Shown piece after piece: positions 1 through 64,000 of a DNA stretch of 64,000 nucleotides. The stretch comes from Delftia tsuruhatensis NBRC 16741. Its GTDB lineage: Bacteria; Pseudomonadota; Gammaproteobacteria; Burkholderiales; Burkholderiaceae_C. Location of the stretch: assembly GCF_001571325.1 (NCBI RefSeq), contig NZ_BCTO01000031.1:1-64000 (forward strand). The letters run 5' to 3'. Position 1 is the first letter of the stretch. Every line of letters begins with the position of its first letter. A model generated the notes under the pieces. The model did no database searches. It was given only the letters and a program-made list of their open reading frames with translations, and was not told the DNA's origin. The translations under genes were made by a program, and so were the position numbers.

Positions 1-442
1 GAAGGCTGCTGCGCCTGCTGCAAAGAAGGCCGCAGCTCCTGCCAAGAAGGCTGCTGCACCTGCTGCCAAGAAGGCCGCAGCGCCCGCCAAGAAGGCTGCT
101 GCTCCTGCTGCCAAGAAGGCTGCCGCGCCTGCCAAGAAGGCTGCTGCTCCTGCCGCCAAGAAGGCCGCAGCTCCCGCCAAGAAGGCTGCAGCTCCTGCGG
201 CCAAGAAGCCCGCCGCTGCACCGGCTGCCAAGCCCGCAGCAGCACCCGCCAAGGCTGCAGCAGCTCCTGCCGCTCCCGCCAAGAAGGCTGCAGCGCCGAA
301 GAAGGCCGCTGCTCCCAAGAAGGCCGCAGCAGCTCCCGCCGCTGCCGCGCCTGCAGCTCCCGCTGCCGCACCCGCGCCCATCGCGCAAACCCGCCTCGCA
401 CCCCAAGCCGCATGGCCCTTCCCCACAGGCAGCAAGCCCTGA
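1..442 (+). CDS. Histone H1-like Lys/Ala/Pro-rich DNA-binding protein (3' part)
   Basis: Only the C-terminal part is in the window; the reading frame starts at base 2 and ends with TGA at 440-442. The visible sequence is a degenerate run of Lys-Lys-Ala-Ala-Ala-Pro-Ala units, as in eukaryotic histone H1 C-tails and bacterial H1-like/AlgP-type proteins. It then closes with a non-repetitive tail ending AWPFPTGSKP. Such proteins bind DNA non-specifically through the basic tail and help compact or regulate the nucleoid (family knowledge). A strong intrinsic terminator follows 20 bases after the stop. The number of repeat units usually varies between strains because the DNA is itself repetitive. 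Family assignment is firm; the exact role in this organism is not known. Confidence 0.85.
   Translation, partial: KAAAPAAKKAAAPAKKAAAPAAKKAAAPAKKAAAPAAKKAAAPAKKAAAPAAKKAAAPAKKAAAPAAKKPAAAPAAKPAAAPAKAAAAPAAPAKKAAAPKKAAAPKKAAAAPAAAAPAAPAAAPAPIAQTRLAPQAAWPFPTGSKP
2..350 (+). repeat. Degenerate tandem repeat coding for KKAAAPA units
   Basis: Imperfect repeats of about 21-30 bases (AAGAAGGC-type core followed by GC-rich Ala/Pro codons) fill this stretch in one frame. They encode the basic tail of the H1-like protein. The repeat is coding, not a CRISPR or satellite: unit length varies in multiples of three and synonymous differences separate the copies. Confidence 0.85.
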
Positions 443-462
443 GACTTCTCCGGTCTCAAAGC

Positions 463-495
463 AAAAAGCCCGGCTCTTTCGAGTCGGGCTTTTTT
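463..495 (+). terminator. Intrinsic terminator after the H1-like gene
   Basis: AAAAAGCCCGGCTC, loop TTTC, then GAGTCGGGC and six T. One G-T wobble in the stem. The A-run on the left makes it work in both directions, so it may also end the leftward PfkB operon that stops at 540. Confidence 0.9.
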
Positions 496-539
496 CATTG
501 CGACGATGGCGGCTGTACCGCCACCCGGCGATCACCGCA

Positions 540-1442
540 TCAGGGCTTGGCGAAGTCCAGCACGTAGTTCTGCGGGCCGCGGCTGGCAATCTTGAGCGCA
601 CCCAGGCGGTTGCCCAGTTCTGCACAACGCACCAGATCCCAGCCACGCTCCAGGCCGAACAGCAGGGCGCCACGCCACGCGTCGCCACAGCCCGTGGGGT
701 CGACCACGGCAGCGGGCTGCACAGGCGCCACCGGGGTCCTGGTGCCTTGCACCCAGACCTCGCAGCCTTGCGCGCCCAGCGTCACCACCAGGCCCTGCAC
801 CTGCCCTGAAATCTGCTCCAGGCTCCAGCCCGTGCGCTCGCTGAGCATGCGGGCTTCATAGTCGTTCACGGCCACCCAGTCGGCCTGCTCGATGAAGCGG
901 CGCAGATCCTGCCCGTCGAACATGGGCAGGCCCTGGCCCGGATCGAAGACGAAGGGAATGCCTGCAGCCTTGAACTGCTGGGCATGCTCGATCATGGCCT
1001 CGCGGCCATCGGGAGCGATGATGCCCACGCGCACCTGCTCCCTGAGTTCGGGCGTGATGCGGTTGCCGTGGGCCTGCATCATGGCGCCCGGGTGGAAGGC
1101 CGTGATCTGGTTGTTGTCGCGGTCGGTCATGATCATGCACTGGGCCGTGTGCGTGTCCTGCAACTGGCCGATGTGCGCCGTGTGCACGCCCAGCTCCTGC
1201 AGGCGCTGCACATATTCGGCACCGTCACTGCCCACCATGGCCATGGGCCAGGCATCGCCCCCCAGCAGCCTCAGCGCATAGGCGATGTTGCCCGCGCACC
1301 CGCCGAAATCGCGGCGCAGCGTGGGCACCAGGAAGGACACATTGAGGATGTGCAACTGGTCAGGCAGGATCTGGTCGGCAAACCTTCCGTCGAAGGTCAT
1401 GATGTTGTCGAACGCAAGCGATCCGCAGATGAGAGCGGCCAT
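540..1442 (-). CDS. PfkB-family carbohydrate/nucleoside kinase (adenosine kinase-like)
   Basis: A 300-aa ribokinase/PfkB-fold sugar or nucleoside kinase. Visible signatures are the substrate-side FGGCAGN motif (about residues 46-52) and the C-terminal PfkB signature DPTGCGDAWRG (248-258), with Asp254 as the expected catalytic base and the Gly-rich anion hole beside it. The fold phosphorylates a sugar hydroxyl with ATP in the cytoplasm. The adenosine-kinase-like subgroup is suggested by overall length and the N-terminal GSLAFDN motif, but the substrate cannot be read from sequence. I chose the ATG at 1442, where similarity to the fold begins; an in-frame upstream ATG at 1511 would overlap the preceding gene. 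It is the last gene of the leftward acc/prmA operon, 34 bases after the DUF3426 stop. Confidence 0.85.
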   Translation of the reverse strand: MAALICGSLAFDNIMTFDGRFADQILPDQLHILNVSFLVPTLRRDFGGCAGNIAYALRLLGGDAWPMAMVGSDGAEYVQRLQELGVHTAHIGQLQDTHTAQCMIMTDRDNNQITAFHPGAMMQAHGNRITPELREQVRVGIIAPDGREAMIEHAQQFKAAGIPFVFDPGQGLPMFDGQDLRRFIEQADWVAVNDYEARMLSERTGWSLEQISGQVQGLVVTLGAQGCEVWVQGTRTPVAPVQPAAVVDPTGCGDAWRGALLFGLERGWDLVRCAELGNRLGALKIASRGPQNYVLDFAKP

Positions 1443-1476
1443 GGTGTGTCTCGGCTTTCTTGAAGAGTCAGGGGAA

Positions 1477-2835
1477 TCAGGGATAAAAAACCAGGGCGCG
1501 GTAACCGGCAACGGCGGACTCCAGGCCCTGCACTTCGACCGGGGCGGTCACGCTCCATTCGCCATGGCCCTCGATCTGCGCGGGGGCACCGAACTGGTCG
1601 AGCCGGATCACGCGCCGCAGCAGCAGCTTGTCCTGCGCATCGGTGAGCGTGAGTTCGACAGCGGGCATGGCCACGGCGAAGCCGGAACGGTTCTCCAGGC
1701 TCAGGCTCCATTGGTACTGGCCGTTGCGCGGCAGCTGCCGAAAACCCGAACTGCCGATCACCACATCGCCGATCTGTCGGCGCGGCTGCAGCTCGCAGCC
1801 CGCCATGGCGCACAGGGTCTGCAGCGTGGGCGCCAGCGAAGGATGCTGCACGGCCAGCGCATCGCGCTGGCCCCACATCACCTGGCCTGCCAAAGCGCCC
1901 GCGCCCAGCAGGCAGCCCAGCACAAGGGCCACGCGTACGGCAGGCCGGCGCCAGAAGGCCTTGCGCCGCGCCTGACGCACAAAGCCGGGCTCGGCTTCGG
2001 GCAGCGCAGGCTGGTCGTCGCTGCCACCCTCGCCGTCGCTGTCGGGCCAGCGGGAGAACTCCGGCGAAGGCACGGATACCTGCGCCTGCCGCTCCGATTC
2101 ACGGACCAGGCCCGTCGGGACGGACAGCGAAGACGCATCGGCTTTCTGGGACGGCACGGCACCATCCACCTTGTGCGGCGATGGCGCGGAAACAGGCTTG
2201 TGTTCAGGCTCGGGCTGGGGTTCAGGCTCGGGTTCGGGCTCCAGGCCGGGCGGGGACGCCACCGCCGGCCCATGCCGCGCGTCAGGCTGGGGCTGCGCCG
2301 CTGGTGCAGCCACGGACGCCGCCAGGATCTCGTCCACCAGCGACGCGCCAGGCAGCTCGCGGCCCGGATCGTCGGCGGCAGAAGCCGAAGGGGTCTGCGC
2401 AGGCGGTGCCGTGGACGTGGACGTGGACGTGGACGTGGACGCGGGCGCCTGCGGAGCCGCAGCTTCGGCAGGCGGCACGGCAGGCGAAGGCTCGACCCTG
2501 GCAGCAGGCGCCGTGCTTGCACCAGTTGCCGTGGCTGCAGCCGGTGCCGGAGCACCCCGCCCCGGCAGCCCCACGGGCGCCGTCGGCAGCCACATGGACT
2601 CCCGGAATTCGCGGATGTCATCGTCCTCGAATTCCGGCCCATCGAGCGATGCCCCGCCCGCCACGGGATTGCCGGCGGCATGCGCAGGCGTGGCCGGCAG
2701 GGGCTGCAGATCCTCGGAGGCATCGAACACTTCATGGCAGACGCCGCAGCGCACCCACCCCTGCGAAATTCGCAGCTGGTCGGCCACCACTTTGAAGCGG
2801 GTTCCACAGGCAGGACAGCGGGTGACTTGGCTCAT
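1477..2835 (-). CDS. Zinc-ribbon, DUF3426 membrane protein
   Basis: A 452-aa protein with an N-terminal MJ0042-type zinc ribbon (Cys7-x2-Cys10 and Cys30-x2-Cys33). A long Ala/Pro/Glu-rich disordered middle follows, with Ser-Thr and Glu-Pro dipeptide repeats. One membrane span lies near residues 302-321, and a periplasmic DUF3426 domain occupies the last 130 residues. The layout (cytoplasmic metal knuckle, one span, outside domain) is that of a conserved but uncharacterised betaproteobacterial family usually found right after prmA, as here. The start at 2835 places the first Cys pair at the usual distance from the N-terminus; a longer start at 2868 is possible. Function unknown. The disordered linker is encoded by a slippage-prone 6-bp repeat. 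Confidence 0.85.
   Translation of the reverse strand: MSQVTRCPACGTRFKVVADQLRISQGWVRCGVCHEVFDASEDLQPLPATPAHAAGNPVAGGASLDGPEFEDDDIREFRESMWLPTAPVGLPGRGAPAPAAATATGASTAPAARVEPSPAVPPAEAAAPQAPASTSTSTSTSTAPPAQTPSASAADDPGRELPGASLVDEILAASVAAPAAQPQPDARHGPAVASPPGLEPEPEPEPQPEPEHKPVSAPSPHKVDGAVPSQKADASSLSVPTGLVRESERQAQVSVPSPEFSRWPDSDGEGGSDDQPALPEAEPGFVRQARRKAFWRRPAVRVALVLGCLLGAGALAGQVMWGQRDALAVQHPSLAPTLQTLCAMAGCELQPRRQIGDVVIGSSGFRQLPRNGQYQWSLSLENRSGFAVAMPAVELTLTDAQDKLLLRRVIRLDQFGAPAQIEGHGEWSVTAPVEVQGLESAVAGYRALVFYP
2411..2440 (+). repeat. Five tandem copies of a 6-bp unit, GTGGAC
   Basis: Five perfect GTGGAC copies lie inside the DUF3426 gene. On the coding strand each unit adds one Ser-Thr pair, so gain or loss of a unit keeps the frame and lengthens the linker by two residues. 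Confidence 0.9.
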
Positions 2836-2910
2836 CAGCGATCGATTGTAGGCAGCTGCTCGCGGCACGCGCCATGAAGGCGGCAGCCGCGCAGGGACTC
2901 GTGGCGCAAA

Positions 2911-3801
2911 TCAGGCCGCGCGGCGCGCGGTCATCAGGATCCAGCCATCTTCGCTGTCGGCGACTTCGAGTGCCAGGTACGGCGCGTAGGCCTGCTTGAG
3001 TTCGTCGGCCTGGCGCTCCAGGATGCCGGCCAGCACCAGGTTTCCACCCTCCGCCACGCGGGCGCACAGCAGCGGCGCCAGCACCTTGAGCGGCGTGGCC
3101 AGGATGTTGGCCAGCACGGTGCTGTATTCACCCGTCACGGCATCGGGCAGGCCGGCCTTCAACTGCACGGCGTTGGCATCGGCGTTGTAGCGCGTGGACT
3201 CCACGGCAGCCGGGTCGATGTCCACCGCGTCGATGTCGGTGGCACCGAACTTGGCCGCACCGATGGCCAGGATGCCGGAGCCGCAGCCGTAGTCCAGCGT
3301 GCGCCCCAGGCTGCCCTCGGGCTGGCGTGCGATCCAGCGCAGGCACATGCGCGTGGTCGGGTGCGTACCCGTGCCGAAGGCCAGGCCCGGGTCCAGGCGG
3401 ATGCTCACGCGCGCCTGCGGCGGCAGTTCGTGCCAGGTGGGAACAATCCAGAATTCGGGGGTGATGTCCACGGGGGCGAACTGCGACTGCGTCAGGCGCA
3501 CCCAGTCCTGCTCGGGCACCTGCTTGACGGCGATGATGCTGCAGCCCTCGAAGAAGTCCTGGGGCAGCAGCAGATCACGTGCCTCTTCGGCCGCTTGCTG
3601 CGTGGGGAACAGCGCCACCAGGCGGCTGCGCTGCCAGCCGTCCTTGGGTGGCGGCATGCCGGGCTCGCCGAACAGGGCCTGCTCGGCCTCGGTCTGCGCG
3701 TCGGCGTCCTCGACCGATACGCTCAGGGCGTCCAGCGCATCCAGTGCATCGCTGATGGTTTCGACCCGGTCTTCCGGGCACAGCAGGCTCAACTCGAACA
3801 T
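2911..3801 (-). CDS. prmA: Ribosomal protein L11 methyltransferase
   Basis: A 296-aa class I SAM methyltransferase. It begins MFELSLLC, has an N-terminal substrate-recognition domain, then the SAM-binding LDYGCGSGILAIGA loop, a DIDPAA acidic motif and NILATPL, the expected post-motif II of PrmA. The enzyme trimethylates lysines and the N-terminus of ribosomal protein L11 (family knowledge); loss is usually tolerated. Length matches the family. The start is the ATG at 3801, which begins the conserved domain. The gene follows accC by 85 bases and precedes the DUF3426 gene, a typical betaproteobacterial order. Confidence 0.95.
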   Translation of the reverse strand: MFELSLLCPEDRVETISDALDALDALSVSVEDADAQTEAEQALFGEPGMPPPKDGWQRSRLVALFPTQQAAEEARDLLLPQDFFEGCSIIAVKQVPEQDWVRLTQSQFAPVDITPEFWIVPTWHELPPQARVSIRLDPGLAFGTGTHPTTRMCLRWIARQPEGSLGRTLDYGCGSGILAIGAAKFGATDIDAVDIDPAAVESTRYNADANAVQLKAGLPDAVTGEYSTVLANILATPLKVLAPLLCARVAEGGNLVLAGILERQADELKQAYAPYLALEVADSEDGWILMTARRAA

Positions 3802-3886
3802 GGGCCCATCCTTTTCTAAGCAATCAATGAAAAATGCCGGCCGCCGTCGCCGGGGGCCAGCATGCATGGTCGATCGGGTGACCCGC

Positions 3887-5251
3887 TCAACGCTTGTTGG
3901 CGTTGCGGTGCGCCAGCCACTCTTCCAGATAGTGGATGTTGGTGCCGCCTTCCATGAACTTGGCGTCCACCATCAGGTCCTGGTGCAGCGGGATGTTGGT
4001 CTTGATGCCTTCGACCACGGTCTCCAGCAGCGCAGTGCGCATGCGTGCCAGCGCCTGCTCGCGCGTGTCGCCGTGAACGATGATCTTGCCGATCATGGAG
4101 TCGTAGTTCGGCGGCACGAAGTAGTTGTTGTAGACGTGCGAGTCCACGCGCACGCCCGGGCCACCGGGCGCATGCCACATGGTGATGCGGCCTGGCGAAG
4201 GCATGAAGTTGTAGGGGTCCTCGGCATTCACGCGGCATTCGATCGCATGGCCCTTGAGCTGGGCATTGATCTGGCGCTGCGTGAAAGGCAGCTTCTCGCC
4301 TGCGGCCACCATGATCTGGGTACGAACGATGTCCACGCCCGTGATCAGTTCCGTCACCGGATGCTCCACCTGCACGCGCGTGTTCATCTCGATGAAGTAG
4401 AACTCGCCGTTTTCGTAGAGGAACTCGAAGGTGCCTGCGCCACGGTAGCCCAGCTTCTTGCAGGCTGCAGCGCAGCGCTCGCCGATCTTCTCGACCAGGC
4501 GACGGGGAATGCCGGGAGCCGGCGCTTCCTCGATGACCTTCTGGTGGCGGCGCTGCATGGAGCAGTCGCGCTCGCCCAGGTAGACGGCATTGCGATGGTT
4601 GTCGGCCAGGATCTGGATTTCCACATGGCGCGGGTTCTGCAGGAACTTCTCCATGTAGACGGCCGGATTGCCGAAGGCCGCACCGGCCTCGGCCTTGGTC
4701 ATCTGCACGGCATTGATCAGCGCCGCCTCGGTATGCACCACGCGCATGCCACGGCCACCGCCGCCGCCTGCGGCCTTGATGATCACCGGATAGCCCACGG
4801 CCTTGGCGATGCGGCGGATCTGCACCGGATCGTCGGGCAGTTCGCCGTCCGAGCCCGGCACGCAGGGCACGCCCGCCTTGATCATGGCCTGCTTGGCCGA
4901 GACCTTGTCACCCATGGTGCGGATGTTGTCGGGCGTGGGGCCGATGAAGGTGAAGCCGCTCTTTTCCACGCGCTCGGCAAAGTCGGCGTTCTCGCTGAGA
5001 AAGCCGTAGCCAGGGTGGATCGCCTCGGCGTCGGTCACCTCGGCGGCCGAGATGATGGCCGGCATGTTGAGGTAGCTCAGCGGCGAAGGAGCGGGGCCGA
5101 TGCACACGGCCTCGTCGGCCAGCTTGACGTACTTTGCGTCACGGTCGGCCTCGGAATACACCATCACCGCCTTGATGCCCAGTTCACGGCAGGCGCGCTG
5201 GATGCGCAGGGCGATCTCGCCCCGGTTGGCAACCAAAATTTTCTTAAACAT
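3887..5251 (-). CDS. accC: Acetyl-CoA carboxylase, biotin carboxylase subunit
   Basis: A 454-aa ATP-grasp enzyme that carboxylates the biotin carried by AccB, the first half-reaction of fatty-acid synthesis. It starts [14 protein letters not shown], has the Gly-rich ATP loop GGGGGRGM (about 162-169) and the active-site stretch [14 protein letters not shown]. Length equals the family norm. It lies 132 bases after accB on the same strand, the conserved accBC pairing that keeps the two subunits in proportion. No unusual residues seen. Confidence 0.98.
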
Positions 5252-5383
5252 GAAGGTCCTCGCGGCTTGGTGCCTGCGGCGGTACGCAGGCCGAAGCCGT
5301 CAGTTGAGCCAATTGCTCTGTCGCGCCGCGGCATGCGTTCGCGCCAGGGCGTCGTGCCGCTTGCGGCATCGCTCGCCTGCAGG

Positions 5384-5848
5384 TTACTCGATCACGAACA
5401 GGGGCTGGCCGTACTCGACGGCCTGGCCGTTTTCACCCAGGATGCGGGTAATGGTGCCGCTCTTGTCGGCCTCGATCTCGTTGAGAATCTTCATCGCTTC
5501 GATGATGCAGATGGTCTCGCCTTCCTTGACCTGGTTGCCCACTTCCACGAAAGGCTTGCCGCCAGGGCTGGATGCGCGGTAGAAGGTGCCGACCATGGGC
5601 GACTTCACCACGTGTCCCGCGACGGCTGCCTCGGCAGGGGCTGCCACGGGCGCTGCTGCAGGAGCGGCCACAGGTGCTGCCACGGGCGCAGCCATCGGAG
5701 CCTGCATGGGCGCAGCCACGTAGTGCTGCACCACGGCGCCTTCGCTCTTGACGATCCGGACCTTGCCCTCTGCTTCGGTGATCTCCAGTTCCGACACGTT
5801 CGATTCGGACACCAGATCAATGAGGGTCTTGAGTTTTCGCAAATCCAT
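5384..5848 (-). CDS. accB: Acetyl-CoA carboxylase, biotin carboxyl carrier protein
   Basis: A 154-aa BCCP. The N-terminal dimerisation segment is followed by a flexible Ala/Pro linker (about 45-79) and the biotinyl domain with [10 protein letters not shown], where Lys120 is the biotin attachment site. The start is taken at [11 protein letters not shown], the usual first residues; an upstream in-frame Met at 5869 adds seven residues without similarity. It shuttles carboxyl-biotin between AccC and the AccAD transferase. The 145-base gap before it can carry the accBC promoter. In many Burkholderiales aroQ precedes accB; here a TlpA-like gene is the direct upstream neighbour. Confidence 0.97.
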
Positions 5849-5955
5849 GGGAGCTCCAGCGGCTAACAACTAAATAGGGCGCGAATTTACTCCAATTTCG
5901 CCCTTCTGCGTGCTTTGAGGCATATTTTTCATCAACGTCGCCATGGAATTCGGGG

Positions 5956-5995
5956 GATTTCCTGAGCCTGCACAGGCTCGGTCGCTGCGGAAATC
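5956..5995. other. Nested inverted repeat at the tlpA 3' end
   Basis: GATTTCC (5956) pairs with GGAAATC (5989) around an inner GAGCCTG/CAGGCTC hairpin (5964-5979). It overlaps the stop of the TlpA-like gene. No T-run follows on either strand, so it may stabilise an mRNA end rather than terminate. Confidence 0.4.
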
Positions 5996-6548
5996 AGCCT
6001 TTTGCGCTCCAGGAAGCCAGATCTTCGGTAGTAAGCTCACCTATTTTACGTTGCCGCACCAGGCCATCCTCGCCGAGCAGCACGGTGAAGGGCAGTCCGC
6101 CCTGCAGATTGCCGAGCGAGCGGGTCAGGCCCAGACCGCCTTCCACCGCCAGCGCCACGGGGAAACGCAGGGGTGTGCGGCCCAGAAAGCGCTGCACTGC
6201 CTCGGGCTTGTCCACGGCCAGGCCAATGACCTGAATGCCATGCTGGTCTTGGCGTGCCGAGAAGGCATCCAGCATGGGCAGTTCGCGCACGCACGGCGGG
6301 CACCAGGTGGCCCAGAAATTGACCAGCACCGGCTTGCCACGCCAGCGCGACAGCGTCATGGCCGAGCCATCCGGCGTGATGAAACGCTGCTGCCACAGCT
6401 GCTCTTCGGCGCTGGACTCCATGGCATGGGGCTGAAATCGCCACCAGGCCAATCCGGCGCCACCCAGTCCCGCAGCGGCGGCAACGCCGCCCATCAGCCA
6501 GCGGCGGCGGGAAGATGTGTTTTGACCTGCATCCACGGAATCAGCCAC
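5994..6548 (-). CDS. TlpA-family thiol:disulfide oxidoreductase
   Basis: A 184-aa exported thioredoxin-fold protein. Near the N-terminus is a twin-arginine-like SRRRWLMGG followed by a hydrophobic Ala/Gly span (20-36). The thioredoxin core then carries the redox motif W-CPPC (81-86) within the FWATWCPPC signature of TlpA/ResA proteins. Such proteins reduce disulfides in the periplasm, commonly for cytochrome c or copper-site assembly (family knowledge); the partner here is not evident. It overlaps the upstream 202-aa gene by 8 bases, so the two are probably translationally coupled. Some annotations might call it a redoxin-domain protein. Confidence 0.88.
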   Translation of the reverse strand: MADSVDAGQNTSSRRRWLMGGVAAAAGLGGAGLAWWRFQPHAMESSAEEQLWQQRFITPDGSAMTLSRWRGKPVLVNFWATWCPPCVRELPMLDAFSARQDQHGIQVIGLAVDKPEAVQRFLGRTPLRFPVALAVEGGLGLTRSLGNLQGGLPFTVLLGEDGLVRQRKIGELTTEDLASWSAKG

Positions 6549-7149
6549 GGTCGGCCTCCCCTTCGTCCTGGTTCAACAGCTTGCGCAATGCCTCTGCGCT
6601 GCCACGCGGGCTGCGCCCCTGTCCATCGGGCTTGAGCGCGCCGCGCAGATCGTCAAGATCATGGACCAGCAGGTGCACACCCACATCCTCGTTCAGCGGG
6701 CGGCAGAAGGCATGGATGCTCAGCGCCTCCACGCTCTGGCCGGTGAATCCCGTCACGGTGCTGGGTTCGTAGTTCACATGCTGGTTGATCAGTGCGATCT
6801 CTGCCGATTTGGGGTCGTCGCAGAACAGTTGCAGATAAATATCGGACAGGCGCGTGGCCGTGCCGCGCCAGACGGCGCCGGCCAGGTGGGGACGGAACTC
6901 GGCCAGGCGATCCATCCATTGCAGAGCCAGCTCGCGCAGGGCCTGCAGTTCCTGGGGCTGGGTGTCGGCGCAGAACAGGGCGATGTATTCGCGCACAGCT
7001 TCTTCCACCAGGTCATTGCCCGGCAGCGCAGTGCGCGAGGGCAGTCCCAGCTGGCGCACAGCGCGGTGCTTGGCAGGCCCCCATTCCAGACCTTCCTCGA
7101 CCACGAGGCGGGCCGCAGTCTGGGCAATTTCGGCAGTGGCTTGGTCCAT
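6541..7149 (-). CDS. Conserved hypothetical protein, 202 aa
   Basis: I do not recognise a named domain. The protein is soluble, mostly helical in appearance, and rich in acidic and Leu/Ala residues; no signal peptide or membrane span is visible. It starts MDQATAEIAQTAARL and ends in a hydrophilic tail whose codons overlap the start of the TlpA-like gene by 8 bases. Divergent from mpl across a 244-base gap containing a short (TA)n tract just upstream of its start. Conserved position next to mpl and the tlpA-acc genes would suggest a housekeeping role, but that is inference only. The ATG at 7149 is preferred; the frame is open further upstream into the intergenic region. Confidence 0.75.
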   Translation of the reverse strand: MDQATAEIAQTAARLVVEEGLEWGPAKHRAVRQLGLPSRTALPGNDLVEEAVREYIALFCADTQPQELQALRELALQWMDRLAEFRPHLAGAVWRGTATRLSDIYLQLFCDDPKSAEIALINQHVNYEPSTVTGFTGQSVEALSIHAFCRPLNEDVGVHLLVHDLDDLRGALKPDGQGRSPRGSAEALRKLLNQDEGEADRG

Positions 7150-7393
7150 GGCTTTACGATCCGCTGTATCCCTACATATATATAAGAGGCCTTCCCTGCG
7201 GATGGCCCCGGGCCATTGTGACCCAAGCCGCAGCAACGCCGGCCGCTGACGGGCTTTGCATGTTCCCGCCAGCGCCTTGCACCGGCGATTTCGCAACCTT
7301 GTGTTTCCGGGACCCGGTGCCTGCTGGGCCGCAAGCTCCTGTTTTTGCAGGCCAGCCATCCCAGACATGGCGGCAACCGTAGAATGCCCGGCC

Positions 7394-8833
7394 ATGCACA
7401 TACATATTCTGGGCATCTGCGGCACCTTCATGGGCGGACTGGCCGCGCTGGCGCGCGAGGCTGGGCACCGCGTCACAGGCTGCGACGCCGGCGTCTACCC
7501 GCCGATGAGCGATCAGCTGCGTGCACTGGGCATCGAGCTGATCGAGGGCTACGGCGCCGACCAGATGACCCTGCAACCCGACATGTATGTCGTAGGCAAC
7601 GTGGTCAGCCGCGCGCGCCTGCCCGACGGCAGCCCCAAGTTCCCGCTGATGGAGGCAATCCTCGAAAGCGGCGCTCCCTACACCAGCGGGCCGCAATGGC
7701 TTTGCGAACATGTGCTGCACCATCCATCCTGCCCGCGCCATGTGCTGGCCGTGGCCGGCACGCATGGCAAGACGACCACGACGTCGATGCTGGCCTGGAT
7801 TCTCGAATGCGCAGGCCTGGCCCCGGGCTTTCTGGTCGGCGGCGTGCCGCTGGACTTCGGCGTCTCGGCCCGCCTGGGTGCATCCAGGCGCCCGACGCCA
7901 GGCGAGGGCCCGGCCGGCGCGGAGCCCGTCTTCGTCATCGAGGCCGATGAATACGACACGGCCTTCTTCGACAAGCGCAGCAAGTTCGTGCACTACCGCC
8001 CGCGCACGGCCGTGCTCAACAACCTGGAGTTCGATCACGCCGACATCTTCGAGGATCTCGGTGCCATCGAACGCCAGTTCCACCATCTGGTGCGCACCGT
8101 CCCCGCTTCGGGCCGGCTTGTTGTCAACGGCATCGAGGAAAGCATCACCCGCGTGCTGCACCAGGGCTGCTGGAGCGAGGTTTCCAGCTTCGGGGCGGTG
8201 GTCAGCGACTTCAGCGCAGAGGGCGATCCGAGCGCCTTCGACGTGCTGCACCGTGGCCGCAAGGTGGCCCGCCTGGAATGGGCGCTGACCGGGGAACACA
8301 ACCAGCTCAACGCGCTGGCCGCCATTGCGGCAGCCGAGCACGTGGGCGTGACGCCGGCACAGGCCTGCGAGGCGCTGGCGCGCTTTCAGAACGTCAAGCG
8401 ACGCATGGAGCTGCGCGGCATGGCGGGCGGCGTATCCGTCTACGACGACTTCGCCCACCACCCCACGGCCATACGCACCACGCTGGACGGCCTGCGCCGC
8501 AAACTCGGCAGCCAGGCACGCATCCTTGCGGTGTTCGAGCCGCGCAGCAACACCATGAAGCTGGGCACCATGAAGTCGCAACTGCCCTGGTCCCTGGAAA
8601 GCGCCGATCTGGTGTTCTGCCACACGGCCGGCCTGGACTGGGACGCCGCCGAGGCGCTGCATCCCCTGGGCGTGGGCCCTGGCCGCAAGGCGCAGGTGGC
8701 AGGCGACATGGACACGCTGATCGGACAGATCCTCGCAGCCGCCCGGCCGGGCGACCATGTGGTGTGCATGAGCAACGGCGGCTTCGGCGGCATACACCCC
8801 AAGCTGCTGGCCGCCCTGCAGGCCGCAGGCTGA
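7394..8833 (+). CDS. mpl: UDP-N-acetylmuramate:L-Ala-gamma-D-Glu-meso-DAP ligase
   Basis: A 479-aa Mur-ligase-family enzyme of peptidoglycan recycling. It joins the tripeptide L-Ala-gamma-D-Glu-meso-DAP recovered from old wall to UDP-MurNAc. The N-terminal MHIHILGICGTFMGG nucleotide motif, the P-loop AGTHGKTTTT (121-130), EADEYDTAFFDKRSKF and the C-terminal YDDFAHHPTAI segment are all typical of Mpl and separate it from MurC (also in this window). The start at 7394 fits the family N-terminus; the frame is open upstream without similarity. A strong bidirectional hairpin follows. Confidence 0.97.
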   Translation: MHIHILGICGTFMGGLAALAREAGHRVTGCDAGVYPPMSDQLRALGIELIEGYGADQMTLQPDMYVVGNVVSRARLPDGSPKFPLMEAILESGAPYTSGPQWLCEHVLHHPSCPRHVLAVAGTHGKTTTTSMLAWILECAGLAPGFLVGGVPLDFGVSARLGASRRPTPGEGPAGAEPVFVIEADEYDTAFFDKRSKFVHYRPRTAVLNNLEFDHADIFEDLGAIERQFHHLVRTVPASGRLVVNGIEESITRVLHQGCWSEVSSFGAVVSDFSAEGDPSAFDVLHRGRKVARLEWALTGEHNQLNALAAIAAAEHVGVTPAQACEALARFQNVKRRMELRGMAGGVSVYDDFAHHPTAIRTTLDGLRRKLGSQARILAVFEPRSNTMKLGTMKSQLPWSLESADLVFCHTAGLDWDAAEALHPLGVGPGRKAQVAGDMDTLIGQILAAARPGDHVVCMSNGGFGGIHPKLLAALQAAG

Positions 8834-8860
8834 ACAAAGCGCAAGCAAGCCCCGCCCCAA

Positions 8861-8895
8861 TGAAAGAAGCCCGGGACATGCCCGGGCTTCTTTCA
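8861..8895. terminator. Bidirectional intrinsic terminator between mpl and a 105-aa gene
   Basis: TGAAAGAAGCCCGGG, loop ACATG, then the exact complement. A 15-bp perfect stem with A/T-rich outer pairs on both sides; it sits between convergent genes and can stop both. Confidence 0.85.
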
Positions 8896-8916
8896 TGTGC
8901 CTTCGCCTGTCAGCCG

Positions 8917-9234
8917 TCAGTAGCTGATGGACATGGCGGGCACGTCGACACGGATCAGCGGCTTGGACAGCACGGCCTGGGCTGCAACGGCATAGCTGTT
9001 GCGCCACTGCTCGTCGTCGAACAGCCCGGCACGCGAACGCGCCGCGCGCGCCACCACCACCAGCTTGTCGGCCAGCAGTACCTTGCCGCTGGCACGCAGG
9101 GGTTCGCAGTCCATGGAGATGAACTGCTGGTCCAGCCAATGCCGTCCTTCATCGGAACTCATGGGGGTGAGCCCGTTGGTGTCCGTGCGGTACTCTTTTC
9201 CGGCATCCAACACCACAATCACTTCGCTGCGCAT
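8917..9234 (-). CDS. Conserved hypothetical protein, 105 aa
   Basis: Function not recognised. Short soluble protein starting MRSEVIVVLD, with a Trp-containing acidic middle (around GRHWLDQQF) and an Ala-rich helical part; no signal or span. The start at 9234 is backed by a good ribosome site (GAGAGGAG, about 5 bases upstream). It is convergent with mpl and shares its terminator. Its codon use matches the neighbours, so it looks like a genuine resident gene and not a spurious frame. Confidence 0.75.
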   Translation of the reverse strand: MRSEVIVVLDAGKEYRTDTNGLTPMSSDEGRHWLDQQFISMDCEPLRASGKVLLADKLVVVARAARSRAGLFDDEQWRNSYAVAAQAVLSKPLIRVDVPAMSISY

Positions 9235-9481
9235 GGAACTCCTCTCGTCATTACTGGATACAACCCCGTGCCTGCTCGCGCGGACAGGGTCGTTACTCAT
9301 ACCGCGAGCTTAACCGCAAGCGCCTTTTCCACACCCCGGGCAAGCTGACATGGCGCAAGCGCCGCAGCCTGGGGCTGGCACTGCCAGCAGCAGGTGTTTC
9401 ATGGCGGCACGGCGCCCGCTTCAAGGTGCAAACGTACAATCGCCTGCAGATTGGACCCCGAATCTTCATCAACCGCATCGC

Positions 9482-9850
9482 ATGACGACCGACACCACAC
9501 ACCAGAAACTGCTTGACCAGCTGCAGCAGCTCGAAGATGAGCTGCGCGGCCAGAGCCTCTGGTCGGCCGTGGCGCCAAGCCCCGAGGCCATGGCGTCGAC
9601 CATGCCCTTCATGTACGACACGCTCAAGCTGCAGCAATGGCTGCAGTGGGTTTTCCTGCCCCGGCTGCGTGCCGTGATCGAGGCCGGCGGCCAGCTGCCC
9701 TGCCAAAGCCACGTTCATCCGCTGGCCGAACATGAGTGGAGCCAGCCCGTGGAATTCGACAAGCGCCAGTTGCTGGCCCTGCTGCAGGGCATAGACGACA
9801 CGCTGAACCAGTGCGGTCTGACTCCGCCGGACGCCACATCGTCCCACTGA
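9482..9850 (+). CDS. YqcC-family protein
   Basis: A 122-aa protein of the YqcC (DUF446) family. The recognisable core is the segment around TMPFMYDTLKLQQWLQWVFLP followed by LP and a short C-terminal helix, as in Escherichia coli YqcC. The role is unknown. It stands alone between two leftward genes, with its own terminator directly after. Start chosen at 9482 because family similarity begins there; the frame stays open upstream. Confidence 0.85.
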   Translation: MTTDTTHQKLLDQLQQLEDELRGQSLWSAVAPSPEAMASTMPFMYDTLKLQQWLQWVFLPRLRAVIEAGGQLPCQSHVHPLAEHEWSQPVEFDKRQLLALLQGIDDTLNQCGLTPPDATSSH

Positions 9851-9871
9851 CCACGGAGCGGCCAGGCACGA

Positions 9872-9897
9872 AAAACGGGGCGCAGACGCCCCGTTTT
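9872..9897. terminator. Bidirectional terminator between yqcC-like gene and aroG
   Basis: AAAACGGGGCG, loop CAGA, CGCCCCGTTTT: an 11-bp perfect stem with A and T runs on both sides. Serves the rightward YqcC-like gene and the leftward aroG. Confidence 0.9.
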
Positions 9898-9907
9898 CTT
9901 TTGCGCC

Positions 9908-11065
9908 TCAGGCAGCCACCAAGGCTGCTGCCGCCTCGGTCTGCTTGACGCGGCGCTGCAGCACGGCGTCGGACAGCTCGGCCAGCGTGGCCAGGGAATC
10001 ATCCCAGCCCAGGCAGGCGTCGGTAATGCTCTGGCCGTAGGTCAGGGCAGCCACTTCGTCCTTGCCGGGCGTGAACTTCTGGGCGCCGCCCACGAGATGG
10101 CCTTCGATCATCACGCCGAACACGCTGCGCGAGCCGCCGCTGATCTGTCCGGCGATGTCGCGGGCCACGTCCTTCTGGCGCTCATGCTGCTTGGAGCTGT
10201 TGGCGTGACTGCAGTCGACCATCAGCGTGGGCGTCAGGCCCGCCTTTTCGAGGTCCTCGCAGGCAGCGGCCACGTTGGCGGCGTCGTAGTTGGGAGTCTT
10301 GCCGCCGCGCAGGATGACGTGGCAATCCTGGTTGCCCGCCGTGTTCACGATGGCAACCTGGCCATTCTTGTGCACCGACAGGAAGTGGTGGCCACGGCTG
10401 GCCGACTGGATGGCGTCGGTGGCGATGCGGATGTTGCCGTCCGTGCCGTTCTTGAAGCCGATGGGCGCCGAGATGCCCGAGGCCAGTTCACGGTGGACCT
10501 GGCTTTCCGTGGTGCGCGCACCGATGGCGCCCCAGCTGATCAGATCGGCGATGTACTGGGGAGAGATCACGTCCAGGAACTCGCTGGCGGCCGGCACGCC
10601 CAGGCGGTTGATGTCGATCAGCAGTTGCCGCGCAATGCGCAGGCCCTCGTCGATGCGGTAGCTCTGGTCCAGGTAGGGATCGTTGATCAGCCCCTTCCAG
10701 CCCACGGTGGTGCGCGGCTTTTCGAAGTACACGCGCATCACGATCTCCAGCGTGTCCTTGTACTGCTCGCGTATGGGCGCCAGGCGGCGCGCGTACTCGA
10801 TGGCGGCCGCCGGATCGTGGATGGAGCAGGGGCCGACGATGACCAGCAGGCGGTCATCCTCGCCAGCCATGATGTTGTGGATGGTGCGGCGGGTATCGCC
10901 GATCAGGGTTTCGACGGCCGTACCGCGGATGGGGAAGAAGCGAATGAGGTGCTCGGGAGGGGGCAACACGGTGATGTCCTTGATACGTGCGTCGTCGGTT
11001 TGGCCAGTCTTTTGGGAACCGCCGCGATACCAGGAATCGGCGAGGGAAGCTTGATGAGCAGTCAT
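9908..11065 (-). CDS. aroG: 3-deoxy-7-phosphoheptulonate (DAHP) synthase, class I
   Basis: A 385-aa type I-alpha DAHP synthase, which condenses erythrose-4-phosphate and PEP at the entry of the shikimate pathway. Visible motifs are VGPCSIHDP (77-85), the substrate loop YFEKPRTTVGWKGLINDP (113-130) and DCSHANSSKQHERQ near the C-terminus. Which aromatic amino acid inhibits it cannot be read from sequence, so the symbol aroG is a default among aroF/aroG/aroH. The start at 11065 (MTAHQASL) is used; no strong Shine-Dalgarno is visible. Upstream lies an aromatic leader peptide and terminator at 11124-11254, which indicates control by attenuation. aroE is elsewhere in the window. Confidence 0.96.
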   Translation of the reverse strand: MTAHQASLADSWYRGGSQKTGQTDDARIKDITVLPPPEHLIRFFPIRGTAVETLIGDTRRTIHNIMAGEDDRLLVIVGPCSIHDPAAAIEYARRLAPIREQYKDTLEIVMRVYFEKPRTTVGWKGLINDPYLDQSYRIDEGLRIARQLLIDINRLGVPAASEFLDVISPQYIADLISWGAIGARTTESQVHRELASGISAPIGFKNGTDGNIRIATDAIQSASRGHHFLSVHKNGQVAIVNTAGNQDCHVILRGGKTPNYDAANVAAACEDLEKAGLTPTLMVDCSHANSSKQHERQKDVARDIAGQISGGSRSVFGVMIEGHLVGGAQKFTPGKDEVAALTYGQSITDACLGWDDSLATLAELSDAVLQRRVKQTEAAAALVAA

Positions 11066-11123
11066 TGCTTGCTTTCGTGAGGAAAGATGGATCGTGGAAA
11101 ACGGAGCGAAGAATCGGGAGGGG

Positions 11124-11162
11124 AAAAACAAAAAACCGCCGGGCTCTGCAGCTTCGGCGGTT
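11124..11162 (-). terminator. Attenuator terminator upstream of aroG
   Basis: On the minus strand, AACCGCCG (11155-11162), a 13-base loop, then CGGCGGTT (11134-11141) running into T6-G-T5. It lies between the leader peptide stop (11192) and the aroG start (11065), not at a gene end. The segment CCCGGCGG of its 3' arm also occurs inside the leader peptide codons (11203-11210), where it can pair with the same 5' arm as an antiterminator. Confidence 0.85.
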
Positions 11163-11191
11163 CTGAGGGAGGTTTGTTCGGGTGCGCGCGC

Positions 11192-11254
11192 TTACCTCTC
11201 TTCCGCCGGGGAGGAGAACCAAAAGTAAAAGTAGAAGGAGGTACGGGCTTGCAT
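11192..11254 (-). CDS. Aromatic attenuator leader peptide of aroG
   Basis: A 20-codon open frame that reads M-Q-A-R-T-S, then FYFYFWF, then SSPAEER and TAA. Seven aromatic codons in a row (Phe, Tyr, Phe, Tyr, Phe, Trp, Phe) are the hallmark of a leader peptide that senses charged tRNAs. A ribosome stalled at the Tyr/Phe/Trp codons would leave the following CCCGGCGG (11203-11210) free to pair with the terminator 5' arm, letting RNA polymerase continue into aroG. Completion to the stop would cover it and allow termination. A second in-frame ATG at 11278 would give 28 codons. No clear Shine-Dalgarno precedes either start. The mechanism is inferred from layout. Confidence 0.8.
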   Translation of the reverse strand: MQARTSFYFYFWFSSPAEER

Positions 11255-11262
11255 GGGAACTG

Positions 11263-11292
11263 AATGTAGCACAGTCATTTTTCGCAGTGCAA
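11263..11292 (-). promoter_or_regulatory. Candidate sigma70 promoter of the aroG leader
   Basis: Minus strand: -35 TTGCAC (11287-11292), 18-base spacer, extended -10 TGC-TACATT (11263-11268). Initiation would fall just before the leader ATG at 11254, giving a very short or leaderless start; another promoter further upstream in the AT-rich stretch 11300-11440 is possible. Confidence 0.45.
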
Positions 11293-11506
11293 CATGGCCA
11301 TGGCAGCACGGGGGGCGCACTTCACAGTGCCACAGAGAGAAACCTCAAAATCATCCACGCACTTAAACTGCTTTTTTAACCGTTCAACGCAAAAATATTT
11401 CGTCATCACGGATAAAAACACGATGGCATGCAGTTTTCTTGCATTCACCTTTGAAAACGTGCAAACCCCAGAAAATGACGCTTCCGCGCATCGCGGCAGG
11501 CCCGCC

Positions 11507-12127
11507 TCAACGCCGCAGCAAGGAGTCGCGCAGCCTGCGCAGTGCTCGGCGCAGGGCGCTCCAGGGACGCCAGCGACGCGTCCGGTACCAAGGCTGCATT
11601 GCGGCGGCATCGAACCCGCCGGCCACAGCGGCGGATTCCGCAAACATGTCTATCAACAGGCATGCATCTCCCAGCAGGCGCCAGCCCAGACGCTCGCAGC
11701 GGCGGAAATGCTCGGGCTCCTGGGCATCGCCCACCAGCACGGACTGCTGCCAGGCGTGCACGACCTCCCTGAATCCCTTGAGCAGGCGCTGGTAGGCGGG
11801 AAATTCGTAGAGGGCGTGCCATACCGCCCCCAGCGTGGTGAGGAAGTGCTGGTGGTCCAGCACGGCCAGGTCGAGTTGCTGTATGGCCTCTTCCACGGCA
11901 GGGCGTGCACTGCCCGCATAGCGCACGCGCACGGCCTCGTCCAACGCAACGGCCAGCAAGGCCAGTTGCTGGTGCATGGGCTGCAGGTCGCCCACGATCA
12001 ACTCGTTCAGCCAGACGCGGTTCAGCCGCGACTCGCCGGCCCAGGTGCGCCAGTGTTCCGGCAGGCTGCGCAGGGGATGGGCAGAAGTCTGCAGGCCTGG
12101 CCGGGAAGGAAAGGAAAGCTGGGTCAT
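11507..12127 (-). CDS. Conserved hypothetical protein, 206 aa
   Basis: Function not recognised. The protein starts MTQLSFPSRPG and is Leu/Ala/Trp-rich and mainly helical in appearance, with several conserved-looking Trp and His residues (HWRTWAGE, LDHQHFLTTLGAVWHALYEFP). It has an Arg-rich C-terminus. No signal peptide; one moderately hydrophobic stretch near LLGDACLLIDMFAESAAVAGG is too polar for a sure span. It lies 97 bases after tldD on the same strand and may be co-transcribed with it. The start at 12127 is preferred over an upstream Met at 12217 that would almost touch the tldD stop. Confidence 0.7.
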   Translation of the reverse strand: MTQLSFPSRPGLQTSAHPLRSLPEHWRTWAGESRLNRVWLNELIVGDLQPMHQQLALLAVALDEAVRVRYAGSARPAVEEAIQQLDLAVLDHQHFLTTLGAVWHALYEFPAYQRLLKGFREVVHAWQQSVLVGDAQEPEHFRRCERLGWRLLGDACLLIDMFAESAAVAGGFDAAAMQPWYRTRRWRPWSALRRALRRLRDSLLRR

Positions 12128-12224
12128 GGAATCGGCGCCGGGCGGCGCCCACGGAGCGCGGCGGGCCGCGTCAGGCAGGACAGAGGACCCGCCCCCTGCC
12201 ATGCAGGGCGCGGGCATGCGACGG

Positions 12225-13685
12225 TCAGGCCGTGCCGCCCACCGTCAGGCCGTCGATGCGCAGCGTAGGCTGACCCACGCCCACGGGCACGCTCTGGCCT
12301 TCCTTGCCGCAGGTGCCCACACCGCTGTCCAGGCGCATGTCGTTGCCGATCATGGTGATGTGCTTGAGCGATTCCGGGCCGCTGCCCACGATGGTCGCGC
12401 CCTTGACGGGGTACTGGATCTTGCCGTTCTCGACCCAATAGGCCTCGCTGGCAGAGAACACGAACTTGCCGCTGGTGATGTCGACCTGACCGCCGCCGAA
12501 GTTGGTGGCGTACAGGCCCTTCTTGATCGAGGCCACGATTTCCTGCGGATCCTTGTCGCCACCTAGCATGTAGGTGTTGGTCATGCGCGGCATGGGGATG
12601 TGGGCATAGCTTTCGCGGCGGCCGTTGCCCGTGGGCTTGACGCCCATCAGGCGGGCGTTCATTGCGTCCTGGATGTAGCCCTTGAGGATGCCGTCCTCGA
12701 TCAGCACATTGCTCTGGCTGGTGCAGCCCTCGTCATCGACGTTGAGCGAACCGCGGCGATCGGCCAGCGTGCCGTCGTCCAGCACGGTGACGCCCTTGGC
12801 CGCCACGCGCTGGCCGATGCGGCCGCTGAAGGCGCTGGCGCCCTTGCGGTTGAAGTCGCCTTCCAGGCCGTGGCCCACGGCTTCGTGCAGCAGCACGCCG
12901 GGCCAGCCGGGGCCAAGCACCACGGTCATTTCGCCTGCCGGCGCGGGGCGCGACTGCAGGTTGGTGAGGGCCGCGCTCACGGCTTCGTCCACATATTGCG
13001 TGATCTGCTCATCGCTGAAATAGGCCAGGCCAAAACGGCCACCACCGCCGGCCGAACCCACTTCGCGCCGGCCCTTTTGCTCGGCGATCACGGTGACGGA
13101 AAGACGCACCAGCGGCCGCACATCGGCAGCCAACGTGCCATCGGCGCGGGCGACCAGCACCACGTCGTACTCGCTGGCCAGGCCGGCCATGACCTGGACG
13201 ACACGCGGGTCCTTGGCGCGGGCCAGGGTTTCGACCTTGCCCAGCAGCTCGACCTTGGCCGTGCTGTCCAGCGTGGCAATGGGATCCAGCCCCGGATACA
13301 GCGAGCGGCTTTGCGCGATCTTGGACGCGTTGGCGCGCACGCGCTTGCTCTGGGCCGCGCCCGAGATGGAGCGCACGGTGCGTGCCGCATCCAGCAGGGA
13401 GGCTTCGGAAATATCGTCGGAATAGGCAAAGGCCGTCTTCTCGCCGCTGACCGCCCGCACGCCCACACCCTGGTCGATGCTGAAGCTGCCGGTCTTGACG
13501 ATGCCCTCTTCCAGGCTCCAGCCTTCGGCGCGGGTGTACTGGAAGTAGAGGTCGGCGTCGTCGACCTGGTGGCTGCGGATCTCGGCCAGTGCGCGCGCGA
13601 GATGGGTTTCATCGAGCCCGAAGGGCTCAAGCAGCAACTGGCGCGCTGTGGCCAGGCGTTCAATGGTGGGTTCGCGGGAGATCAT
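12225..13685 (-). CDS. tldD: Metalloprotease TldD
   Basis: A 486-aa TldD/PmbA-family protein. The zinc motif is HEAVGH (267-272), followed by GLEGDFNRKGASAF, and the C-terminal half has the family DEGCTSQSN and NFGGGQVDITSG-type stretches. TldD pairs with TldE (PmbA) to form a protease that degrades unfolded peptides and processes modified peptides such as microcin B17 and CcdA (family knowledge). tldE is not in the window. Length is normal; the start at 13685 (MISREPTIERL) fits. The gene runs leftward into the 206-aa unknown. Confidence 0.96.
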   Translation of the reverse strand: MISREPTIERLATARQLLLEPFGLDETHLARALAEIRSHQVDDADLYFQYTRAEGWSLEEGIVKTGSFSIDQGVGVRAVSGEKTAFAYSDDISEASLLDAARTVRSISGAAQSKRVRANASKIAQSRSLYPGLDPIATLDSTAKVELLGKVETLARAKDPRVVQVMAGLASEYDVVLVARADGTLAADVRPLVRLSVTVIAEQKGRREVGSAGGGGRFGLAYFSDEQITQYVDEAVSAALTNLQSRPAPAGEMTVVLGPGWPGVLLHEAVGHGLEGDFNRKGASAFSGRIGQRVAAKGVTVLDDGTLADRRGSLNVDDEGCTSQSNVLIEDGILKGYIQDAMNARLMGVKPTGNGRRESYAHIPMPRMTNTYMLGGDKDPQEIVASIKKGLYATNFGGGQVDITSGKFVFSASEAYWVENGKIQYPVKGATIVGSGPESLKHITMIGNDMRLDSGVGTCGKEGQSVPVGVGQPTLRIDGLTVGGTA

Positions 13686-13762
13686 TCGCCCATTGTAGAG
13701 AGCCGGCCATGCCCTCGCCGTGCAACGGGGGCAGCCAACGGTTCATGGGCCTGCAAAAAAGA

Positions 13763-13799
13763 ACGGAATGCCGCCCCACCAGGCTGAGCGGCATTCCGT
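13763..13799 (-). terminator. Intrinsic terminator, leftward, downstream of rodA
   Basis: ACGGAATGCCGC and its exact complement form a 12-bp stem around a 13-base loop; on the minus strand it is followed by TTCTTTTTTGC. It lies about 240 bases past the rodA stop and just upstream of tldD, so it isolates tldD from rodA. Confidence 0.85.
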
Positions 13800-14037
13800 A
13801 GGCATGCATCCGCGTGGATGGCGAACATGCTGGCCCATGTCCGCGCTTGCTTTGTAGCGCGCCTCGGCGTCTGTGGCAAGTGCACGGTCATCCCGCAGAC
13901 GTTATGGAAACAGGAGCATGCCAGTCTCATGCAGGCTTGGCTTGCTCGCCAAATCATAGGAAGAAACGGAGCTTTCCGGTAGCAGGCATCCAGACTATTT
14001 GACATTTGCAGGCGCCTTGGGCGCCGCAAACTGGTGT
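13800..14037. other. 238-base stretch without a convincing gene
   Basis: Between rodA and the terminator at 13763-13799. It contains a GGCGCC-CAA-GGCGCC hairpin (about 14008-14022) directly after rodA. The stretch is less GC-rich than its surroundings. No start with a ribosome site or codon bias was found. It could be a long rodA 3' UTR or hold a small RNA ending at the strong terminator. Confidence 0.5.
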
Positions 14038-15207
14038 TCAGAGCGGGCCGCCGCCCTCGCCCGGCAGTTGCCGCTGCGAACGCGCCACCGACATCAGCAC
14101 CCCCAGCGCCAGCCCCAGCGTGACCATGGCCGTGCCGCCGTAGCTGATGAAGGGAAGCGGCACGCCGACCACGGGCAGGATGCCGCTGACCATGCCCATG
14201 TTCACGAAGGCATAGGTGAAGAAGATCATGGCCACGGCCGCCGCCATGAGCCGCGCGAACAGCGTGTTGGCCTGGATGGCGATGGCCAGCCCGCGCCAGA
14301 CCAGCAGCAGGAAGGAGACGATGATGAACAGGTTGCCGACCAGGCCGAACTCCTCGGAATAGGCGGCGAAGATGAAGTCGGTCGTGCGCTCGGGAATGAA
14401 CTCCAGGTGGGTTTGCGTGCCTGCCATGAATCCCTTGCCCCAGACGCCACCGGAGCCGATGGCGATCATGCCCTGGATGATGTGGAACCCCTTGCCCAGG
14501 GGGTCGCGCGTGGGGTCCAGCAGGGTGCAGACACGGGTCTGCTGGTATTCATGCAGCACGGGCCAGCGCACGCCGTCGGCGCACAGCTGGGGTTCGTACC
14601 AGACGATGAGGGTGATGCCGATCACACCGGCCAGCACGGGCGGAACGATGAGTTTCCAGGGCAGGCCCGCGAAGAAGATCACCGACAGGCCGGCCGCCAT
14701 CACCAGCAGCGAGGTCCCCAGGTCGGGCTGCTTCATGATCAGCCCGACAGGCACCATGAGCAGCACCATGGCGATCACGAAGTCCGTGCCGCGCAGCTGG
14801 CCCTCGCGGCGCTGGAACCACCAGGCCAGCATCAGCGGCGTGGCGATCTTCAGAAGCTCGCTGGGCTGGATCACCACACCCACGTTGACCCAGCGCTGAG
14901 CCCCCTTCTTGGTGATGCCGAACAGCGCCACCGCCACCAGCAGCGCCACGCCCAGCATGTACAGCGGCACGGCCACCTTCATGAGCTGCTGCGGGGGAAT
15001 CTGGGCCACGACAAAGAGGATGGCCGCCGCGATCAGCATGTTGCGCCCGTGGTCGGTGAAGCGCGTGCCGTGGTCGAAGCCCGAGGAGTACATGGCGATC
15101 AGCCCCGCCGACGCCAGCATGCCCACGAACAGCAGCAACCAGAAGTCAAAGCCCCGCAGCAGCGGGGCAACACGTTGCCAGAGGGAGGGCTTGTCGAATT
15201 CGGTCAC
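14038..15207 (-). CDS. rodA: Rod-shape SEDS glycosyltransferase RodA
   Basis: A 389-aa multi-pass SEDS protein that polymerises glycan strands for cell elongation together with PBP2. Ten or so membrane spans are visible. The family signature near the C-terminus is GVPLPFISYGGTAMVTLGLALG, and the long periplasmic loop contains the ERTTDFIFAAYSEEFG motif with the conserved acidic residues. It is distinguished from the window's other SEDS protein, FtsW (32013-33287), by sequence and by lying outside the dcw cluster. The expected partner gene mrdA (PBP2) is not adjacent: upstream is the divergent YqiA-like gene. Confidence 0.95.
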   Translation of the reverse strand: MTEFDKPSLWQRVAPLLRGFDFWLLLFVGMLASAGLIAMYSSGFDHGTRFTDHGRNMLIAAAILFVVAQIPPQQLMKVAVPLYMLGVALLVAVALFGITKKGAQRWVNVGVVIQPSELLKIATPLMLAWWFQRREGQLRGTDFVIAMVLLMVPVGLIMKQPDLGTSLLVMAAGLSVIFFAGLPWKLIVPPVLAGVIGITLIVWYEPQLCADGVRWPVLHEYQQTRVCTLLDPTRDPLGKGFHIIQGMIAIGSGGVWGKGFMAGTQTHLEFIPERTTDFIFAAYSEEFGLVGNLFIIVSFLLLVWRGLAIAIQANTLFARLMAAAVAMIFFTYAFVNMGMVSGILPVVGVPLPFISYGGTAMVTLGLALGVLMSVARSQRQLPGEGGGPL

Positions 15208-15419
15208 GGGGATGGTCGGTCGCGGGCACGGGCCGCCATTATCCCGTGGCGCATGCGGCCTAGCCCGGCGCAGGGTTGCCCACGGAGGCGGTTGTCATCC
15301 AGCTGTCGGCCCGGGCCTTCCCTGCTGGGCGCCACCCGCCGCAGCGGCCACAATGGGCCATGAGCCGTCCGGGCCGCATCCGGCGCCCGGCCCCAGCAAC
15401 GCAAAGGAGAGCGCCCGCC

Positions 15420-16004
15420 ATGACCACCACCCATTTGCTGTATCTGCACGGCTTTCGCTCCTCACCCCAATCCACCAAGGCCCGGCGCATGGCCGAACAT
15501 GTGGCCACGCGCCATCCCCATGTGCGCTGGTGGAGCCCGCAATTGCCGCCATCCCCGCGCGAGGCGGCCGCCTTGATTGCCGACGGCATAGGCAGCTGGC
15601 CGCGAGAGACCATGGCCGTTATCGGCTCCTCGCTGGGCGGCTACTACGCCAGCTGGGTGGCCCAGCTGGCGCGCTGCCGCAGCGTGATGATCAACCCGGC
15701 CGTGAACCCGGCGCGCGATCTTGAAAAGTACATTGGCGAGCAGACGTCCTGGCACAACCCCGAGGAACGCTTTTTCTTTCGCCGCGAGTACATGGAAGAG
15801 CTGCGCGCGCTGGACACGCGCTCCATGACACCGGCCGCGCCCGAGATGCTGCTGGCGGCCGAGGGCGACGAAGTTCTGGACTGGCGCGAGATGAGCGCGC
15901 GCTACCCGCATGCGCTGCAGATCATCCAGGAAGGCGGCGATCACGCGCTGAGCAACTTCGAGGAGTACCTGCCCCAGCTCGACGAGTTCCTGAATCTGGC
16001 CTGA
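15420..16004 (+). CDS. YqiA/YcfP-family alpha/beta-hydrolase esterase
   Basis: A 194-aa small alpha/beta hydrolase. It opens with LLYLHGFRSSPQS, carries the nucleophile elbow GSSLGGYYA and ends with GGDHALSNFEEYLPQ, providing the His of a Ser-Asp-His triad; the acid is probably in AAEGDEVLDW. E. coli YqiA hydrolyses short acyl and palmitoyl-CoA esters in vitro; the in vivo role is unclear. The start at 15420 has an AAGGAGAG ribosome site about 8 bases upstream, which rules out the longer upstream frame. It leads a rightward series with the RNB nuclease 55 bases on. Confidence 0.88.
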   Translation: MTTTHLLYLHGFRSSPQSTKARRMAEHVATRHPHVRWWSPQLPPSPREAAALIADGIGSWPRETMAVIGSSLGGYYASWVAQLARCRSVMINPAVNPARDLEKYIGEQTSWHNPEERFFFRREYMEELRALDTRSMTPAAPEMLLAAEGDEVLDWREMSARYPHALQIIQEGGDHALSNFEEYLPQLDEFLNLA

Positions 16005-16059
16005 TGCCGCACACGCCTGCGCGGCAGCTGCCAGCCGCAGCGTGGGAGAATATCGGGCT

Positions 16060-18126
16060 ATGCACGCATTGTTTGAAGAAGCCGGCAAGTTCCTGGCCGG
16101 CCGCATCCTCTCCGAAGCCGACACCTCCGCCCAGGTGGAACTGGACTCGGGCAAACGGGTCAAGGTCAAGTCCGCCAACATCCTGCTCAAGTTCGACAAG
16201 CCGGCGCCTGCCGAACTGATCGCCCAGGGCCAGGCAATGGCCGCCGAGATCGATCTGGACCTGGCCTGGGAATTCGCCCCCGAGGAGGAATTCGGCTTCG
16301 CCGACCTGGCACGCGACTATTTCTCGGACAATGCCACGCTGGCCCAGCAGGCCGGCGCGCTGTTTCGCATCTACGAGGCGCCGCACTACTTTCGCCGCGC
16401 CGGCAAGGGCCGCTTCAAGAAGGCGCCGGCCGAAATCCTGCAGCAGGCGCTGGCCGGCATAGAGAAGAAAAAGCAGATCCAGGCCCAGATCACGGCCTGG
16501 GCCGAGCAGCTGGGCGCCGGCGAATGCCCCGGCCCCATACGCGAACAGCTCTACAAGATCCTGTTCCGCCCCGACAAGAACGCCGCCGAATACAAGGCCG
16601 TGGTCGAGGCCAGCCGCGCCACGCGCCTGGCACCGCTGGATCTGCTGCACAGGGCCGGCGCCATTGAATCGGCCTACGAATTCCACTGGAAGCGCTTCCT
16701 CTTCGACCACTTCCCCAAGGGCACGCAATTTCCGCCGCTGGAGGCGCCCCAGCCGCCGGCAGAGCTGCCGCTGGCCGATGTCCAGGCGTTTTCCATCGAC
16801 GACTCGGCCACCACCGAGATCGACGACGCGCTGTCGGTGCGCGGCCTGGGCACGGGCACGGTCACCGTGGGCATCCACATCGCGGCCCCCGGCCTGGCCA
16901 TCGTGCCGGGCACGCCGCTGGACCAGCTCGGCCGCTCGCGCCTGTCCACTGTCTACATGCCCGGCTACAAGATCACCATGCTGCCCAACGAGGTGGTGCA
17001 GATCTACACGCTGGACGAAGGCCGCGCCAACCCCGCCGTGTCGCTGTACGTCACCGTGGACGAGACCACGCTGGAAACCACGGCCAGCGAGACGCGCCTG
17101 GAACGCGTGCCCGTGCAGGTCAACTTCCGCCATGACAAGCTGGACCACATCGTCACCGAGCAGTGGCTGGCCGACCCGTCCATCGAGGTCGAGGGCACGC
17201 CCGAAGTGCTGCAGGGCAAGCGCGCCGAACTGACGTTCCTGCAGCGCTGGGCCAGGCACCTGAAGGCTGGGCGCGAACTGGTGCGGGGCAAGCCCGAGAA
17301 CTTCAACCGTCCCGACTACAACTTCCGCCTGGTGGGCAACGGCAGCGCCGAGCCCCGCGGCAACGAGCAGGTCGAGATCACCGTGCGCAAGCGCGGCGCA
17401 CCGCTGGACCTGATCGTGGCCGAGGCCGCCATCGTGGCCAACAGCACCTGGGGCGGCTGGATGGCCGATCTGGGCGTGCCCGGCATCTACCGCAGCCAGG
17501 CCAGCCTGGCCCCCGGCATCAAGGTGCGCATGTCCACCAAGGCGCTTCCCCATGCGGGCATCGGCGTCAAGAGCTATGCCTGGGCCACCTCGCCGCTGCG
17601 CCGCTATGTGGACCTGGTCAACCAGTGGCAGATCATTGCCTGCGCGCGCCACGGCAAGACCGCCGCACTGGCCGCGCCGTTCAAGCCCAAGGATGCCGAG
17701 CTGTTCGGCATCATCAGCAGCTTTGACGGCGCCTACAGCGCCTACAACGGCTACCAGGCAGGCATGGAGCGCTTCTGGACGCTCAAGTACCTGCAGCAGA
17801 ACGCCATCACCGAGCTGACGGCCACCGTCATCAAGGAAGGCATGGGCGGCGGCCTGCTGGTGCGCGCCGACGACCTGCCGCTGGTCTTCCCCGTGCTGGG
17901 CGTCACCGGCCTGCCGCGCGGTGCCCATGTGCGCGTGCGCCTGGGCGAGATCGACGAGATCGCGCTCGATGTCTCGGGCACGCTGATCGAGCGCCTGGAC
18001 AGCGACGCCGCCGCTGCCGACGATGGAGCGGAGGACGACGAGGAGGCCGTGGCCGGCCCCATCGCCATCGCCGTGGACATGAACGAGACCGACGGCACGC
18101 CCGCGGCCGATCCTGCCCAGCCCTGA
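16060..18126 (+). CDS. RNB-domain exoribonuclease (RNase II/R family)
   Basis: A 688-aa 3'-5' exoribonuclease-like protein. The RNB catalytic signature spans 244-260 (SIDDSATTEIDDALSV). Aligned by eye with RNase II, three of the four metal-binding Asp are present and the fourth position is Glu253, a variant seen in other RNase II-like proteins. After the RNB domain comes a short tail ending in an acidic Asp/Glu-Ala stretch (about 645-665). The N-terminal domain looks atypical for RNase R (no clear cold-shock pair). I chose the ATG at 16060; a GTG at 16042 is possible. The role is RNA turnover; the substrate is unknown. Confidence 0.85.
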   Translation: MHALFEEAGKFLAGRILSEADTSAQVELDSGKRVKVKSANILLKFDKPAPAELIAQGQAMAAEIDLDLAWEFAPEEEFGFADLARDYFSDNATLAQQAGALFRIYEAPHYFRRAGKGRFKKAPAEILQQALAGIEKKKQIQAQITAWAEQLGAGECPGPIREQLYKILFRPDKNAAEYKAVVEASRATRLAPLDLLHRAGAIESAYEFHWKRFLFDHFPKGTQFPPLEAPQPPAELPLADVQAFSIDDSATTEIDDALSVRGLGTGTVTVGIHIAAPGLAIVPGTPLDQLGRSRLSTVYMPGYKITMLPNEVVQIYTLDEGRANPAVSLYVTVDETTLETTASETRLERVPVQVNFRHDKLDHIVTEQWLADPSIEVEGTPEVLQGKRAELTFLQRWARHLKAGRELVRGKPENFNRPDYNFRLVGNGSAEPRGNEQVEITVRKRGAPLDLIVAEAAIVANSTWGGWMADLGVPGIYRSQASLAPGIKVRMSTKALPHAGIGVKSYAWATSPLRRYVDLVNQWQIIACARHGKTAALAAPFKPKDAELFGIISSFDGAYSAYNGYQAGMERFWTLKYLQQNAITELTATVIKEGMGGGLLVRADDLPLVFPVLGVTGLPRGAHVRVRLGEIDEIALDVSGTLIERLDSDAAAADDGAEDDEEAVAGPIAIAVDMNETDGTPAADPAQP

Positions 18127-18174
18127 TCTGCCCGCGCCCCTGCCTCGCATCCAAGCCACTGCCTTAGATCTGAC

Positions 18175-19038
18175 GTGAAACTGCCTACCGCCTTCCGTTC
18201 CCTGAGTACGCTGCAGTTGGCACTGGGTGTCTCCATTGCCCTGCATGCCGGGTTGCTCTCGTTCCGGTTCATCGATCCGGAACGCTTCGACCGCGTGTTC
18301 CAGGACACGCCGCTGGAAGTCATCCTGGTCAATGCCCGCGCCAACGAGCAGCCCGACAAGGCGCAGGCCATCGCCCAGACCTCGCTGGCCGGCGGCGGCG
18401 AAGCCGACAAGGGCCGGGCCTCCAGCCCCATGCCCTACTCGGCGCTCACCGCCGTGGGCGACGACTTCGAGGAACGCCAGCGCCAGATCGACTCCATGCA
18501 GGAGCAGCAGACCGTCTTGCTGACGCAGTTGCGCAAGCAGGTCGCGGCCCTGCCGCCGCTGGACCCGCGCGAGGCGGCAAAGCAGACCAAGGAGCAGCAG
18601 GCCCAGCAGGAAAAGCGCCAGCAGCTGGTCAAGCTGCTGGCCGAGATCGAAAAACGCATCAACGAAGAAAACGCCCGCCCCAAGAAGCGCTATATCAGCC
18701 CGTCCACGCGCGAGGCCGTCTACGCCATCTACTACGACGGCCTGCGCCGCAAGGTCGAGGACAAGGGCACGGAGAACTTTCCCGAGCAGGCCGGCAAGAA
18801 GCTCTATGGCGAGCTGGTCATGATCCTCACCGTCAACCACGATGGCCGCGTGCTGTCCACCGAGATCGTGCAGGGCTCGGGCAACCGCCTGCTGGACACC
18901 CGCGCCGAAGCCATCGCGCGTGCGGCCGGCCCCTTCGGCCACTTCGGCCCCGCCATGCGCGCCAAGGCCGACCAGATCGCCGTGGTCTCGCGCTTCAAGT
19001 TCACGCGTGAGCAGACGCTGCAGACCACGGTCCAGTAG
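18175..19038 (+). CDS. TonB-like energy-transducer family protein
   Basis: A 287-aa protein beginning at a GTG. It has one N-terminal span (about 10-28), a Gln/Lys/Glu-rich coiled-coil-like middle (about 100-160) and a C-terminal TonB-type domain with KLYGELVMILTVNHDGRVLSTEIVQGSGN. Such a layout (anchor, periplasm-crossing rod, TonB C-domain) is typical of TonB/TolA-like proteins. No exbB/exbD genes are adjacent, so whether it energises receptors or has a structural role is open. It lies between the RNB nuclease and aroE in a rightward run. A TonB-dependent receptor exists at 56126-58600 but there is no direct link. Confidence 0.82.
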   Translation: MKLPTAFRSLSTLQLALGVSIALHAGLLSFRFIDPERFDRVFQDTPLEVILVNARANEQPDKAQAIAQTSLAGGGEADKGRASSPMPYSALTAVGDDFEERQRQIDSMQEQQTVLLTQLRKQVAALPPLDPREAAKQTKEQQAQQEKRQQLVKLLAEIEKRINEENARPKKRYISPSTREAVYAIYYDGLRRKVEDKGTENFPEQAGKKLYGELVMILTVNHDGRVLSTEIVQGSGNRLLDTRAEAIARAAGPFGHFGPAMRAKADQIAVVSRFKFTREQTLQTTVQ

Positions 19039-19079
19039 CCCAGTAGCGCCCCGCCCTCTTCGCACTCCATTTTTTCGAC

Positions 19080-19940
19080 ATGACTTCCGTTGCCGCCACC
19101 TCCTCCGACCGCTACTGCGTCATGGGCAACCCCGTCGCGCACAGCCGTTCGCCCTGGATCCATGCCCGCTTTGCCGAACTGTGCGGGCAGGACCTGCACT
19201 ACGAGCGCCAGCATGTGGAGCTGGATGGCTTTGCCGAGGCCGTGCGCGGCTTCGTCGCGGCAGGCGGACGCGGCTGCAATGTCACCGTGCCCTTCAAGCT
19301 GGAAGCCGCACAGCTGGCCACCACCTCCAGCGAGCGCGTGCAACTGGCCGGCGCCGCCAACACCCTGGTGCTGGCGGCGGACGGCATCCATGCCGACAAC
19401 ACCGACGGCCTGGGCCTGGTGGCCGACATCGTGCGCAATGCGGGCGTGCCGCTGGCCGGGCGCGACCTGCTGCTGCTGGGCGCGGGTGGCGCCGCAGCCG
19501 GCGCACTGGGCTCGCTGCTTGCCGAGCGCCCGCGCCGCATCGCCGTGGTCAACCGCACCTTCGAGCGCGCCCAGGCCCTGGTGCAGCGCCATGCCGCCAT
19601 TGCCGCGCAACATGGCGTGGAACTGGTGGCGCTGGAGCAGCAGGCCGTGGATGAGGATTTCGACGTGGTCATCAACGCCACCGCCAGCAGCCTGGCCGGT
19701 GCCGAGGTACCCGTGCCGGCCCGCGTGCTGCGCCCTGGCAGCCTGGCCTACGACATGATGTACGGCCCCGCGGCCCAGGGCTTCATGCAGTGGGCCGAAC
19801 AGCACGGCGCCACGGCCCGCGACGGGCTGGGCATGCTGGTGGAGCAGGCGGCCGAATCGTTTGCGCTGTGGCGCGGCGTGCGCCCGCCCTCGGCCCAGGT
19901 GCTGAACGAGCTGCGCGCCCATATTGCTCAAGGCGGCTGA
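19080..19940 (+). CDS. aroE: Shikimate dehydrogenase
   Basis: A 286-aa NADP-dependent enzyme that reduces 3-dehydroshikimate to shikimate. The signatures are GNPVAHSRSP near the N-terminus, NVTVPFK with the catalytic Lys, ADNTDGLGLV with the catalytic Asp, and the nucleotide loop LLLGAGGAAAGALG. Length is normal. Its stop is 7 bases before the mtgA start, so the two are probably co-transcribed. With aroG it forms part of the aromatic pathway, but the genes are 8 kb apart and on opposite strands. Confidence 0.97.
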   Translation: MTSVAATSSDRYCVMGNPVAHSRSPWIHARFAELCGQDLHYERQHVELDGFAEAVRGFVAAGGRGCNVTVPFKLEAAQLATTSSERVQLAGAANTLVLAADGIHADNTDGLGLVADIVRNAGVPLAGRDLLLLGAGGAAAGALGSLLAERPRRIAVVNRTFERAQALVQRHAAIAAQHGVELVALEQQAVDEDFDVVINATASSLAGAEVPVPARVLRPGSLAYDMMYGPAAQGFMQWAEQHGATARDGLGMLVEQAAESFALWRGVRPPSAQVLNELRAHIAQGG

Positions 19941-19947
19941 GCGCTTC

Positions 19948-20664
19948 ATGAAATCCCTGGCACGCGCCCTGCTGCTGGTGCTGTGCGCCGGCCTGCTGCT
20001 GCAGCTGTTCTTCGTGCTGCGCATTGCGCTGATGGTGGTGGTCGATCCCGAGTCCACGGCCTTCCAGCGCTCCGAAGCCTGGCAGATGCTGCGCAGCTCC
20101 GAAGGCCTGCACTGGAGCCAGCAATGGCTGCCCTATGACCGCATCGCGCCCACGCTCAAGCGCGCCGTCATTGCCTCCGAAGACGACAGCTTCACCGAAC
20201 ACCACGGGGTGCAATGGGAAGCCATCGAGAAAGCCTGGCAGCGCAACCAGCGCGCCGAAGCCCGGGCCATGAAGGCCGACAACGGCAAGGCGCCCAAGAT
20301 CTATGGCGGCTCCACCATCACGCAGCAGTTGGCCAAGAACCTGCTGCTGTCGGGCGAACGCAGCCTGCTGCGCAAGGGGCAGGAACTGGTGCTGACCCAG
20401 CTGCTGGAACTGATGCTGAGCAAGCAGCGCATCCTGGAGATCTACCTCAACAGCGTGGAATGGGGCCAGGGCGTGTTCGGCGCCGAGGCGGCCGCTCGCC
20501 ACTACTTTCGCAAGAGCGCCTCCCAGCTCAGCGCCGCCGAGGCCGCGCGCCTGGCCGTGATGCTGCCCCAGCCCAAGCGCTTCGAGAAGCTGCCCAACTC
20601 CGGCTATCTGCTGCAGCGCACGCGCACGGTCATGCAGAGAATGCCCAGCGCCGTCGTCCCCTGA
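19948..20664 (+). CDS. mtgA: Monofunctional peptidoglycan glycosyltransferase
   Basis: A 238-aa GT51 enzyme. It has one N-terminal span ([21 protein letters not shown]) and the glycosyltransferase motifs [12 protein letters not shown] with the catalytic Glu, then [24 protein letters not shown] and [10 protein letters not shown]. No transpeptidase domain follows, so it is the monofunctional type that polymerises lipid II. Start chosen at 19948 (MKSLARALL); an upstream Met overlaps aroE. The conserved aroE-mtgA pair is common in betaproteobacteria. Confidence 0.96.
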
Positions 20665-20681
20665 ACAGCTACATTCACTCC

Positions 20682-21230
20682 ATGCGCATCCTTGGAATCG
20701 ACCCCGGTCTGCAGACCACGGGATTCGGCGTGATCGACGTCGACGGCCACCGCCTGGCCTATGTGGCCAGCGGCACCATCCGCACCACGGGCATCGCGCT
20801 CGGCGACCTGCCGGGCCGGCTCAAGCTGCTGTTCGACGGCATCTCGGAAGTTGCCAGCCGCTACCAGCCCGACACCTCGGCCGTGGAAATCGTCTTCGTC
20901 AACGTCAATCCCCAATCCACCCTGCTGCTGGGCCAGGCACGCGGCGCCGCGCTCACGGCCCTGGTCAATGCGGGCCTGCCGGTCGCCGAATACACGGCAC
21001 TGCAGATGAAAAAGGCCATGACCGGCCATGGCCGCGCGGCCAAGAGCCAGATCCAGGAAATGGTGCGCCGCCTGCTGCAACTGCCCGGCCTGCCCGGCAC
21101 CGATGCCGCCGACGCCCTGGGCCTGGCCATCACCCACGCCCATGCAGGCGCCGCCATGACGAAGATGGCCGAGGTCACGCAGCTGCAGCGCCGCCAGCAT
21201 GCGGTCTACAAGGGCGGCAGGGTCTATTGA
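20682..21230 (+). CDS. ruvC: Holliday junction endonuclease RuvC
   Basis: A 182-aa resolvase. [17 protein letters not shown] supplies the first catalytic Asp (Asp7), AVEIVFVN the Glu, and [14 protein letters not shown] the C-terminal Asp pair of the four-acid site. It cleaves four-way junctions with RuvAB during recombination repair. It lies 17 bases after mtgA. ruvA and ruvB are not next to it; the downstream neighbour is a convergent, compositionally different insert whose stop codon overlaps the ruvC 3' end by 7 bases. Confidence 0.97.
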
Positions 21231-22135
21231 GGCGCCTCGGAGCACTGCGCTCCGTCTCCCGCGAGACCGTGAGCAGGCTCTAAGGATGATGCGGCGCCGA
21301 TCCTCAGCTTCATCCACTGCGCGATCCGTGGATATACGTCGGACTGCGCGTTGCCCGCCATCAACAGCCGGCTGTGACTGTAGTCCTCCTGAAAACAGGT
21401 GGCCTTGCCGCACAGCAGGAATTCGACGTCCTTACCTCCAAAAGCCCTGGCTAAAGCTTCGCACCCCTGCCAAGGGGCGATCACACGGTCGGCAGATCCC
21501 GCAAGCGCCAGAACGGGAATACGAACCTCGGTTAGCCTGCGCAAATAGTCCATGCCGTCATAACCGACGAATTTGCGCTGCAGGTTCCAATAGCACCACT
21601 GGCGCATCAGGCGGGCGCTTTCCCTCTCGGGACCGAGCATGCCGCTCGCGGTAAGCCATTGTCTGCGGGCAATCCAGGCCCCGTAGCCCTTGATTGCAGC
21701 CCACGACGCAAAAGTTGCCGCAGCATGGGTCACCTGGGCGGCAAGTAGCACTAGGCCAGCCAGATACGCATGCGCCCGATCGGGCCGACGCGCAGCCCAG
21801 ATGGCAGCGGCAATACCTCCACCGCTATGCCCTATGAGCGTCAAGCGCCGCCCCCCCTCTTGACGATGTATCTCTCCGAGAGCGCTTTCAATGTCCTCTT
21901 CGGCCACCGTTTCTAAGTCGTAGTCGTGGGTGGTTGGCGGATTCAGCCCATGCCCGCGCCAATCAAACAGCCAAACGCCATAACCTTGTAAAGCGAGGAA
22001 TCTACCTAGTCTCTTGCATGACGTGACGTTAGAAAACGTGCCATGCGTCACGGCCACCACTGGCCCCTCCGAAGGGCCGATGCGCGTCAGCACGATGACA
22101 TGGCCATCCCTGGTCGGTGCATGGATTTTCTGCAT
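21224..22135 (-). CDS. Alpha/beta-hydrolase of an AT-rich insert
   Basis: A 303-aa hydrolase. TGH-type oxyanion region is VTHGTFSN (29-36), the nucleophile elbow is GHSGGG with Ser104, the likely acid is in AGSADRVI, and a His-containing C-terminal segment completes the triad. [12 protein letters not shown] resembles lysophospholipase/monoglyceride-lipase folds. It starts 6 bases after the radical SAM gene, so the two form an operon. The C-terminal ~25 residues run through small hairpins that look like old intergenic sequence after ruvC, suggesting an insertion joint. Codon use is less GC-biased than in all neighbours. Substrate unknown; a lipid or ester formed with the radical SAM enzyme is speculation. 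Confidence 0.8.
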
Positions 22136-22141
22136 GCGCCG

Positions 22142-23626
22142 TCAACCTTTTGAAATCTGGATGAAGCGCTTGCCTTCAGCCTGAATTGCATCGCGGCCCA
22201 TACGCATCTCCTGCAAGCGGGCATGCGAGAACAATGATTGAATCATCGGAATCAAGAACCGCCCTAGACCCACCATGCGAATGGTAGACCCAGATTTCTC
22301 TATCCATTGCCGTGCATCCAGTTCATCCCATATGGGTGCATAGTCTTGGACTACCTCCGTACCAAATGCTTGCTCATAGGTAGTCCCATCAATTCTCATA
22401 GTCTGCAATTGTTGAAATATATAGACCAACCGAAGATCCTCCGGCGTATATTCGAAGTATTTTTCTACTGGCAAAATACCAGCATCAATGCATTCGAAGT
22501 AGCCCTGCATTGAGCGCTTGTTCATCTGTATCCAGTTTGGCCCGCCTTCATTTGGCCAAGTCATGCAGCCACTGATGGCCGCATAGCCGATGCCGACCAT
22601 GTTGCAGGTCACCGCCATCACACCCTCGGTATCCTTTTGAAGAAATTCGCGAAGCTGCTGCTCATATTGATAGCGCTCGGCATTTTCATACGAAAATCTC
22701 CCCGCCTCACTTTCGATGCGCTCCCAATCGTAAAGCGTTGCCTGACGGAAGCCACGCGATCCTAGATAGCTGCAAGCAGCTTCATACATCTCGTACGTAT
22801 TCTCGAACGAGGGCAACAGATCTCGCTGCTGCCGGCTGAAATCACTTCGACCAGCGATATTGAGTTGATATAGCGTGATATGGCGCACACCGAGATCGCA
22901 GACTTCACGAAGATCGCGCAACATGTCATGCAAGGTTTGCTCAGGCCAGCCATAAATGAGATCTACGTTGACGGAAAGGCGTGCAGCATTGAACTCTTCC
23001 AGGGCGCTGATCACCTGCTCATGGGTCTGCCTTCGACCACTGTATCGAATGAGCCTGTCGCTCATCTGCTGCACCCCCATGCTGACTCTGTTGAAACCCG
23101 CCTCTTTTATGGCTTGAACCTTGTCATGGTTGAAAAGTTGGGGAATACCTTCAAGCGTTCGCTCCACACCTTCCGACGGTTCACCAAAAATACGCCTAGT
23201 GATATTCATTAGCCGAATATAGTCCTCTGCGCGCAACAGATTTGGAGTGCCTCCCCCCACATAAACAGATGAAAGCCTATCATGGCGAAGATGACACGCC
23301 ATCATCTGCGCCTCTTTCTCCAGATAATCGAGATATTTCAACATGGCGCCATTCCCGCCATAGTCCTGCGTGGGGAATAGACAGAAACCACAATGATTTG
23401 GTGTAGTAGGGAGGCAATAAGGTATGCCTATATAGAAATTGGCATTCATTGAACGGGTATTGCTTGATTCTCTGCGCGCCTCCCAACGATCATTTTCTTC
23501 CCCATTCGGGCCTCTCCAATACAACGGACTCGGGTGGGCATGCAACACCTTGTTGCTCTGAGGACGTCTCATTTCTTCATTAATGAAACGATGGGCCTGC
23601 TCTCGGGTAATACAGCTGATATGCAT
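22142..23626 (-). CDS. HemN-like radical SAM protein with atypical Cys motif
   Basis: A 494-aa protein of the HemN/HemW-like radical SAM group. The 4Fe-4S region reads GIPYC-LPTTPNH-CGFC: Cys71, Cys79 and Cys82, that is C-X7-C-X2-C instead of C-X3-C-X2-C. Other core motifs are present: GGGTP (124-128, SAM binding), RVSMGVQ and DLIYGWPEQT, and a C-terminal HemN-type winged region. True coproporphyrinogen dehydrogenation is unlikely to be its job; heme chaperones, C-methyltransferases and cyclopropanases share the fold. The start at 23626 has an AAAGGAG site 6 bases before it. It precedes the alpha/beta hydrolase in an AT-richer insert between ruvC and the dcw cluster end. Confidence 0.82.
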   Translation of the reverse strand: MHISCITREQAHRFINEEMRRPQSNKVLHAHPSPLYWRGPNGEENDRWEARRESSNTRSMNANFYIGIPYCLPTTPNHCGFCLFPTQDYGGNGAMLKYLDYLEKEAQMMACHLRHDRLSSVYVGGGTPNLLRAEDYIRLMNITRRIFGEPSEGVERTLEGIPQLFNHDKVQAIKEAGFNRVSMGVQQMSDRLIRYSGRRQTHEQVISALEEFNAARLSVNVDLIYGWPEQTLHDMLRDLREVCDLGVRHITLYQLNIAGRSDFSRQQRDLLPSFENTYEMYEAACSYLGSRGFRQATLYDWERIESEAGRFSYENAERYQYEQQLREFLQKDTEGVMAVTCNMVGIGYAAISGCMTWPNEGGPNWIQMNKRSMQGYFECIDAGILPVEKYFEYTPEDLRLVYIFQQLQTMRIDGTTYEQAFGTEVVQDYAPIWDELDARQWIEKSGSTIRMVGLGRFLIPMIQSLFSHARLQEMRMGRDAIQAEGKRFIQISKG

Positions 23627-23844
23627 GAAGTCTCCTTTAGCATTTTTTGCCCCGGCAGGCACTTGCCACAAGAGCCCGCCAGGTACCGAAAAGCTAAAAG
23701 ATTCATGAGAATCGACAAATAGGACAGCTCTGAAAATATGAAGAAAAAGATCAGATATTTCCTATTGAGCCCCACGCGTACTACGGCCTGGGTGTTTTCA
23801 CCAAGCCCTGCCGAGTAGCTGAAGCCTGGAATCCGCTCAAGGTT
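23627..23844. other. AT-rich junction upstream of the radical SAM gene
   Basis: About 220 bases, low in GC, between the insert and the native 58-aa gene. No convincing gene. It should hold the promoter of the two-gene insert. A change back to high GC occurs near 23775, which probably marks the insert boundary. Confidence 0.5.
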
Positions 23845-24021
23845 TCAGACGATGCGTCCAAAGAACAGCACGGCGAAGAAGGTCACGCCGGCAATCACGG
23901 TCCACTTGAGGATGATGAAGCCCCAGCGCTTGTAGCGGGGCTGGCCCGTGCCCAGGTAGAACGCAAAGGACACGGCTGACGCCAGCAGCAGCACGGTGGC
24001 CAGCCAGCGGAAGATCAGCAT
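23845..24021 (-). CDS. Small two-span membrane protein, 58 aa
   Basis: Starts MLIFRWLATVLLLASAVSFAFY, then a short polar turn (TGQPRYKRWG) and a second span (FIILKWTVIAGVTFFAVLFFG). Two membrane helices fill nearly the whole chain. It follows lpxC by 13 bases on the same strand, so it is probably the last gene of that transcript. No named family recognised; its role is unknown. The start is the ATG at 24021; the longer frame upstream would overlap lpxC. Confidence 0.75.
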   Translation of the reverse strand: MLIFRWLATVLLLASAVSFAFYLGTGQPRYKRWGFIILKWTVIAGVTFFAVLFFGRIV

Positions 24022-24034
24022 GGCGGCGCCCGCC

Positions 24035-24958
24035 TCACCAGGCCCGCGCGGGCTGGGCGAAGCCCTTGGGCGCCTGGCGCTCGCTGTCGAAGCTGACCAT
24101 TTCCCAGGCGTCGGGCTGGGCCAGCAGGGCACGCAGCAGCTGGTTGTTCATGCCGTGGCCCGAGCGGAAGGCGCTGTAGGCGGCCAGCAGGGGCCTGCCG
24201 ATCAGGTACAGGTCGCCGATGGCGTCCAGGATCTTGTGCTTGGCGAACTCGTCGTCGTAGCGCAGGCCGTCGCTGTTGAGCACCTTGTAGTCGTCCATGA
24301 CGATGGCGTTGTCCATGCCGCCGCCCAGCGCCAGGCCGTGGCTGCGCAGCATTTCCACGTCCTTGGTGAAGCCGAAGGTGCGCGCGCGCGCGATGTCGCG
24401 CGTGTAGTTGTCCTCGCCCATGTCGAACTCCACGCACTGGCCGGTGGAGTCCACGGCAGGATGGGCGAAGTCGATCTCGAAGCGCAGCTTGAAGCCGTGG
24501 TACGGGTCGAAGCGTGCCCACTTGAGGTTCTGGCCCTCGCCCTCGCGCACCTCGACGGGGCGGATGACGCGGATGAAGCGCTTGGGCGCCTTCTGCAGCT
24601 CGATGCCCGCGCTTTGCAGCAGGAATACGAAGGAGGCGGAGGAGCCGTCGAGGATGGGCACTTCCTCGGCGGTGATGTCTATGTAGATGTTGTCGAGCCC
24701 GAGGCCGGCGATGGCCGACATCAGGTGCTCCACGGTATGCACCTTGGCGCCGCCCGTGCCGATGGTCGAGGCCATGCGCGTGTCGGTGACGGCTTCGGCC
24801 GAGATCGGGATGTCCACGGGCTCCGGCAGGTCCACGCGACGGAACACGATGCCGGTGTCGGGCTGCGCGGGACGCAGCGTCAATTCGACGCGCTGGCCGC
24901 TGTGCAGACCCACGCCCACGGCACGGGTGATCGTCTTGATGGTGCGTTGTTGGAGCAT
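24035..24958 (-). CDS. lpxC: UDP-3-O-acyl-N-acetylglucosamine deacetylase
   Basis: A 307-aa zinc amidase for the committed step of lipid A synthesis. Zinc ligands are visible in [10 protein letters not shown] and in [10 protein letters not shown] (His and Asp); the catalytic His is in RSGHGMNN. Length matches the family. It is at the distal end of the dcw cluster after ftsZ, its usual place in proteobacteria. A hairpin and a TTTAAAAT stretch lie in the 93-base gap before it, so it may have a promoter of its own. Confidence 0.97.
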
Positions 24959-24980
24959 CCGGCTATTTTAAAGTGCGGCA

Positions 24981-25010
24981 GCCGTGCGCAGGGCATGGCC
25001 CTGGCACGGC
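24981..25010 (-). terminator. Strong hairpin between ftsZ and lpxC
   Basis: GCCGTGC-G-CAGGGC, loop ATG, GCCCTG-GCACGGC: 13 pairs with one bulge. No long T-run follows, but the minus strand continues TGCCGCACTTTAAAATA. It could be a partial terminator after ftsZ or an mRNA stabiliser upstream of lpxC. Confidence 0.45.
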
Positions 25011-25051
25011 ATTCGCTATCACAACCATGCAGCGACCGTATCGGCCGCTGC

Positions 25052-26290
25052 TCAGTCAGCCTGCTTGCGCAGGAAGGCCGGGATTTCCAGATCGTCCATG
25101 CCGCCGGAGGCCAGGGCATCGACGCGGGCAGCGGCCTGCGTGCGGTTGGTACGCCAGACGCTGGGCACCGACATGTTGTTGGCATAGTCGGCGCCGCCAG
25201 CGGCACCGCCGACCAGGCCGCCGGCTGCCGTTGCGGCACCCATGGAGGCCGAAGGCAGCTGGTAGCTCATGTTGTCGGTACCGGTGCGCAGGCCGCCCTG
25301 CACCACCTGCATGTTCTGGCGGCGTGCGCTGGGGCGCGACAGGCCGGTGGCCACCACGGTGACGCGGATTTCGTCACCCAGGCTGTCGTCGTAGGCAGCG
25401 CCGTAGATCACATGCGCATCGGGCGAGGCGTAGGCATTGATGGTGCTCATGGCCAGGCGCGACTCGGACAGCTTGAGGCTGCCCTTGGCGGCCGTGACCA
25501 GCACCAGCACGCCCTTGGCGCCCGACAGGTCGATGCCCTCCAGCAGCGGGCAGGCCACGGCCTGCTCGGCAGCGATGCGCGCGCGGTCGGGGCCGGCGGC
25601 CTTGGCCGTGCCCATCATGGCCTTGCCGGGTTCGCCCATGACGGTGCGCACGTCTTCGAAGTCGACGTTCACATGGCCGTACTCGTTGATGATTTCGGCA
25701 ATGCCGCCCACGGCGTTCTTGAGAACGTCGTTGGCATGGGCAAAGGCCTCGTCCTGCGAGATGTCGTCGCCCAGCACGTCCAGCAGCTTCTCGTTGAGCA
25801 CGACGATCAGCGAATCGACGTTGGCTTCGAGTTCGCTCAGGCCGCTGTCGGCGTTGGCCATGCGTCGGCCGCCTTCCCACTCGAAGGGCTTGGTGACCAC
25901 GCCCACGGTGAGGATGCCCATTTCCTTGGCCACGCGCGCGATCACGGGCGCAGCGCCCGTGCCCGTGCCGCCGCCCATGCCGGCTGTGATGAACAGCATG
26001 TGCGCGCCTTCGATGGCAGTGCGGATGTCGTCCTCGGCCAGCTCGGCGGCTTCGCGGCCCTTGTCGGGCTTGCTGCCCGCACCCAGGCCGCTGCCACCGA
26101 GCTGGATGGTGCGGTGGGCGCTGCTGCGCAGCAGCGCCTGCGCGTCGGTGTTGGCGCAGACGAACTCCACGCCCTGCACGTTGCGCGCAATCATGTGCTC
26201 GACGGCATTGCCGCCGCCGCCGCCAACGCCGATCACCTTGATCTGCGTACCCTGGTTGAATTCTTCAACTTCAATCATGTCGATGGGCAT
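25052..26290 (-). CDS. ftsZ: Cell division GTPase FtsZ
   Basis: A 412-aa tubulin homologue that forms the Z-ring. It has the N-terminal VIGVGGGGGNAV, the tubulin signature GGGTGTGAAPV, the T7 loop around NVDFEDVRTVM, a variable Ala/Gly/Ser linker, and the conserved C-terminal peptide DLEIPAFLRKQAD that binds FtsA and ZipA. The start at 26290 (MPIDMIEVEEFNQG) fits betaproteobacterial homologues. It follows ftsA with a 119-base gap that could carry an extra promoter. Confidence 0.98.
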   Translation of the reverse strand: MPIDMIEVEEFNQGTQIKVIGVGGGGGNAVEHMIARNVQGVEFVCANTDAQALLRSSAHRTIQLGGSGLGAGSKPDKGREAAELAEDDIRTAIEGAHMLFITAGMGGGTGTGAAPVIARVAKEMGILTVGVVTKPFEWEGGRRMANADSGLSELEANVDSLIVVLNEKLLDVLGDDISQDEAFAHANDVLKNAVGGIAEIINEYGHVNVDFEDVRTVMGEPGKAMMGTAKAAGPDRARIAAEQAVACPLLEGIDLSGAKGVLVLVTAAKGSLKLSESRLAMSTINAYASPDAHVIYGAAYDDSLGDEIRVTVVATGLSRPSARRQNMQVVQGGLRTGTDNMSYQLPSASMGAATAAGGLVGGAAGGADYANNMSVPSVWRTNRTQAAARVDALASGGMDDLEIPAFLRKQAD

Positions 26291-26409
26291 GTTGGTTCTC
26301 CTGTAGCTCTCTGTAAGTGGTCACCACCGTCTGGGGAAAATTCTGTCTTCTGTCCGGTATTCGGAAGCCGGTGGGCGGGCCGGTAATGCGCAGTCGATGA
26401 AAGCACATA

Positions 26410-27639
26410 TCAAAAGTTCCCCACGATGAAGTCTTTGAAACGGCCAAAAGCGGTCTTCATCGACCCACTCTTTTGTGCCACCTTGAAACCGCGCAGGCGA
26501 GCCAGGCGGGCCTCTTCGAGCAATCCCATCACGGTGGCGGCGCGGGGTTGAGCCACCATGTCAGCCAATGCGCTCGAATACTTGGGGATGCCGCGGCGCA
26601 CGGGCTTGAGGAAGATGTCCTCGCCCAGTTCCACCATGCCCGGCATGACGGCGCTGCCGCCGGTCAGCACGATGCCCGAGGACAGCACTTCCTCGTAGCC
26701 TGAATCGCGCACCACCTGCTGCACCAAAGAAAAGATCTCTTCCACGCGCGGCTCGATCACGCCGGCCAGCGCCTGCTTGCTGATCATGCGCGGGCTGCGG
26801 TCGCCCAGGCCCGGCACTTCGACCTGGGCGTCGGGGTCGGCCAGCAGCTGCTTGGCATAGCCGCTTTCGACCTTGATGTCCTCGGCGTCCTTGGTGGGCG
26901 TGCGCAGCGCCATGGCGATGTCGCTGGTGATCAGGTCGCCCGCGATGGGAATGACGGCCGTGTGCCGGATGGCGCCGCCCGTGAAGATGGCCACGTCGGT
27001 GGCGCCCGCGCCGATATCGACCACGGCCACGCCCAGCTCGCGCTCGTCATCGGTGAGCACGGCCTGGCTCGATGCCAGCGGGTTGAGCAGCAGCTGCTCG
27101 ACCTCCAGGCCGCAGCGGCGCACGCACTTGATGATGTTCTCGGCCGCGCTCTGCGCGCCCGTGACGATGTGGATCTTGGCCTCCAGGCGGATGCCGCTCA
27201 TGCCGATGGGCTCGCGCACTTCCTGGCCGTCGATCACGAATTCCTGCGGCTCGACCAGCAGCAGCCGCTGGTCCGAGGAGATGTTGATGGCCTTGGCCGT
27301 CTCCATCACCCGCGCCACGTCGGTGGCCGTGACTTCCTTGTCCTTGATGGCCACCATGCCGCTGGAGTTCAGGCCGCGGATGTGGCTGCCGGTGATGCCG
27401 GTGCACACGCGCTGGATCTTGCAGTCGGCCATCAGCTCGGCCTCCTTCAGCGCCTGCTGGATGCTCTGCACCGTGGCGTCGATGTTGACCACCACGCCAC
27501 GCTTGAGTCCGTTGCTCGGGGCCACGCCGAGGCCGGCGAGCTTGAGTTCGCCGTTGTACAGGACCTCGGCGACCACGACCATGACCTTGGCCGTGCCGAT
27601 GTCCAGTCCGACGATCACATCTTTGTATTCTCTTGCCAT
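26410..27639 (-). CDS. ftsA: Cell division protein FtsA
   Basis: A 409-aa actin-fold protein that tethers FtsZ to the membrane. DVIVGLDIGTAKV opens the ATPase domain; VVDIGAGATDVAIF is the second phosphate loop and the adenosine motif is near SGIVLTGGSAVMPG. The C-terminus ends in a short amphipathic helix (around FGRFKDFIVGNF), the membrane-targeting sequence. It lies between ftsQ and ftsZ in the standard order. Confidence 0.97.
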   Translation of the reverse strand: MAREYKDVIVGLDIGTAKVMVVVAEVLYNGELKLAGLGVAPSNGLKRGVVVNIDATVQSIQQALKEAELMADCKIQRVCTGITGSHIRGLNSSGMVAIKDKEVTATDVARVMETAKAINISSDQRLLLVEPQEFVIDGQEVREPIGMSGIRLEAKIHIVTGAQSAAENIIKCVRRCGLEVEQLLLNPLASSQAVLTDDERELGVAVVDIGAGATDVAIFTGGAIRHTAVIPIAGDLITSDIAMALRTPTKDAEDIKVESGYAKQLLADPDAQVEVPGLGDRSPRMISKQALAGVIEPRVEEIFSLVQQVVRDSGYEEVLSSGIVLTGGSAVMPGMVELGEDIFLKPVRRGIPKYSSALADMVAQPRAATVMGLLEEARLARLRGFKVAQKSGSMKTAFGRFKDFIVGNF

Positions 27640-27723
27640 ATCAGCATCCGCCCCCGGTTGGTTCTGTCCTGTCGCTGTGTCGCTGCTTGGTGTGCATGTA
27701 CATAGGTCTGTCCTCCCTCGTCT

Positions 27724-28524
27724 TCAGCGTCGGGGACGCACTGCAGCCGGCGCCTTGGCCGTGCCGGTGGTCACACCGCGCAGCCTCAGCGCATATCCGT
27801 CTTCGTAGCGCAGGTCGGCCGACTCGATGGCGTCGGCCTTGCGCTTGTATTGGGTCGTGATCTGGGGCAGCGTGCGCACGAAGCGCTGCACGCGCTGCAG
27901 CACGGCCTCCACGCTGCCGCCACCCAGTTCGATCTGTGCGTCGTTGGCCAGCCTGAGCTGCCAGCTGCCGCGCGCATTGAGCGTCAGCCCGTCGATCTCC
28001 ACATCCAGCGGCCCCAGCGCCGGCACCAGCAGCCGGTACATCTGCAGCATCTGCGGGGCGCTGTCCTCGGGGCCCTGCAGGCGCGGCAGGCCGTCGCGGT
28101 CCAGCTCGCCCAGGTTGGCCTCGAAGACCTCGCCGAAGCTGTTGACCAGGCCGGTGCCCGAATCAGGCCCCCAGAAGGCCTCGGCCACATGCTCGTGCAG
28201 GATGACGCGCAGGCTGTTGGGATAGTCGCGGCGCACCTGCGCCTCGCGCACCCAGGGCACCTGCTCGAACGCCGCCTTGGCGGCCTTGAGATCCACGGTG
28301 AAGAAGTTGCCCGTGAGCACCGGCGCCACATTGGCGCGCAGCGTCACCGCGTTGTTGTGCACCAGCTCGCCCTCGACCACGATGCGGCCGATATTGAAGG
28401 CCGGATGGCGCAGCGCCCACCAGCTCACCGCTGCCAGCCCCAGCGCAGCCACGCCCACGAACAGGACCGTGGCGGTCACGTTCATGAGCTTGACGTCGAA
28501 GGGGGCCGGCAGGGAGTAGCTCAT
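27724..28524 (-). CDS. ftsQ: Cell division protein FtsQ
   Basis: A 266-aa bitopic division protein. After a short cytoplasmic tail, one span (about 16-37, [23 protein letters not shown]) leads to the POTRA domain ([16 protein letters not shown]) and the FtsQ beta domain. It links FtsB/FtsL to the early divisome. Its ATG overlaps the ddl stop (ATGA at 28521-28524), indicating coupled translation. A very Arg/Pro-rich C-terminal tail ends the protein. Confidence 0.95.
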
Positions 28525-29498
28525 GCGTGCTCCTGCTCCGGTTGCGCGTCCAGCGCGGCGCTGGCCAGGATGCCCAGGCACAGGTTTTCGTAGCTCACGC
28601 CGATGGCGCGGGCCGACATGGGCACCAGCGAGTGGCCCGTCATGCCCGGCGAGGTGTTGATCTCCAGCAGGAAGGGCTTGCGGTCGCTGGCGCGGATCAT
28701 GATGTCGGCGCGCGACCAGCCGCGGCAGCCTAGCGTGCGGAAGGCCCGCACGACGATGCGCCGGATCTCGGCCTCTTCCTCGGCAGGCAGGCCGCTGGGG
28801 CAGTGGTACTGGGTGTCGTCGGTGAAGTACTTGTTCTGGTAGTCGTAGTTGCCTTCGGGCGCGACGATGCGGATCACGGGCAGGGCGTGGGCGCCCTCGC
28901 CGGTTCCGAGCACGGGGCAGGTGGTCTCGTCGCCTTCGATGAACTCTTCGCAGAGCACTTCGGGGTCGTACCGGGAGGCCAGCACATAGGCCTGCTCGCA
29001 TTCCTCGGCTGTCCAGACCTTGGTCAGGCCGATGGTCGAGCCCTCGCGCGAGGGCTTGACGATCATGGGCGCGCCCAGCGCCTGCAGCGCGGCGCGGGTC
29101 TCGTCGGCGCTGGCGACCAGCCGCCAGTCGGGTGTGGGCAGACCCTCGAAGCGCCAGATGCGCTTGGTCATGATCTTGTCCATGGCGATGCTGGAGGCCA
29201 TCACGCCGGGGCCCGTGTACGGGATGCCCAGCAGCTCCAGCGCGCCCTGCACCGTGCCGTCCTCACCGTAGCGGCCATGCAGCGCGATGAAGCAGCGGTC
29301 GAAACCGTCCTTCTTCAACTCGCCCAGGTCCCGCTCGGCGGGGTCGAAGGCATGGGCATCCACGCCCTGCGACAGCAGGGCCTTGAGCACGCCCGTGCCC
29401 GACATCAGCGAGACCTCGCGCTCGGCCGAGCGGCCGCCCAACAGCACGGCCACCTTGCCCAGGGCCTTGACATCGATCTGGGTGCCGAAGCTGCTCAT
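28521..29498 (-). CDS. ddl: D-alanine--D-alanine ligase
   Basis: A 325-aa ATP-grasp ligase (DdlB type, the dcw-linked copy). It has [17 protein letters not shown], the [12 protein letters not shown] substrate loop, [11 protein letters not shown], and the C-terminal [15 protein letters not shown]. It makes the D-Ala-D-Ala end of the stem peptide used by MurF. Starts 4 bases inside the murC stop and overlaps ftsQ. Confidence 0.97.
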
Positions 29499-30928
29499 TG
29501 CGCAGCTCCCTGCTGCGCCTGCAGCTCTTGTTTCTGAAGCATTTCAACCAACTTTCCGGGCACGGCGCCAATCGAGCCGGCCCCCATGCACAACAGCACG
29601 TCGCCATCGCGGGCGTGGGCGGCCAGGGCCGCCGGCAGCTCGGCAACGTCTTCCACAAAGACCGGCTCGACCCGGCCGGCCACGCGCAGGGCGCGCGCCA
29701 ACGAGCGGCCATCGGCCGCCACCACCGGCGCCTCGCCGGCCGCATAGACCTCGGTCAGCAGCACGGCATCGGCCAGGCCGATGACCTTGACGAAATCCTC
29801 GAAGCAATCGCGCGTGCGGCTGTAGCGGTGCGGCTGGAAGGCCAGCACCAGGCGGCGGCCCGGGAAGGCGCCGCGCGCAGCAGCCAGCGTGGCCGCCATC
29901 TCGACAGGGTGGTGCCCGTAGTCGTCGATGACGGTGAAGATGCCACCGTCCGCTGCAGGGAGTTCGCCATAGCGCTGGAAGCGCCGGCCCACGCCCTTGA
30001 AGCTTTCGAAGGCGCGCAGCAGCGCCTCGTCGGCAATCTCCAGCTCCATGGCGACGGCCACGGCAGACAGCGCGTTGAGCACGTTGTGCTCGCCCGGCAG
30101 GCTCAGCACCACGTCCAGGTCGGGATAGCTTTGGCCGTTGCTGCGGCGCACCGTGAAATGCATGCGGCCGGCCTCGGCGCGCACGTTGAGGGCGCGCACC
30201 TGGGCGTCCTCGGCAAAGCCGTAGGTGGTCACGGGGCGGGCCACCTGGGACAGGATCTCGCGCACGGCCGGGCTGTCCACGCAGACGATGGCGCGGCCGT
30301 AGAACGGCATGCGGTGCAGGAAGTCGACGAAGGCGCCCTTGAGCCGGCCGAAGTCATGGCCGTAGGTTTCCATGTGGTCGGCGTCGATGTTGGTGACGAC
30401 GGCCATCACGGGCAGCAGGTTCAGGAAGGAGGCGTCGGACTCGTCCGCCTCGACCACGATGTAGTCGCCCTGGCCCAGCTTGGCGTTGGCGCCCGCGCTG
30501 TTGAGCTTGCCGCCGATGACGAAGGTCGGGTCCAGCCCGGCCTCGGCCAGCACGCTGGTCACAAGGCTGGTGGTCGTGGTCTTGCCGTGGGCTCCTGCGA
30601 TGGCGATGCCCTGCTTGAAGCGCATCAGCTCGGCCAGCATGAGCGCACGCGGCACGACGGGGATCTTGTGCGTGCGCGCCGCGACCACCTCGGGGTTGTC
30701 GGACTGCACGGCGGTGGAGGTGACGACGGCGTCAGCCCCTTCGATGTTCGCGGCCGCATGGCCGACGTGGGTGGCAATGCCCAGGCCTGCGAGCCGGCGC
30801 AGCGTGGCACTGTCGGACAGGTCCGAGCCCGAGACGGCGTAACCCAGGTTGTGCAGCACCTCGGCGATGCCGCTCATTCCGGCGCCGCCGATGCCGACGA
30901 AATGGATGTGATGAATGGCGTGCTTCAT
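29495..30928 (-). CDS. murC: UDP-N-acetylmuramate--L-alanine ligase
   Basis: A 477-aa Mur ligase. [17 protein letters not shown] is the N-terminal UDP site; [12 protein letters not shown] the P-loop; [10 protein letters not shown] the C-terminal part. It adds the first amino acid to UDP-MurNAc. It overlaps murG upstream and ddl downstream by 4 bases each. Distinguished from Mpl (7394-8833) by the N-terminal motif and context. Confidence 0.97.
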
Positions 30929-32016
30929 GCGGCCAGTTCCTCACAGGCGGCGACCACCTCGGCGGTGGCTTCGGTCTTTTGCATTTTCTTGGCTTTTCCA
31001 GCGCGCTCCAGCAGCGTCGCACGCTGCATATTTTGTAGCATTTCGGCCAGGGTTTGGGCAGTCAGTGCGCTTTGTTGCATCAACCATCCACCACCAGCAT
31101 CGACCAGGAAACGCGCGTTCGCGGTCTGGTGGTCGTCCACGGCGGCCGGGAAAGGCACATAGATGGCGGCTGCGCCCACGGCCGCGATCTCGGTGACCGT
31201 GCTGGCACCGGCGCGGCAGACGATGACATCGGCCTCGGCAAAGGCGCGCGCCGTATCGTCGATGAAGGGCGTCAGCTCGGCCTGCACGCCTGCCGCCGCG
31301 TAGTTGGCGCGCAGGGCGTCGATCTGTGCGGCGCCGCTTTGGTGGAGCACGACGGGGCGCACATCGGCCGGTATCAGGGCCAGCGCCTGCGGCACGATCT
31401 CGTTGAGCGCCTTAGCGCCCAGGCTGCCGCCCACCACCAGCAGGCGCAGCGGTCCGCTGCGGCCCGCAAAGCGCTGCTCGGGCGCGGGCTGCTCGGTGAA
31501 GGCCTGGCGCAAGGGGTTGCCGACCCAGCGGCCCTTGGGGAACACGTTGGGGAAGGCGGTGAAGATGCGGTGGGAGACGCTGGCCAGCACCTTGTTGGCC
31601 ATGCCGGCCACGGAGTTCTGCTCATGCAGCACCAGGGGCTTGCCGGCCAGCACGGCCATCATGCCGCCAGGAAAGCTGATGTAGCCGCCCAGGCCCACGA
31701 CCACGTCGGGCTTGACGCGGCGCACCACGGCCAGCGCCTGCCAGAAGGCACGCAGCAGGCGCATGGGCAAAAAGGCCAGGGTCATGATGCCCTTGCCGCG
31801 CACGCCCGAGAACTCGATGGTCTCCAGCGGGAAGCCCTGGGCCGGCACGATGCGGGACTCCATGGAGCCGGGGGCGCCCAGCCAGCGCACGTTCCAGCCG
31901 CGCTCGCGCAGCGCCTGGGCCACGGCCAGGCCCGGGAAGATATGGCCGCCCGTGCCGCCGGCCATGATCAGGGCCGTGCGCTGGCGTTGCGTGCCTTGAG
32001 AGGTGGACTGCGTCAT
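30925..32016 (-). CDS. murG: UDP-GlcNAc:lipid I GlcNAc transferase
   Basis: A 363-aa GT28 glycosyltransferase acting at the inner membrane surface to turn lipid I into lipid [18 protein letters not shown] is the first G-loop, [12 protein letters not shown] the second, and [15 protein letters not shown] the UDP-GlcNAc pocket. I place the start at 32016, which overlaps the ftsW stop as ATGA; another ATG 4 bases upstream is out of frame. Confidence 0.97.
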
Positions 32017-33287
32017 GCATGCCCTCCCTTCATCAGCAACTTGTTCTCGTAGTCCACCCTTAACACCACCGCTATCGCTATCAGATTCATGAGGATGGCC
32101 GACCCGCCGAAGCTCATCAGGGGCAGCGTCAGTCCCTTGGTCGGCAGCGCGCCCAGGTTCACGCCCATGTTGATGAAGGCCTGGAAGCCCATCCAGATCG
32201 CAATGCCCTCGGCCACCAGGCCGGAGAACACCCGGTCCAGCGCAATGGCCTGCCGCCCTATGAGCATGATGCGGCGCGTGAGCCACAGGAAGGTGACGGC
32301 GATCAGGAGCACGCCGACCAGGCCGAATTCCTCGCCGATCACGGCCAGCAGAAAGTCGGTGTGCGCCTCGGGCAGCCAGTGCAGCTTTTCGACGCTGCGG
32401 CCCAGGCCCACGCCGAAGATCTCGCCGCGCCCGATGGCGATCAACGCATGCGACAGCTGGTAGCCCTTGCCCAGGGCATGCTTTTCATCCCAGGGATTGA
32501 GGTAGGCAAAGATGCGCTCGCGCCGCCATTCGGAGGTGGCGATGATGAGCACGAAGGCCAGCACCACCAGGGCCGCGATCAGGAAGAACATGCGCGCGTT
32601 CACGCCGCCCAGGAACAGGATGCCCATGGCGATCACCACGATCACCATGAAGGCGCCCATGTCGGGCTCGGCCAGCAGCAGCACCCCGACCAGCACCACG
32701 GCCAGCCCCATGGGCAGCACGGCGCGGAAGAAGCGCTCCTTGACCTCCATCTTGCGCACCATGTAGTCGGCCGCATAGATGAGCACGGCGAACTTGGCCA
32801 GCTCGGACGGCTGGAAGTTCATGATGCCCAGGGACAGCCAGCGCCGCGCGCCGTTGACCACGGTGCCCACATGCGGGATCAGCACGGCCACCAGCAGGAC
32901 CAGGGACACCAGGAAGAGCTTGCGCGCCATGCGCTCCCAGGTGGCCATGGACACCTGGAAGGCCAGCAGCGCGCCGACGAAGGCCATGCCTATGGACATG
33001 GCATGGCGCATCAGGAAATGGGTGGGCGCGATCTTGCCGAAGCGCGGATTGTCCGGCATGGCGATCGATGCCGAATACACCATGACCAGGCTCCAGGCCA
33101 GCAGGCCTATGACCACCCAGATCAGGGCCTGGTCCAGGCCGAGCACGCTGGCCGGCGTCTGCGTGGGCCGGTGGTACTGGGGACCGCCCAGGCGCACGGG
33201 CAGCACGTCGATGGCCTTTTCCTGCGCGCCTCCGAACCAGGAGCGCATGCGGCCCAGGGCCTGGTTCATGGCGTTCATCGCGCTCAT
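32013..33287 (-). CDS. ftsW: Septal SEDS glycosyltransferase FtsW
   Basis: A 424-aa SEDS protein with about ten spans. It has the periplasmic-loop motif [21 protein letters not shown] and the C-terminal [14 protein letters not shown] signature. With FtsI it makes septal peptidoglycan. The cytoplasmic N-terminus is about 50 residues long. It overlaps murD and murG by 4 bases each. Confidence 0.97.
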
Positions 33288-35245
33288 GCAGCACCTCCGA
33301 GTTCATGGCCGGCATCCAGCGCCAGCGCGCGCACGGCATCGACGAACTGGTGGGCCCGGTCCTCGTAGTTGCGGAACATGTCCAGGCTGGCGCAGGCGGG
33401 CGACAGCAGCACGGCGTCGCCTTCATGGGCGCGCGAGGCGGCCAGCTCCACGGCATCGGCCATGGTGGTGGCATCGACCAGGGGCACGCCGCAGTCCTGC
33501 AGCGCAGCGCGGATGCGGCCCGCGTCGCGGCCGATCAGCACGGCGGCGCGCACGTGGCGCGACACGGGTGCGGCCAGCGGAGAGAAATCCTGGCCCTTGC
33601 CGTCACCGCCCAGGATGACCACGATGCGGTGGTCAGGCCCCAGGCCCGACAGCGCGGCCACGGTGGCGCCCACGTTCGTGCCCTTGCTGTCGTCGTAGTA
33701 CTCCACGCCGTTGACGCGGCCGATGGGCTGGACGCGGTGCGGCTCGCCCCGGTACTCGCGCAGGCCGTAGAGCAGGGGCGCCAGCGTGCAGCCGCCCGCG
33801 CTGGCCAGGGCCAGGGCGGACAGGGCATTGATGGCGTTGTGCCGGCCACGGATGCGCAGCGCGTCGGCGGGCATCAGGCGCTGGATGTACAGGTCTTCGG
33901 CGTTCTTGCCCTTGGCGGTTTCGTCGGCCTCATGGGCGCGCACCAGCCACGTCATGCCGCTGACCACTTCCAGACCGAAGTCGCCGGGGCGGCGCGGCAT
34001 GTCGCCGCCGAAGGTGATGTGGGCGCGCTGCTGGGGCTTTTGGCGCTTGCCCGGCGGCACCACGGGTGCCGGCAGCATGCGCATGACCTCGGGGTCCTCG
34101 CGGTTGAGCACCATGATGCCGCTGCTGCCGAAGATACAGGCCTTGGCATCGGCATAGGCGCGCAGGCTGCCGTGCCAGTCCAGGTGGTCCTGGGTGATAT
34201 TGAGGACGGCGGCGGCCGTGGGCTCGAACATCTGCACGCCGTCGAGCTGGAAGCTGGACAGCTCCAGCACCCAGGCCTGGGGCAGCGTTTCGGCATCGAT
34301 GGCCTGGGTCAGCGTGTCCAGCAGCGTGGGGCCGATATTGCCCGCCACCGCCACGCGCAGGCCGGCATGCTCCAGCAGTTGGCCGGTCAGCGAGGTGACC
34401 GTGGTCTTGCCATTGGTTCCGGTAATGCCCAGCACGGTGGGACGGTAGCCATGGGCTGCGGCCAGGGCCTTGAGCGCCATGGCGAAGAGATCGAGTTCGC
34501 CGCCCACGGGCAGGCCCTGGGCCCGGGCCGTGTCGACCACGGGCGCCACGGCGGCCGGGCTCAGGCCGGGCGAGCGGTAGACCAGCCCCAGGCTCTGGCC
34601 GTCCACCAGTTGGGCCGTGAAATCTCCGGGCACGAAGCGCGCCTGGGGCAGTTCGGCGGACAGCTGTTCCAGCTGGGGCGGCGCCTGGCGCGTATCGGCC
34701 ACGATGACTTCGGCGCCGCAGCGCACGCACCAGCGCGCCATGGCCAGGCCCGAGGCGCCCAGGCCCAGGATGAGCACGCGCTGGCCCTGCAGGTGCTGGG
34801 CCTGCTCGCCGGGCCAGCCGGCAGCCACGGGTGGCAGTACCTGTTCGGCTTCAACCGCCTCTTCGGTGGCGACCGGGGTGACCTCGGCGTCGGAGGAATC
34901 CGAGATGCTGGGGTCGGCAAAGATCTGGGCCACGAAGGCAGCGGCATCCCTGGCTGCCGTCAGCGTGGAGATGTCGGGTACAGGCTCGGTCATCGCCGCA
35001 GGGGCCGGGGCTGCCTCAAGCCCGAGCGCCTGCGAAGGCTCCGCAGCCAGCGGCTGCTCTGCGCCTTCCAGAGCCGCAGCCGGCGAATCGTCCAGGACCG
35101 GATCCGCGACCGGCTCGTCCGCCCGCTCGCCGGCAGACTCCGAGGCAAAGTCGGCCCCCTTGGCCAGTTCGGCATGCAGCGCCGGGACAGCGGGCTCGCC
35201 AGCCGGCAGCGCAGGAGGTTCGGTCTTGAAGTCTTCGGTGTTCAT
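33284..35245 (-). CDS. murD: UDP-N-acetylmuramoyl-L-alanine--D-glutamate ligase, N-terminally extended
   Basis: A 653-aa protein, about 150-200 residues longer than typical MurD. The catalytic part starts near residue 153 with [19 protein letters not shown], has the P-loop [14 protein letters not shown] and the [15 protein letters not shown]-terminal motif. Residues 1-150 are rich in Ala, Pro, Glu and Asp and look disordered. The long start is well supported: a GAGGTGAG ribosome site sits 5 bases before the ATG at 35245 and overlaps the mraY stop. An internal Met85 could give a shorter form. It adds D-Glu to UDP-MurNAc-L-Ala. Confidence 0.95.
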
Positions 35246-35249
35246 GGAC

Positions 35250-36428
35250 TCACCTCAGCTTCAGCGTGGACAGGCCCAGCAGGCACAGCAGCATGGTGAT
35301 GATCCAGAAGCGGATCACGACCTGGGTTTCCTTCCAGCCGCTCTTCTCGAAATGGTGGTGCAGCGGCGCCATCTTGAGCAGGCGACGGCCTTCGCCATAG
35401 CGCTTCTTGGTGAACTTGAACCAGGTGACCTGCAGCATCACCGACAGCGCCTCGACCACGAAGATGCCGCCCATGATGGCCAGCACGATTTCCTGGCGAA
35501 CGATCACGGCGATGGTGCCCAGCGAAGCGCCCAGCGCCAGCGCGCCCACGTCGCCCATGAAGACCTGGGCCGGATGGGCGTTGAACCACAGAAAGGCCAG
35601 ACCCGCTCCGGCCATGGCCGCGCAATACACCAGCAGCTCGCCCGAGCCCGGGATGTGCGGGAACAGCAGGTACTTGGCGTAGCCGGCGTTGCCGGTGACG
35701 TAGGCAAAGATGCCCAGGGCCGAGCCCACCATGATCACGGGCATGATGGCCAGGCCGTCCAGGCCATCGGTCAGGTTCACCGCATTGCTGGCGCCCACGA
35801 TGACCAGGTAGGTCATGACCACGAAGCCGAGCACGCCCAGCGGGTAGCTGACTTCCTTGAAGAAGGGAACAAGCAGGCCGGCCTTGGGCGGCAGGTCCAG
35901 CGAAAAGCCCGACTGCACCCAGGTCACGAACAGCTCGAAGACCTGGGCATTGGTGTTCTCCGAAATGCAGAACACCAGGTAGAGCGCGGCCAGCAGTCCG
36001 ATGACGGACTGCCAGAAATACTTCTCGCCCGAGCGCATGCCCTCGGGGTCCTTGTTGACCACCTTGCGCCAGTCATCGACCCAACCGATGGTGCCGAAGC
36101 CCAGGGTGACCAGCAGCACGATCCAGACGAAGCGGTTGGACAGGTCGAACCACAGCAGCGTGGACACGGCGATGGACAGCAGGATCAGCGCCCCACCCAT
36201 GGTGGGCGTGCCGCTCTTGGCCAGATGGGTTTCCATGCCGTAGCCGCGCACGGGCTGGCCGATCTTGAGCGAGGTCAGCATGCGGATCAGGCGCGGCCCG
36301 GCCAGCAGGCCGATGACCAGGGCCGTGAGCGCGGCCATCACGGCGCGCATCGTGAGGTACTGGAAGACGCGCAGAAAGCCGAACTCGGGGGACAGGCCCT
36401 GCAGCCATTGGGACAGCATCAGCAGCAT
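35250..36428 (-). CDS. mraY: Phospho-N-acetylmuramoyl-pentapeptide-transferase
   Basis: A 392-aa ten-span membrane enzyme that forms lipid I from UDP-MurNAc-pentapeptide and undecaprenyl phosphate. Seen are [12 protein letters not shown], the Asp-rich [33 protein letters not shown] and [11 protein letters not shown]. Start at 36428, with GGAGG 5 bases upstream, overlapping the murF end by 10 bases. Four bases separate it from murD. Confidence 0.97.
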
Positions 36429-37834
36429 GCGGCCTCCTTCTTGCAACCGTCATCCTTGCCGGCCGCCTCGACCGCCTGAACCACCTGCTCCATCTTCATG
36501 AACCTCGAACCCTTGACCAGAATGCTACCCACCTCGGGCAGCGCGGCACAGGCTGCCTGTTGCAGCGAGGCCATGTCTTCGAAATGCCGGGCACCTGCAC
36601 CGAATGCGGTGGCGGCGGATGTGCTTTGCGCGCCCAGCGTGAACAGCCGGGCAATGCCCAGGCTGCGCGCCAGCGCGCCCGCCTCGGCATGGAATTGCGG
36701 CCCCTGGTCGCCGACCTCGCCCATGTCGCCCAGCACCAGCAGCTGGGGAGCGGGCAGTTCGCGCAGCACCTCGATGGCCGCGGCCACCGAATCGGGATTG
36801 GCGTTGTAGCTGTCGTCGATCACGGTGACCGGGCGGCCTTGCACCGAAACGCCCAGCGCGCGCGAGCGGCCCTGCACGGGCTCGAACACGCTCAGGCCGC
36901 GTGCGATGTCGGCCAGCGGCACACCGGCCGCCTGGGCGCAGGCCGCAGCGGCCAGCGCATTGCGCACGTTGTGGCGGCCGGCGATGTGCAGGCGCACCGG
37001 CGCCTCGCCCTCGGGCGTGGCCAGGGTGAACTGCCAGGCATCGCCCAGCCACAGCGCGTCACGCGCGTGGATATGGGCGCCGTCGCCAGACTCGCCGAAC
37101 AGCAGGCATTGGCGGGCGCCCGCCAGCTCACGCCACAGCGGCGTGTAGGTGTCGCCTGCGGGGAACACGGCCACGCCGTCGGCGGGCAGGGCCAGCAGCA
37201 CGCTGCCGTTTTCGCGCGCCACGGCCTCGACCGTGTGCATGAATTCCTGGTGCTCGCGCTGGGCGTTGTTGACCAGGGCCACCGTGGGTTGGCCGATGGC
37301 GGCCAGCTCGGCAATCTCGCCGGGATGGTTCATGCCCATCTCCAGCACGGCCACGCGGTGCTGGCCGGTCATGCGCATCAGGCTCAGCGGCAGGCCGATG
37401 GAGTTGTTGAAGTTGCCGCGCGTGGCCAGCGCCGCCTCGCCCGCATGGGCACGCAGGATGGAGGCCACCATCTGCGTGACCGTGGTCTTGCCGTTGCTGC
37501 CGGTGACGGCGATCAGCGGCAGCGCAAAGCGCGCGCGCCAGGCCGTGGCCAGCGCGCCCAGGGCGGCCAGCGAATCGGGCACTTCGATGCCGGACAGGCC
37601 TGCAGCCTCCAGGCCGCCATGGGCCAGGGCTGCGGCGGCACCGGCCTCGCGGGCCTGGACCAGGAACTGGTTGGCATCGAAACGCTCGCCCTTCAAGGCG
37701 ACGAACAGATCCCCGGCCTGCAGCGTGCGGGTGTCGGTGTGCACGCGCGTGAGCACGGTCTGGCCGTTGCCGACCAGCCGTGCCTGGGGGATATGCGACT
37801 GGATCAGCTCCAGCGCTTGTTGCAAGGTCATCAT
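36419..37834 (-). CDS. murF: UDP-MurNAc-tripeptide--D-Ala-D-Ala ligase
   Basis: A 471-aa Mur ligase that adds D-Ala-D-Ala to UDP-MurNAc-tripeptide. [19 protein letters not shown] is the P-loop, [14 protein letters not shown] a family signature, and [11 protein letters not shown] the C-terminal motif. Begins [10 protein letters not shown] in an ATGATGA overlap with the murE stop, so either Met may be used. The Cys-rich end (KKEAACC) overlaps mraY. Confidence 0.97.
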
Positions 37835-39360
37835 GACCGCTTCTTTCCTTCACGGGCCGCCAGCGCCTTGCGCGCCTCGGCCATGTCGGAGAACGGATGG
37901 CGCTGGCCTGCCGTCTCCTGGTAGTCCTCATGTCCCTTGCCGGCGATCAGCACCACGTCGCGTTCGCTGGCGTGCGCGATCGCCTGGGCGATGGCCGCCG
38001 CGCGATCGGCCTGGGACTGCAGGTTCTCGCCCGGCTGCATGCCGGCCAGGATCTGGTCGATGATGCGGTCGGGCACTTCGCTGCGCGGGTTGTCGCTGGT
38101 GACCAGCACGCAGTCGGCATTCTTCTGGGCGGCCTGCCCCATGAGCGGCCGCTTGGTGGCATCGCGGTCTCCACCGCAGCCGAACACGCACCACAGCCGG
38201 CCCTGGCGCTGCTCGGCGGCCGGGCGCAAGGCGCGCAGGGCCTTGTCCAGCGCGTCAGGCGTGTGGGCGTAGTCCACGGCCACCAGCGGCTGGCCGGGCT
38301 GGACGATCTGCTGCATGCGGCCGGGCACGGGCTCCAGGTGGGCGCAGGCAGCGACGGCCTGGTCCAGGCTCAGGCCCAGGCAGCGCAGCGCTGCCAGCAC
38401 ACCCAGCAGGTTGGATACGTTGTACTGGCCCACCATGCGCGTGTGCATGCGCAGGCTGTGGCCGGCCTCGATCACGGTGAAGCTCAGGCCCTCGGCGCCC
38501 AGCGCGATGTCCTTGGCCTGCAGGCGCGCCGCGCCCTCGATGGAAATGCTCCAGACATCGAGCGCGGCAGAGGATGGGCGCGACTGCAGCGTGGCCCACA
38601 GGCGCGCGCCGTGCGCGTCGTCCACATTGACGACGGCGGCCTGCAGGCCGGGCCAGTCGAACAGCGCGGCCTTGGCATCCCAGTAGGCCTGCATGCTGCC
38701 GTGGTAGTCGAGATGGTCCTGCGTGAAATTGGTGAACATCGCCACGCGGATGCGCGTGCCGTCCAGCCGGTGCTCGACGATGCCGATGGACGAGGCCTCG
38801 ATGGCGCAGGCCGCCAGGCCCGCATCGGCGTACTCGCGGAATGCGCGCTGCAGCCGCACCGGGTCGGGCGTGGTCATTCCCGTGGATTCCAGGGCGGGCG
38901 GGATGCCCACGCCCAGCGTGCCCACCAGGGCGCAGCCGCTGCGTTCCTGCAGCTTCACCTGGGCCAGCGCATGCGCCAGCCACCAGGCCGTGGTGGTCTT
39001 TCCGTTGGTGCCGGTGACGGCCAGCACGTCGATCCGGGCGCTGGGATGCTGGAACCACTGGTCGGCGATCAGGCCCGTGGCGGCCTTGAGGCCGGGCAAG
39101 GCCGCGATGTGCTCGCCGGAAAAACCGAAGGGCTCGACGCCCTGCGCTTCGACCAGGCAGGCCACGGCGCCGCGCTCCAGGGCCGAGGCCACATGGGCGC
39201 GGCCATCGGTGGCCGCGCCGGGCCAGGCAATGAAGGCGTCGCCGGGCCGGACCTTGCGGCTGTCGGTCTGCAGCGTGCCGCTGCCTTGCAGGCGGGCGGC
39301 CAGCCATTGGACAGCCTCGGTGGCCGACGACAGCATCAGCAGGGCTTGGGAGGAACTCAT
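37831..39360 (-). CDS. murE: UDP-MurNAc-L-Ala-D-Glu--meso-DAP ligase
   Basis: A 509-aa Mur ligase. The P-loop is [13 protein letters not shown]. The motif DNPRSE shows meso-diaminopimelate as the substrate instead of lysine, consistent with dapF and mpl in this window. The ATG at 39360 overlaps the ftsI stop (ATGA); the frame stays open for a further 1.7 kb upstream but that is antisense-frame shadow of ftsI. Confidence 0.97.
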   Translation of the reverse strand: MSSSQALLMLSSATEAVQWLAARLQGSGTLQTDSRKVRPGDAFIAWPGAATDGRAHVASALERGAVACLVEAQGVEPFGFSGEHIAALPGLKAATGLIADQWFQHPSARIDVLAVTGTNGKTTTAWWLAHALAQVKLQERSGCALVGTLGVGIPPALESTGMTTPDPVRLQRAFREYADAGLAACAIEASSIGIVEHRLDGTRIRVAMFTNFTQDHLDYHGSMQAYWDAKAALFDWPGLQAAVVNVDDAHGARLWATLQSRPSSAALDVWSISIEGAARLQAKDIALGAEGLSFTVIEAGHSLRMHTRMVGQYNVSNLLGVLAALRCLGLSLDQAVAACAHLEPVPGRMQQIVQPGQPLVAVDYAHTPDALDKALRALRPAAEQRQGRLWCVFGCGGDRDATKRPLMGQAAQKNADCVLVTSDNPRSEVPDRIIDQILAGMQPGENLQSQADRAAAIAQAIAHASERDVVLIAGKGHEDYQETAGQRHPFSDMAEARKALAAREGKKRS

Positions 39361-41105
39361 AGCGAGGGCTCCTCCACGGGATTGGCGACGATCAAGGGCT
39401 TGACTTCCATATCGGGCTGCACGCCCATCAGGCGCAGCGTCTGCTGCACCACTTCGCTGAACACGGGTGCCGCCACGGTGCCGCCGTAGATGGTGCCGGC
39501 ACTGGGCTCGTCCACCATCACGGCGACGATGATGCGCGGGTTCTCGATGGGCGCCATGCCCGTGAACCAGGCGCGGTACTTGCCGGCGGCATAGCCCTTG
39601 CCCTGCTGCTTGCGGGCCGTGCCCGACTTGCCGCCCACCGAGTAGCCGATGGTCTGGGCGCGCTGGCCCGTGCCGCCGGGGCCGGCCGCCAGGGCCAGCA
39701 TCTTGCGCACCTCGTTGGCCGTGCGCGGAGAGAACACGGGCACGCCCACGGGCGGCTCGTCGGTCTTGACCATGGTGGCCGGGATCACGCGCCCGCCGTT
39801 GGCAAAGACGGTGTAGCTGCGCGTCATCTGCAGCAGGCTGGCGGACAGGCCGTAGCCATAGCCCATGGTGGCCTGCTCCACCGGCCTCCAGGTCTTGTAG
39901 GGACGCAGGCGACCGCTGGCGGCGCCGGGAAAGGAGATCTGCGGCTTCTGGCCGAAGCCCACGGCCGAGAAGGTTTCCCACATTTCCTTGGCCGGCATCT
40001 GCAGCGCGATCTTGGTCGTGCCCACGTTGCTGGACTTCTGGATCACGCCGGCCACGGTGAGCAGGCCGTAGTTGTGGGTGTCGGAAATCGTCGAGCCCGT
40101 GACGTTGACGCGGCCCGGCGTGGTGTCGATGGGCGTTTCCGGCTTGAAGCGGCCCGACTCCAGCGCCAGGCCGATGGTGATGGGCTTCATGGTCGAGCCG
40201 GGCTCGAAGGTGTCGGTGATGGCGCGGTTGCGCAGCTGCTCGCCCGTCAGGTTCTTGCGCTTGTCGGGCACGTAGCTGGGGTAGTTGGCCAGGGCCAGCA
40301 ATTCGCCGGTGTGCGCATCCATGACCACCACGCTGCCCGCCTTGGCCTTGTGCGCGATGACCTGCTCCTTGAGCTTCTGGTAGGCGAAGTACTGGACCTT
40401 GCTGTCCACGGACAGCTGGATGTCGCGGCCGTCCTGAGGCGGCACTTCCTCGCCCACGCCCTCGACCACGCGGCCCAGGCGGTCCTTGATCACGCGGCGC
40501 GAGCCGGGCTTGCCGCCCAGCTCCTTGTCGAAGGCCAGCTCCATGCCTTCCTGGCCATGGTCTTCCACATTGGTGAAGCCCACGATGTGGGCAGCCGATT
40601 CGCCTTCCGGGTACTGGCGCTTGTATTCCTTGCGCTGGTAGATGCCCTTGATGTTGAGGGCATGGATCTGCTGGCCCACGTCCCAGTCGAGCTGGCGCTT
40701 GATCCAGACGAAGGTCTTGTCCTCGTCGGCCAGCTTTTCCATCAGCGCGGGCAGCGGCATCTCCATGAGCGCGGCCAGCTGCTTGAGCTTGGCCTTGACC
40801 TCGGGGTCGTCCTGCTCGACATCTTCGGGAATGGCCCAGATGCTGGCGGCCGGCACGCTGGAGGCCAGGATCAGTCCATTGCGGTCCAGCAGGCGGCCGC
40901 GGTTGGCCGGCAACTCCAGCGTGCGCGCAAAACGCACCTGGCCCTGGCGCTGGAAGAAGTCGTTGCCGAACACCTGCACATAGGCCGCGCGTGCACCCAG
41001 GCCGACAAAGCCCAGGCCCAGCATGGCCACGATCATCTTGCTGCGCCACAGGGGTGTCTTGGACGCCAGCAAGGGACTGGAGGTGTAGAGCACGCTGCGC
41101 GTCAT
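39357..41105 (-). CDS. ftsI: Septal peptidoglycan transpeptidase FtsI (PBP3)
   Basis: A 582-aa class B penicillin-binding protein. After a short cytoplasmic part and one span (about 22-42) comes the pedestal domain, then the transpeptidase domain with EPGSTMKPIT (active Ser in STMK), the SSN motif in IQKSSNVGTTK, and KSGT in GGKSGTARK. It cross-links septal wall together with FtsW. ATG at 41105 overlaps the ftsL stop. Confidence 0.97.
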   Translation of the reverse strand: MTRSVLYTSSPLLASKTPLWRSKMIVAMLGLGFVGLGARAAYVQVFGNDFFQRQGQVRFARTLELPANRGRLLDRNGLILASSVPAASIWAIPEDVEQDDPEVKAKLKQLAALMEMPLPALMEKLADEDKTFVWIKRQLDWDVGQQIHALNIKGIYQRKEYKRQYPEGESAAHIVGFTNVEDHGQEGMELAFDKELGGKPGSRRVIKDRLGRVVEGVGEEVPPQDGRDIQLSVDSKVQYFAYQKLKEQVIAHKAKAGSVVVMDAHTGELLALANYPSYVPDKRKNLTGEQLRNRAITDTFEPGSTMKPITIGLALESGRFKPETPIDTTPGRVNVTGSTISDTHNYGLLTVAGVIQKSSNVGTTKIALQMPAKEMWETFSAVGFGQKPQISFPGAASGRLRPYKTWRPVEQATMGYGYGLSASLLQMTRSYTVFANGGRVIPATMVKTDEPPVGVPVFSPRTANEVRKMLALAAGPGGTGQRAQTIGYSVGGKSGTARKQQGKGYAAGKYRAWFTGMAPIENPRIIVAVMVDEPSAGTIYGGTVAAPVFSEVVQQTLRLMGVQPDMEVKPLIVANPVEEPSL

Positions 41106-41386
41106 GGAGCCACTCCCGTGCGCGCATCGTCATTGACGTACTGGGCGATGGCCGGCGTGGCCGGCTTCATCTGCAGGCGCTCGCGCGCCATGACCTCGAT
41201 GCGCTGCGGCGTGGCCTGGGCGCGCTTTTCCACCTGCAGGCGCTGCTGCTCGGTGGCCAGGCGGCGCGATTCGGCCACGGCGCGGTCCAGTTCGGTGAAC
41301 AGCCGGCGCGACTCGTACTGGTTGTGCACCAGGAAGATGGCGCTGGCCATCACCGCCAGCAGCAGCACGAGGTTCAGGCGCAGCAT
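41102..41386 (-). CDS. ftsL: Cell division protein FtsL
   Basis: A 94-aa bitopic protein: an N-terminal span (LRLNLVLLLAVMASAIFLVHNQY) followed by a leucine-zipper-like coiled coil (LFTELDRAVAESRRLATEQQRLQVEKR). It links FtsQ/FtsB to FtsW-FtsI. It lies between rsmH (37-base gap) and ftsI (4-base overlap), its fixed dcw position. Confidence 0.92.
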   Translation of the reverse strand: MLRLNLVLLLAVMASAIFLVHNQYESRRLFTELDRAVAESRRLATEQQRLQVEKRAQATPQRIEVMARERLQMKPATPAIAQYVNDDARTGVAP

Positions 41387-41423
41387 GCCACGCCCTCCTC
41401 TTGCGCCAGACGGTGCGTGCGCT

Positions 41424-42353
41424 TCATGCAGGCACCTCGGTGCGGCGGGCCACGCGCATCACGGCCGAGCGCGAACGCGCATTGGCGGCGACCTCGGCCT
41501 CGCTGGGCTTGATGCGGCCCAGGGCTTCAAGGCGCATGGGTGTGGGCGCGGCAAAGGGTGCGCGCCGGTCATAGACTTCCTTGGAATGCCTGGCAATGAA
41601 CTGCTTGACGATGCGGTCTTCCAGCGAGTGGAAGCTGATCACCACCAGGCGCCCGCCCGGCGCGAGCACGCGCAGGCTGGCCTCTAGCGCCTGTTCGAGT
41701 TCTTCAAGCTCGGCATTGATGAAAATCCGAAGAGCCTGGAATGTGCGTGTCGCTGGGTTCTGCCCAGCCTCGCGGGTCCGGACCGCGCCAGCCACGAGCT
41801 CGGCAAGCTCCGCGGTATTGCGAAGGGGCCCCTGGCTTTCGCGCCGAGCAACAATCGCCTTTGCAATGGGGCCAGCAAACCGTTCTTCGCCGTAGTCACG
41901 TATCACCTCCGCAATCTGCTGGGCATCGGCTTCCGCCAGCCAGTCCGCCACGCTCTGACCGCGCGTGGTGTCCATGCGCATGTCCAGCGGACCCTCGAAG
42001 CGGAAGCTGAAGCCACGCTCGGGGTTGTCGATCTGGGGAGAGCTCACCCCCAGGTCCATCAGCACGCCCTGCACGCTGCCAGCCGGCAACTCGCCCAGGT
42101 GGCGAAACCCTTCGTGCCGAATCGAAAAACGCGCATCGGTGATGCGCGCTGCCTCTTCGATCGCGTCCGGGTCCTTGTCGAACGCCAGCAAGGTCCCGCC
42201 CGGCCCTAGCCGCTGGAGGATGCGCCGGGAATGCCCGCCTCGCCCGAACGTCGCGTCCACCCATTGCCCGGCAACGGGCTGCGCGGCGCCGTCCAGCAGC
42301 GCATCGACGGCCTCGTCGAGCAAAACGGTGATGTGTTGCAACGGCTGATTCAA
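41424..42353 (-). CDS. rsmH: 16S rRNA (cytosine-1402-N4) methyltransferase
   Basis: A 309-aa SAM methyltransferase (MraW). [14 protein letters not shown] opens the protein, [14 protein letters not shown] is the SAM motif, [14 protein letters not shown] and [13 protein letters not shown] are family signatures. It modifies C1402 in the ribosomal P-site. Parts of the gene (roughly 41690-41900 and 42100-42350) use codons such as CTT, GCT, CGG and ATT more than the surrounding genes, a hint of recombination. It follows mraZ by 15 bases. Confidence 0.96.
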
Positions 42354-42368
42354 GAGAACGCCTCTTTC

Positions 42369-42797
42369 CTAGAAAGCAAAATCCTGGAAGGCCGCAGGCA
42401 TCTCTTCCTGCATGGCCTTCGCTTCATGTGCCTCATAAGTGGCCTTGTCCCACAGCTCGAAATGGTTGCCCATGCCCAGCAGCACGACCTCCTTGGTCAG
42501 ACCCACGGCGTCGCGCAACTCGGGCGACACCAGCACACGGCCGGTGGCATCCATGTCCACGTCCATGGCGTTGCCCAGGAAGATGCGCTTCCACCACTGC
42601 GCCGACATGGGCAGCTGCGCGATCCGCTCGCGGAACTGCAGCCACTCCGTGCGCGGGAACAGCATCAGGCAACCATGGGGGTGTTTGGTGAGGGTGACCT
42701 GGCCCTGCGCCATGGCCAGGAGGGCGTCACGATGCCGGGTCGGCACAGACAGCCGCCCCTTGCCATCGAGATTCAGCGAGGACGCCCCTTGAAACAC
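42369..42797 (-). CDS. mraZ: Transcriptional regulator MraZ
   Basis: A 142-aa protein with two SpoVT/AbrB-like halves ([23 protein letters not shown] and the later [13 protein letters not shown]). It begins at a GTG (42795-42797). MraZ binds direct repeats before its own gene and represses the dcw operon in several bacteria (family knowledge). Three AGTG repeats with 10-base phasing lie 67-90 bases upstream. It is the first dcw gene. Confidence 0.96.
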
Positions 42798-42863
42798 GGT
42801 CAGTCACCCCGGTCGGTTGGAGCCATCGCGTCCCGGAAATCGGGGCACAAAGGCAACTTTCAC

Positions 42864-42887
42864 CACTTAATTGCACTTTTTTGCACT
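42864..42887 (-). promoter_or_regulatory. MraZ-box-like triple repeat
   Basis: Minus strand: AGTGCAAAAA, AGTGCAATTA, AGTGGTGAAA, three AGTG elements exactly 10 bases apart (starts at 42887, 42877, 42867). Known MraZ operators are GTG-containing repeats with the same 10-base phase. The first element overlaps the -10 of the candidate promoter, as expected for repression. Confidence 0.65.
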
Positions 42888-42912
42888 GTAGCAGCAATTT
42901 GGTGTTTCACAA
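42885..42912 (-). promoter_or_regulatory. Candidate dcw promoter (Pmra)
   Basis: Minus strand: -35 TTGTGA (42907-42912), 16-base spacer, extended -10 TGC-TACAGT (42885-42890). The start would lie about 80 bases before mraZ, at the MraZ-box repeats. Confidence 0.5.
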
Positions 42913-43100
42913 CCCGGGAATGGACAATTATTTGCAATGAAATCAACAACTTAGAGATCGAATGCAATGTGAGTGATGACAAAAAACCGAGACTTTACAA
43001 GCACTTAGGGGAGTGATTGCAAGTGAACTCTCAATGCCGGCAGGCAATTGCAACGATTCAATTCGCTGGCGACCGGGTGCAACTCGGGCCGGCCTCCTAC

Positions 43101-43135
43101 AAAAAGTGACTGCCCGGCAATGCGGGCAGTCACTT
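43101..43135 (-). terminator. Intrinsic terminator of hslVU
   Basis: AAGTGACTGCCCG and its exact complement (13 pairs) around a 6-base loop, followed on the minus strand by TTTTTG. It lies 33 bases after the hslU stop. Confidence 0.92.
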
Positions 43136-43167
43136 CGATGGCGGCCGCTCGGCCACCGGGGCAGGTC

Positions 43168-44487
43168 TCAGAGGATGAAGCGAGACAGGTCTTCGTCCTG
43201 GCTCAGGGACTGCAGGCGCTGGTCCACGTAGGCCGCGTCGATGGTGACGGTCTGCCCCGAAAGCTTGGCCGCATCGAAGCTGACCTCGTCCAGCAGCCGC
43301 TCGAGCACGGTGGACAGGCGGCGCGCGCCGATGTTCTCGGTGCGCTCGTTGACCTCGAAGGCGATGCCGGCCAGCCGGGTGATGCCTTCGGGCGTGAACT
43401 CCAGCGTGACGCCTTCGGTGGCCAGCAGCGCCTGGTACTGCTTGACCAGGGAGGCATGGGTCTGGGTGAGGATGGCTTCGAAGTCCTGGACCGACAGCGA
43501 CTCCAGCTCCACGCGGATCGGAAAGCGGCCCTGCAGCTCGGGGATGAGGTCGCTGGGCTTGGACAGGTGAAAGGCGCCCGAGGCGATGAACAGGATGTGG
43601 TCGGTCTTGACCACGCCGTACTTGGTGGAGACGCTGGTGCCCTCGACCAGGGGCAGCAGGTCGCGCTGCACGCCCTGGCGCGAAATGTCGGAGCCGCTGC
43701 TTTCCTGGCGCGTGGCGACCTTGTCGATCTCGTCGATGAAGACGATGCCGTTTTGCTCCGCATTGGCAATGGCGCGCGTGCGCACGTCTTCCTCGTTGAC
43801 GAGCTTGGCCGCTTCCTCGTCGGTCAGCAGCTTCATGGCCTCGGCAATGCGCAGCTTGCGCGTCTTGCGCTTTTCCTGGCCCATGTGGCTGAACATGCCG
43901 CGCAGCTGCTCGGCCATCTCCTCCATGCCCTGCGGGCCCATGATCTGCACCTGGGGCGGTGCGTCGGCCACGTCGATATCGATTTCCTTGTCGTCGAGCT
44001 GGCCTTCGCGCAGCTTCTTGCGAAAGACCTGGCGGGCCGTGTTGTCGGCAGCCACCTCGCCGCTGCGGGCCTGGGGCACGAGCACGTCGAGGATGCGGTC
44101 CTCGGCAGCGTCTTCGGCGCGCAGGCGCAGCTTCTTCATGTCGGCCTCGCGCGTCTGCTTGACGGCGACCTCGGCCAGATCGCGGATGATGGCGTCCACG
44201 TCCTTGCCCACGTAGCCCACTTCGGTGAACTTGGTGGCCTCGACCTTGATGAAGGGCGCATCGGCCAGCCGCGCCAGGCGGCGCGCGATCTCGGTCTTGC
44301 CCACGCCGGTGGGGCCGATCATGAGGATGTTCTTGGGCGTGATTTCCTGGCGCAGGCCGTCGGCCACGTTCTGGCGGCGCCAGCGGTTGCGCAAAGCGAT
44401 GGCCACGGCGCGCTTGGCACCGGTCTGGCCGACGATGTGGCGGTCCAGTTCGGAGACGATCTCCTGGGGGGTCATGGCAGAGGACAT
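43168..44487 (-). CDS. hslU: ATP-dependent protease ATPase subunit HslU
   Basis: A 439-aa AAA+ unfoldase that feeds substrates to Hsl[18 protein letters not shown] starts the conserved part, [15 protein letters not shown] is Walker [12 protein letters not shown] Walker B, and the C-terminal EDLSRFIL carries the residues that dock into HslV. The inserted I-domain (about 110-240) is intact. Start chosen at 44487; an ATG at 44505 is also in frame. A GCCGCCAGC/GCTGGCGGC hairpin (44509-44546) lies just upstream. Confidence 0.97.
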
Positions 44488-44508
44488 GGTGTGTATTCGA
44501 AGCATTGC

Positions 44509-44546
44509 GCCGCCAGCCCCGCTTCCGTTACCTGGCCGCTGGCGGC
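44509..44546. other. Hairpin in the hslV-hslU gap
   Basis: GCCGCCAGC (44509-44517) and GCTGGCGGC (44538-44546), nine perfect pairs around a 20-base loop, about 20 bases before hslU. No T-run. It may set the relative yield of the two subunits by affecting translation or mRNA decay. Confidence 0.4.
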
Positions 44547-44592
44547 TATCCGTTTCAATGGCCGGGCGAGAACCGCCCGCGCCGCGAGGGTC

Positions 44593-45138
44593 TCAGAGCG
44601 TCTCGACCGTGTGATGCATGTTGGTGTAGATGCACAGCTCGCCGGCAATCGCCAGCGACTTGCGCACGATCTCCTCGGCCGACAGCTCGGTATTGGTCAG
44701 CAGCGCCTTGGCCGCCGAGTGCGCGTAGGCGCCACCCGATCCGATGGCCACGATGCCCTGCTCGGGCTCCAGCACATCGCCGTTGCCGGTGATGATCAGC
44801 GAGGCCGATGCATCGGCCACGGCCAGCATGGCCTCCAGCCGGCGCAGCACGCGGTCGGTGCGCCAGTCCTTGGTCAGCTCGATGGCCGCGCGCGTCAGAT
44901 GGCCCTGGTGCTTTTCCAGCTTGGCCTCGAAGCGCTCGAACAGCGTGAAGGCGTCGGCCGTGGCGCCGGCAAAGCCGGCCAGCACCTTGCCGTGGTAGAG
45001 CTTGCGCACCTTGCGCGCCGTACCCTTGACGACGATGTTGCCCAATGTGACCTGGCCATCGCCACCGATGGCGACCTGCACGCCTTCGGGGGTCTGCCGG
45101 CGCACGCTGATGATGGTGGTGCCGTGATACTGTTCCAT
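44593..45138 (-). CDS. hslV: ATP-dependent protease subunit HslV
   Basis: A 181-aa proteasome-beta-type peptidase. The N-terminus [14 protein letters not shown] is processed before Thr7, the catalytic residue. The body has [10 protein letters not shown] and [16 protein letters not shown]. Forms a double hexamer capped by HslU. Start at 45138 is fixed by the Thr position; no Shine-Dalgarno is visible close to it. A possible heat-shock promoter ends only a few bases upstream. Confidence 0.97.
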
Positions 45139-45147
45139 AGCGGTGCC

Positions 45148-45175
45148 AGATGAGGGCGGCTCCCGTCTTCTCAAG
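45148..45175 (-). promoter_or_regulatory. Candidate sigma32 heat-shock promoter of hslVU
   Basis: Minus strand: CTTGAG (45170-45175), 13 bases, CCCTCATCT (45148-45156), close to the sigma32 pattern CTTGAAA-N13-CCCATnT. Transcription would begin about 45140, leaving almost no 5' UTR before the hslV ATG at 45138. Confidence 0.4.
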
Positions 45176-45207
45176 AGCCCCTCCAAAGAATGCCGCCGCT
45201 CGGCAGG

Positions 45208-46992
45208 TCAGTCCCGTCTCGGCGTTACCTGCGCATGCTCCTGGATGCCGATCACATTGAAGAATACGGCCACCAGCTGGTGCAGCTGGCCGAACTGCAG
45301 CACATGGCCCAGCGACTGCATGTGGGCCGCCCAGTTGAGCACGGAGCCGGCCGCCGCAAAGTCCATGCGCACCAGCTGGGTGCAGTCGATGAACACCGGC
45401 TCGCCCAGGCTGGCGCCTTCCTGCACCGGGTCCAGCCAGGTGGAGGCATCGCCTTCGATGGTGCCGGACAGCGCAAATCGCACGGCATCCACCGGGGCGT
45501 CAGCGCCCGGCTGCACAGGGGCTTGTGCACCGCCGGACTCGACGGCTTGCGTCAGGCACTGGCAGACCGGGTCCGCCCAGGCAGGTGGCGAGACTTCGTA
45601 GGTCACGCAGTAGTCCAGGGCCACCAGCTCGAAATCATCCTGCCGGTTCATCAGGCGCAGCACGGCCATGCGCAGGCGCCACCACAGCGTATCCACAGCG
45701 GAGTCGCCCGAGGGAGCCAGCTCGCCCAGCAGCGCCTGCAGCCGGTCCGCGTTGAGCAGCACGAATACGCCCTGGGAATCGGCCCATTGCTGCAGCAGCG
45801 CCTCCAAGGCGGTGGCTGCCGCCTCGTCGATGTGGGTCACGGCAGCCCAGTCCAGGGTCCAGGGACCGGCGGCCTTGGCCTGGGAGGCCTTCAGCGCCGT
45901 GACAGCGCTGGGCGTGACCTGGGCGGGAGCGCTCCAGCGCCAGCCGCGCCCTGCCGCTGCGCCGGGAAGGGGCGCCATCGCGGCGGTGCGCTGCTGCGGC
46001 ATCGCGAACCACTGGGGAGCGGAGCGGCCGAAGCGCGCCGCGAATTCAATGCCGGCCTTGTCGAACTGCAGCGGGCGATCGGCCGCGCGGTACAGGTCCA
46101 GCAAGGCCAGCCAGACCGGCAGCTGCGCAGGCACATCGCGCCGCTCGATCAGCTCCAGCATGCCCTGCTCGGCGCCGTCCACGTCGCCATTGGCAAAGAG
46201 GATGGCCGGCTCTTCGAGGTCGGGATCGTGCTCGAACACCACGAAGGATGGCGGCACCATGTCCATGGGCTGCGGGGCAGAGACCTCGGTGGCCGCGAAG
46301 GCGGGCAGGAAATCGGTGGCCCCTTCCAATGGCCGCAAGGGGCGGGCCATGGGCATGGAATCCATGAGGGGAGCCGTGGAGACGGACGGCACCTGCGGCG
46401 CAGGTGCCAGGCTCATGGGCAAGGTGGTGGCAAAGGCCGCCACATCGCCGGCCGAGGCGATGGCCGCAGGCACCACGTCGCTGAGCATGGGAATCTGGCC
46501 CGGCGGCGGCTGCTTGCGAAACGACGCCGGCGCGGGGTTGCCGCCAGCGGGCAGCGCCATGGGAATGGTGGTGGCGTCGGCCGCCTGCTTGCCCCGCCAC
46601 CATTGCTGGGACATCTGGGCCTCGATCTCGTCGATCTTCTTGAGCGTGACGGCGCGCTCGCCGGAGGATTTGGAGCTCAGCAGGCTGCTGAGGAATTGCG
46701 AGCCCTGCGCAGCCGGTCCGGGCACGCCGCCACCGACAGGTGCGCTGCCCGGCCGGGAGGCCTGTTGCAACTCGGCCTGGCGCAGGCGGCGCAACTGGTC
46801 GAATTCGCGCTTGCGTACGAAGTCGTTGCGGCGCTTGCGCTCGATCATTTCCTTGAGCGCCTGCTTGCTGTACTGGCTCTCCTGGTCAGCGTCGAGGCCG
46901 TCGAGATCGGACCAATTGACCGTCGGGTGGCGCACAAAGCGCACCACCTTGGACAACAACCCTCCCGATTTGCTGCTCTCTTCTTTTGCCAT
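45208..46992 (-). CDS. Large protein with two STAS-like domains
   Basis: A 594-aa protein, not a known named family to me. It has a basic, coiled-coil-like N-terminus (residues 1-80, many Arg/Gln/Lys), a Pro/Ala/Met-rich disordered middle, and a short helical repeat-like part near ILFANGDVDGAEQGMLELIERRD. Two C-terminal segments look like STAS folds: WTLDWAAVTHIDEAAATALEALLQQW and VFIDCTQLVRMDFAAAGSVLNWAAHM. STAS domains occur in anti-sigma antagonists and transporters. No signal or membrane span. It lies 45 bases after dksA and 69 before hslV on the same strand. A partner-switch role is only a guess. Confidence 0.75.
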   Translation of the reverse strand: MAKEESSKSGGLLSKVVRFVRHPTVNWSDLDGLDADQESQYSKQALKEMIERKRRNDFVRKREFDQLRRLRQAELQQASRPGSAPVGGGVPGPAAQGSQFLSSLLSSKSSGERAVTLKKIDEIEAQMSQQWWRGKQAADATTIPMALPAGGNPAPASFRKQPPPGQIPMLSDVVPAAIASAGDVAAFATTLPMSLAPAPQVPSVSTAPLMDSMPMARPLRPLEGATDFLPAFAATEVSAPQPMDMVPPSFVVFEHDPDLEEPAILFANGDVDGAEQGMLELIERRDVPAQLPVWLALLDLYRAADRPLQFDKAGIEFAARFGRSAPQWFAMPQQRTAAMAPLPGAAAGRGWRWSAPAQVTPSAVTALKASQAKAAGPWTLDWAAVTHIDEAAATALEALLQQWADSQGVFVLLNADRLQALLGELAPSGDSAVDTLWWRLRMAVLRLMNRQDDFELVALDYCVTYEVSPPAWADPVCQCLTQAVESGGAQAPVQPGADAPVDAVRFALSGTIEGDASTWLDPVQEGASLGEPVFIDCTQLVRMDFAAAGSVLNWAAHMQSLGHVLQFGQLHQLVAVFFNVIGIQEHAQVTPRRD

Positions 46993-47037
46993 GGCGAATC
47001 AGATTAGCACCACCGTTCCGAAGGCCGTTGCCGCAAC

Positions 47038-47532
47038 TCAATCTCCGTACATCTTCTGCTTGAGCTCGCGTCGCTGCTGGGCCTCCAGCGACAGCGTGGC
47101 CGTGGGACGGGCCAGCAGGCGGCCCACGCCGATGGGCTCGCCGGTTTCGTCGCAGTAGCCGTAGTCGCCTGCGTCGATGCGTGCAATGGATTGCTCGATC
47201 TTCTTGAGCAGCTTGCGCTCGCGGTCGCGGGTGCGCAGTTCCAGCGCGTGCTCTTCCTCGATGGTGGCGCGGTCGGCCGGATCGGGAACCACCACGGTGT
47301 CCTCGCGCAGGTTTTCTGCCGTCTCGCCCGCGTTGGTGTGCATGTCGTGCTTGAGAGTGAGCAGCTTCAGGCGGAAGAACGCCATCTGCTTCTCATTCAT
47401 GTAGTCGTCATCGGACATGGCCAGCACTTCGGCATCCGTCAGCTCCTCCGCCGACTTGGTCTTCCAGGCATTGGCCAGCTTGGGGTCTCGTTTCGTCGAT
47501 CCCGACGAAGGCGTTTGCGTAGTGGTAGGCAT
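47038..47532 (-). CDS. dksA: DksA-family RNA polymerase regulator, cysteine-poor type
   Basis: A 164-aa DksA. The coiled coil with the catalytic tip DPADRATIEEE (84-94; Asp84, Asp87 and Ala89 match the key residues) is intact. The C-terminal knuckle, normally CxxC...CxxC, reads Cys127-D-E-Thr130 ... Ser148-L-E-Ala151, so only one of four zinc cysteines remains. Variants like this work without zinc in other bacteria (family knowledge, Pseudomonas DksA2 type). It binds RNA polymerase's secondary channel with ppGpp to tune rRNA and amino-acid promoters. It is near a CobW GTPase gene linked to zinc supply. Confidence 0.95.
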   Translation of the reverse strand: MPTTTQTPSSGSTKRDPKLANAWKTKSAEELTDAEVLAMSDDDYMNEKQMAFFRLKLLTLKHDMHTNAGETAENLREDTVVVPDPADRATIEEEHALELRTRDRERKLLKKIEQSIARIDAGDYGYCDETGEPIGVGRLLARPTATLSLEAQQRRELKQKMYGD

Positions 47533-47568
47533 AGTGTTGGTTTCGCTAACTTAGTCCGAGCCGGGGGC

Positions 47569-47598
47569 ATCGGACGGGGCCATGGATGGTACTGTCAA
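47569..47598 (-). promoter_or_regulatory. Candidate dksA promoter
   Basis: Minus strand: perfect -35 TTGACA (47593-47598), 18-base spacer, weak -10 TCCGAT (47569-47574), predicted start about 30 bases before dksA. It lies inside the small frame noted for this region, which weakens that frame. Confidence 0.35.
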
Positions 47599-47975
47599 TC
47601 GAGGCGCCCGGGTCGAATGCCATGTAGGACAGCCGATCGCCGCAGTTGCGGAACCTGCCGGCTTCCCCTTGCGGCGGGGTGCGGCAATCCAGGCCGTGCG
47701 GCGGCCGTGCGTGCAAAGAGCCCTTTTCCAGCCAGCGCGGGAGGCCAGGTCGACGACGCCGACCGCAGTGCGGACTGCGGCCTTCTGGCTTGCAGCCGGG
47801 GCCTGGGCGGCCACTGACGGCTTCTTGCTGGATTCGGCGCTCACTTGCTGTCTCCTCACGGTATGGGCGACCCCTGCGGGGCAGTCCATTGGGCTTGGGG
47901 GCTCTCTTCAGGGGCGCGATTGTATCGATGCTCTACAGGAGCGCAAGCCGTTGCACATACCCCACATGAAAGCAG

Positions 47976-48005
47976 AGGAACCGCCTGCAGATGCGGGCGG
48001 CTCCT
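47976..48005 (-). terminator. Hairpin after the CobW-like gene
   Basis: AGGAGCCGCC and GGCGGTTCCT on the minus strand (nine of ten pairs) around a 10-base loop, followed by CTGCTTTC. About 60 bases past the stop; the T-run is poor, so it may be a weak terminator. Confidence 0.45.
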
Positions 48006-48062
48006 GCGTCAATCAGATGTCAGCAAAAACCATGTGATTCCTCACAAAAGTTCACAGACGGC

Positions 48063-49178
48063 TCAGACCAGGCACTGCTCCAGGCCCTGCAGGAAGATGT
48101 CCTGGGGCAGGTCGATGCCGATGAAGACCATCTTGCTCTGGCGCTTTTCGTCTTCGGCCCATTGCGGTCCCAGGTCGCTGCCCATGAGCTGGTGCACCCC
48201 CTGGAAGATGACCTTGCGCTCCGTGCCCTGCATGTTCAGCACGCCCTTGTAGCGCAGCATGCGCGGGCCATAGATGTTGACGATGGCGCCCAGGAAGTCC
48301 TCCAGGCGGGCAGGGTCGAACGCGCGGTCGGCACGGTAGACGAAGCTCTTGACGTCGTCATCGTGGTGATGGTGGTGAGGATGATTGCAGTGTTCGCCGT
48401 GCTCGTGATCATGGGCGTGGCTGTGGGCGTGGTCGTGCCCGCAGTTCTCGTCATGCTCGTGGTCATGGCTGCAGTGCTCGCCATGCTCGTGCTTGTGATC
48501 ATGGCCGTGGTCGTGATCGTCTTCCTTGAGGAAGTCGGGATCGATGTCCAGCTTGGCATTGAGGTTGAAGCCACGCAGGTCGAAGACTTCGTTCAGGGGC
48601 ACTTCGCCGAAATGCACGGCGCGGATGGGCGCGCGCGGGTTCATGTGCTTGAGGCGGTGGATGAGCGCGTTCTTCTCGTCCTCGCTGACCAGGTCGGTCT
48701 TGGACAGGAAGAGCTGGTCGGCAAAGCCCACCTGGCGGCGCGCCTCCTGGCGGTCATCCAGCTGCTGGTTGGCGTGCTTGGCATCGACCAGGGTGAGGAT
48801 GGAGTCGATCAGATAGGTCTCGGCGATCTCGTCGTCCATGAAGAAGGTCTGGGCGACGGGGCCGGGATCGGCCAGGCCCGTGGTCTCGATCACGATGCGG
48901 TCGAACTCCACCAGGCCCTTGCGGCGCTTGGAGGCCAGCAGCTGCAGGGTCTCGCGCAGGTCTTCGCGGATGGTGCAGCAGATGCAGCCGTTACTCATCT
49001 GCAGGATCTGCTCCTTGGACTCCGTCCTGAGGATGTCGGTGTCGATGTTTTCCTCGCCGAACTCGTTCTCGATCACGGCGATCTTCATGCCGTGGGACTC
49101 GCTGAGCACGCGCTTGAGCAGCGTGGTCTTGCCCGAGCCCAGGAAGCCGGTAAGGATGGTGACGGGAATCAGTGCCAT
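48063..49178 (-). CDS. CobW/COG0523-family metal GTPase with His-rich loop
   Basis: A 371-aa G3E GTPase. Walker A GFLGSGKTT (11-19), the metal motif CICC (65-68), and SKTD (159-162) define the COG0523 family. Between the GTPase and the C-terminal CobW domain is a stretch of about 50 residues (221-272) in which about half are His, mixed with Asp, Glu and a few Cys: a metal-holding loop. Members deliver zinc (or cobalt) to client proteins, often under zinc starvation. The start at 49178 (MALIPVTILTG) matches the family. It lies upstream of dksA and downstream of xerC. Confidence 0.9.
   Translation of the reverse strand: MALIPVTILTGFLGSGKTTLLKRVLSESHGMKIAVIENEFGEENIDTDILRTESKEQILQMSNGCICCTIREDLRETLQLLASKRRKGLVEFDRIVIETTGLADPGPVAQTFFMDDEIAETYLIDSILTLVDAKHANQQLDDRQEARRQVGFADQLFLSKTDLVSEDEKNALIHRLKHMNPRAPIRAVHFGEVPLNEVFDLRGFNLNAKLDIDPDFLKEDDHDHGHDHKHEHGEHCSHDHEHDENCGHDHAHSHAHDHEHGEHCNHPHHHHHDDDVKSFVYRADRAFDPARLEDFLGAIVNIYGPRMLRYKGVLNMQGTERKVIFQGVHQLMGSDLGPQWAEDEKRQSKMVFIGIDLPQDIFLQGLEQCLV
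48352..48520 (+). repeat. His/Asp-codon repeat inside the CobW-like gene
   Basis: The DNA is dominated by alternating CAC/CAT and GAC/GAT codons on the minus strand, read on the plus strand as GTG/ATG/ATC-type triplets. The near-repeat makes copy-number changes possible without loss of frame. It encodes the metal-binding loop. Confidence 0.8.
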
Positions 49179-49214
49179 GGGATTGCTTTCAGAAAATTCA
49201 GCAAAGGGAAGCGG

Positions 49215-49243
49215 CAAGGCCCGTCCACCATGGACGGGCCTTG
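49215..49243. other. Perfect hairpin between xerC and the CobW-like gene
   Basis: CAAGGCCCGTCCA, loop CCA, TGGACGGGCCTTG: 13 perfect pairs. Neither side has a T-run. It could be a rho-assisted terminator after xerC or a protein site ahead of the CobW-like gene. Confidence 0.5.
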
Positions 49244-49312
49244 TCGAAAAGACGTTCCGAATAAGTTTAGCGAGCCTGTCAAGTGCTGTTTTGCCAGAGG
49301 GCTTGGCCTTTT

Positions 49313-50401
49313 TTATTCGAGGCTGTCCTTTTCAGGGGTTTCGCCGATTTCGCCGACTTGCCTGCTGTCGCCGCTCTTGCGGCGCGCGCGCGGGTGGGCG
49401 CTCTCGTAGGCCTGGGCCAGATGCTGGAAATCCAGGCGCGTGTAAATCTGCGTGGTCGAGATGCTGGCGTGGCCCAGCAGCTCCTGCACGGCGCGCAAAT
49501 CGCCACTGGACTGCAGCATGTGGCTGGCGAACGAATGCCGCAGCACATGGGGATGGACACCGGCCGAAAGGCCGGCCTGCTGCCCGCGCCGGCGCAGCCG
49601 CGCCCAGACCGACTGCGCGCCAAGGCGCTCGCCGCGCCGGCCGATGAAAAGGGCGGGTTCGTGCTGCGCAGCCTGCGCGGCCGCACCCGCAAGACCCGTT
49701 TCCCGAAGGGCCAGCCAGCGCTGCAGCGCCTGCAGCGCGGCCGCTCCCACGGGCACGGTGCGGCGCTTGCCGCCCTTGCCCTGCACGTGGGCGTCGGCGG
49801 ACTGCAGGTCTATCCAGCCACGGCCCTGGCGCTGCGTGTCCTGGCCGGGCGCCACGTCCAGGCCCACCAGCTCGCCCACGCGCAGGCCGCAGCTGTACAG
49901 CAATTCGGTGATGGCGGCGTCGCGCGCCTCGATCCAGGGGTCGGCATCGGCGTTGCCGAAGGCGGCCAACTGCACGGCGTCATCCACGCCCAATGCCTTG
50001 GGCAGGGGTTTGGGGGCCTTGGGGCCGCGCACGCCCTCCACAGGATTGAAAGGCACCAGCGACTGCTGGGCCGCCCAGCGGAAGAAGCTGCGCCAGCCGG
50101 ACAGGATGAGCGCAATGCCGCGCGGGCTGCGGCCCCGGGAATGCATCCGGGCCACGAAACGGCGGATGTGGGCGGGCTGCAGCGCCAGCAGATCCAGGCC
50201 GGCGTCGCGGGCCATGGCGCACAGCCGGGCCATGTCCAGCGCATAGAGCTCGCAGGTGCGGTCGGCCAGGCGCTTTTGCACGCGCACATGCTCCAGATAG
50301 GCATGGACGGCGGAGGGGAGCAGCGCCAGGTCCTCTGCCTCCAGATCCTCTGCCGGAAGGCCGCCTTCCGGGAGCCCGTCCCTGTCCGATGCCCCCGGCA
50401 T
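49313..50401 (-). CDS. xerC: Tyrosine recombinase XerC
   Basis: A 362-aa site-specific recombinase. The N-terminal SAM-like core-binding domain starts near residue 30. The catalytic residues are in SCGLRVGEL (Arg), a Lys in GKGGKRRTVP, HPHVLRHSFASHML (His and Arg), LGHASISTTQIYTRLD (His and the nucleophile Tyr). It resolves chromosome dimers at dif with XerD. Next to DUF484 and dapF, a widely conserved order that supports XerC over a phage integrase. Confidence 0.95.
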   Translation of the reverse strand: MPGASDRDGLPEGGLPAEDLEAEDLALLPSAVHAYLEHVRVQKRLADRTCELYALDMARLCAMARDAGLDLLALQPAHIRRFVARMHSRGRSPRGIALILSGWRSFFRWAAQQSLVPFNPVEGVRGPKAPKPLPKALGVDDAVQLAAFGNADADPWIEARDAAITELLYSCGLRVGELVGLDVAPGQDTQRQGRGWIDLQSADAHVQGKGGKRRTVPVGAAALQALQRWLALRETGLAGAAAQAAQHEPALFIGRRGERLGAQSVWARLRRRGQQAGLSAGVHPHVLRHSFASHMLQSSGDLRAVQELLGHASISTTQIYTRLDFQHLAQAYESAHPRARRKSGDSRQVGEIGETPEKDSLE

Positions 50402-50415
50402 GGGCTTTCAGCCGA

Positions 50416-51129
50416 TCAGCCGCGCGCCAGGGTCAGCGCCACGGGCCGCATGCGCGAGAGGGCCGCGCTGGCCAGGGCCGCGATGCGCGAGAGGAATTCC
50501 GTGCCCATGGTTGCCTCGAAGCGCAGCGGATCGGGCGAGCCCAGGACCAGCATGCCGAAGGCATGGGCCGGGTTGCCGGGGTCGCCATCGTGCAGGGTGA
50601 GCAGGGCCAGGGACTGGGCCGCGTCGGGATCGACCAGCCAGCCGCCGGGCTCGAAGCCCATGTTGGGGCCGCAAAACGGCATGGTCAGCGAGGCAGCGAA
50701 GGACTTGGCATCGTCGCTGACGCCCATGGTGTAGATGCTGCTGGTCTGCGCGCCGGAGACGTTCCACAGGCGCAGGGCCACCTGGGGCACCTCGAAGACA
50801 TGCTGCAGGCTGGCCGTCAGCGCATGGGGCAGTTCGCGCAGGTCCTGGACCTTGGCCAGGGCGCAGCTCCAGGCGTGCAGCTTGTCGGCGATGGAGGCGT
50901 TCTCGCTGCTGTGCCGCATCATGTCCATGATGCGGTGCTCCAGGCCCTTGATCTTCTCGCGCAGCATCTCGGCCTGGCGTTCCTGCAGGCTTACGGTGCG
51001 CGGGCTGTGGCTGCTGACCAGCTGCACGCGCGCGAGCATCTCGGCGTGGCGCTCGAAGAATTCCGGATGGTTCAGCAGGTAGTCGGCAATCGTCTCTTCG
51101 GTGACGGCGATATCGGTAGTGCTGTTCAT
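50416..51129 (-). CDS. DUF484 family protein
   Basis: A 237-aa DUF484 protein with a GAF-like fold in relatives. It opens with the typical [21 protein letters not shown], then a coiled coil ([25 protein letters not shown]) and a C-terminal GAF-like half. Function unknown, but it is almost always next to dapF and xerC, as here; it overlaps dapF by 4 bases. Confidence 0.9.
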
Positions 51130-51986
51130 GGCTGGTCGGGAACCTCGATCTGTCCTTCAAAAACAAACTCTGCGGGGCCGGTCATGCGCACTGCGCCGCC
51201 GTCCCACTCGATGGTCAGCCGGCCGCCGCGGGTGTGCACATCGACGCGCGCGTCGAGCAGCCCCCAGCGGATGCCGGCCACCACGGCCGCGCAGGCGCCC
51301 GTGCCGCAGGCCAGCGTCTCGCCGGCACCGCGCTCGTACACACGCAGCCGGATCTGGCCGCGATCGACGATCTGCATGAATCCCGCATTGACGCGCTGGG
51401 GAAAGCGCGCATGGCGCTCGATCAGCGGGCCCCAGGTGGCCACGGGCGCATGGTCCACATCGTCCACCAGCTGCACCGCATGCGGGTTGCCCATGGAAAC
51501 GGGGGCGATCCAGACCGTGGCTTCGTCGCCCAGCTGCAGGGGCCATTGCTGCGCCGCACCCAGCGGGCGGGGAACCAGGCCTGCACCATCGAAGGGCACC
51601 AGGGCGGGCTCCAGCACGGGCTGGCCCATGTCCACGGTGACGCGGCCATCGGCATGCAGCTCGGGGGCGATGAGGCCGGCCAGCGTCTGCACGCGGATGA
51701 CGGACTTGTCCGTCAGTCCCTTGTCGTGCACATAGCGGGCAAAGCAGCGCGCGCCGTTGCCGCACTGCTCGACCTCGCCGCCGTCGGCGTTGTGGATCAC
51801 GTATTCGAAGTCGATGCCTTCGGCGGGCGAGGGCCGCACCGTGAGGATCTGGTCGGCGCCCACGCCGAATTGGCGGTGGGCCAGAAAGCGGTACTGGGCT
51901 GCGCTCAGGCCCAGCGGGCCGGCGGTTTCGTCAAGGACCACGAAATCGTTGCCAGCGCCCTGCATCTTGGTAAAGCGGATCTGCAT
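51126..51986 (-). CDS. dapF: Diaminopimelate epimerase
   Basis: A 286-aa racemase-like enzyme that converts LL-DAP to meso-DAP for lysine and peptidoglycan. The two catalytic cysteines are in [14 protein letters not shown] and [26 protein letters not shown] is the N-terminal signature. It supplies the substrate for MurE in this window. Head-to-head with the Nudix-MBL gene over 127 bases. Confidence 0.97.
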
Positions 51987-52113
51987 CCCGCGATTATCCC
52001 CTGCACGGCAGCCTCATGGCGCAATCCGGGGCATGCCCTGGCGCAGAGCGCCATCCAGCCGCCTGCGTCTCCGGCGCAACAGCACGATGCAGGTCCATCC
52101 GCATAATGCCCCC

Positions 52114-53784
52114 ATGACCCGCCCCAGCCAGCTCCTGCACCCCCAGCGCCAGCCCGTAGACACGCTCAAGGCCTCCACCGTTTTGCTGATGCGCGACCGC
52201 GCCGATGGCAGCGGACTGGAGGTGCTCATGACAAGGCGCTCGCCCAAGGCCAGCTTCGTGCCCAGCGCCTATGTCTTCCCGGGCGGCGGCATCGAGGCCC
52301 AGGACGCCGCCGACGCCGCCCATGCCTGCGCCAGCACCCGCCCCGCGCAGGCCGGCGATGGCCTGCGCGTCACCCAGGCCATCGCCGGCCTGCGCGAGAC
52401 TTTCGAGGAGCTCGGCATTTTGCTGGCCCACGATGCCCAGGGCCGACCGGTATCGGCCGCCGAGCTGGCCACGCTGGACCGCAATGCTCCCCTGGTTCCC
52501 CAGTGCGAGGCACGCGGCCTGCGCCTGGCCGTGGATGCGCTGTGGTACCTGGCCCACTGGACGGCCGACCGCGACCTGCCCCGGCGCTTCGATGTGCCTT
52601 TCTTCGTGGCGCGCATGCCCGAAGGCCAGGAGCCTGACGCCGACGGATCGGAACAGTTCGAGCCCATCTGGGTGAGCCCCCAGCAAGCGCTGGAGCGCCA
52701 CCGCGCCGGTAGCTTTCCCATGATCTTTCCCACCATCCGCACGCTGGACCGGCTCAGCCGCTTCGCGGGCACCGATGCCGTGTTCGCCGCCCTGCAAGGC
52801 GAGCGGCCGCTGTGGCAGTGCTGCCCGCGCACCGGCTTTCTCGATGGCAAGGAAGCCCGCCACATGGAGGACGAGGCCCCCTTCGGCGAGCTGGAAATGG
52901 TCTGCCCGGACGGCCAGATCCTGCACACGCTGGACTGGCAGAGCGAGCGCGCCGTACCCCTGCGCAAGAACCTGCTGCGCCTGACGGCCCCCAACCCCGG
53001 CGTGATGACCGGCCCCGGCACCAACAGCTATCTGGTGGGCGATACCGCCACGGGCTACATCTGCATCGATCCCGGCCCGGCCGACGCCGCGCATGTGCAG
53101 CGCCTGTTCGAGGCGGCCGGCGGCGACATACGCCACATCCTGTGCACCCACTCCCACGCCGACCATTCGCCGGGCGCAGCCCTGCTGCAGGCGCTGGCGG
53201 TGCAGGCCGGCAAGCCACGCCCGGCCATCGGCGGCCTGCCTTCGGCACCCACGGCCCGGCCGGCCAGCCGCTTCACGCCAGACCACGTGCTGGCAGATGG
53301 CCAGCGCATCGCCGTGCAGGATGCGCAAGGCACCGTCACCCACACGCTGCAGGCCGTGTTCACGCCGGGCCATGCGGCCAACCACGTGTGCTTTCTGCTG
53401 GAGGAAGATGCCCTGCTGTTCAGCGGCGACCACATCCTCAACGGCAGCACCACCATCATCGATCCGCCCGACGGCAACATGCGCGAGTACATCGATTCGC
53501 TGGACAGGCTGGACGCGCTGTGCGCCGCGCACGATGCGCGCTTCATCCTGCCGGCCCATGGCTATGTGCTGGGCTTTGCGCGCCAGGCGATCGCCAAGCT
53601 GAAGGCCCACCGGCTGGCGCGCGAGGCCAAGGTGCTGGCCGCCATGCAAAGACAGCCCGACGGCAGCGTGCAGGACTGGGTGCGCCTGGCCTATGACGAC
53701 GCCCCGCCGCAGCTGTGGCCGATTGCCGAGCGCTCGCTGCTGGCGCATGTGGAGCGCATCCGTGCGCTGTGCGGGCGGCAATGA
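52114..53784 (+). CDS. Nudix-metallo-beta-lactamase fusion protein
   Basis: A 556-aa two-domain protein. Residues 15-210 are a Nudix-like domain with VFPGGG (55-59) and RETFEELG (94-101); the two parts of the Nudix box are separated by about 30 extra residues. Residues 285-550 are a metallo-beta-lactamase fold with THSHADH (345-351), PGHAANH, FSGDH and a C-terminal HG motif near ILPAHGY. The MBL half resembles LACTB2/glyoxalase-II-like hydrolases and RNase-type members. What joins nucleotide-diphosphate or CoA hydrolysis with MBL hydrolysis is unknown. Start at 52114 chosen where similarity begins. Confidence 0.88.
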   Translation: MTRPSQLLHPQRQPVDTLKASTVLLMRDRADGSGLEVLMTRRSPKASFVPSAYVFPGGGIEAQDAADAAHACASTRPAQAGDGLRVTQAIAGLRETFEELGILLAHDAQGRPVSAAELATLDRNAPLVPQCEARGLRLAVDALWYLAHWTADRDLPRRFDVPFFVARMPEGQEPDADGSEQFEPIWVSPQQALERHRAGSFPMIFPTIRTLDRLSRFAGTDAVFAALQGERPLWQCCPRTGFLDGKEARHMEDEAPFGELEMVCPDGQILHTLDWQSERAVPLRKNLLRLTAPNPGVMTGPGTNSYLVGDTATGYICIDPGPADAAHVQRLFEAAGGDIRHILCTHSHADHSPGAALLQALAVQAGKPRPAIGGLPSAPTARPASRFTPDHVLADGQRIAVQDAQGTVTHTLQAVFTPGHAANHVCFLLEEDALLFSGDHILNGSTTIIDPPDGNMREYIDSLDRLDALCAAHDARFILPAHGYVLGFARQAIAKLKAHRLAREAKVLAAMQRQPDGSVQDWVRLAYDDAPPQLWPIAERSLLAHVERIRALCGRQ

Positions 53785-53837
53785 CCGGCAATGACCGACG
53801 ACGCGCGCGGGGCCTGGTATCTGGTTAAGCTGCGCGC

Positions 53838-54581
53838 ATGTCTGAATCTGAAAGCGTTCGCCTGGCCAAGCGCCTGGCCGAACAGGAACAATGCTCGCGC
53901 CGCGAGGCCGAACTGCATATCACCGCCGGCAACGTCCAGGTGGACGGCAAGGTCGTGCAACTGCCCGAGACGCGCGTGCGCCCCGAGCAGCAGGTCACGC
54001 TGCGCAGCGGCGCCCAGCCCGAGGCCGTGCCGCCCGTCACCCTGCTGATGAACAAGCCTGCGGGCTATACCCAGGGCCGGCCCTATGGCCGGGTGCGCAG
54101 CGCCCACTCCCTGCTGGGCGAAGCCAGCATGGCCCAGGTGGACACGCCCATGCCGCTGCTGGTGCTGGCCCAGCACTTCAAGAACCTGGAATCCTTCCTG
54201 CCCCTGCCGCTGCCGGCCAGCGGCCTCATCGTCTACACCCAGGACAAGCGCGTGGCGCGCAAGCTGGGGGAGGAAGGCATGTGGCTGGAGCAGGAATGCA
54301 TCGTCGGCGTCGAGGGCCAGATCCACGAGGACGGCCTGGAGCTGATGAAGGCCGGCCTGCCGATCGGCAAGCGCCAGCTGCCGCCCTGCCGCGTGAGCTG
54401 GCAGAACGAGAACCACCTGCGCTTTGCGCTCAAGGGCATCGCCCCCGACGAGATCGACGCCATGTGCACCGAAGTGGGCCTGCGCGTGGTCAGCCTGCGC
54501 CGCCTGCGCATTGGCCGCCTCTCTCTGGCCAAGGTGCCCGAAGGCCAGTGGCGCTACCTGATGCCCTGGGAGCGGTTCTAG
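53838..54581 (+). CDS. S4/RsuA-like pseudouridine synthase homologue lacking the catalytic Asp
   Basis: A 247-aa protein with an N-terminal S4 RNA-binding domain (about 5-60, LAEQEQCSRREAELHITAGNVQVDG) and an RsuA/RluF-like domain (LLMNKPAGYTQGR). In active enzymes the motif is GRLDxxSxGLLLLT; here it reads LPLPLPASGLIVYTQD, so Pro stands where the essential Asp should be. It therefore probably binds RNA without making pseudouridine. It is a single gene 53 bases after the Nudix-MBL gene and ends before the Fur box. Start at 53838 (MSESESVRLAK). Confidence 0.82.
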   Translation: MSESESVRLAKRLAEQEQCSRREAELHITAGNVQVDGKVVQLPETRVRPEQQVTLRSGAQPEAVPPVTLLMNKPAGYTQGRPYGRVRSAHSLLGEASMAQVDTPMPLLVLAQHFKNLESFLPLPLPASGLIVYTQDKRVARKLGEEGMWLEQECIVGVEGQIHEDGLELMKAGLPIGKRQLPPCRVSWQNENHLRFALKGIAPDEIDAMCTEVGLRVVSLRRLRIGRLSLAKVPEGQWRYLMPWERF

Positions 54582-54618
54582 GCCGGCATTGCCGGGTGCG
54601 CGGCGGGCAGCACATTCG

Positions 54619-54637
54619 GCAAATGAGAATCATTTCA
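54619..54637 (+). promoter_or_regulatory. Fur box
   Basis: GCAAATGAGAATCATTTCA: 13 of 19 positions match the Fur consensus and the ATGAGAATCATT core is near-perfect. It lies 40 bases before the sigma-factor start, so iron represses the following iron-uptake genes. Confidence 0.85.
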
Positions 54638-54676
54638 TAGAATGCGGGATTCCCGTGCTGCCTTCGGGCCTCCCGC

Positions 54677-55979
54677 ATGCCTGCGCCCGCCTCTTACTCC
54701 TCTTCCCTGCTGAGCACCTTCCAGGACAGCTACCACGAGCTGGTGCGCTTCGTGGCGCGCCGCGCCGGCCCGCAGGCAGCGCGTGACCTGGTGCATGACG
54801 CCTGGATACGCCTGGCCGAACGCCAGCGCGGCGAAAGCGATGCGCCCGCCGCGCCGGACAGTCCGCCAGGCGCCAGCCGCGCCTATCTCTACGCGGTGAT
54901 GGAGAACATCGCCATCGACCACCTGCGCCATGGCCAGCGCACGGCCGAGCGCTTTGACACCAGCGCGAGGGAAGGCGAGCCGCCCTCCTTCCGATGTGGC
55001 CGACACCCATTCCTACCGCCAGGCCCTGGCCGGGGTCGAAGGCGCCCTGGCGCAGTTGCCGGCGCGCTGCCGCGACATCTTCCTGGCCGACCGCATCGAG
55101 GGCGCCTCGCATGCCGAGCTGGCCGAGCGCCACGGCGTCTCGGTCAAAACCGTGGAACGCGAGGTCATGCGCGCCATGGACAGCGTGGAAGCCTCGCTGC
55201 ACCGCTGGCGCGGAGACACCGCCGCACCCGCACCACGCACGGGCCGCCGCCGCGCCCTGTCCACCCTGCTGGGGATGGCGGGCCTGGGTGTCGGCAGCCC
55301 GGCGATCTGGCTGGCCTGGCGCCAGTGGATGCCGCAGTACCAGGTGCGGCTGGCCACGGCCACCGGCCGCCTGCTGAACCAGCCCCTGCCCGACGGCAGC
55401 ACCCTGACGCTGGACGCCGCCAGCCGCGCCGAGGTGGATTTCTACGCCACGCGCCGCCAGGTGCGGCTGCTGGCCGGCAGCGCCTTCTTCGCCGTGGCGC
55501 GCGACACGGAACGGCCCTTCGTGGTCCAGGCGGCGGACGTACAGGTCACCGTGCTGGGCACGCGCTTCGAGGTGGCGCTGGAGGACGATGCGGTGCTGGT
55601 CGCCGTCGATGCGGGCCGCGTGCAGGTGCGCGACGGCAGCGGCGCCCGGCATGCACTGGGCGCAGGCCAGATGCTGCGCCTGGCGCCAGGCCAGACGGCC
55701 GCCGTGCAAACGGTTGCGGCAGTGGCCGCCTGGCGCGAGGGCTGGCTGGACTTCCAGAACACGCCGCTGGCCGAGGTGGTCCGGCGCCTGGAGCGCTACA
55801 GCCTGCAGCCACTGCGCGTGGAGCCCGACGCCGCCGCCCTGCCCGTGCTGGGGCGCGTGCGCATTGCGGCGGCCCAGGGCTGGCTGCGCATGCTCCCGCG
55901 CACCCTGCCGGTCAGCGTGCAGGAAGAGGAACAGGGCCCGGGAAGCGGGCGCACCCTGGTCATCCGCCGCCGCAGCTGA
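54677..55979 (+). pseudogene. ECF sigma factor-FecR hybrid, interrupted by a frameshift
   Basis: The first frame (from 54677) encodes sigma region 2 (FQDSYHELVRFVARRAGPQAARDLVHDAWIRL ... YLYAVMENIAIDHLRH in pieces). Sigma region 4 (LPARCRDIFLADRIEGASHAELAERHGVSVKTVEREV) is in another frame. The switch is a +1 shift near 54980-54995 in CCGCCCTCCTTCC. The second frame continues without a stop through a linker, a span (ALSTLLGMAGLGVGSPAIWLAW) and a periplasmic FecR domain. So the intact gene would be a sigma-FecR hybrid of the IutY type, without FecR's usual DUF4880 domain. A real mutation, a sequencing error or a programmed frameshift cannot be told apart here. Confidence 0.75.
54930..55979 (+). 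CDS. Second-frame part of the hybrid: sigma region 4 plus FecR domain
   Basis: If the frameshift is real, this is the surviving open frame with the receptor-signalling half. Its apparent start at 54930 is not a natural protein start. The FecR domain has PDGSTLTLDAASRAEVDF, RLLAGSAFFAVARD and RPFVVQAADVQVTVLGTRFEVAL, followed by a DUF4974-like end (WLDFQNTPLAEVVRRLERYS). It would relay the iron-siderophore signal from the receptor's N-terminal domain to the sigma part. Listed separately so that the FecR part is not missed. Confidence 0.55.
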   Translation: MASARPSALTPARGKASRPPSDVADTHSYRQALAGVEGALAQLPARCRDIFLADRIEGASHAELAERHGVSVKTVEREVMRAMDSVEASLHRWRGDTAAPAPRTGRRRALSTLLGMAGLGVGSPAIWLAWRQWMPQYQVRLATATGRLLNQPLPDGSTLTLDAASRAEVDFYATRRQVRLLAGSAFFAVARDTERPFVVQAADVQVTVLGTRFEVALEDDAVLVAVDAGRVQVRDGSGARHALGAGQMLRLAPGQTAAVQTVAAVAAWREGWLDFQNTPLAEVVRRLERYSLQPLRVEPDAAALPVLGRVRIAAAQGWLRMLPRTLPVSVQEEEQGPGSGRTLVIRRRS

Positions 55980-56017
55980 TGCGCCCATAGCCCCGGAATG
56001 CACGTCGCATGCGCACC

Positions 56018-56059
56018 AGGCATGAGGGAATGCCTGCGCCCGTTCGTATAGGCATGAGG
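56018..56059 (+). repeat. Direct repeat AGGCATGAGG upstream of the receptor gene
   Basis: Two perfect 10-base copies (56018-56027 and 56050-56059), 32 bases apart, close to three helical turns, about 70-110 bases before the receptor start. May be an operator or part of an ECF-sigma promoter. Confidence 0.5.
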
Positions 56060-56125
56060 ACCCGGGAACGCGACGCATTCGCAGCCCGGGAATCGCCATT
56101 GCCCAGATCCGCCACGGGACCTTCC

Positions 56126-58600
56126 ATGTCTTCATTCCCCTCCAAACCTTCCCGCCTTGCCCGCCACCATGCCGTTGCCGCGGGCATCGCGCTGCTGGCC
56201 GTGCAGCTGTCTCCAGCCGCTCTGGCCCAGGCGGCACCGGCCCCGGTCACGGCCGCCAGCACCGACTTCCACATTCCCGCCCAGCCGCTGGACCAGGCAC
56301 TGGCCCAACTGGCCCGCCAGGCTGGCCTGCAGCTGCTGGCCGCGCCTGAACTCGTGCAGGGCCGCCGTGCGCCCGCCGTGGAAGGGCGCCTGAGCACCGC
56401 CGCCGCCGTGGCCCGGCTGCTGCGCGGCAGCGGGCTGGAAGGCCATGCGAGCCAGGGCACGCTGGTGGTGGAAAAGCCCGCCGGCACCGTGGCCCTGCCC
56501 GAAGTCACGGTGTCCGCCGTGGGCGAGACCACGACCACCGAGGGCTCGGGCTCCTACACCACGGGGCTGATGAGCACCTCGACCAAGCTGCCGCTGTCCA
56601 TCCGCGAGACGCCCCAGTCCCTCACCGTGGTCACGCGCCAGAAGATGGACGACCAGGGCATGCTGTCCATCGACGACGTGGCCAACAGCGCCACCGGCAT
56701 CACCATCAACCGCTGGAGCGACGACCGGGCGCGCTACTTCTCGCGCGGGTTCGTGATCGGTTCGTTCCTGCAGGACGGCGTGCCCGTCTCGTATGAAACC
56801 GACACCTCCACCTACGACACCATGGCCATGTACGACCACGTGGAAGTGGTGCGCGGCCCCACGGGCCTGATGACGGGCGTGGGCGACCCTTCGGGCACCA
56901 TCAACTTCGTGCGCAAGCGCGCGCCGCGCACCACCCAGCGCTCGGTCACCCTGCGCGGCGGCAGCTGGAACCAGGCCGTGGGCGAGGTCGATGTGGGCGG
57001 CGCCCTCAACGAGGACGGCTCGGCGCGCGGGCGTGTGGTGGCCTCGGCCCAGTCGCGTGACCACTTCATCGATGGCTATAGCAGCCGCCGCCAGCTGCTG
57101 TACGGCACCGCCGAGTTCGACCTGGGGCGCGACACCACGCTGAGCGTGGGCGGCTCCTATGTGAACGAAGACAACCCCGGCTCGCAATGGATGGGCGTGC
57201 CCATGGGCTTCGATGGCTCCTTCCTCGACATTGCGCGATCCAGGCGTTTCTCGCCCTCCTGGAGCAAATGGGACAAGAAGGAGGTCAGCCTGTTCGCCGA
57301 CCTGGAGCACCGCTTCGACAACGGCTGGAAGGCCAGGCTGGCCGCGCGCGCCCTGCAGGCCCAGTCCGCGCTGGACGGCGCCTACCTGGTCTCGGGCGGC
57401 CTGGACGACCAGGGCCGCACGCGCTACGACGTGGCCGGCGGCCTGTACGACTACGACAAGCGCCAGCTCAGCCTTGATGCCTCGGCCCAGGGCCCCGTGC
57501 GCCTGTTCGGCCGCGAGCATGACCTGGCCTTCGGCCTCAGCCGCCGCACCATCCGCTGGAGCGACCAGGGCTACAGCTACCTGTCGCCCACGGGGGAATG
57601 GCTGATCGCCAATGGCGTCGATCCCTATACCTGGAACCCCGACTCGCTGGACCGCTCCGGCCTGCTGGCCGAAGACCTGTGGACGCGCCGCCAGAAGACC
57701 ACGCTGACCTCGGCCTACGCCACGGGCCGCTTCCTGCTGGCCGAGCCGCTGAACCTGATCGCCGGCGCGCGCCTGGACTGGTACGACTTCACCAACGTCC
57801 AGCGCCAGGGCAGCTGGAGCCGGGAGCGCGAATTCAGCGAGAAAGCCCATGCCACGCCCTATGCGGCGCTGACCTATGACATCAGCAAGACCTACTCGGC
57901 CTATGCCAGCTACACCAGCATCTTCCGGCCGCAGGATTTTCTGGATGTCTCGGGCAGCATGCTGGCGCCGGTGGAGGGCCGCAATTTCGAGCTGGGCCTC
58001 AAGGGCAGCTACCTGGACGAGCGCGTGAACCTGGCCGTTGCCGTGTTCAACACCACGCAGGACAACCTGCCCCAGGCCATCGCGGACATCAACTCCTGCA
58101 CGGTGAAGACCAATTGCTACCGCTCCGTCGGCAAGGTCAAGAGCAAGGGGCTGGACGTGGACATCAGCGGCGAGATCCTGCCGCGCCTGAACGCCGGCCT
58201 TGGCTATACCTTCACCCAGGCCGAGATCGCCAGCGACAGCACCGAAGGCGCCAAGGGCGCGCCCTATGCCAGCTACACGCCGCGCCACCAGCTCAAGCTG
58301 TCGGCCATGTACCACCTGGGCGGCGAGCTGGGCGCATGGCGCGTGGGCGGCGGCCTGCGCTACCAGAGCCGCACCACGTCCGAGTCGCTGACCAGCGCCG
58401 AGGGCTATGCAATCCGCCAGCCCGCCCATGCCGTGGCCGACCTGGTCATCGGCTATCGCGTGAACCGGCAGCTGGACCTGCAGATGAACATCAGCAACCT
58501 GTTCGACCGCCGCTATTTCGAGACCCTGGGCACGGCCAACGGCGGCAACTATTTCGGCGTGCCGCGCAGGCTGCTGCTGACGGCCAAATACCAGTTCTGA
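56126..58600 (+). CDS. TonB-dependent siderophore receptor with signalling domain
   Basis: An 824-aa outer-membrane receptor. A signal peptide (1-35, cut after ALAQA), then an N-terminal STN signalling domain (about 46-117, FHIPAQPLDQALAQLARQAG), a TonB box region (about 124-131, LPEVTVSA), the plug (IRETPQSLTVVTRQKMDDQG, GPTGLMTGVGDPSGTINFVRKR) and a 22-strand-type barrel ending with the required terminal Phe (TAKYQF). The STN domain contacts FecR proteins, so it pairs with the sigma-FecR hybrid just upstream. Plug motifs resemble FpvA/FoxA-type hydroxamate receptors; the ligand is not proven. Start at 56126 puts the signal peptide at the N-terminus. Confidence 0.93.
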   Translation: MSSFPSKPSRLARHHAVAAGIALLAVQLSPAALAQAAPAPVTAASTDFHIPAQPLDQALAQLARQAGLQLLAAPELVQGRRAPAVEGRLSTAAAVARLLRGSGLEGHASQGTLVVEKPAGTVALPEVTVSAVGETTTTEGSGSYTTGLMSTSTKLPLSIRETPQSLTVVTRQKMDDQGMLSIDDVANSATGITINRWSDDRARYFSRGFVIGSFLQDGVPVSYETDTSTYDTMAMYDHVEVVRGPTGLMTGVGDPSGTINFVRKRAPRTTQRSVTLRGGSWNQAVGEVDVGGALNEDGSARGRVVASAQSRDHFIDGYSSRRQLLYGTAEFDLGRDTTLSVGGSYVNEDNPGSQWMGVPMGFDGSFLDIARSRRFSPSWSKWDKKEVSLFADLEHRFDNGWKARLAARALQAQSALDGAYLVSGGLDDQGRTRYDVAGGLYDYDKRQLSLDASAQGPVRLFGREHDLAFGLSRRTIRWSDQGYSYLSPTGEWLIANGVDPYTWNPDSLDRSGLLAEDLWTRRQKTTLTSAYATGRFLLAEPLNLIAGARLDWYDFTNVQRQGSWSREREFSEKAHATPYAALTYDISKTYSAYASYTSIFRPQDFLDVSGSMLAPVEGRNFELGLKGSYLDERVNLAVAVFNTTQDNLPQAIADINSCTVKTNCYRSVGKVKSKGLDVDISGEILPRLNAGLGYTFTQAEIASDSTEGAKGAPYASYTPRHQLKLSAMYHLGGELGAWRVGGGLRYQSRTTSESLTSAEGYAIRQPAHAVADLVIGYRVNRQLDLQMNISNLFDRRYFETLGTANGGNYFGVPRRLLLTAKYQF

Positions 58601-58609
58601 ACCGCCCAT

Positions 58610-58637
58610 GAAAATGCCCCGCCGGTGGCGGGGCATG
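58610..58637 (-). terminator. Terminator of rnpB
   Basis: ATGCCCCGCC and GGCGGGGCAT (10 pairs, loop of 3), followed on the minus strand by TTTTC. It lies just after the RNase P RNA 3' end and may also slow transcription from the receptor gene. Confidence 0.8.
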
Positions 58638-58644
58638 GAAGAAA

Positions 58645-59077
58645 GTGTGAAGCGCGCCGATAAGCCGGATTCTGTGCACGCGGTTGCCCGCATGTGACCG
58701 CCATTAATCTGGGCCGGGCGTCGCCGCCCGGCTCGGTGCTACCTACCCGCACACTCCGGGGGCCCCGTCAACGTGTGCCTACTTGGTATTGCTGCGCGTA
58801 GAGATTGCCCGTTTCACCCGGGGACGCGTTCCGCGTCCCCGGGTGGCTATGGGGCCCAGGCTTTCGCCTGGGCGTCTGGCTTGCGCCATCCGTCGCCAGC
58901 TTGCGCTGGCACCCCATAGAACACCAAGTTGGCGGCACATGTCCCCGACTCGTCTCTGTTGCTCTGATCCTCACCTCACGGTGGACAGCCGTTAGCTGCT
59001 ACGCTGCCCTGTGCAGTCCGGACGTTCCTCCAGTGCCGTGTTTCCACGATTGCACCAGCGGCGGTCTGGCGTGCTTC
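58645..59077 (-). ncRNA. rnpB: RNase P RNA (M1, type A)
   Basis: On the minus strand the 5' end GAAGCACGCCAGACCGCC and the 3' end ATCGGCGCGCTTCAC form helix P1, as in E. coli M1 RNA. The conserved core GAGGAACGTCCGGACTGCACAGGGCAG (split by eye into the P4/CR-I region) and CR elements AGAGCAACAGAGA, GGGTGAAACGG, CAATACCAAGTAGG and ACAGAATCCGGCTTATCGG are all visible. It is the catalytic RNA that trims tRNA 5' ends. About 433 bases; ends are set by comparison with E. coli and may be a few bases off. Confidence 0.93.
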
Positions 59078-59133
59078 ACGGGCGGCATTATCTCGCGGCT
59101 GGGGCCGGGCTGCAGACAGATGGCGCAACAGCC

Positions 59134-59928
59134 TCACGGAGGCATGCAGAACTCGCGGCGGAATTGTTCGGGTGAGGTCCCGGCCTCGCGCTGGAACATG
59201 GCGATGAAGGCCGAGGGCGTGCTGTAGCCCAGGTCATAGGCGATCTGCTGCACGCTCAGGCCGGCCTCCAGCGCATCGATGGCCAGCAGGTAGCGCATGC
59301 GCTGGCGCCATTCGCCCAGGCCCATGCCCAGCTCGCGCTGGCAGTGGCGCGCCAGGGTGCGTTCGGTCATGTGCACGCTGGCGGCCCATTGGGCCAGGCT
59401 GCGGTGGTCCTCGGGCGCAGCGCGCATGCGGGTCAGCACTTCGACCAGGGCCGGGTGTTCGGCGGCCGGCAGATAGCCGGGCTCCACGGGAACGGCCCGC
59501 AACTGGTCGTAGAGCACACGGGCCAGGCGCAGGTCGGCGTCGGTGGCGGGAATGTGCACGTCGCGCACGGCAAAGTCGGCCAGGATGGCCTTGACGATGG
59601 CGCCGATGCGCATGGAGCACGGCTGCGCCGGCAGCTCCCTGCACAGCGCAGGCGCCAGGTAGACCGAGCGGTAGACCACGGCGTGCGCCACATGGCAGCT
59701 GTGCACCACGCCGGGCGGCACCCAGACGCCGTACTGCGGCGGCGAGACCCAGCGCTGGCCTGCCGTGTCCATGCACATGCTGCCGTGGGGCGTGTAGTTC
59801 AGGTGGCCCCAGCTGTGGCTGTGCGGCGGCACCTCGGTGTCGGCGCCGAATTCGTCGTAGCGGAAGTAGTACTCGCCCGGCACATCCTCGACGTTCTGGA
59901 TGCGCATGGGCTTGCTGGGACGGGGCAT
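59134..59928 (-). CDS. AraC-family transcriptional regulator
   Basis: A 264-aa regulator: an N-terminal cupin domain (EVPPHSHSWGHLNYTPHG, WVPPGVVHS) followed by a two-helix-turn-helix AraC DNA-binding domain (SLAQWAASVHMTERTLARHCQRELG, SVQQIAYDLGYSTPSAFIAMFQREAG). The small-molecule ligand is not known. It is divergent from the EamA exporter over 96 bases that contain the inverted repeat TGTCCGA/TCGGACA, a likely operator. Start at 59928; another Met at 59907 is possible. Confidence 0.9.
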   Translation of the reverse strand: MPRPSKPMRIQNVEDVPGEYYFRYDEFGADTEVPPHSHSWGHLNYTPHGSMCMDTAGQRWVSPPQYGVWVPPGVVHSCHVAHAVVYRSVYLAPALCRELPAQPCSMRIGAIVKAILADFAVRDVHIPATDADLRLARVLYDQLRAVPVEPGYLPAAEHPALVEVLTRMRAAPEDHRSLAQWAASVHMTERTLARHCQRELGMGLGEWRQRMRYLLAIDALEAGLSVQQIAYDLGYSTPSAFIAMFQREAGTSPEQFRREFCMPP

Positions 59929-59956
59929 GGCGGATGGTCCGGGTTGCGCTATCGAT

Positions 59957-59990
59957 TGTCCGAAACCAGGGATGCACTCCAAGTCGGACA
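59957..59990. promoter_or_regulatory. Candidate operator between AraC and EamA genes
   Basis: TGTCCGA (59957-59963) and its complement TCGGACA (59984-59990) with 20 bases between; centres 27 bases apart, a spacing often met by AraC-family dimers. Lies between the two divergent starts. Confidence 0.45.
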
Positions 59991-60024
59991 GAACGATCAT
60001 AGGACCAGTCTTAGGAGTCTTCCA

Positions 60025-60924
60025 ATGGGGTCTTACCTTTTCCCTTTGATCGCCGTGCTCATCTGGTCGGTCAATACCGTGGTCAGCAAGATGGCGGCCG
60101 ACAGCATCGGCGCGGCCGAGATCGGTTTCTACCGCTGGCTGGTGGCAGCCGTGCTGTTCACGCCCTTCCTTTTGCCGTCCATCTGGCGCCAGCGCGCCGA
60201 CATCCGGCCGCTGCTGCCGCGCCTCATCGTGCTGGGGATGCTGGGCATGGTGATCTACCAGAGCCTGGCCTACTACGCGGCCCATATGACATCGGCCACG
60301 CACATGGGCCTGATCGGCTCGCTCACGCCCATGATGGTGCTGGGCCTGTCCACCGCCATGCTGGGCCAGGCGCTGAGCCGGGGCGCCGTGCTGGGCTGCG
60401 TGCTGGCGATTGCGGGCGTGGCCCTGGTGGTGTCTTCGGGGCAGCCTGCCACCTTGCTCACCCAGGGCCTCAATGGCGGTGACGCGCTGATGTTCGTGGC
60501 CATGCTGGCCTATGCCGTCTACAACATCCTGCTCAAGCGCTGGCCCATGCCGCGCCTGGCCACGGTGCAACTGCTGTACCTGCAGATCCTGGTGGCCGTG
60601 ATCGCGCAGCTGCCGCTGTTCCTGATGGCGCCGCGCACGGGGCTGAACGCGGCCAACCTGCCGCTGGTGGGCTTTGCGGGCATCATGGCCTCCATCGCCG
60701 CGCCGCTGCTGTGGATGATGTCGGTGGCGCGCATAGGGCCGGGCCGCTCCAGCATGTTCTTCAACCTCGTGCCCATCTTCACGGCCGTGATCGCCTTCAT
60801 GGCATTGGGCGAGCCCCTGGCGGCCTACCACGCCGTGGGCGGCGTGCTGACCATCGGCGGCCTGCTGCTGGCCGAGCTGTGGAAGCAGCCTTTGCGCGCA
60901 CCGCGTGCCGCCGCCACCGCCTGA
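60025..60924 (+). CDS. EamA/DMT-family exporter
   Basis: A 299-aa ten-span protein with two EamA repeats (about 5-140 and 150-288). Hallmarks are NTVVSKMAADSIGAAEIGFYRWL at the start and RIGPGRSSMFFNLVPIFTAVIAFMALGEPL in the second repeat. Family members export amino acids or other small metabolites. GGAG sits ahead of the ATG at 60025. It is divergent from, and probably controlled by, the AraC regulator. Confidence 0.9.
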   Translation: MGSYLFPLIAVLIWSVNTVVSKMAADSIGAAEIGFYRWLVAAVLFTPFLLPSIWRQRADIRPLLPRLIVLGMLGMVIYQSLAYYAAHMTSATHMGLIGSLTPMMVLGLSTAMLGQALSRGAVLGCVLAIAGVALVVSSGQPATLLTQGLNGGDALMFVAMLAYAVYNILLKRWPMPRLATVQLLYLQILVAVIAQLPLFLMAPRTGLNAANLPLVGFAGIMASIAAPLLWMMSVARIGPGRSSMFFNLVPIFTAVIAFMALGEPLAAYHAVGGVLTIGGLLLAELWKQPLRAPRAAATA

Positions 60925-60949
60925 AAAAATCAGGGTTTTCCCGAGCTCA

Positions 60950-60993
60950 AATGGTGCACGCATGCCGCATGCCGGTGCGGCGCCCGCACCATT
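60950..60993. promoter_or_regulatory. Compound inverted repeat upstream of the MFS operon
   Basis: AATGGTGC (60950) pairs with GCACCATT (60986); inside are two tandem GCATGCC units and the hairpin GGTGCGG-CGC-CCGCACC (60974-60990). No T-run. About 190 bases before the MFS gene; a regulator site or an end-of-mRNA structure for the EamA gene. Confidence 0.4.
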
Positions 60994-61182
60994 GCTGCCC
61001 ATAAGAATTTGCATTCAGGCCTGCTCATAATTTCTTGTTGGACAGCCCTGTCCTGCCTTTCGATACTGCCGCCAAAGGAACCGCTGCAAGCGCCAGACGC
61101 CTGAGGTTCCCACGACACACGGGCCCGGTCCCAGCGGCCTGGCCCGTGTGCCCGCTGCACTTTCGAAGACAGGAGACACCCC

Positions 61183-62508
61183 ATGAGCAGCCCGGCATCC
61201 GCCGCACATCCCCTCGCACAGAGCACAGGCGCCGGCGAGGCCGCGTCCCTCGACATGGACGCCACCTACCGCAAGATCGCCTGGCGCCTGATCCCTTTTC
61301 TGGTCCTGCTCTTCATCCTGGCCTGGATAGACCGCGTCAACGTCGGTTTCGCCAAGCTGCAGATGCTGGACGACCTGCAGTTCAGCGAGGCCATCTACGG
61401 CCTGGGCGCAGGCATCTTCTTCATCGGCTACTTCCTGTTCGAAGTGCCCAGCAACCTGCTGCTGGAGAAGATCGGCGCACGCAAGACGCTGGCGCGCATC
61501 ACCATCCTGTGGGGCGCGGCCTCCATGGCCATGGCCTACGTGACCACGCCCACCATGTTCTACGTGCTGCGCTTCGTGCTGGGCGTGGTGGAGGCCGGCT
61601 TCTTCCCCGGCGTGGTGCTGTACCTGACCTACTGGTTCCCGGCCCGCCACCGGGCGCGCGTCAACGGCCTGTTCATGACCTCGTTCGCCATTGCAGGCGC
61701 CGTGGGCGGCCCGATTGCGGGCGCCATCATGAATGGCATGCAGGGCGTGGGCCATCTGTCCAACTGGCAGTGGCTGTTCATCCTGGAAGGCATTCCCTCG
61801 GTGATCGCCGGCTTCTTCGTGCTGCTGTACCTGCCCGAAAAGCCCGCCAACGCCAGGTGGCTGAGCGCGGCCGAGCAGCGCGCCGTGACCGCCGCCGTGG
61901 AGGCCGAGAACCAGGGCGGCCACAAGCATGTGTCCTTCCTGGACGCCTGCCGCAACTACCGCGTGTGGCTGTGCGCCGCCGTATATTTCTGCATCGTCAG
62001 TGGCAACGCCACCATCGCGTTCTGGTCGCCGTCCATCATCAAGGAGATCGGCATCCAGAACACGCTGCAGATCGGCCTGATCTCGGCCATTCCCTTCCTG
62101 GCCGGCACCCTGGCCATGGTCTGGAACGGCATGCATTCGGACAAGACCGGCGAGCGCCGCATGCACTGCGCCCTGTCCGCGCTGATCGCGGCGGCGGGCC
62201 TGATCCTCACGGGCCTGTTCCTGCACAACGCCGTGCTCGCCCTGTGCGCGCTGACGCTGGCCTCCATCGGCATCCTCGCGGCCTTTCCCGTGTTCTGGTC
62301 GATTCCTGCCGCCTTCCTGGCCGGCACGGCGGCGGCCGGCGGCATTGCGCTGATCAACTCCATCGGCAACCTGGCCGGCTTCGTGGCGCCCTACATGATC
62401 GGCGCGCTCAAGACCAGCACGGGATCGCTGTCCTCGGGCCTGTACTTCGTGGCAGCCCTCGAATTCCTGGCGGCCTTCCTGGTCGTGCTCTTCGTCAGGA
62501 AGCAGTGA
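61183..62508 (+). CDS. MFS transporter, anion:cation symporter-like
   Basis: A 441-aa major-facilitator protein with 12 spans. The N-terminal LIPFLVLLFILAWIDRVNVGFAKL and GIFFIGYFLFEVPSNLLLEKIGAR, with the signature between spans 2 and 3, are typical of the anion:cation symporter subfamily that takes up organic acids, sugar acids or phthalate-like compounds. It heads a rightward operon with DUF2848 and amidase genes, so the substrate may be an amide or the acid released from one (inference). A GGAG lies shortly before the start. Confidence 0.9.
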   Translation: MSSPASAAHPLAQSTGAGEAASLDMDATYRKIAWRLIPFLVLLFILAWIDRVNVGFAKLQMLDDLQFSEAIYGLGAGIFFIGYFLFEVPSNLLLEKIGARKTLARITILWGAASMAMAYVTTPTMFYVLRFVLGVVEAGFFPGVVLYLTYWFPARHRARVNGLFMTSFAIAGAVGGPIAGAIMNGMQGVGHLSNWQWLFILEGIPSVIAGFFVLLYLPEKPANARWLSAAEQRAVTAAVEAENQGGHKHVSFLDACRNYRVWLCAAVYFCIVSGNATIAFWSPSIIKEIGIQNTLQIGLISAIPFLAGTLAMVWNGMHSDKTGERRMHCALSALIAAAGLILTGLFLHNAVLALCALTLASIGILAAFPVFWSIPAAFLAGTAAAGGIALINSIGNLAGFVAPYMIGALKTSTGSLSSGLYFVAALEFLAAFLVVLFVRKQ

Positions 62509-62613
62509 GGCCTGCGCGTGCGGTGCCGCTCCACGCCCTCCGCACGCCACAGCCTGACTTCCGCGTTTTCTCACCGGGGCCCGCGGCCCCGAATTCCCCC
62601 TGGATCGCCTGCC

Positions 62614-63291
62614 ATGCAACTGCAGTTCACCACCCCCGAAGGCCAGACCTTCGCCCCTGAATTCGACACCCTCATCGTCGCCGGCTGGGCCGGCCGCGAC
62701 CGCGATGCCATCGAGCACCACATCGAGGAGCTCGCCGCCATCGGCATCCCGCGCCCCAGCGCCGTGCCGCTGTACTACCGCATCTCCAGCAACCAGCTGA
62801 GCCAGCGCAGCGCGCTGCAGGTGCTGGGCCCGGACTCCTCGGGCGAGGTCGAGGTCTTCGTGTTCACGCACGAAGGCGAGATGTTCGTGAGCCTGGCCTC
62901 CGACCACACGGACCGCAAGCTGGAAGCCTACAGCGTGGCCTTTTCCAAGCAGGCCTGCGTCAAGCCCGTGGCCACCCAGGCCTGGCGCTTTGCCGACGTG
63001 GCCGGCCACTGGGATGAGCTGGTCGTGCGCTCGTGGATCGTGGAAGACGGCCGCGAGGTGCTCTACCAGGAAGGCACGCTGGCCAGCCTGCGCACGCCCC
63101 AGGACCTGATCGCAGGCTTCACGGGCGGCAAGGATCTGCTGCCCGCAGGCTGCGGCATGACCTGCGGCACGGTGGGCGCCATCGGCGGCATCCGCCCCTC
63201 GACGCAGTTCTCCATGGAGCTGTACGATCCCCGCAGCCAGCGTTCCATCCGCCACAGCTACCGCAGCGAACTGCTGGACGTCGTGGCCTGA
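62614..63291 (+). CDS. DUF2848 family protein
   Basis: A 225-aa protein of the DUF2848 family. Visible stretches are IPRPSAVPLYYRISSN, LASDHTDRKLEAYSVAFSKQACVKP and MTCGTVGAIGGIRPS. The fold recalls fumarylacetoacetate-hydrolase-like enzymes, but the activity is unknown. It usually lies beside amidase or hydrolase genes in aromatic or amide catabolism loci, as here between MFS transporter and amidase. Start at 62614. Confidence 0.85.
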   Translation: MQLQFTTPEGQTFAPEFDTLIVAGWAGRDRDAIEHHIEELAAIGIPRPSAVPLYYRISSNQLSQRSALQVLGPDSSGEVEVFVFTHEGEMFVSLASDHTDRKLEAYSVAFSKQACVKPVATQAWRFADVAGHWDELVVRSWIVEDGREVLYQEGTLASLRTPQDLIAGFTGGKDLLPAGCGMTCGTVGAIGGIRPSTQFSMELYDPRSQRSIRHSYRSELLDVVA

Positions 63292-63341
63292 GCCGCGACT
63301 CCGATCCGCCCACGCCCGCCTTCACCCACAGGACTTCCCAC

Positions 63342-64000
63342 ATGACCCAAGCCCTCCCCCTGCCCAGCCTGGAACTGGCATCACAGCGCCTGCATGGCGG
63401 CGAAACCACCTCGGTGCAGCTGACCGAGCAGGCCCTGGCCCGCACCATGTCGGGGGAAGGCCCCAAGGTGTTCACGCGCGTGTTCCAGGGCGCGGCCCTG
63501 GCCGAGGCCCGCGCCAGCGACGTGCTGCGTGCGGCCGGCCTGGCGCGCTCGCCCATCGAGGGCCTGCCGGTCTCGGTCAAGGACCTGTTCGACATCGCCG
63601 GCTTTCCCACGCTGGGCGGCTCGCGCCTGCTGGCCGACGCACCGCCCGCGCAGCGCACGGCCGAAGTGGTGCAGCGCCTGCGCCAGGCCGGCGCCGTCAT
63701 CGTGGGCACGACCAACATGACCGAGTTCGCCTACTCGGGACTGGGCATCAACCCGCACTACGGCACGCCGCGCAATCCCTGGCAGCGTGACGAGGACGGC
63801 GGCCGCATCCCGGGCGGCTCGTCCTCGGGCGCGGCCATCTCGGTCACCGACGGCATGGCCATGGCGGCCATCGGCTCGGACACAGGCGGCTCGGTGCGCA
63901 TTCCTTCGGCGCTGTGCGGGCTCACGGGCTTCAAGCCCACGGCGCGCCGCGTGAGCATGGAAGGCGTGCTGCCGCTGTCGGCCAACCTGGACTCCATCGG
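63342..64000 (+). CDS. Amidase (AS family), 5' part
   Basis: The first 219 codons are present; the gene runs off the window. The amidase-signature catalytic Lys is in PVSVKDLFD and the Ser pair in GGSSSGAAIS and GSDTGGSVRIPSALCG; the nucleophile Ser is in the TGGS motif. It hydrolyses a C-N bond of an amide; closest look is AtzE/GatA-like, but with MFS and DUF2848 genes beside it a catabolic amidase is more likely than the tRNA amidotransferase subunit. It begins 51 bases after the DUF2848 stop. Confidence 0.92.
   Translation, partial: MTQALPLPSLELASQRLHGGETTSVQLTEQALARTMSGEGPKVFTRVFQGAALAEARASDVLRAAGLARSPIEGLPVSVKDLFDIAGFPTLGGSRLLADAPPAQRTAEVVQRLRQAGAVIVGTTNMTEFAYSGLGINPHYGTPRNPWQRDEDGGRIPGGSSSGAAISVTDGMAMAAIGSDTGGSVRIPSALCGLTGFKPTARRVSMEGVLPLSANLDSI

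Follow-up and report, generated by a model that had tools for sequence, protein, structure and literature searches.

The aroG gene of Delftia tsuruhatensis NBRC 16741 encodes a DAHP synthase, the first enzyme of the shikimate pathway, and the DNA in front of it raises the question of whether this gene is controlled by the supply of the pathway's aromatic end products. A first-pass annotation of the window (i.e., the whole stretch of 64,000 nucleotides analysed here, from a genome of 6.6 Mb) claimed the full set of parts for ribosome-mediated attenuation, which is a classical mechanism. That claim was supported by our analysis: a conserved leader, a terminator and competing, partner-specific pairings were found, and they suggest that aroG is very probably controlled by ribosome-mediated attenuation of transcription, of the type seen at trpL and pheL.

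Parts of the element in front of aroG

The features of the locus, in the direction of transcription, are as follows.

11263-11292, minus strand: candidate promoter, extended -10 GTGC-TACATT and weak -35 TTGCAC with a spacer of 18, from direct sequence reading
11254-11256, minus strand: start of transcription as predicted from the position of the -10, 0-2 nt upstream of the leader ATG
11192-11254, minus strand: leader ORF MQARTSFYFYFWFSSPAEER*, 20 codons, DNA ATGCAAGCCCGTACCTCCTTCTACTTTTACTTTTGGTTCTCCTCCCCGGCGGAAGAGAGGTAA, from direct sequence reading and conservation
11212-11254, minus strand: segment 1, the leader 5' of segment 2, predicted by folding and the swap test to pair with segment 2 (e.g., CCUCCUUCU with GGAAGAGAGG)
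11194-11211, minus strand: segment 2, antiterminator 5' arm CCCCGGCGG-AAGAGAGGU, in the last leader codons
11155-11173, minus strand: segment 3, ACCUCCCUCAGAACCGCCG, common to the antiterminator (2:3) and the terminator (3:4)
11130-11143, minus strand: segment 4 and U-run, CCCGGCGGUUUUUU, the terminator 3' arm
9908-11065, minus strand: aroG, class I DAHP synthase of 385 amino acids, the gene under proposed control

The 20-codon frame that had been claimed is present at 11254-11192 of the minus strand, between aroG (start at 11065) and a 236-amino-acid ORF (11507-12217) that is itself downstream of tldD. Its DNA reads ATGCAAGCC...AGGTAA, and seven consecutive aromatic codons (11236-11216) spell FYFYFWF, a run of pathway end-product codons that is kept in the family orthologues with upstream DNA. 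The leader has a maximum of 7 aromatic residues per 8, and every other frame among the 582 short ATG frames of the window has 4 or fewer; thus, with no second frame as dense in aromatic codons, the leader is not a product of chance.

Between the leader ORF and the structural gene lies a strong intrinsic terminator, AACCGCCG-AAGCTGCAGAGCC-CGGCGGTTTTTT, at about 11163-11130 of the minus strand, with its U-run ending near 11130. The claim that its 5' arm has two possible partners was confirmed, since the 3' arm CCCGGCGG (11143-11136) recurs unchanged at leader bases 11210-11203 and either copy can pair with CCGCCG of the 5' arm.

The proposed promoter site is likewise present, with TACATT at 11268-11263, extended by TGC, and TTGCAC at 11292-11287, although a generic sigma-70 scan scored no promoter at 11292-11263. 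The lack of a clear ribosome site on a near-leaderless mRNA, which had been raised as a doubt, turned out to be a conserved feature of homologous leaders: a TANNNT -10 box ends 6-9 nt upstream of the leader ATG in 115/130 and is rare at other offsets, and a Shine-Dalgarno-like tetramer occurs in just one of the 130. This spacing, together with the near absence of Shine-Dalgarno-like sequences, indicates that the leader is very probably leaderless, and to judge from the sequence, the mRNA should start within about 2 nt of the leader AUG. Leaderless starts are known for trpL of Sinorhizobium meliloti (PMC7298713) and for some small transcripts of Corynebacterium glutamicum (PMC4046766). Burkholderia cenocepacia also has leaderless transcripts (PMC4603805), and its transcriptomes, as presented in two papers, contain 82 short 5'UTRs in addition, some of them from attenuation (PMC4603805, PMC5688073).

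The aroG product shares 98-99% identity with sequences from Delftia acidovorans. Elsewhere in the genome (G000:C72:8400-9452) lies another DAHP synthase gene, 55% identical to aroG, and the element does not precede it. Upstream of aroG, tldD lies at 12225-13685 of the minus strand, as it does in many relatives; the tldD-aroG order also occurs in families without the attenuator, so this gene order is independent of the element. The window also carries a bacterial RNase P RNA of class A at 58645-59077 of the minus strand (193 bits).

Conservation in Comamonadaceae and distribution across the order

Every one of the 107 Comamonadaceae aroG orthologue loci whose upstream DNA is long enough shows the layout of aromatic leader plus terminator, two loci on truncated contigs being left aside. 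These leaders have a dense Phe/Tyr/Trp run, mostly YFWF or FYFWF, followed by the terminator. With a covariance model (R1) built from 58 sequences, the element was detected in 147 of the 151 family genomes (132 of the 134 of good quality), with one strong copy in each genome that has it.

Two patterns of change show what is being kept. In homologous leaders, codon positions 1-2 of the YFW motif are invariant, and the third base of the Tyr codon is C in 73 cases and T in 39; because such third-base changes are silent, the leader is probably translated. The C-terminal leader codons, on the other hand, shift frame between genera (SSPAEER vs SVPGG) and the DNA CCGGCGGAtGAGAGG is retained. The GGCGG core of segment 2, and likewise CCGGCGG, is kept across lineages despite the frame difference (PAEER vs PGG). 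Since the frame shifts while the DNA stays, the RNA, and not the end of the peptide, is under constraint.

In a model search of 300 genomes of the order, 84 matched, a few of them with weak, terminator-only matches. A further 17 order-level matches were read, and each of them lies upstream of the DAHP synthase gene aroG. Counted by family labels, the order has at least 14 families with the element in this position; related aroG leaders in other families include MSQRFYFFFYFWSYLSHRRAK, MLRTAPYFFWFWYPTLLAAGRK and MTQASNRGFTARFYFYFYGFPMPLAEEGLRAY. Among 147 leaders that were read, 123 contain Phe, Tyr and Trp, 21 contain Phe and Tyr, two contain Phe only, and one contains Phe and Trp. Some other families are without the element, and no such ORF was found in their aroG upstream regions. 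The aromatic short ORF and terminator that the first-pass annotation had proposed to look for in relatives are therefore conserved throughout the Comamonadaceae orthologues that have upstream DNA, and many further families of the order share them.

Genome size offers two side observations. A genome of the order of only 1.2 Mb retains the aromatic leader MAAKLYFYFFANLKLAEGDGC before aroG (L203, G379:C1:90721-90856:-). Two genomes of 1.7-1.9 Mb (L117 and L118, family f31) have an aroG 72-73% identical with no leader and a short gap after tldD; other f31 genomes retain the aromatic leader.

Weak second matches of the model were either bare terminators or weak full-length matches, mostly unread. 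Among three weak full-length matches that were read, two proved to be leucine leaders before leuA (L195 and L197), and the third (L196) was without a clear leader of this kind. Leaders with a run of Leu codons before leuA (2-isopropylmalate synthase) thus came to light as MNRISLALILLLPPGRSW (L195, G262:C1:1776972-1777106:-), MNFNFSSTLLLLLPANGQQFFCI (L197, G178:C24:298555-298702:+) and MRVFPLAHLLLNLNTMSNGQER (L227), and all three have the same near-leaderless -10/ATG spacing and a terminator. Most leuA genes that were read in the genus to which the window belongs are without such a leader. In these bacteria, attenuation on leaderless mRNAs may be a general style.

Competing pairings and the proposed mechanism

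Alternative pairings were examined in relatives, as the first-pass annotation had advised, and they are kept there. RNAalifold on the family alignment showed the terminator alone and next to no covariation, as the GGCGG/CCGCC core hardly varies. Since RNAalifold is uninformative on an invariant core, partner-swap tests were used, in which cognate partners were compared with swapped and shuffled ones in 48 dissimilar representatives. In the outer antiterminator helix (segment 2b:3a), cognate partners paired better than swapped ones (z -4.0, p 0.00025, a p-value that overstates the evidence because the tested leaders are related and phylogenetically non-independent), and native pairs were better than shuffled in 94%. 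The 5' part of the leader was also specific for its own segment 2 (z -4.4 for cognate vs swapped; native better than shuffled in 88%), with the same overstatement through kinship, so a protector pairing with segment 2 is supported for the 5' leader as a whole. The 22 nt adjoining segment 2, taken alone, paired with it no better than shuffled or swapped sequences, and the control pair, segment 1:3a, had no significant effect in the swap test.

A single column co-changes across segments 2, 3 and 4. Directly after CCGCC, segment 3 has G or A with few exceptions; its counterpart in segment 4 is C in 119 of 120 sequences with G and T in 25 of 26 with A. Segment 2 follows more loosely (G goes with 79 C and 16 T, A with 4 C and 16 T). 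These pairing and partner-swap tests support, on computational grounds, an antiterminator that competes with the terminator and would be freed by a paused ribosome.

Folding gave a consistent picture. When a ribosome edge was simulated immediately upstream of segment 2 and segment 4 had yet to be made, 2:3 formed in 129 of the 130 leaders modelled, which is for the most part a consequence of the invariant complementarity between GGCGG and CCGCC. A ribosome on the stop codon covered segment 2, and the 3:4 core then formed in 130/130; it formed in 128/130 of the free RNAs. At equilibrium, the completed RNA favours the terminator even with a stalled ribosome; the terminator being the more stable structure on the full RNA, the switch must be kinetic, i.e., decided during transcription.

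From the parts that are observed (leader, terminator, alternative pairings, conservation and geometry), we infer where transcription starts, where the ribosome pauses and which amino acids are sensed. The transcript would begin on the leader AUG or immediately beside it, with a ribosome loading on its leaderless 5' end. When charged tRNA-Phe, -Tyr or -Trp runs low, this ribosome would pause at Y-F-W-F, 11-21 nt before segment 2, and mask segment 1, with segment 2 (CCGGCGG-AAGAGAGG) left free. Segment 2 would then pair with segment 3 (CCUCC...CCGCCG) before segment 4 exists, no terminator would form, and aroG would be transcribed. When all three are plentiful, the ribosome would reach the stop codon and cover segment 2, the 3:4 terminator would form, and transcription would stop before aroG. 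Without a masking ribosome, segment 1 would pair with segment 2.

The geometry fits this proposal. The edge of the ribosome footprint lies about 13-14 nt beyond the first base of the A-site codon. In nearly all Trp-bearing leaders, 14-21 nt separate the start of the last Trp codon from the segment 2 core, and the aromatic codons keep a near-fixed distance to it, the last of them typically lying 11-15 nt upstream. A ribosome paused on Y-F-W would, we infer, mask segment 1 and just free segment 2. As the Phe, Tyr and Trp codons cluster where a paused ribosome masks segment 1 and not segment 2, a single leaderless attenuator might integrate all three aromatic supplies in OR fashion at the pathway entry and stand in for TyrR/TrpR control, a reading to which we give a little less than an even chance.

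Three-way sensing of Phe, Tyr and Trp is thus plausible from the sequence, and the main competing explanation concerns its breadth. A true attenuator could effectively sense one or two amino acids (e.g., Phe, or Phe and Trp), the other aromatic codons being present since all such codons are U-rich and suit the RNA. We hold this to be a realistic possibility, although one that falls somewhat short of an even chance. Trp is missing in 21 of the 147 leaders and two have Phe only, and a pause at early codons would leave segment 1 uncovered. As PMC11802643 presents it, moreover, the Phe-Tyr-Phe leader of C. glutamicum aroR responds to Phe, yet Tyr supply has no effect despite its Tyr codons. Retention of all three residues in 123/147 leaders speaks for the wider reading, as do the Trp distance already given and the presence of all three within the action window of a paused ribosome in 78/130.

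Two further explanations depart from attenuation in cis, and both are less probable. A role in trans, additional or even predominant, for the terminated leader RNA or its peptide, like that of rnTrpL/peTrpL in S. meliloti, we consider improbable; a leaderless attenuator RNA with a conserved hydrophobic peptide does resemble rnTrpL, which starts at the trpL ATG (PMC7298713), but no target is known, and the C-terminus of the peptide varies (PAEER, PGG, PGGREASA) where the RNA is kept, a pattern that speaks against selection acting there on the peptide. Less probable still is a constitutive terminator with a chance aromatic ORF, aroG being served by another promoter and the element being non-regulatory. 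Conservation across the order, partner-specific pairing, silent third-base changes, the fixed promoter spacing and the uniqueness of the frame in the window all stand against it. Attenuation governed by the aromatic leader accordingly remains the preferred reading.

Related systems and significance

The element resembles the enterobacterial trpL/pheL leaders (trpEDCBA, pheA, pheST) in its alternative pairings, its end-product codons just before segment 2 and its intrinsic terminator. Those leaders, whose shared features are described in part in PMC11802643, differ in responding to a single amino acid, in having a Shine-Dalgarno sequence and in their target genes. By analogy of layout, the nearest described case is aroR-aroF of C. 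glutamicum, in which a Phe-Tyr-Phe leader peptide precedes a DAHP synthase gene under ribosome-mediated attenuation (Neshat et al. 2014, as cited in PMC11802643; PMC4046766). The likeness is of layout only: C. glutamicum belongs to an unrelated phylum, its aromatic run is shorter, and the motif reported is without Trp. As in rnTrpL/peTrpL of S. meliloti, the 5' end of the attenuator mRNA coincides with the leader peptide AUG (here by prediction), but the S. meliloti system has Trp only, belongs to the trpE(G) operon and has described trans functions (PMC7298713). Attenuation at a proteobacterial DAHP synthase gene has also been predicted for DAHP synthase-tyrA operons of Vibrio (Merino database, as listed in PMC1173090); these are Gammaproteobacteria, the operon includes tyrA, and the cases are predictions only.

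No described attenuator of this exact type for aroG in Comamonadaceae was known to the first-pass annotation, and we found none for aroG in Burkholderiales in the main texts of open-access papers. The table in PMC1173090, which covers tyrA-linked operons only, has no betaproteobacterial aroG attenuator. A regulon survey of Proteobacteria treats TyrR/TrpR and attenuation and names no leader peptide (PMC5343134). The main texts of a premature-terminator survey (PMC2965389) and of the B. cenocepacia transcriptome papers (PMC4603805, PMC5688073) do not name aroG. A search against Rfam matched no leader family anywhere in the window at the gathering score, and within 11060-11400 there was still none with the threshold relaxed to E 10. 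The aroG attenuator of Burkholderiales therefore seems undescribed, and an earlier mention is possible.

The element offers a specific mechanism for how Burkholderiales and their relatives set shikimate flux, and covariance model R1 is a ready Rfam-type family. It is also a naturally occurring example of attenuation on an mRNA that is probably leaderless, with initiation, pausing and folding all proceeding from the 5' end, and would aid the engineering of aromatic production in these hosts. In Escherichia coli, TyrR and TrpR act as repressors of two DAHP synthase genes, aroF and aroH (PMC11802643). If the three-way reading is true, an OR-type attenuator would replace such separate TyrR/TrpR control of DAHP synthase across much of the order.
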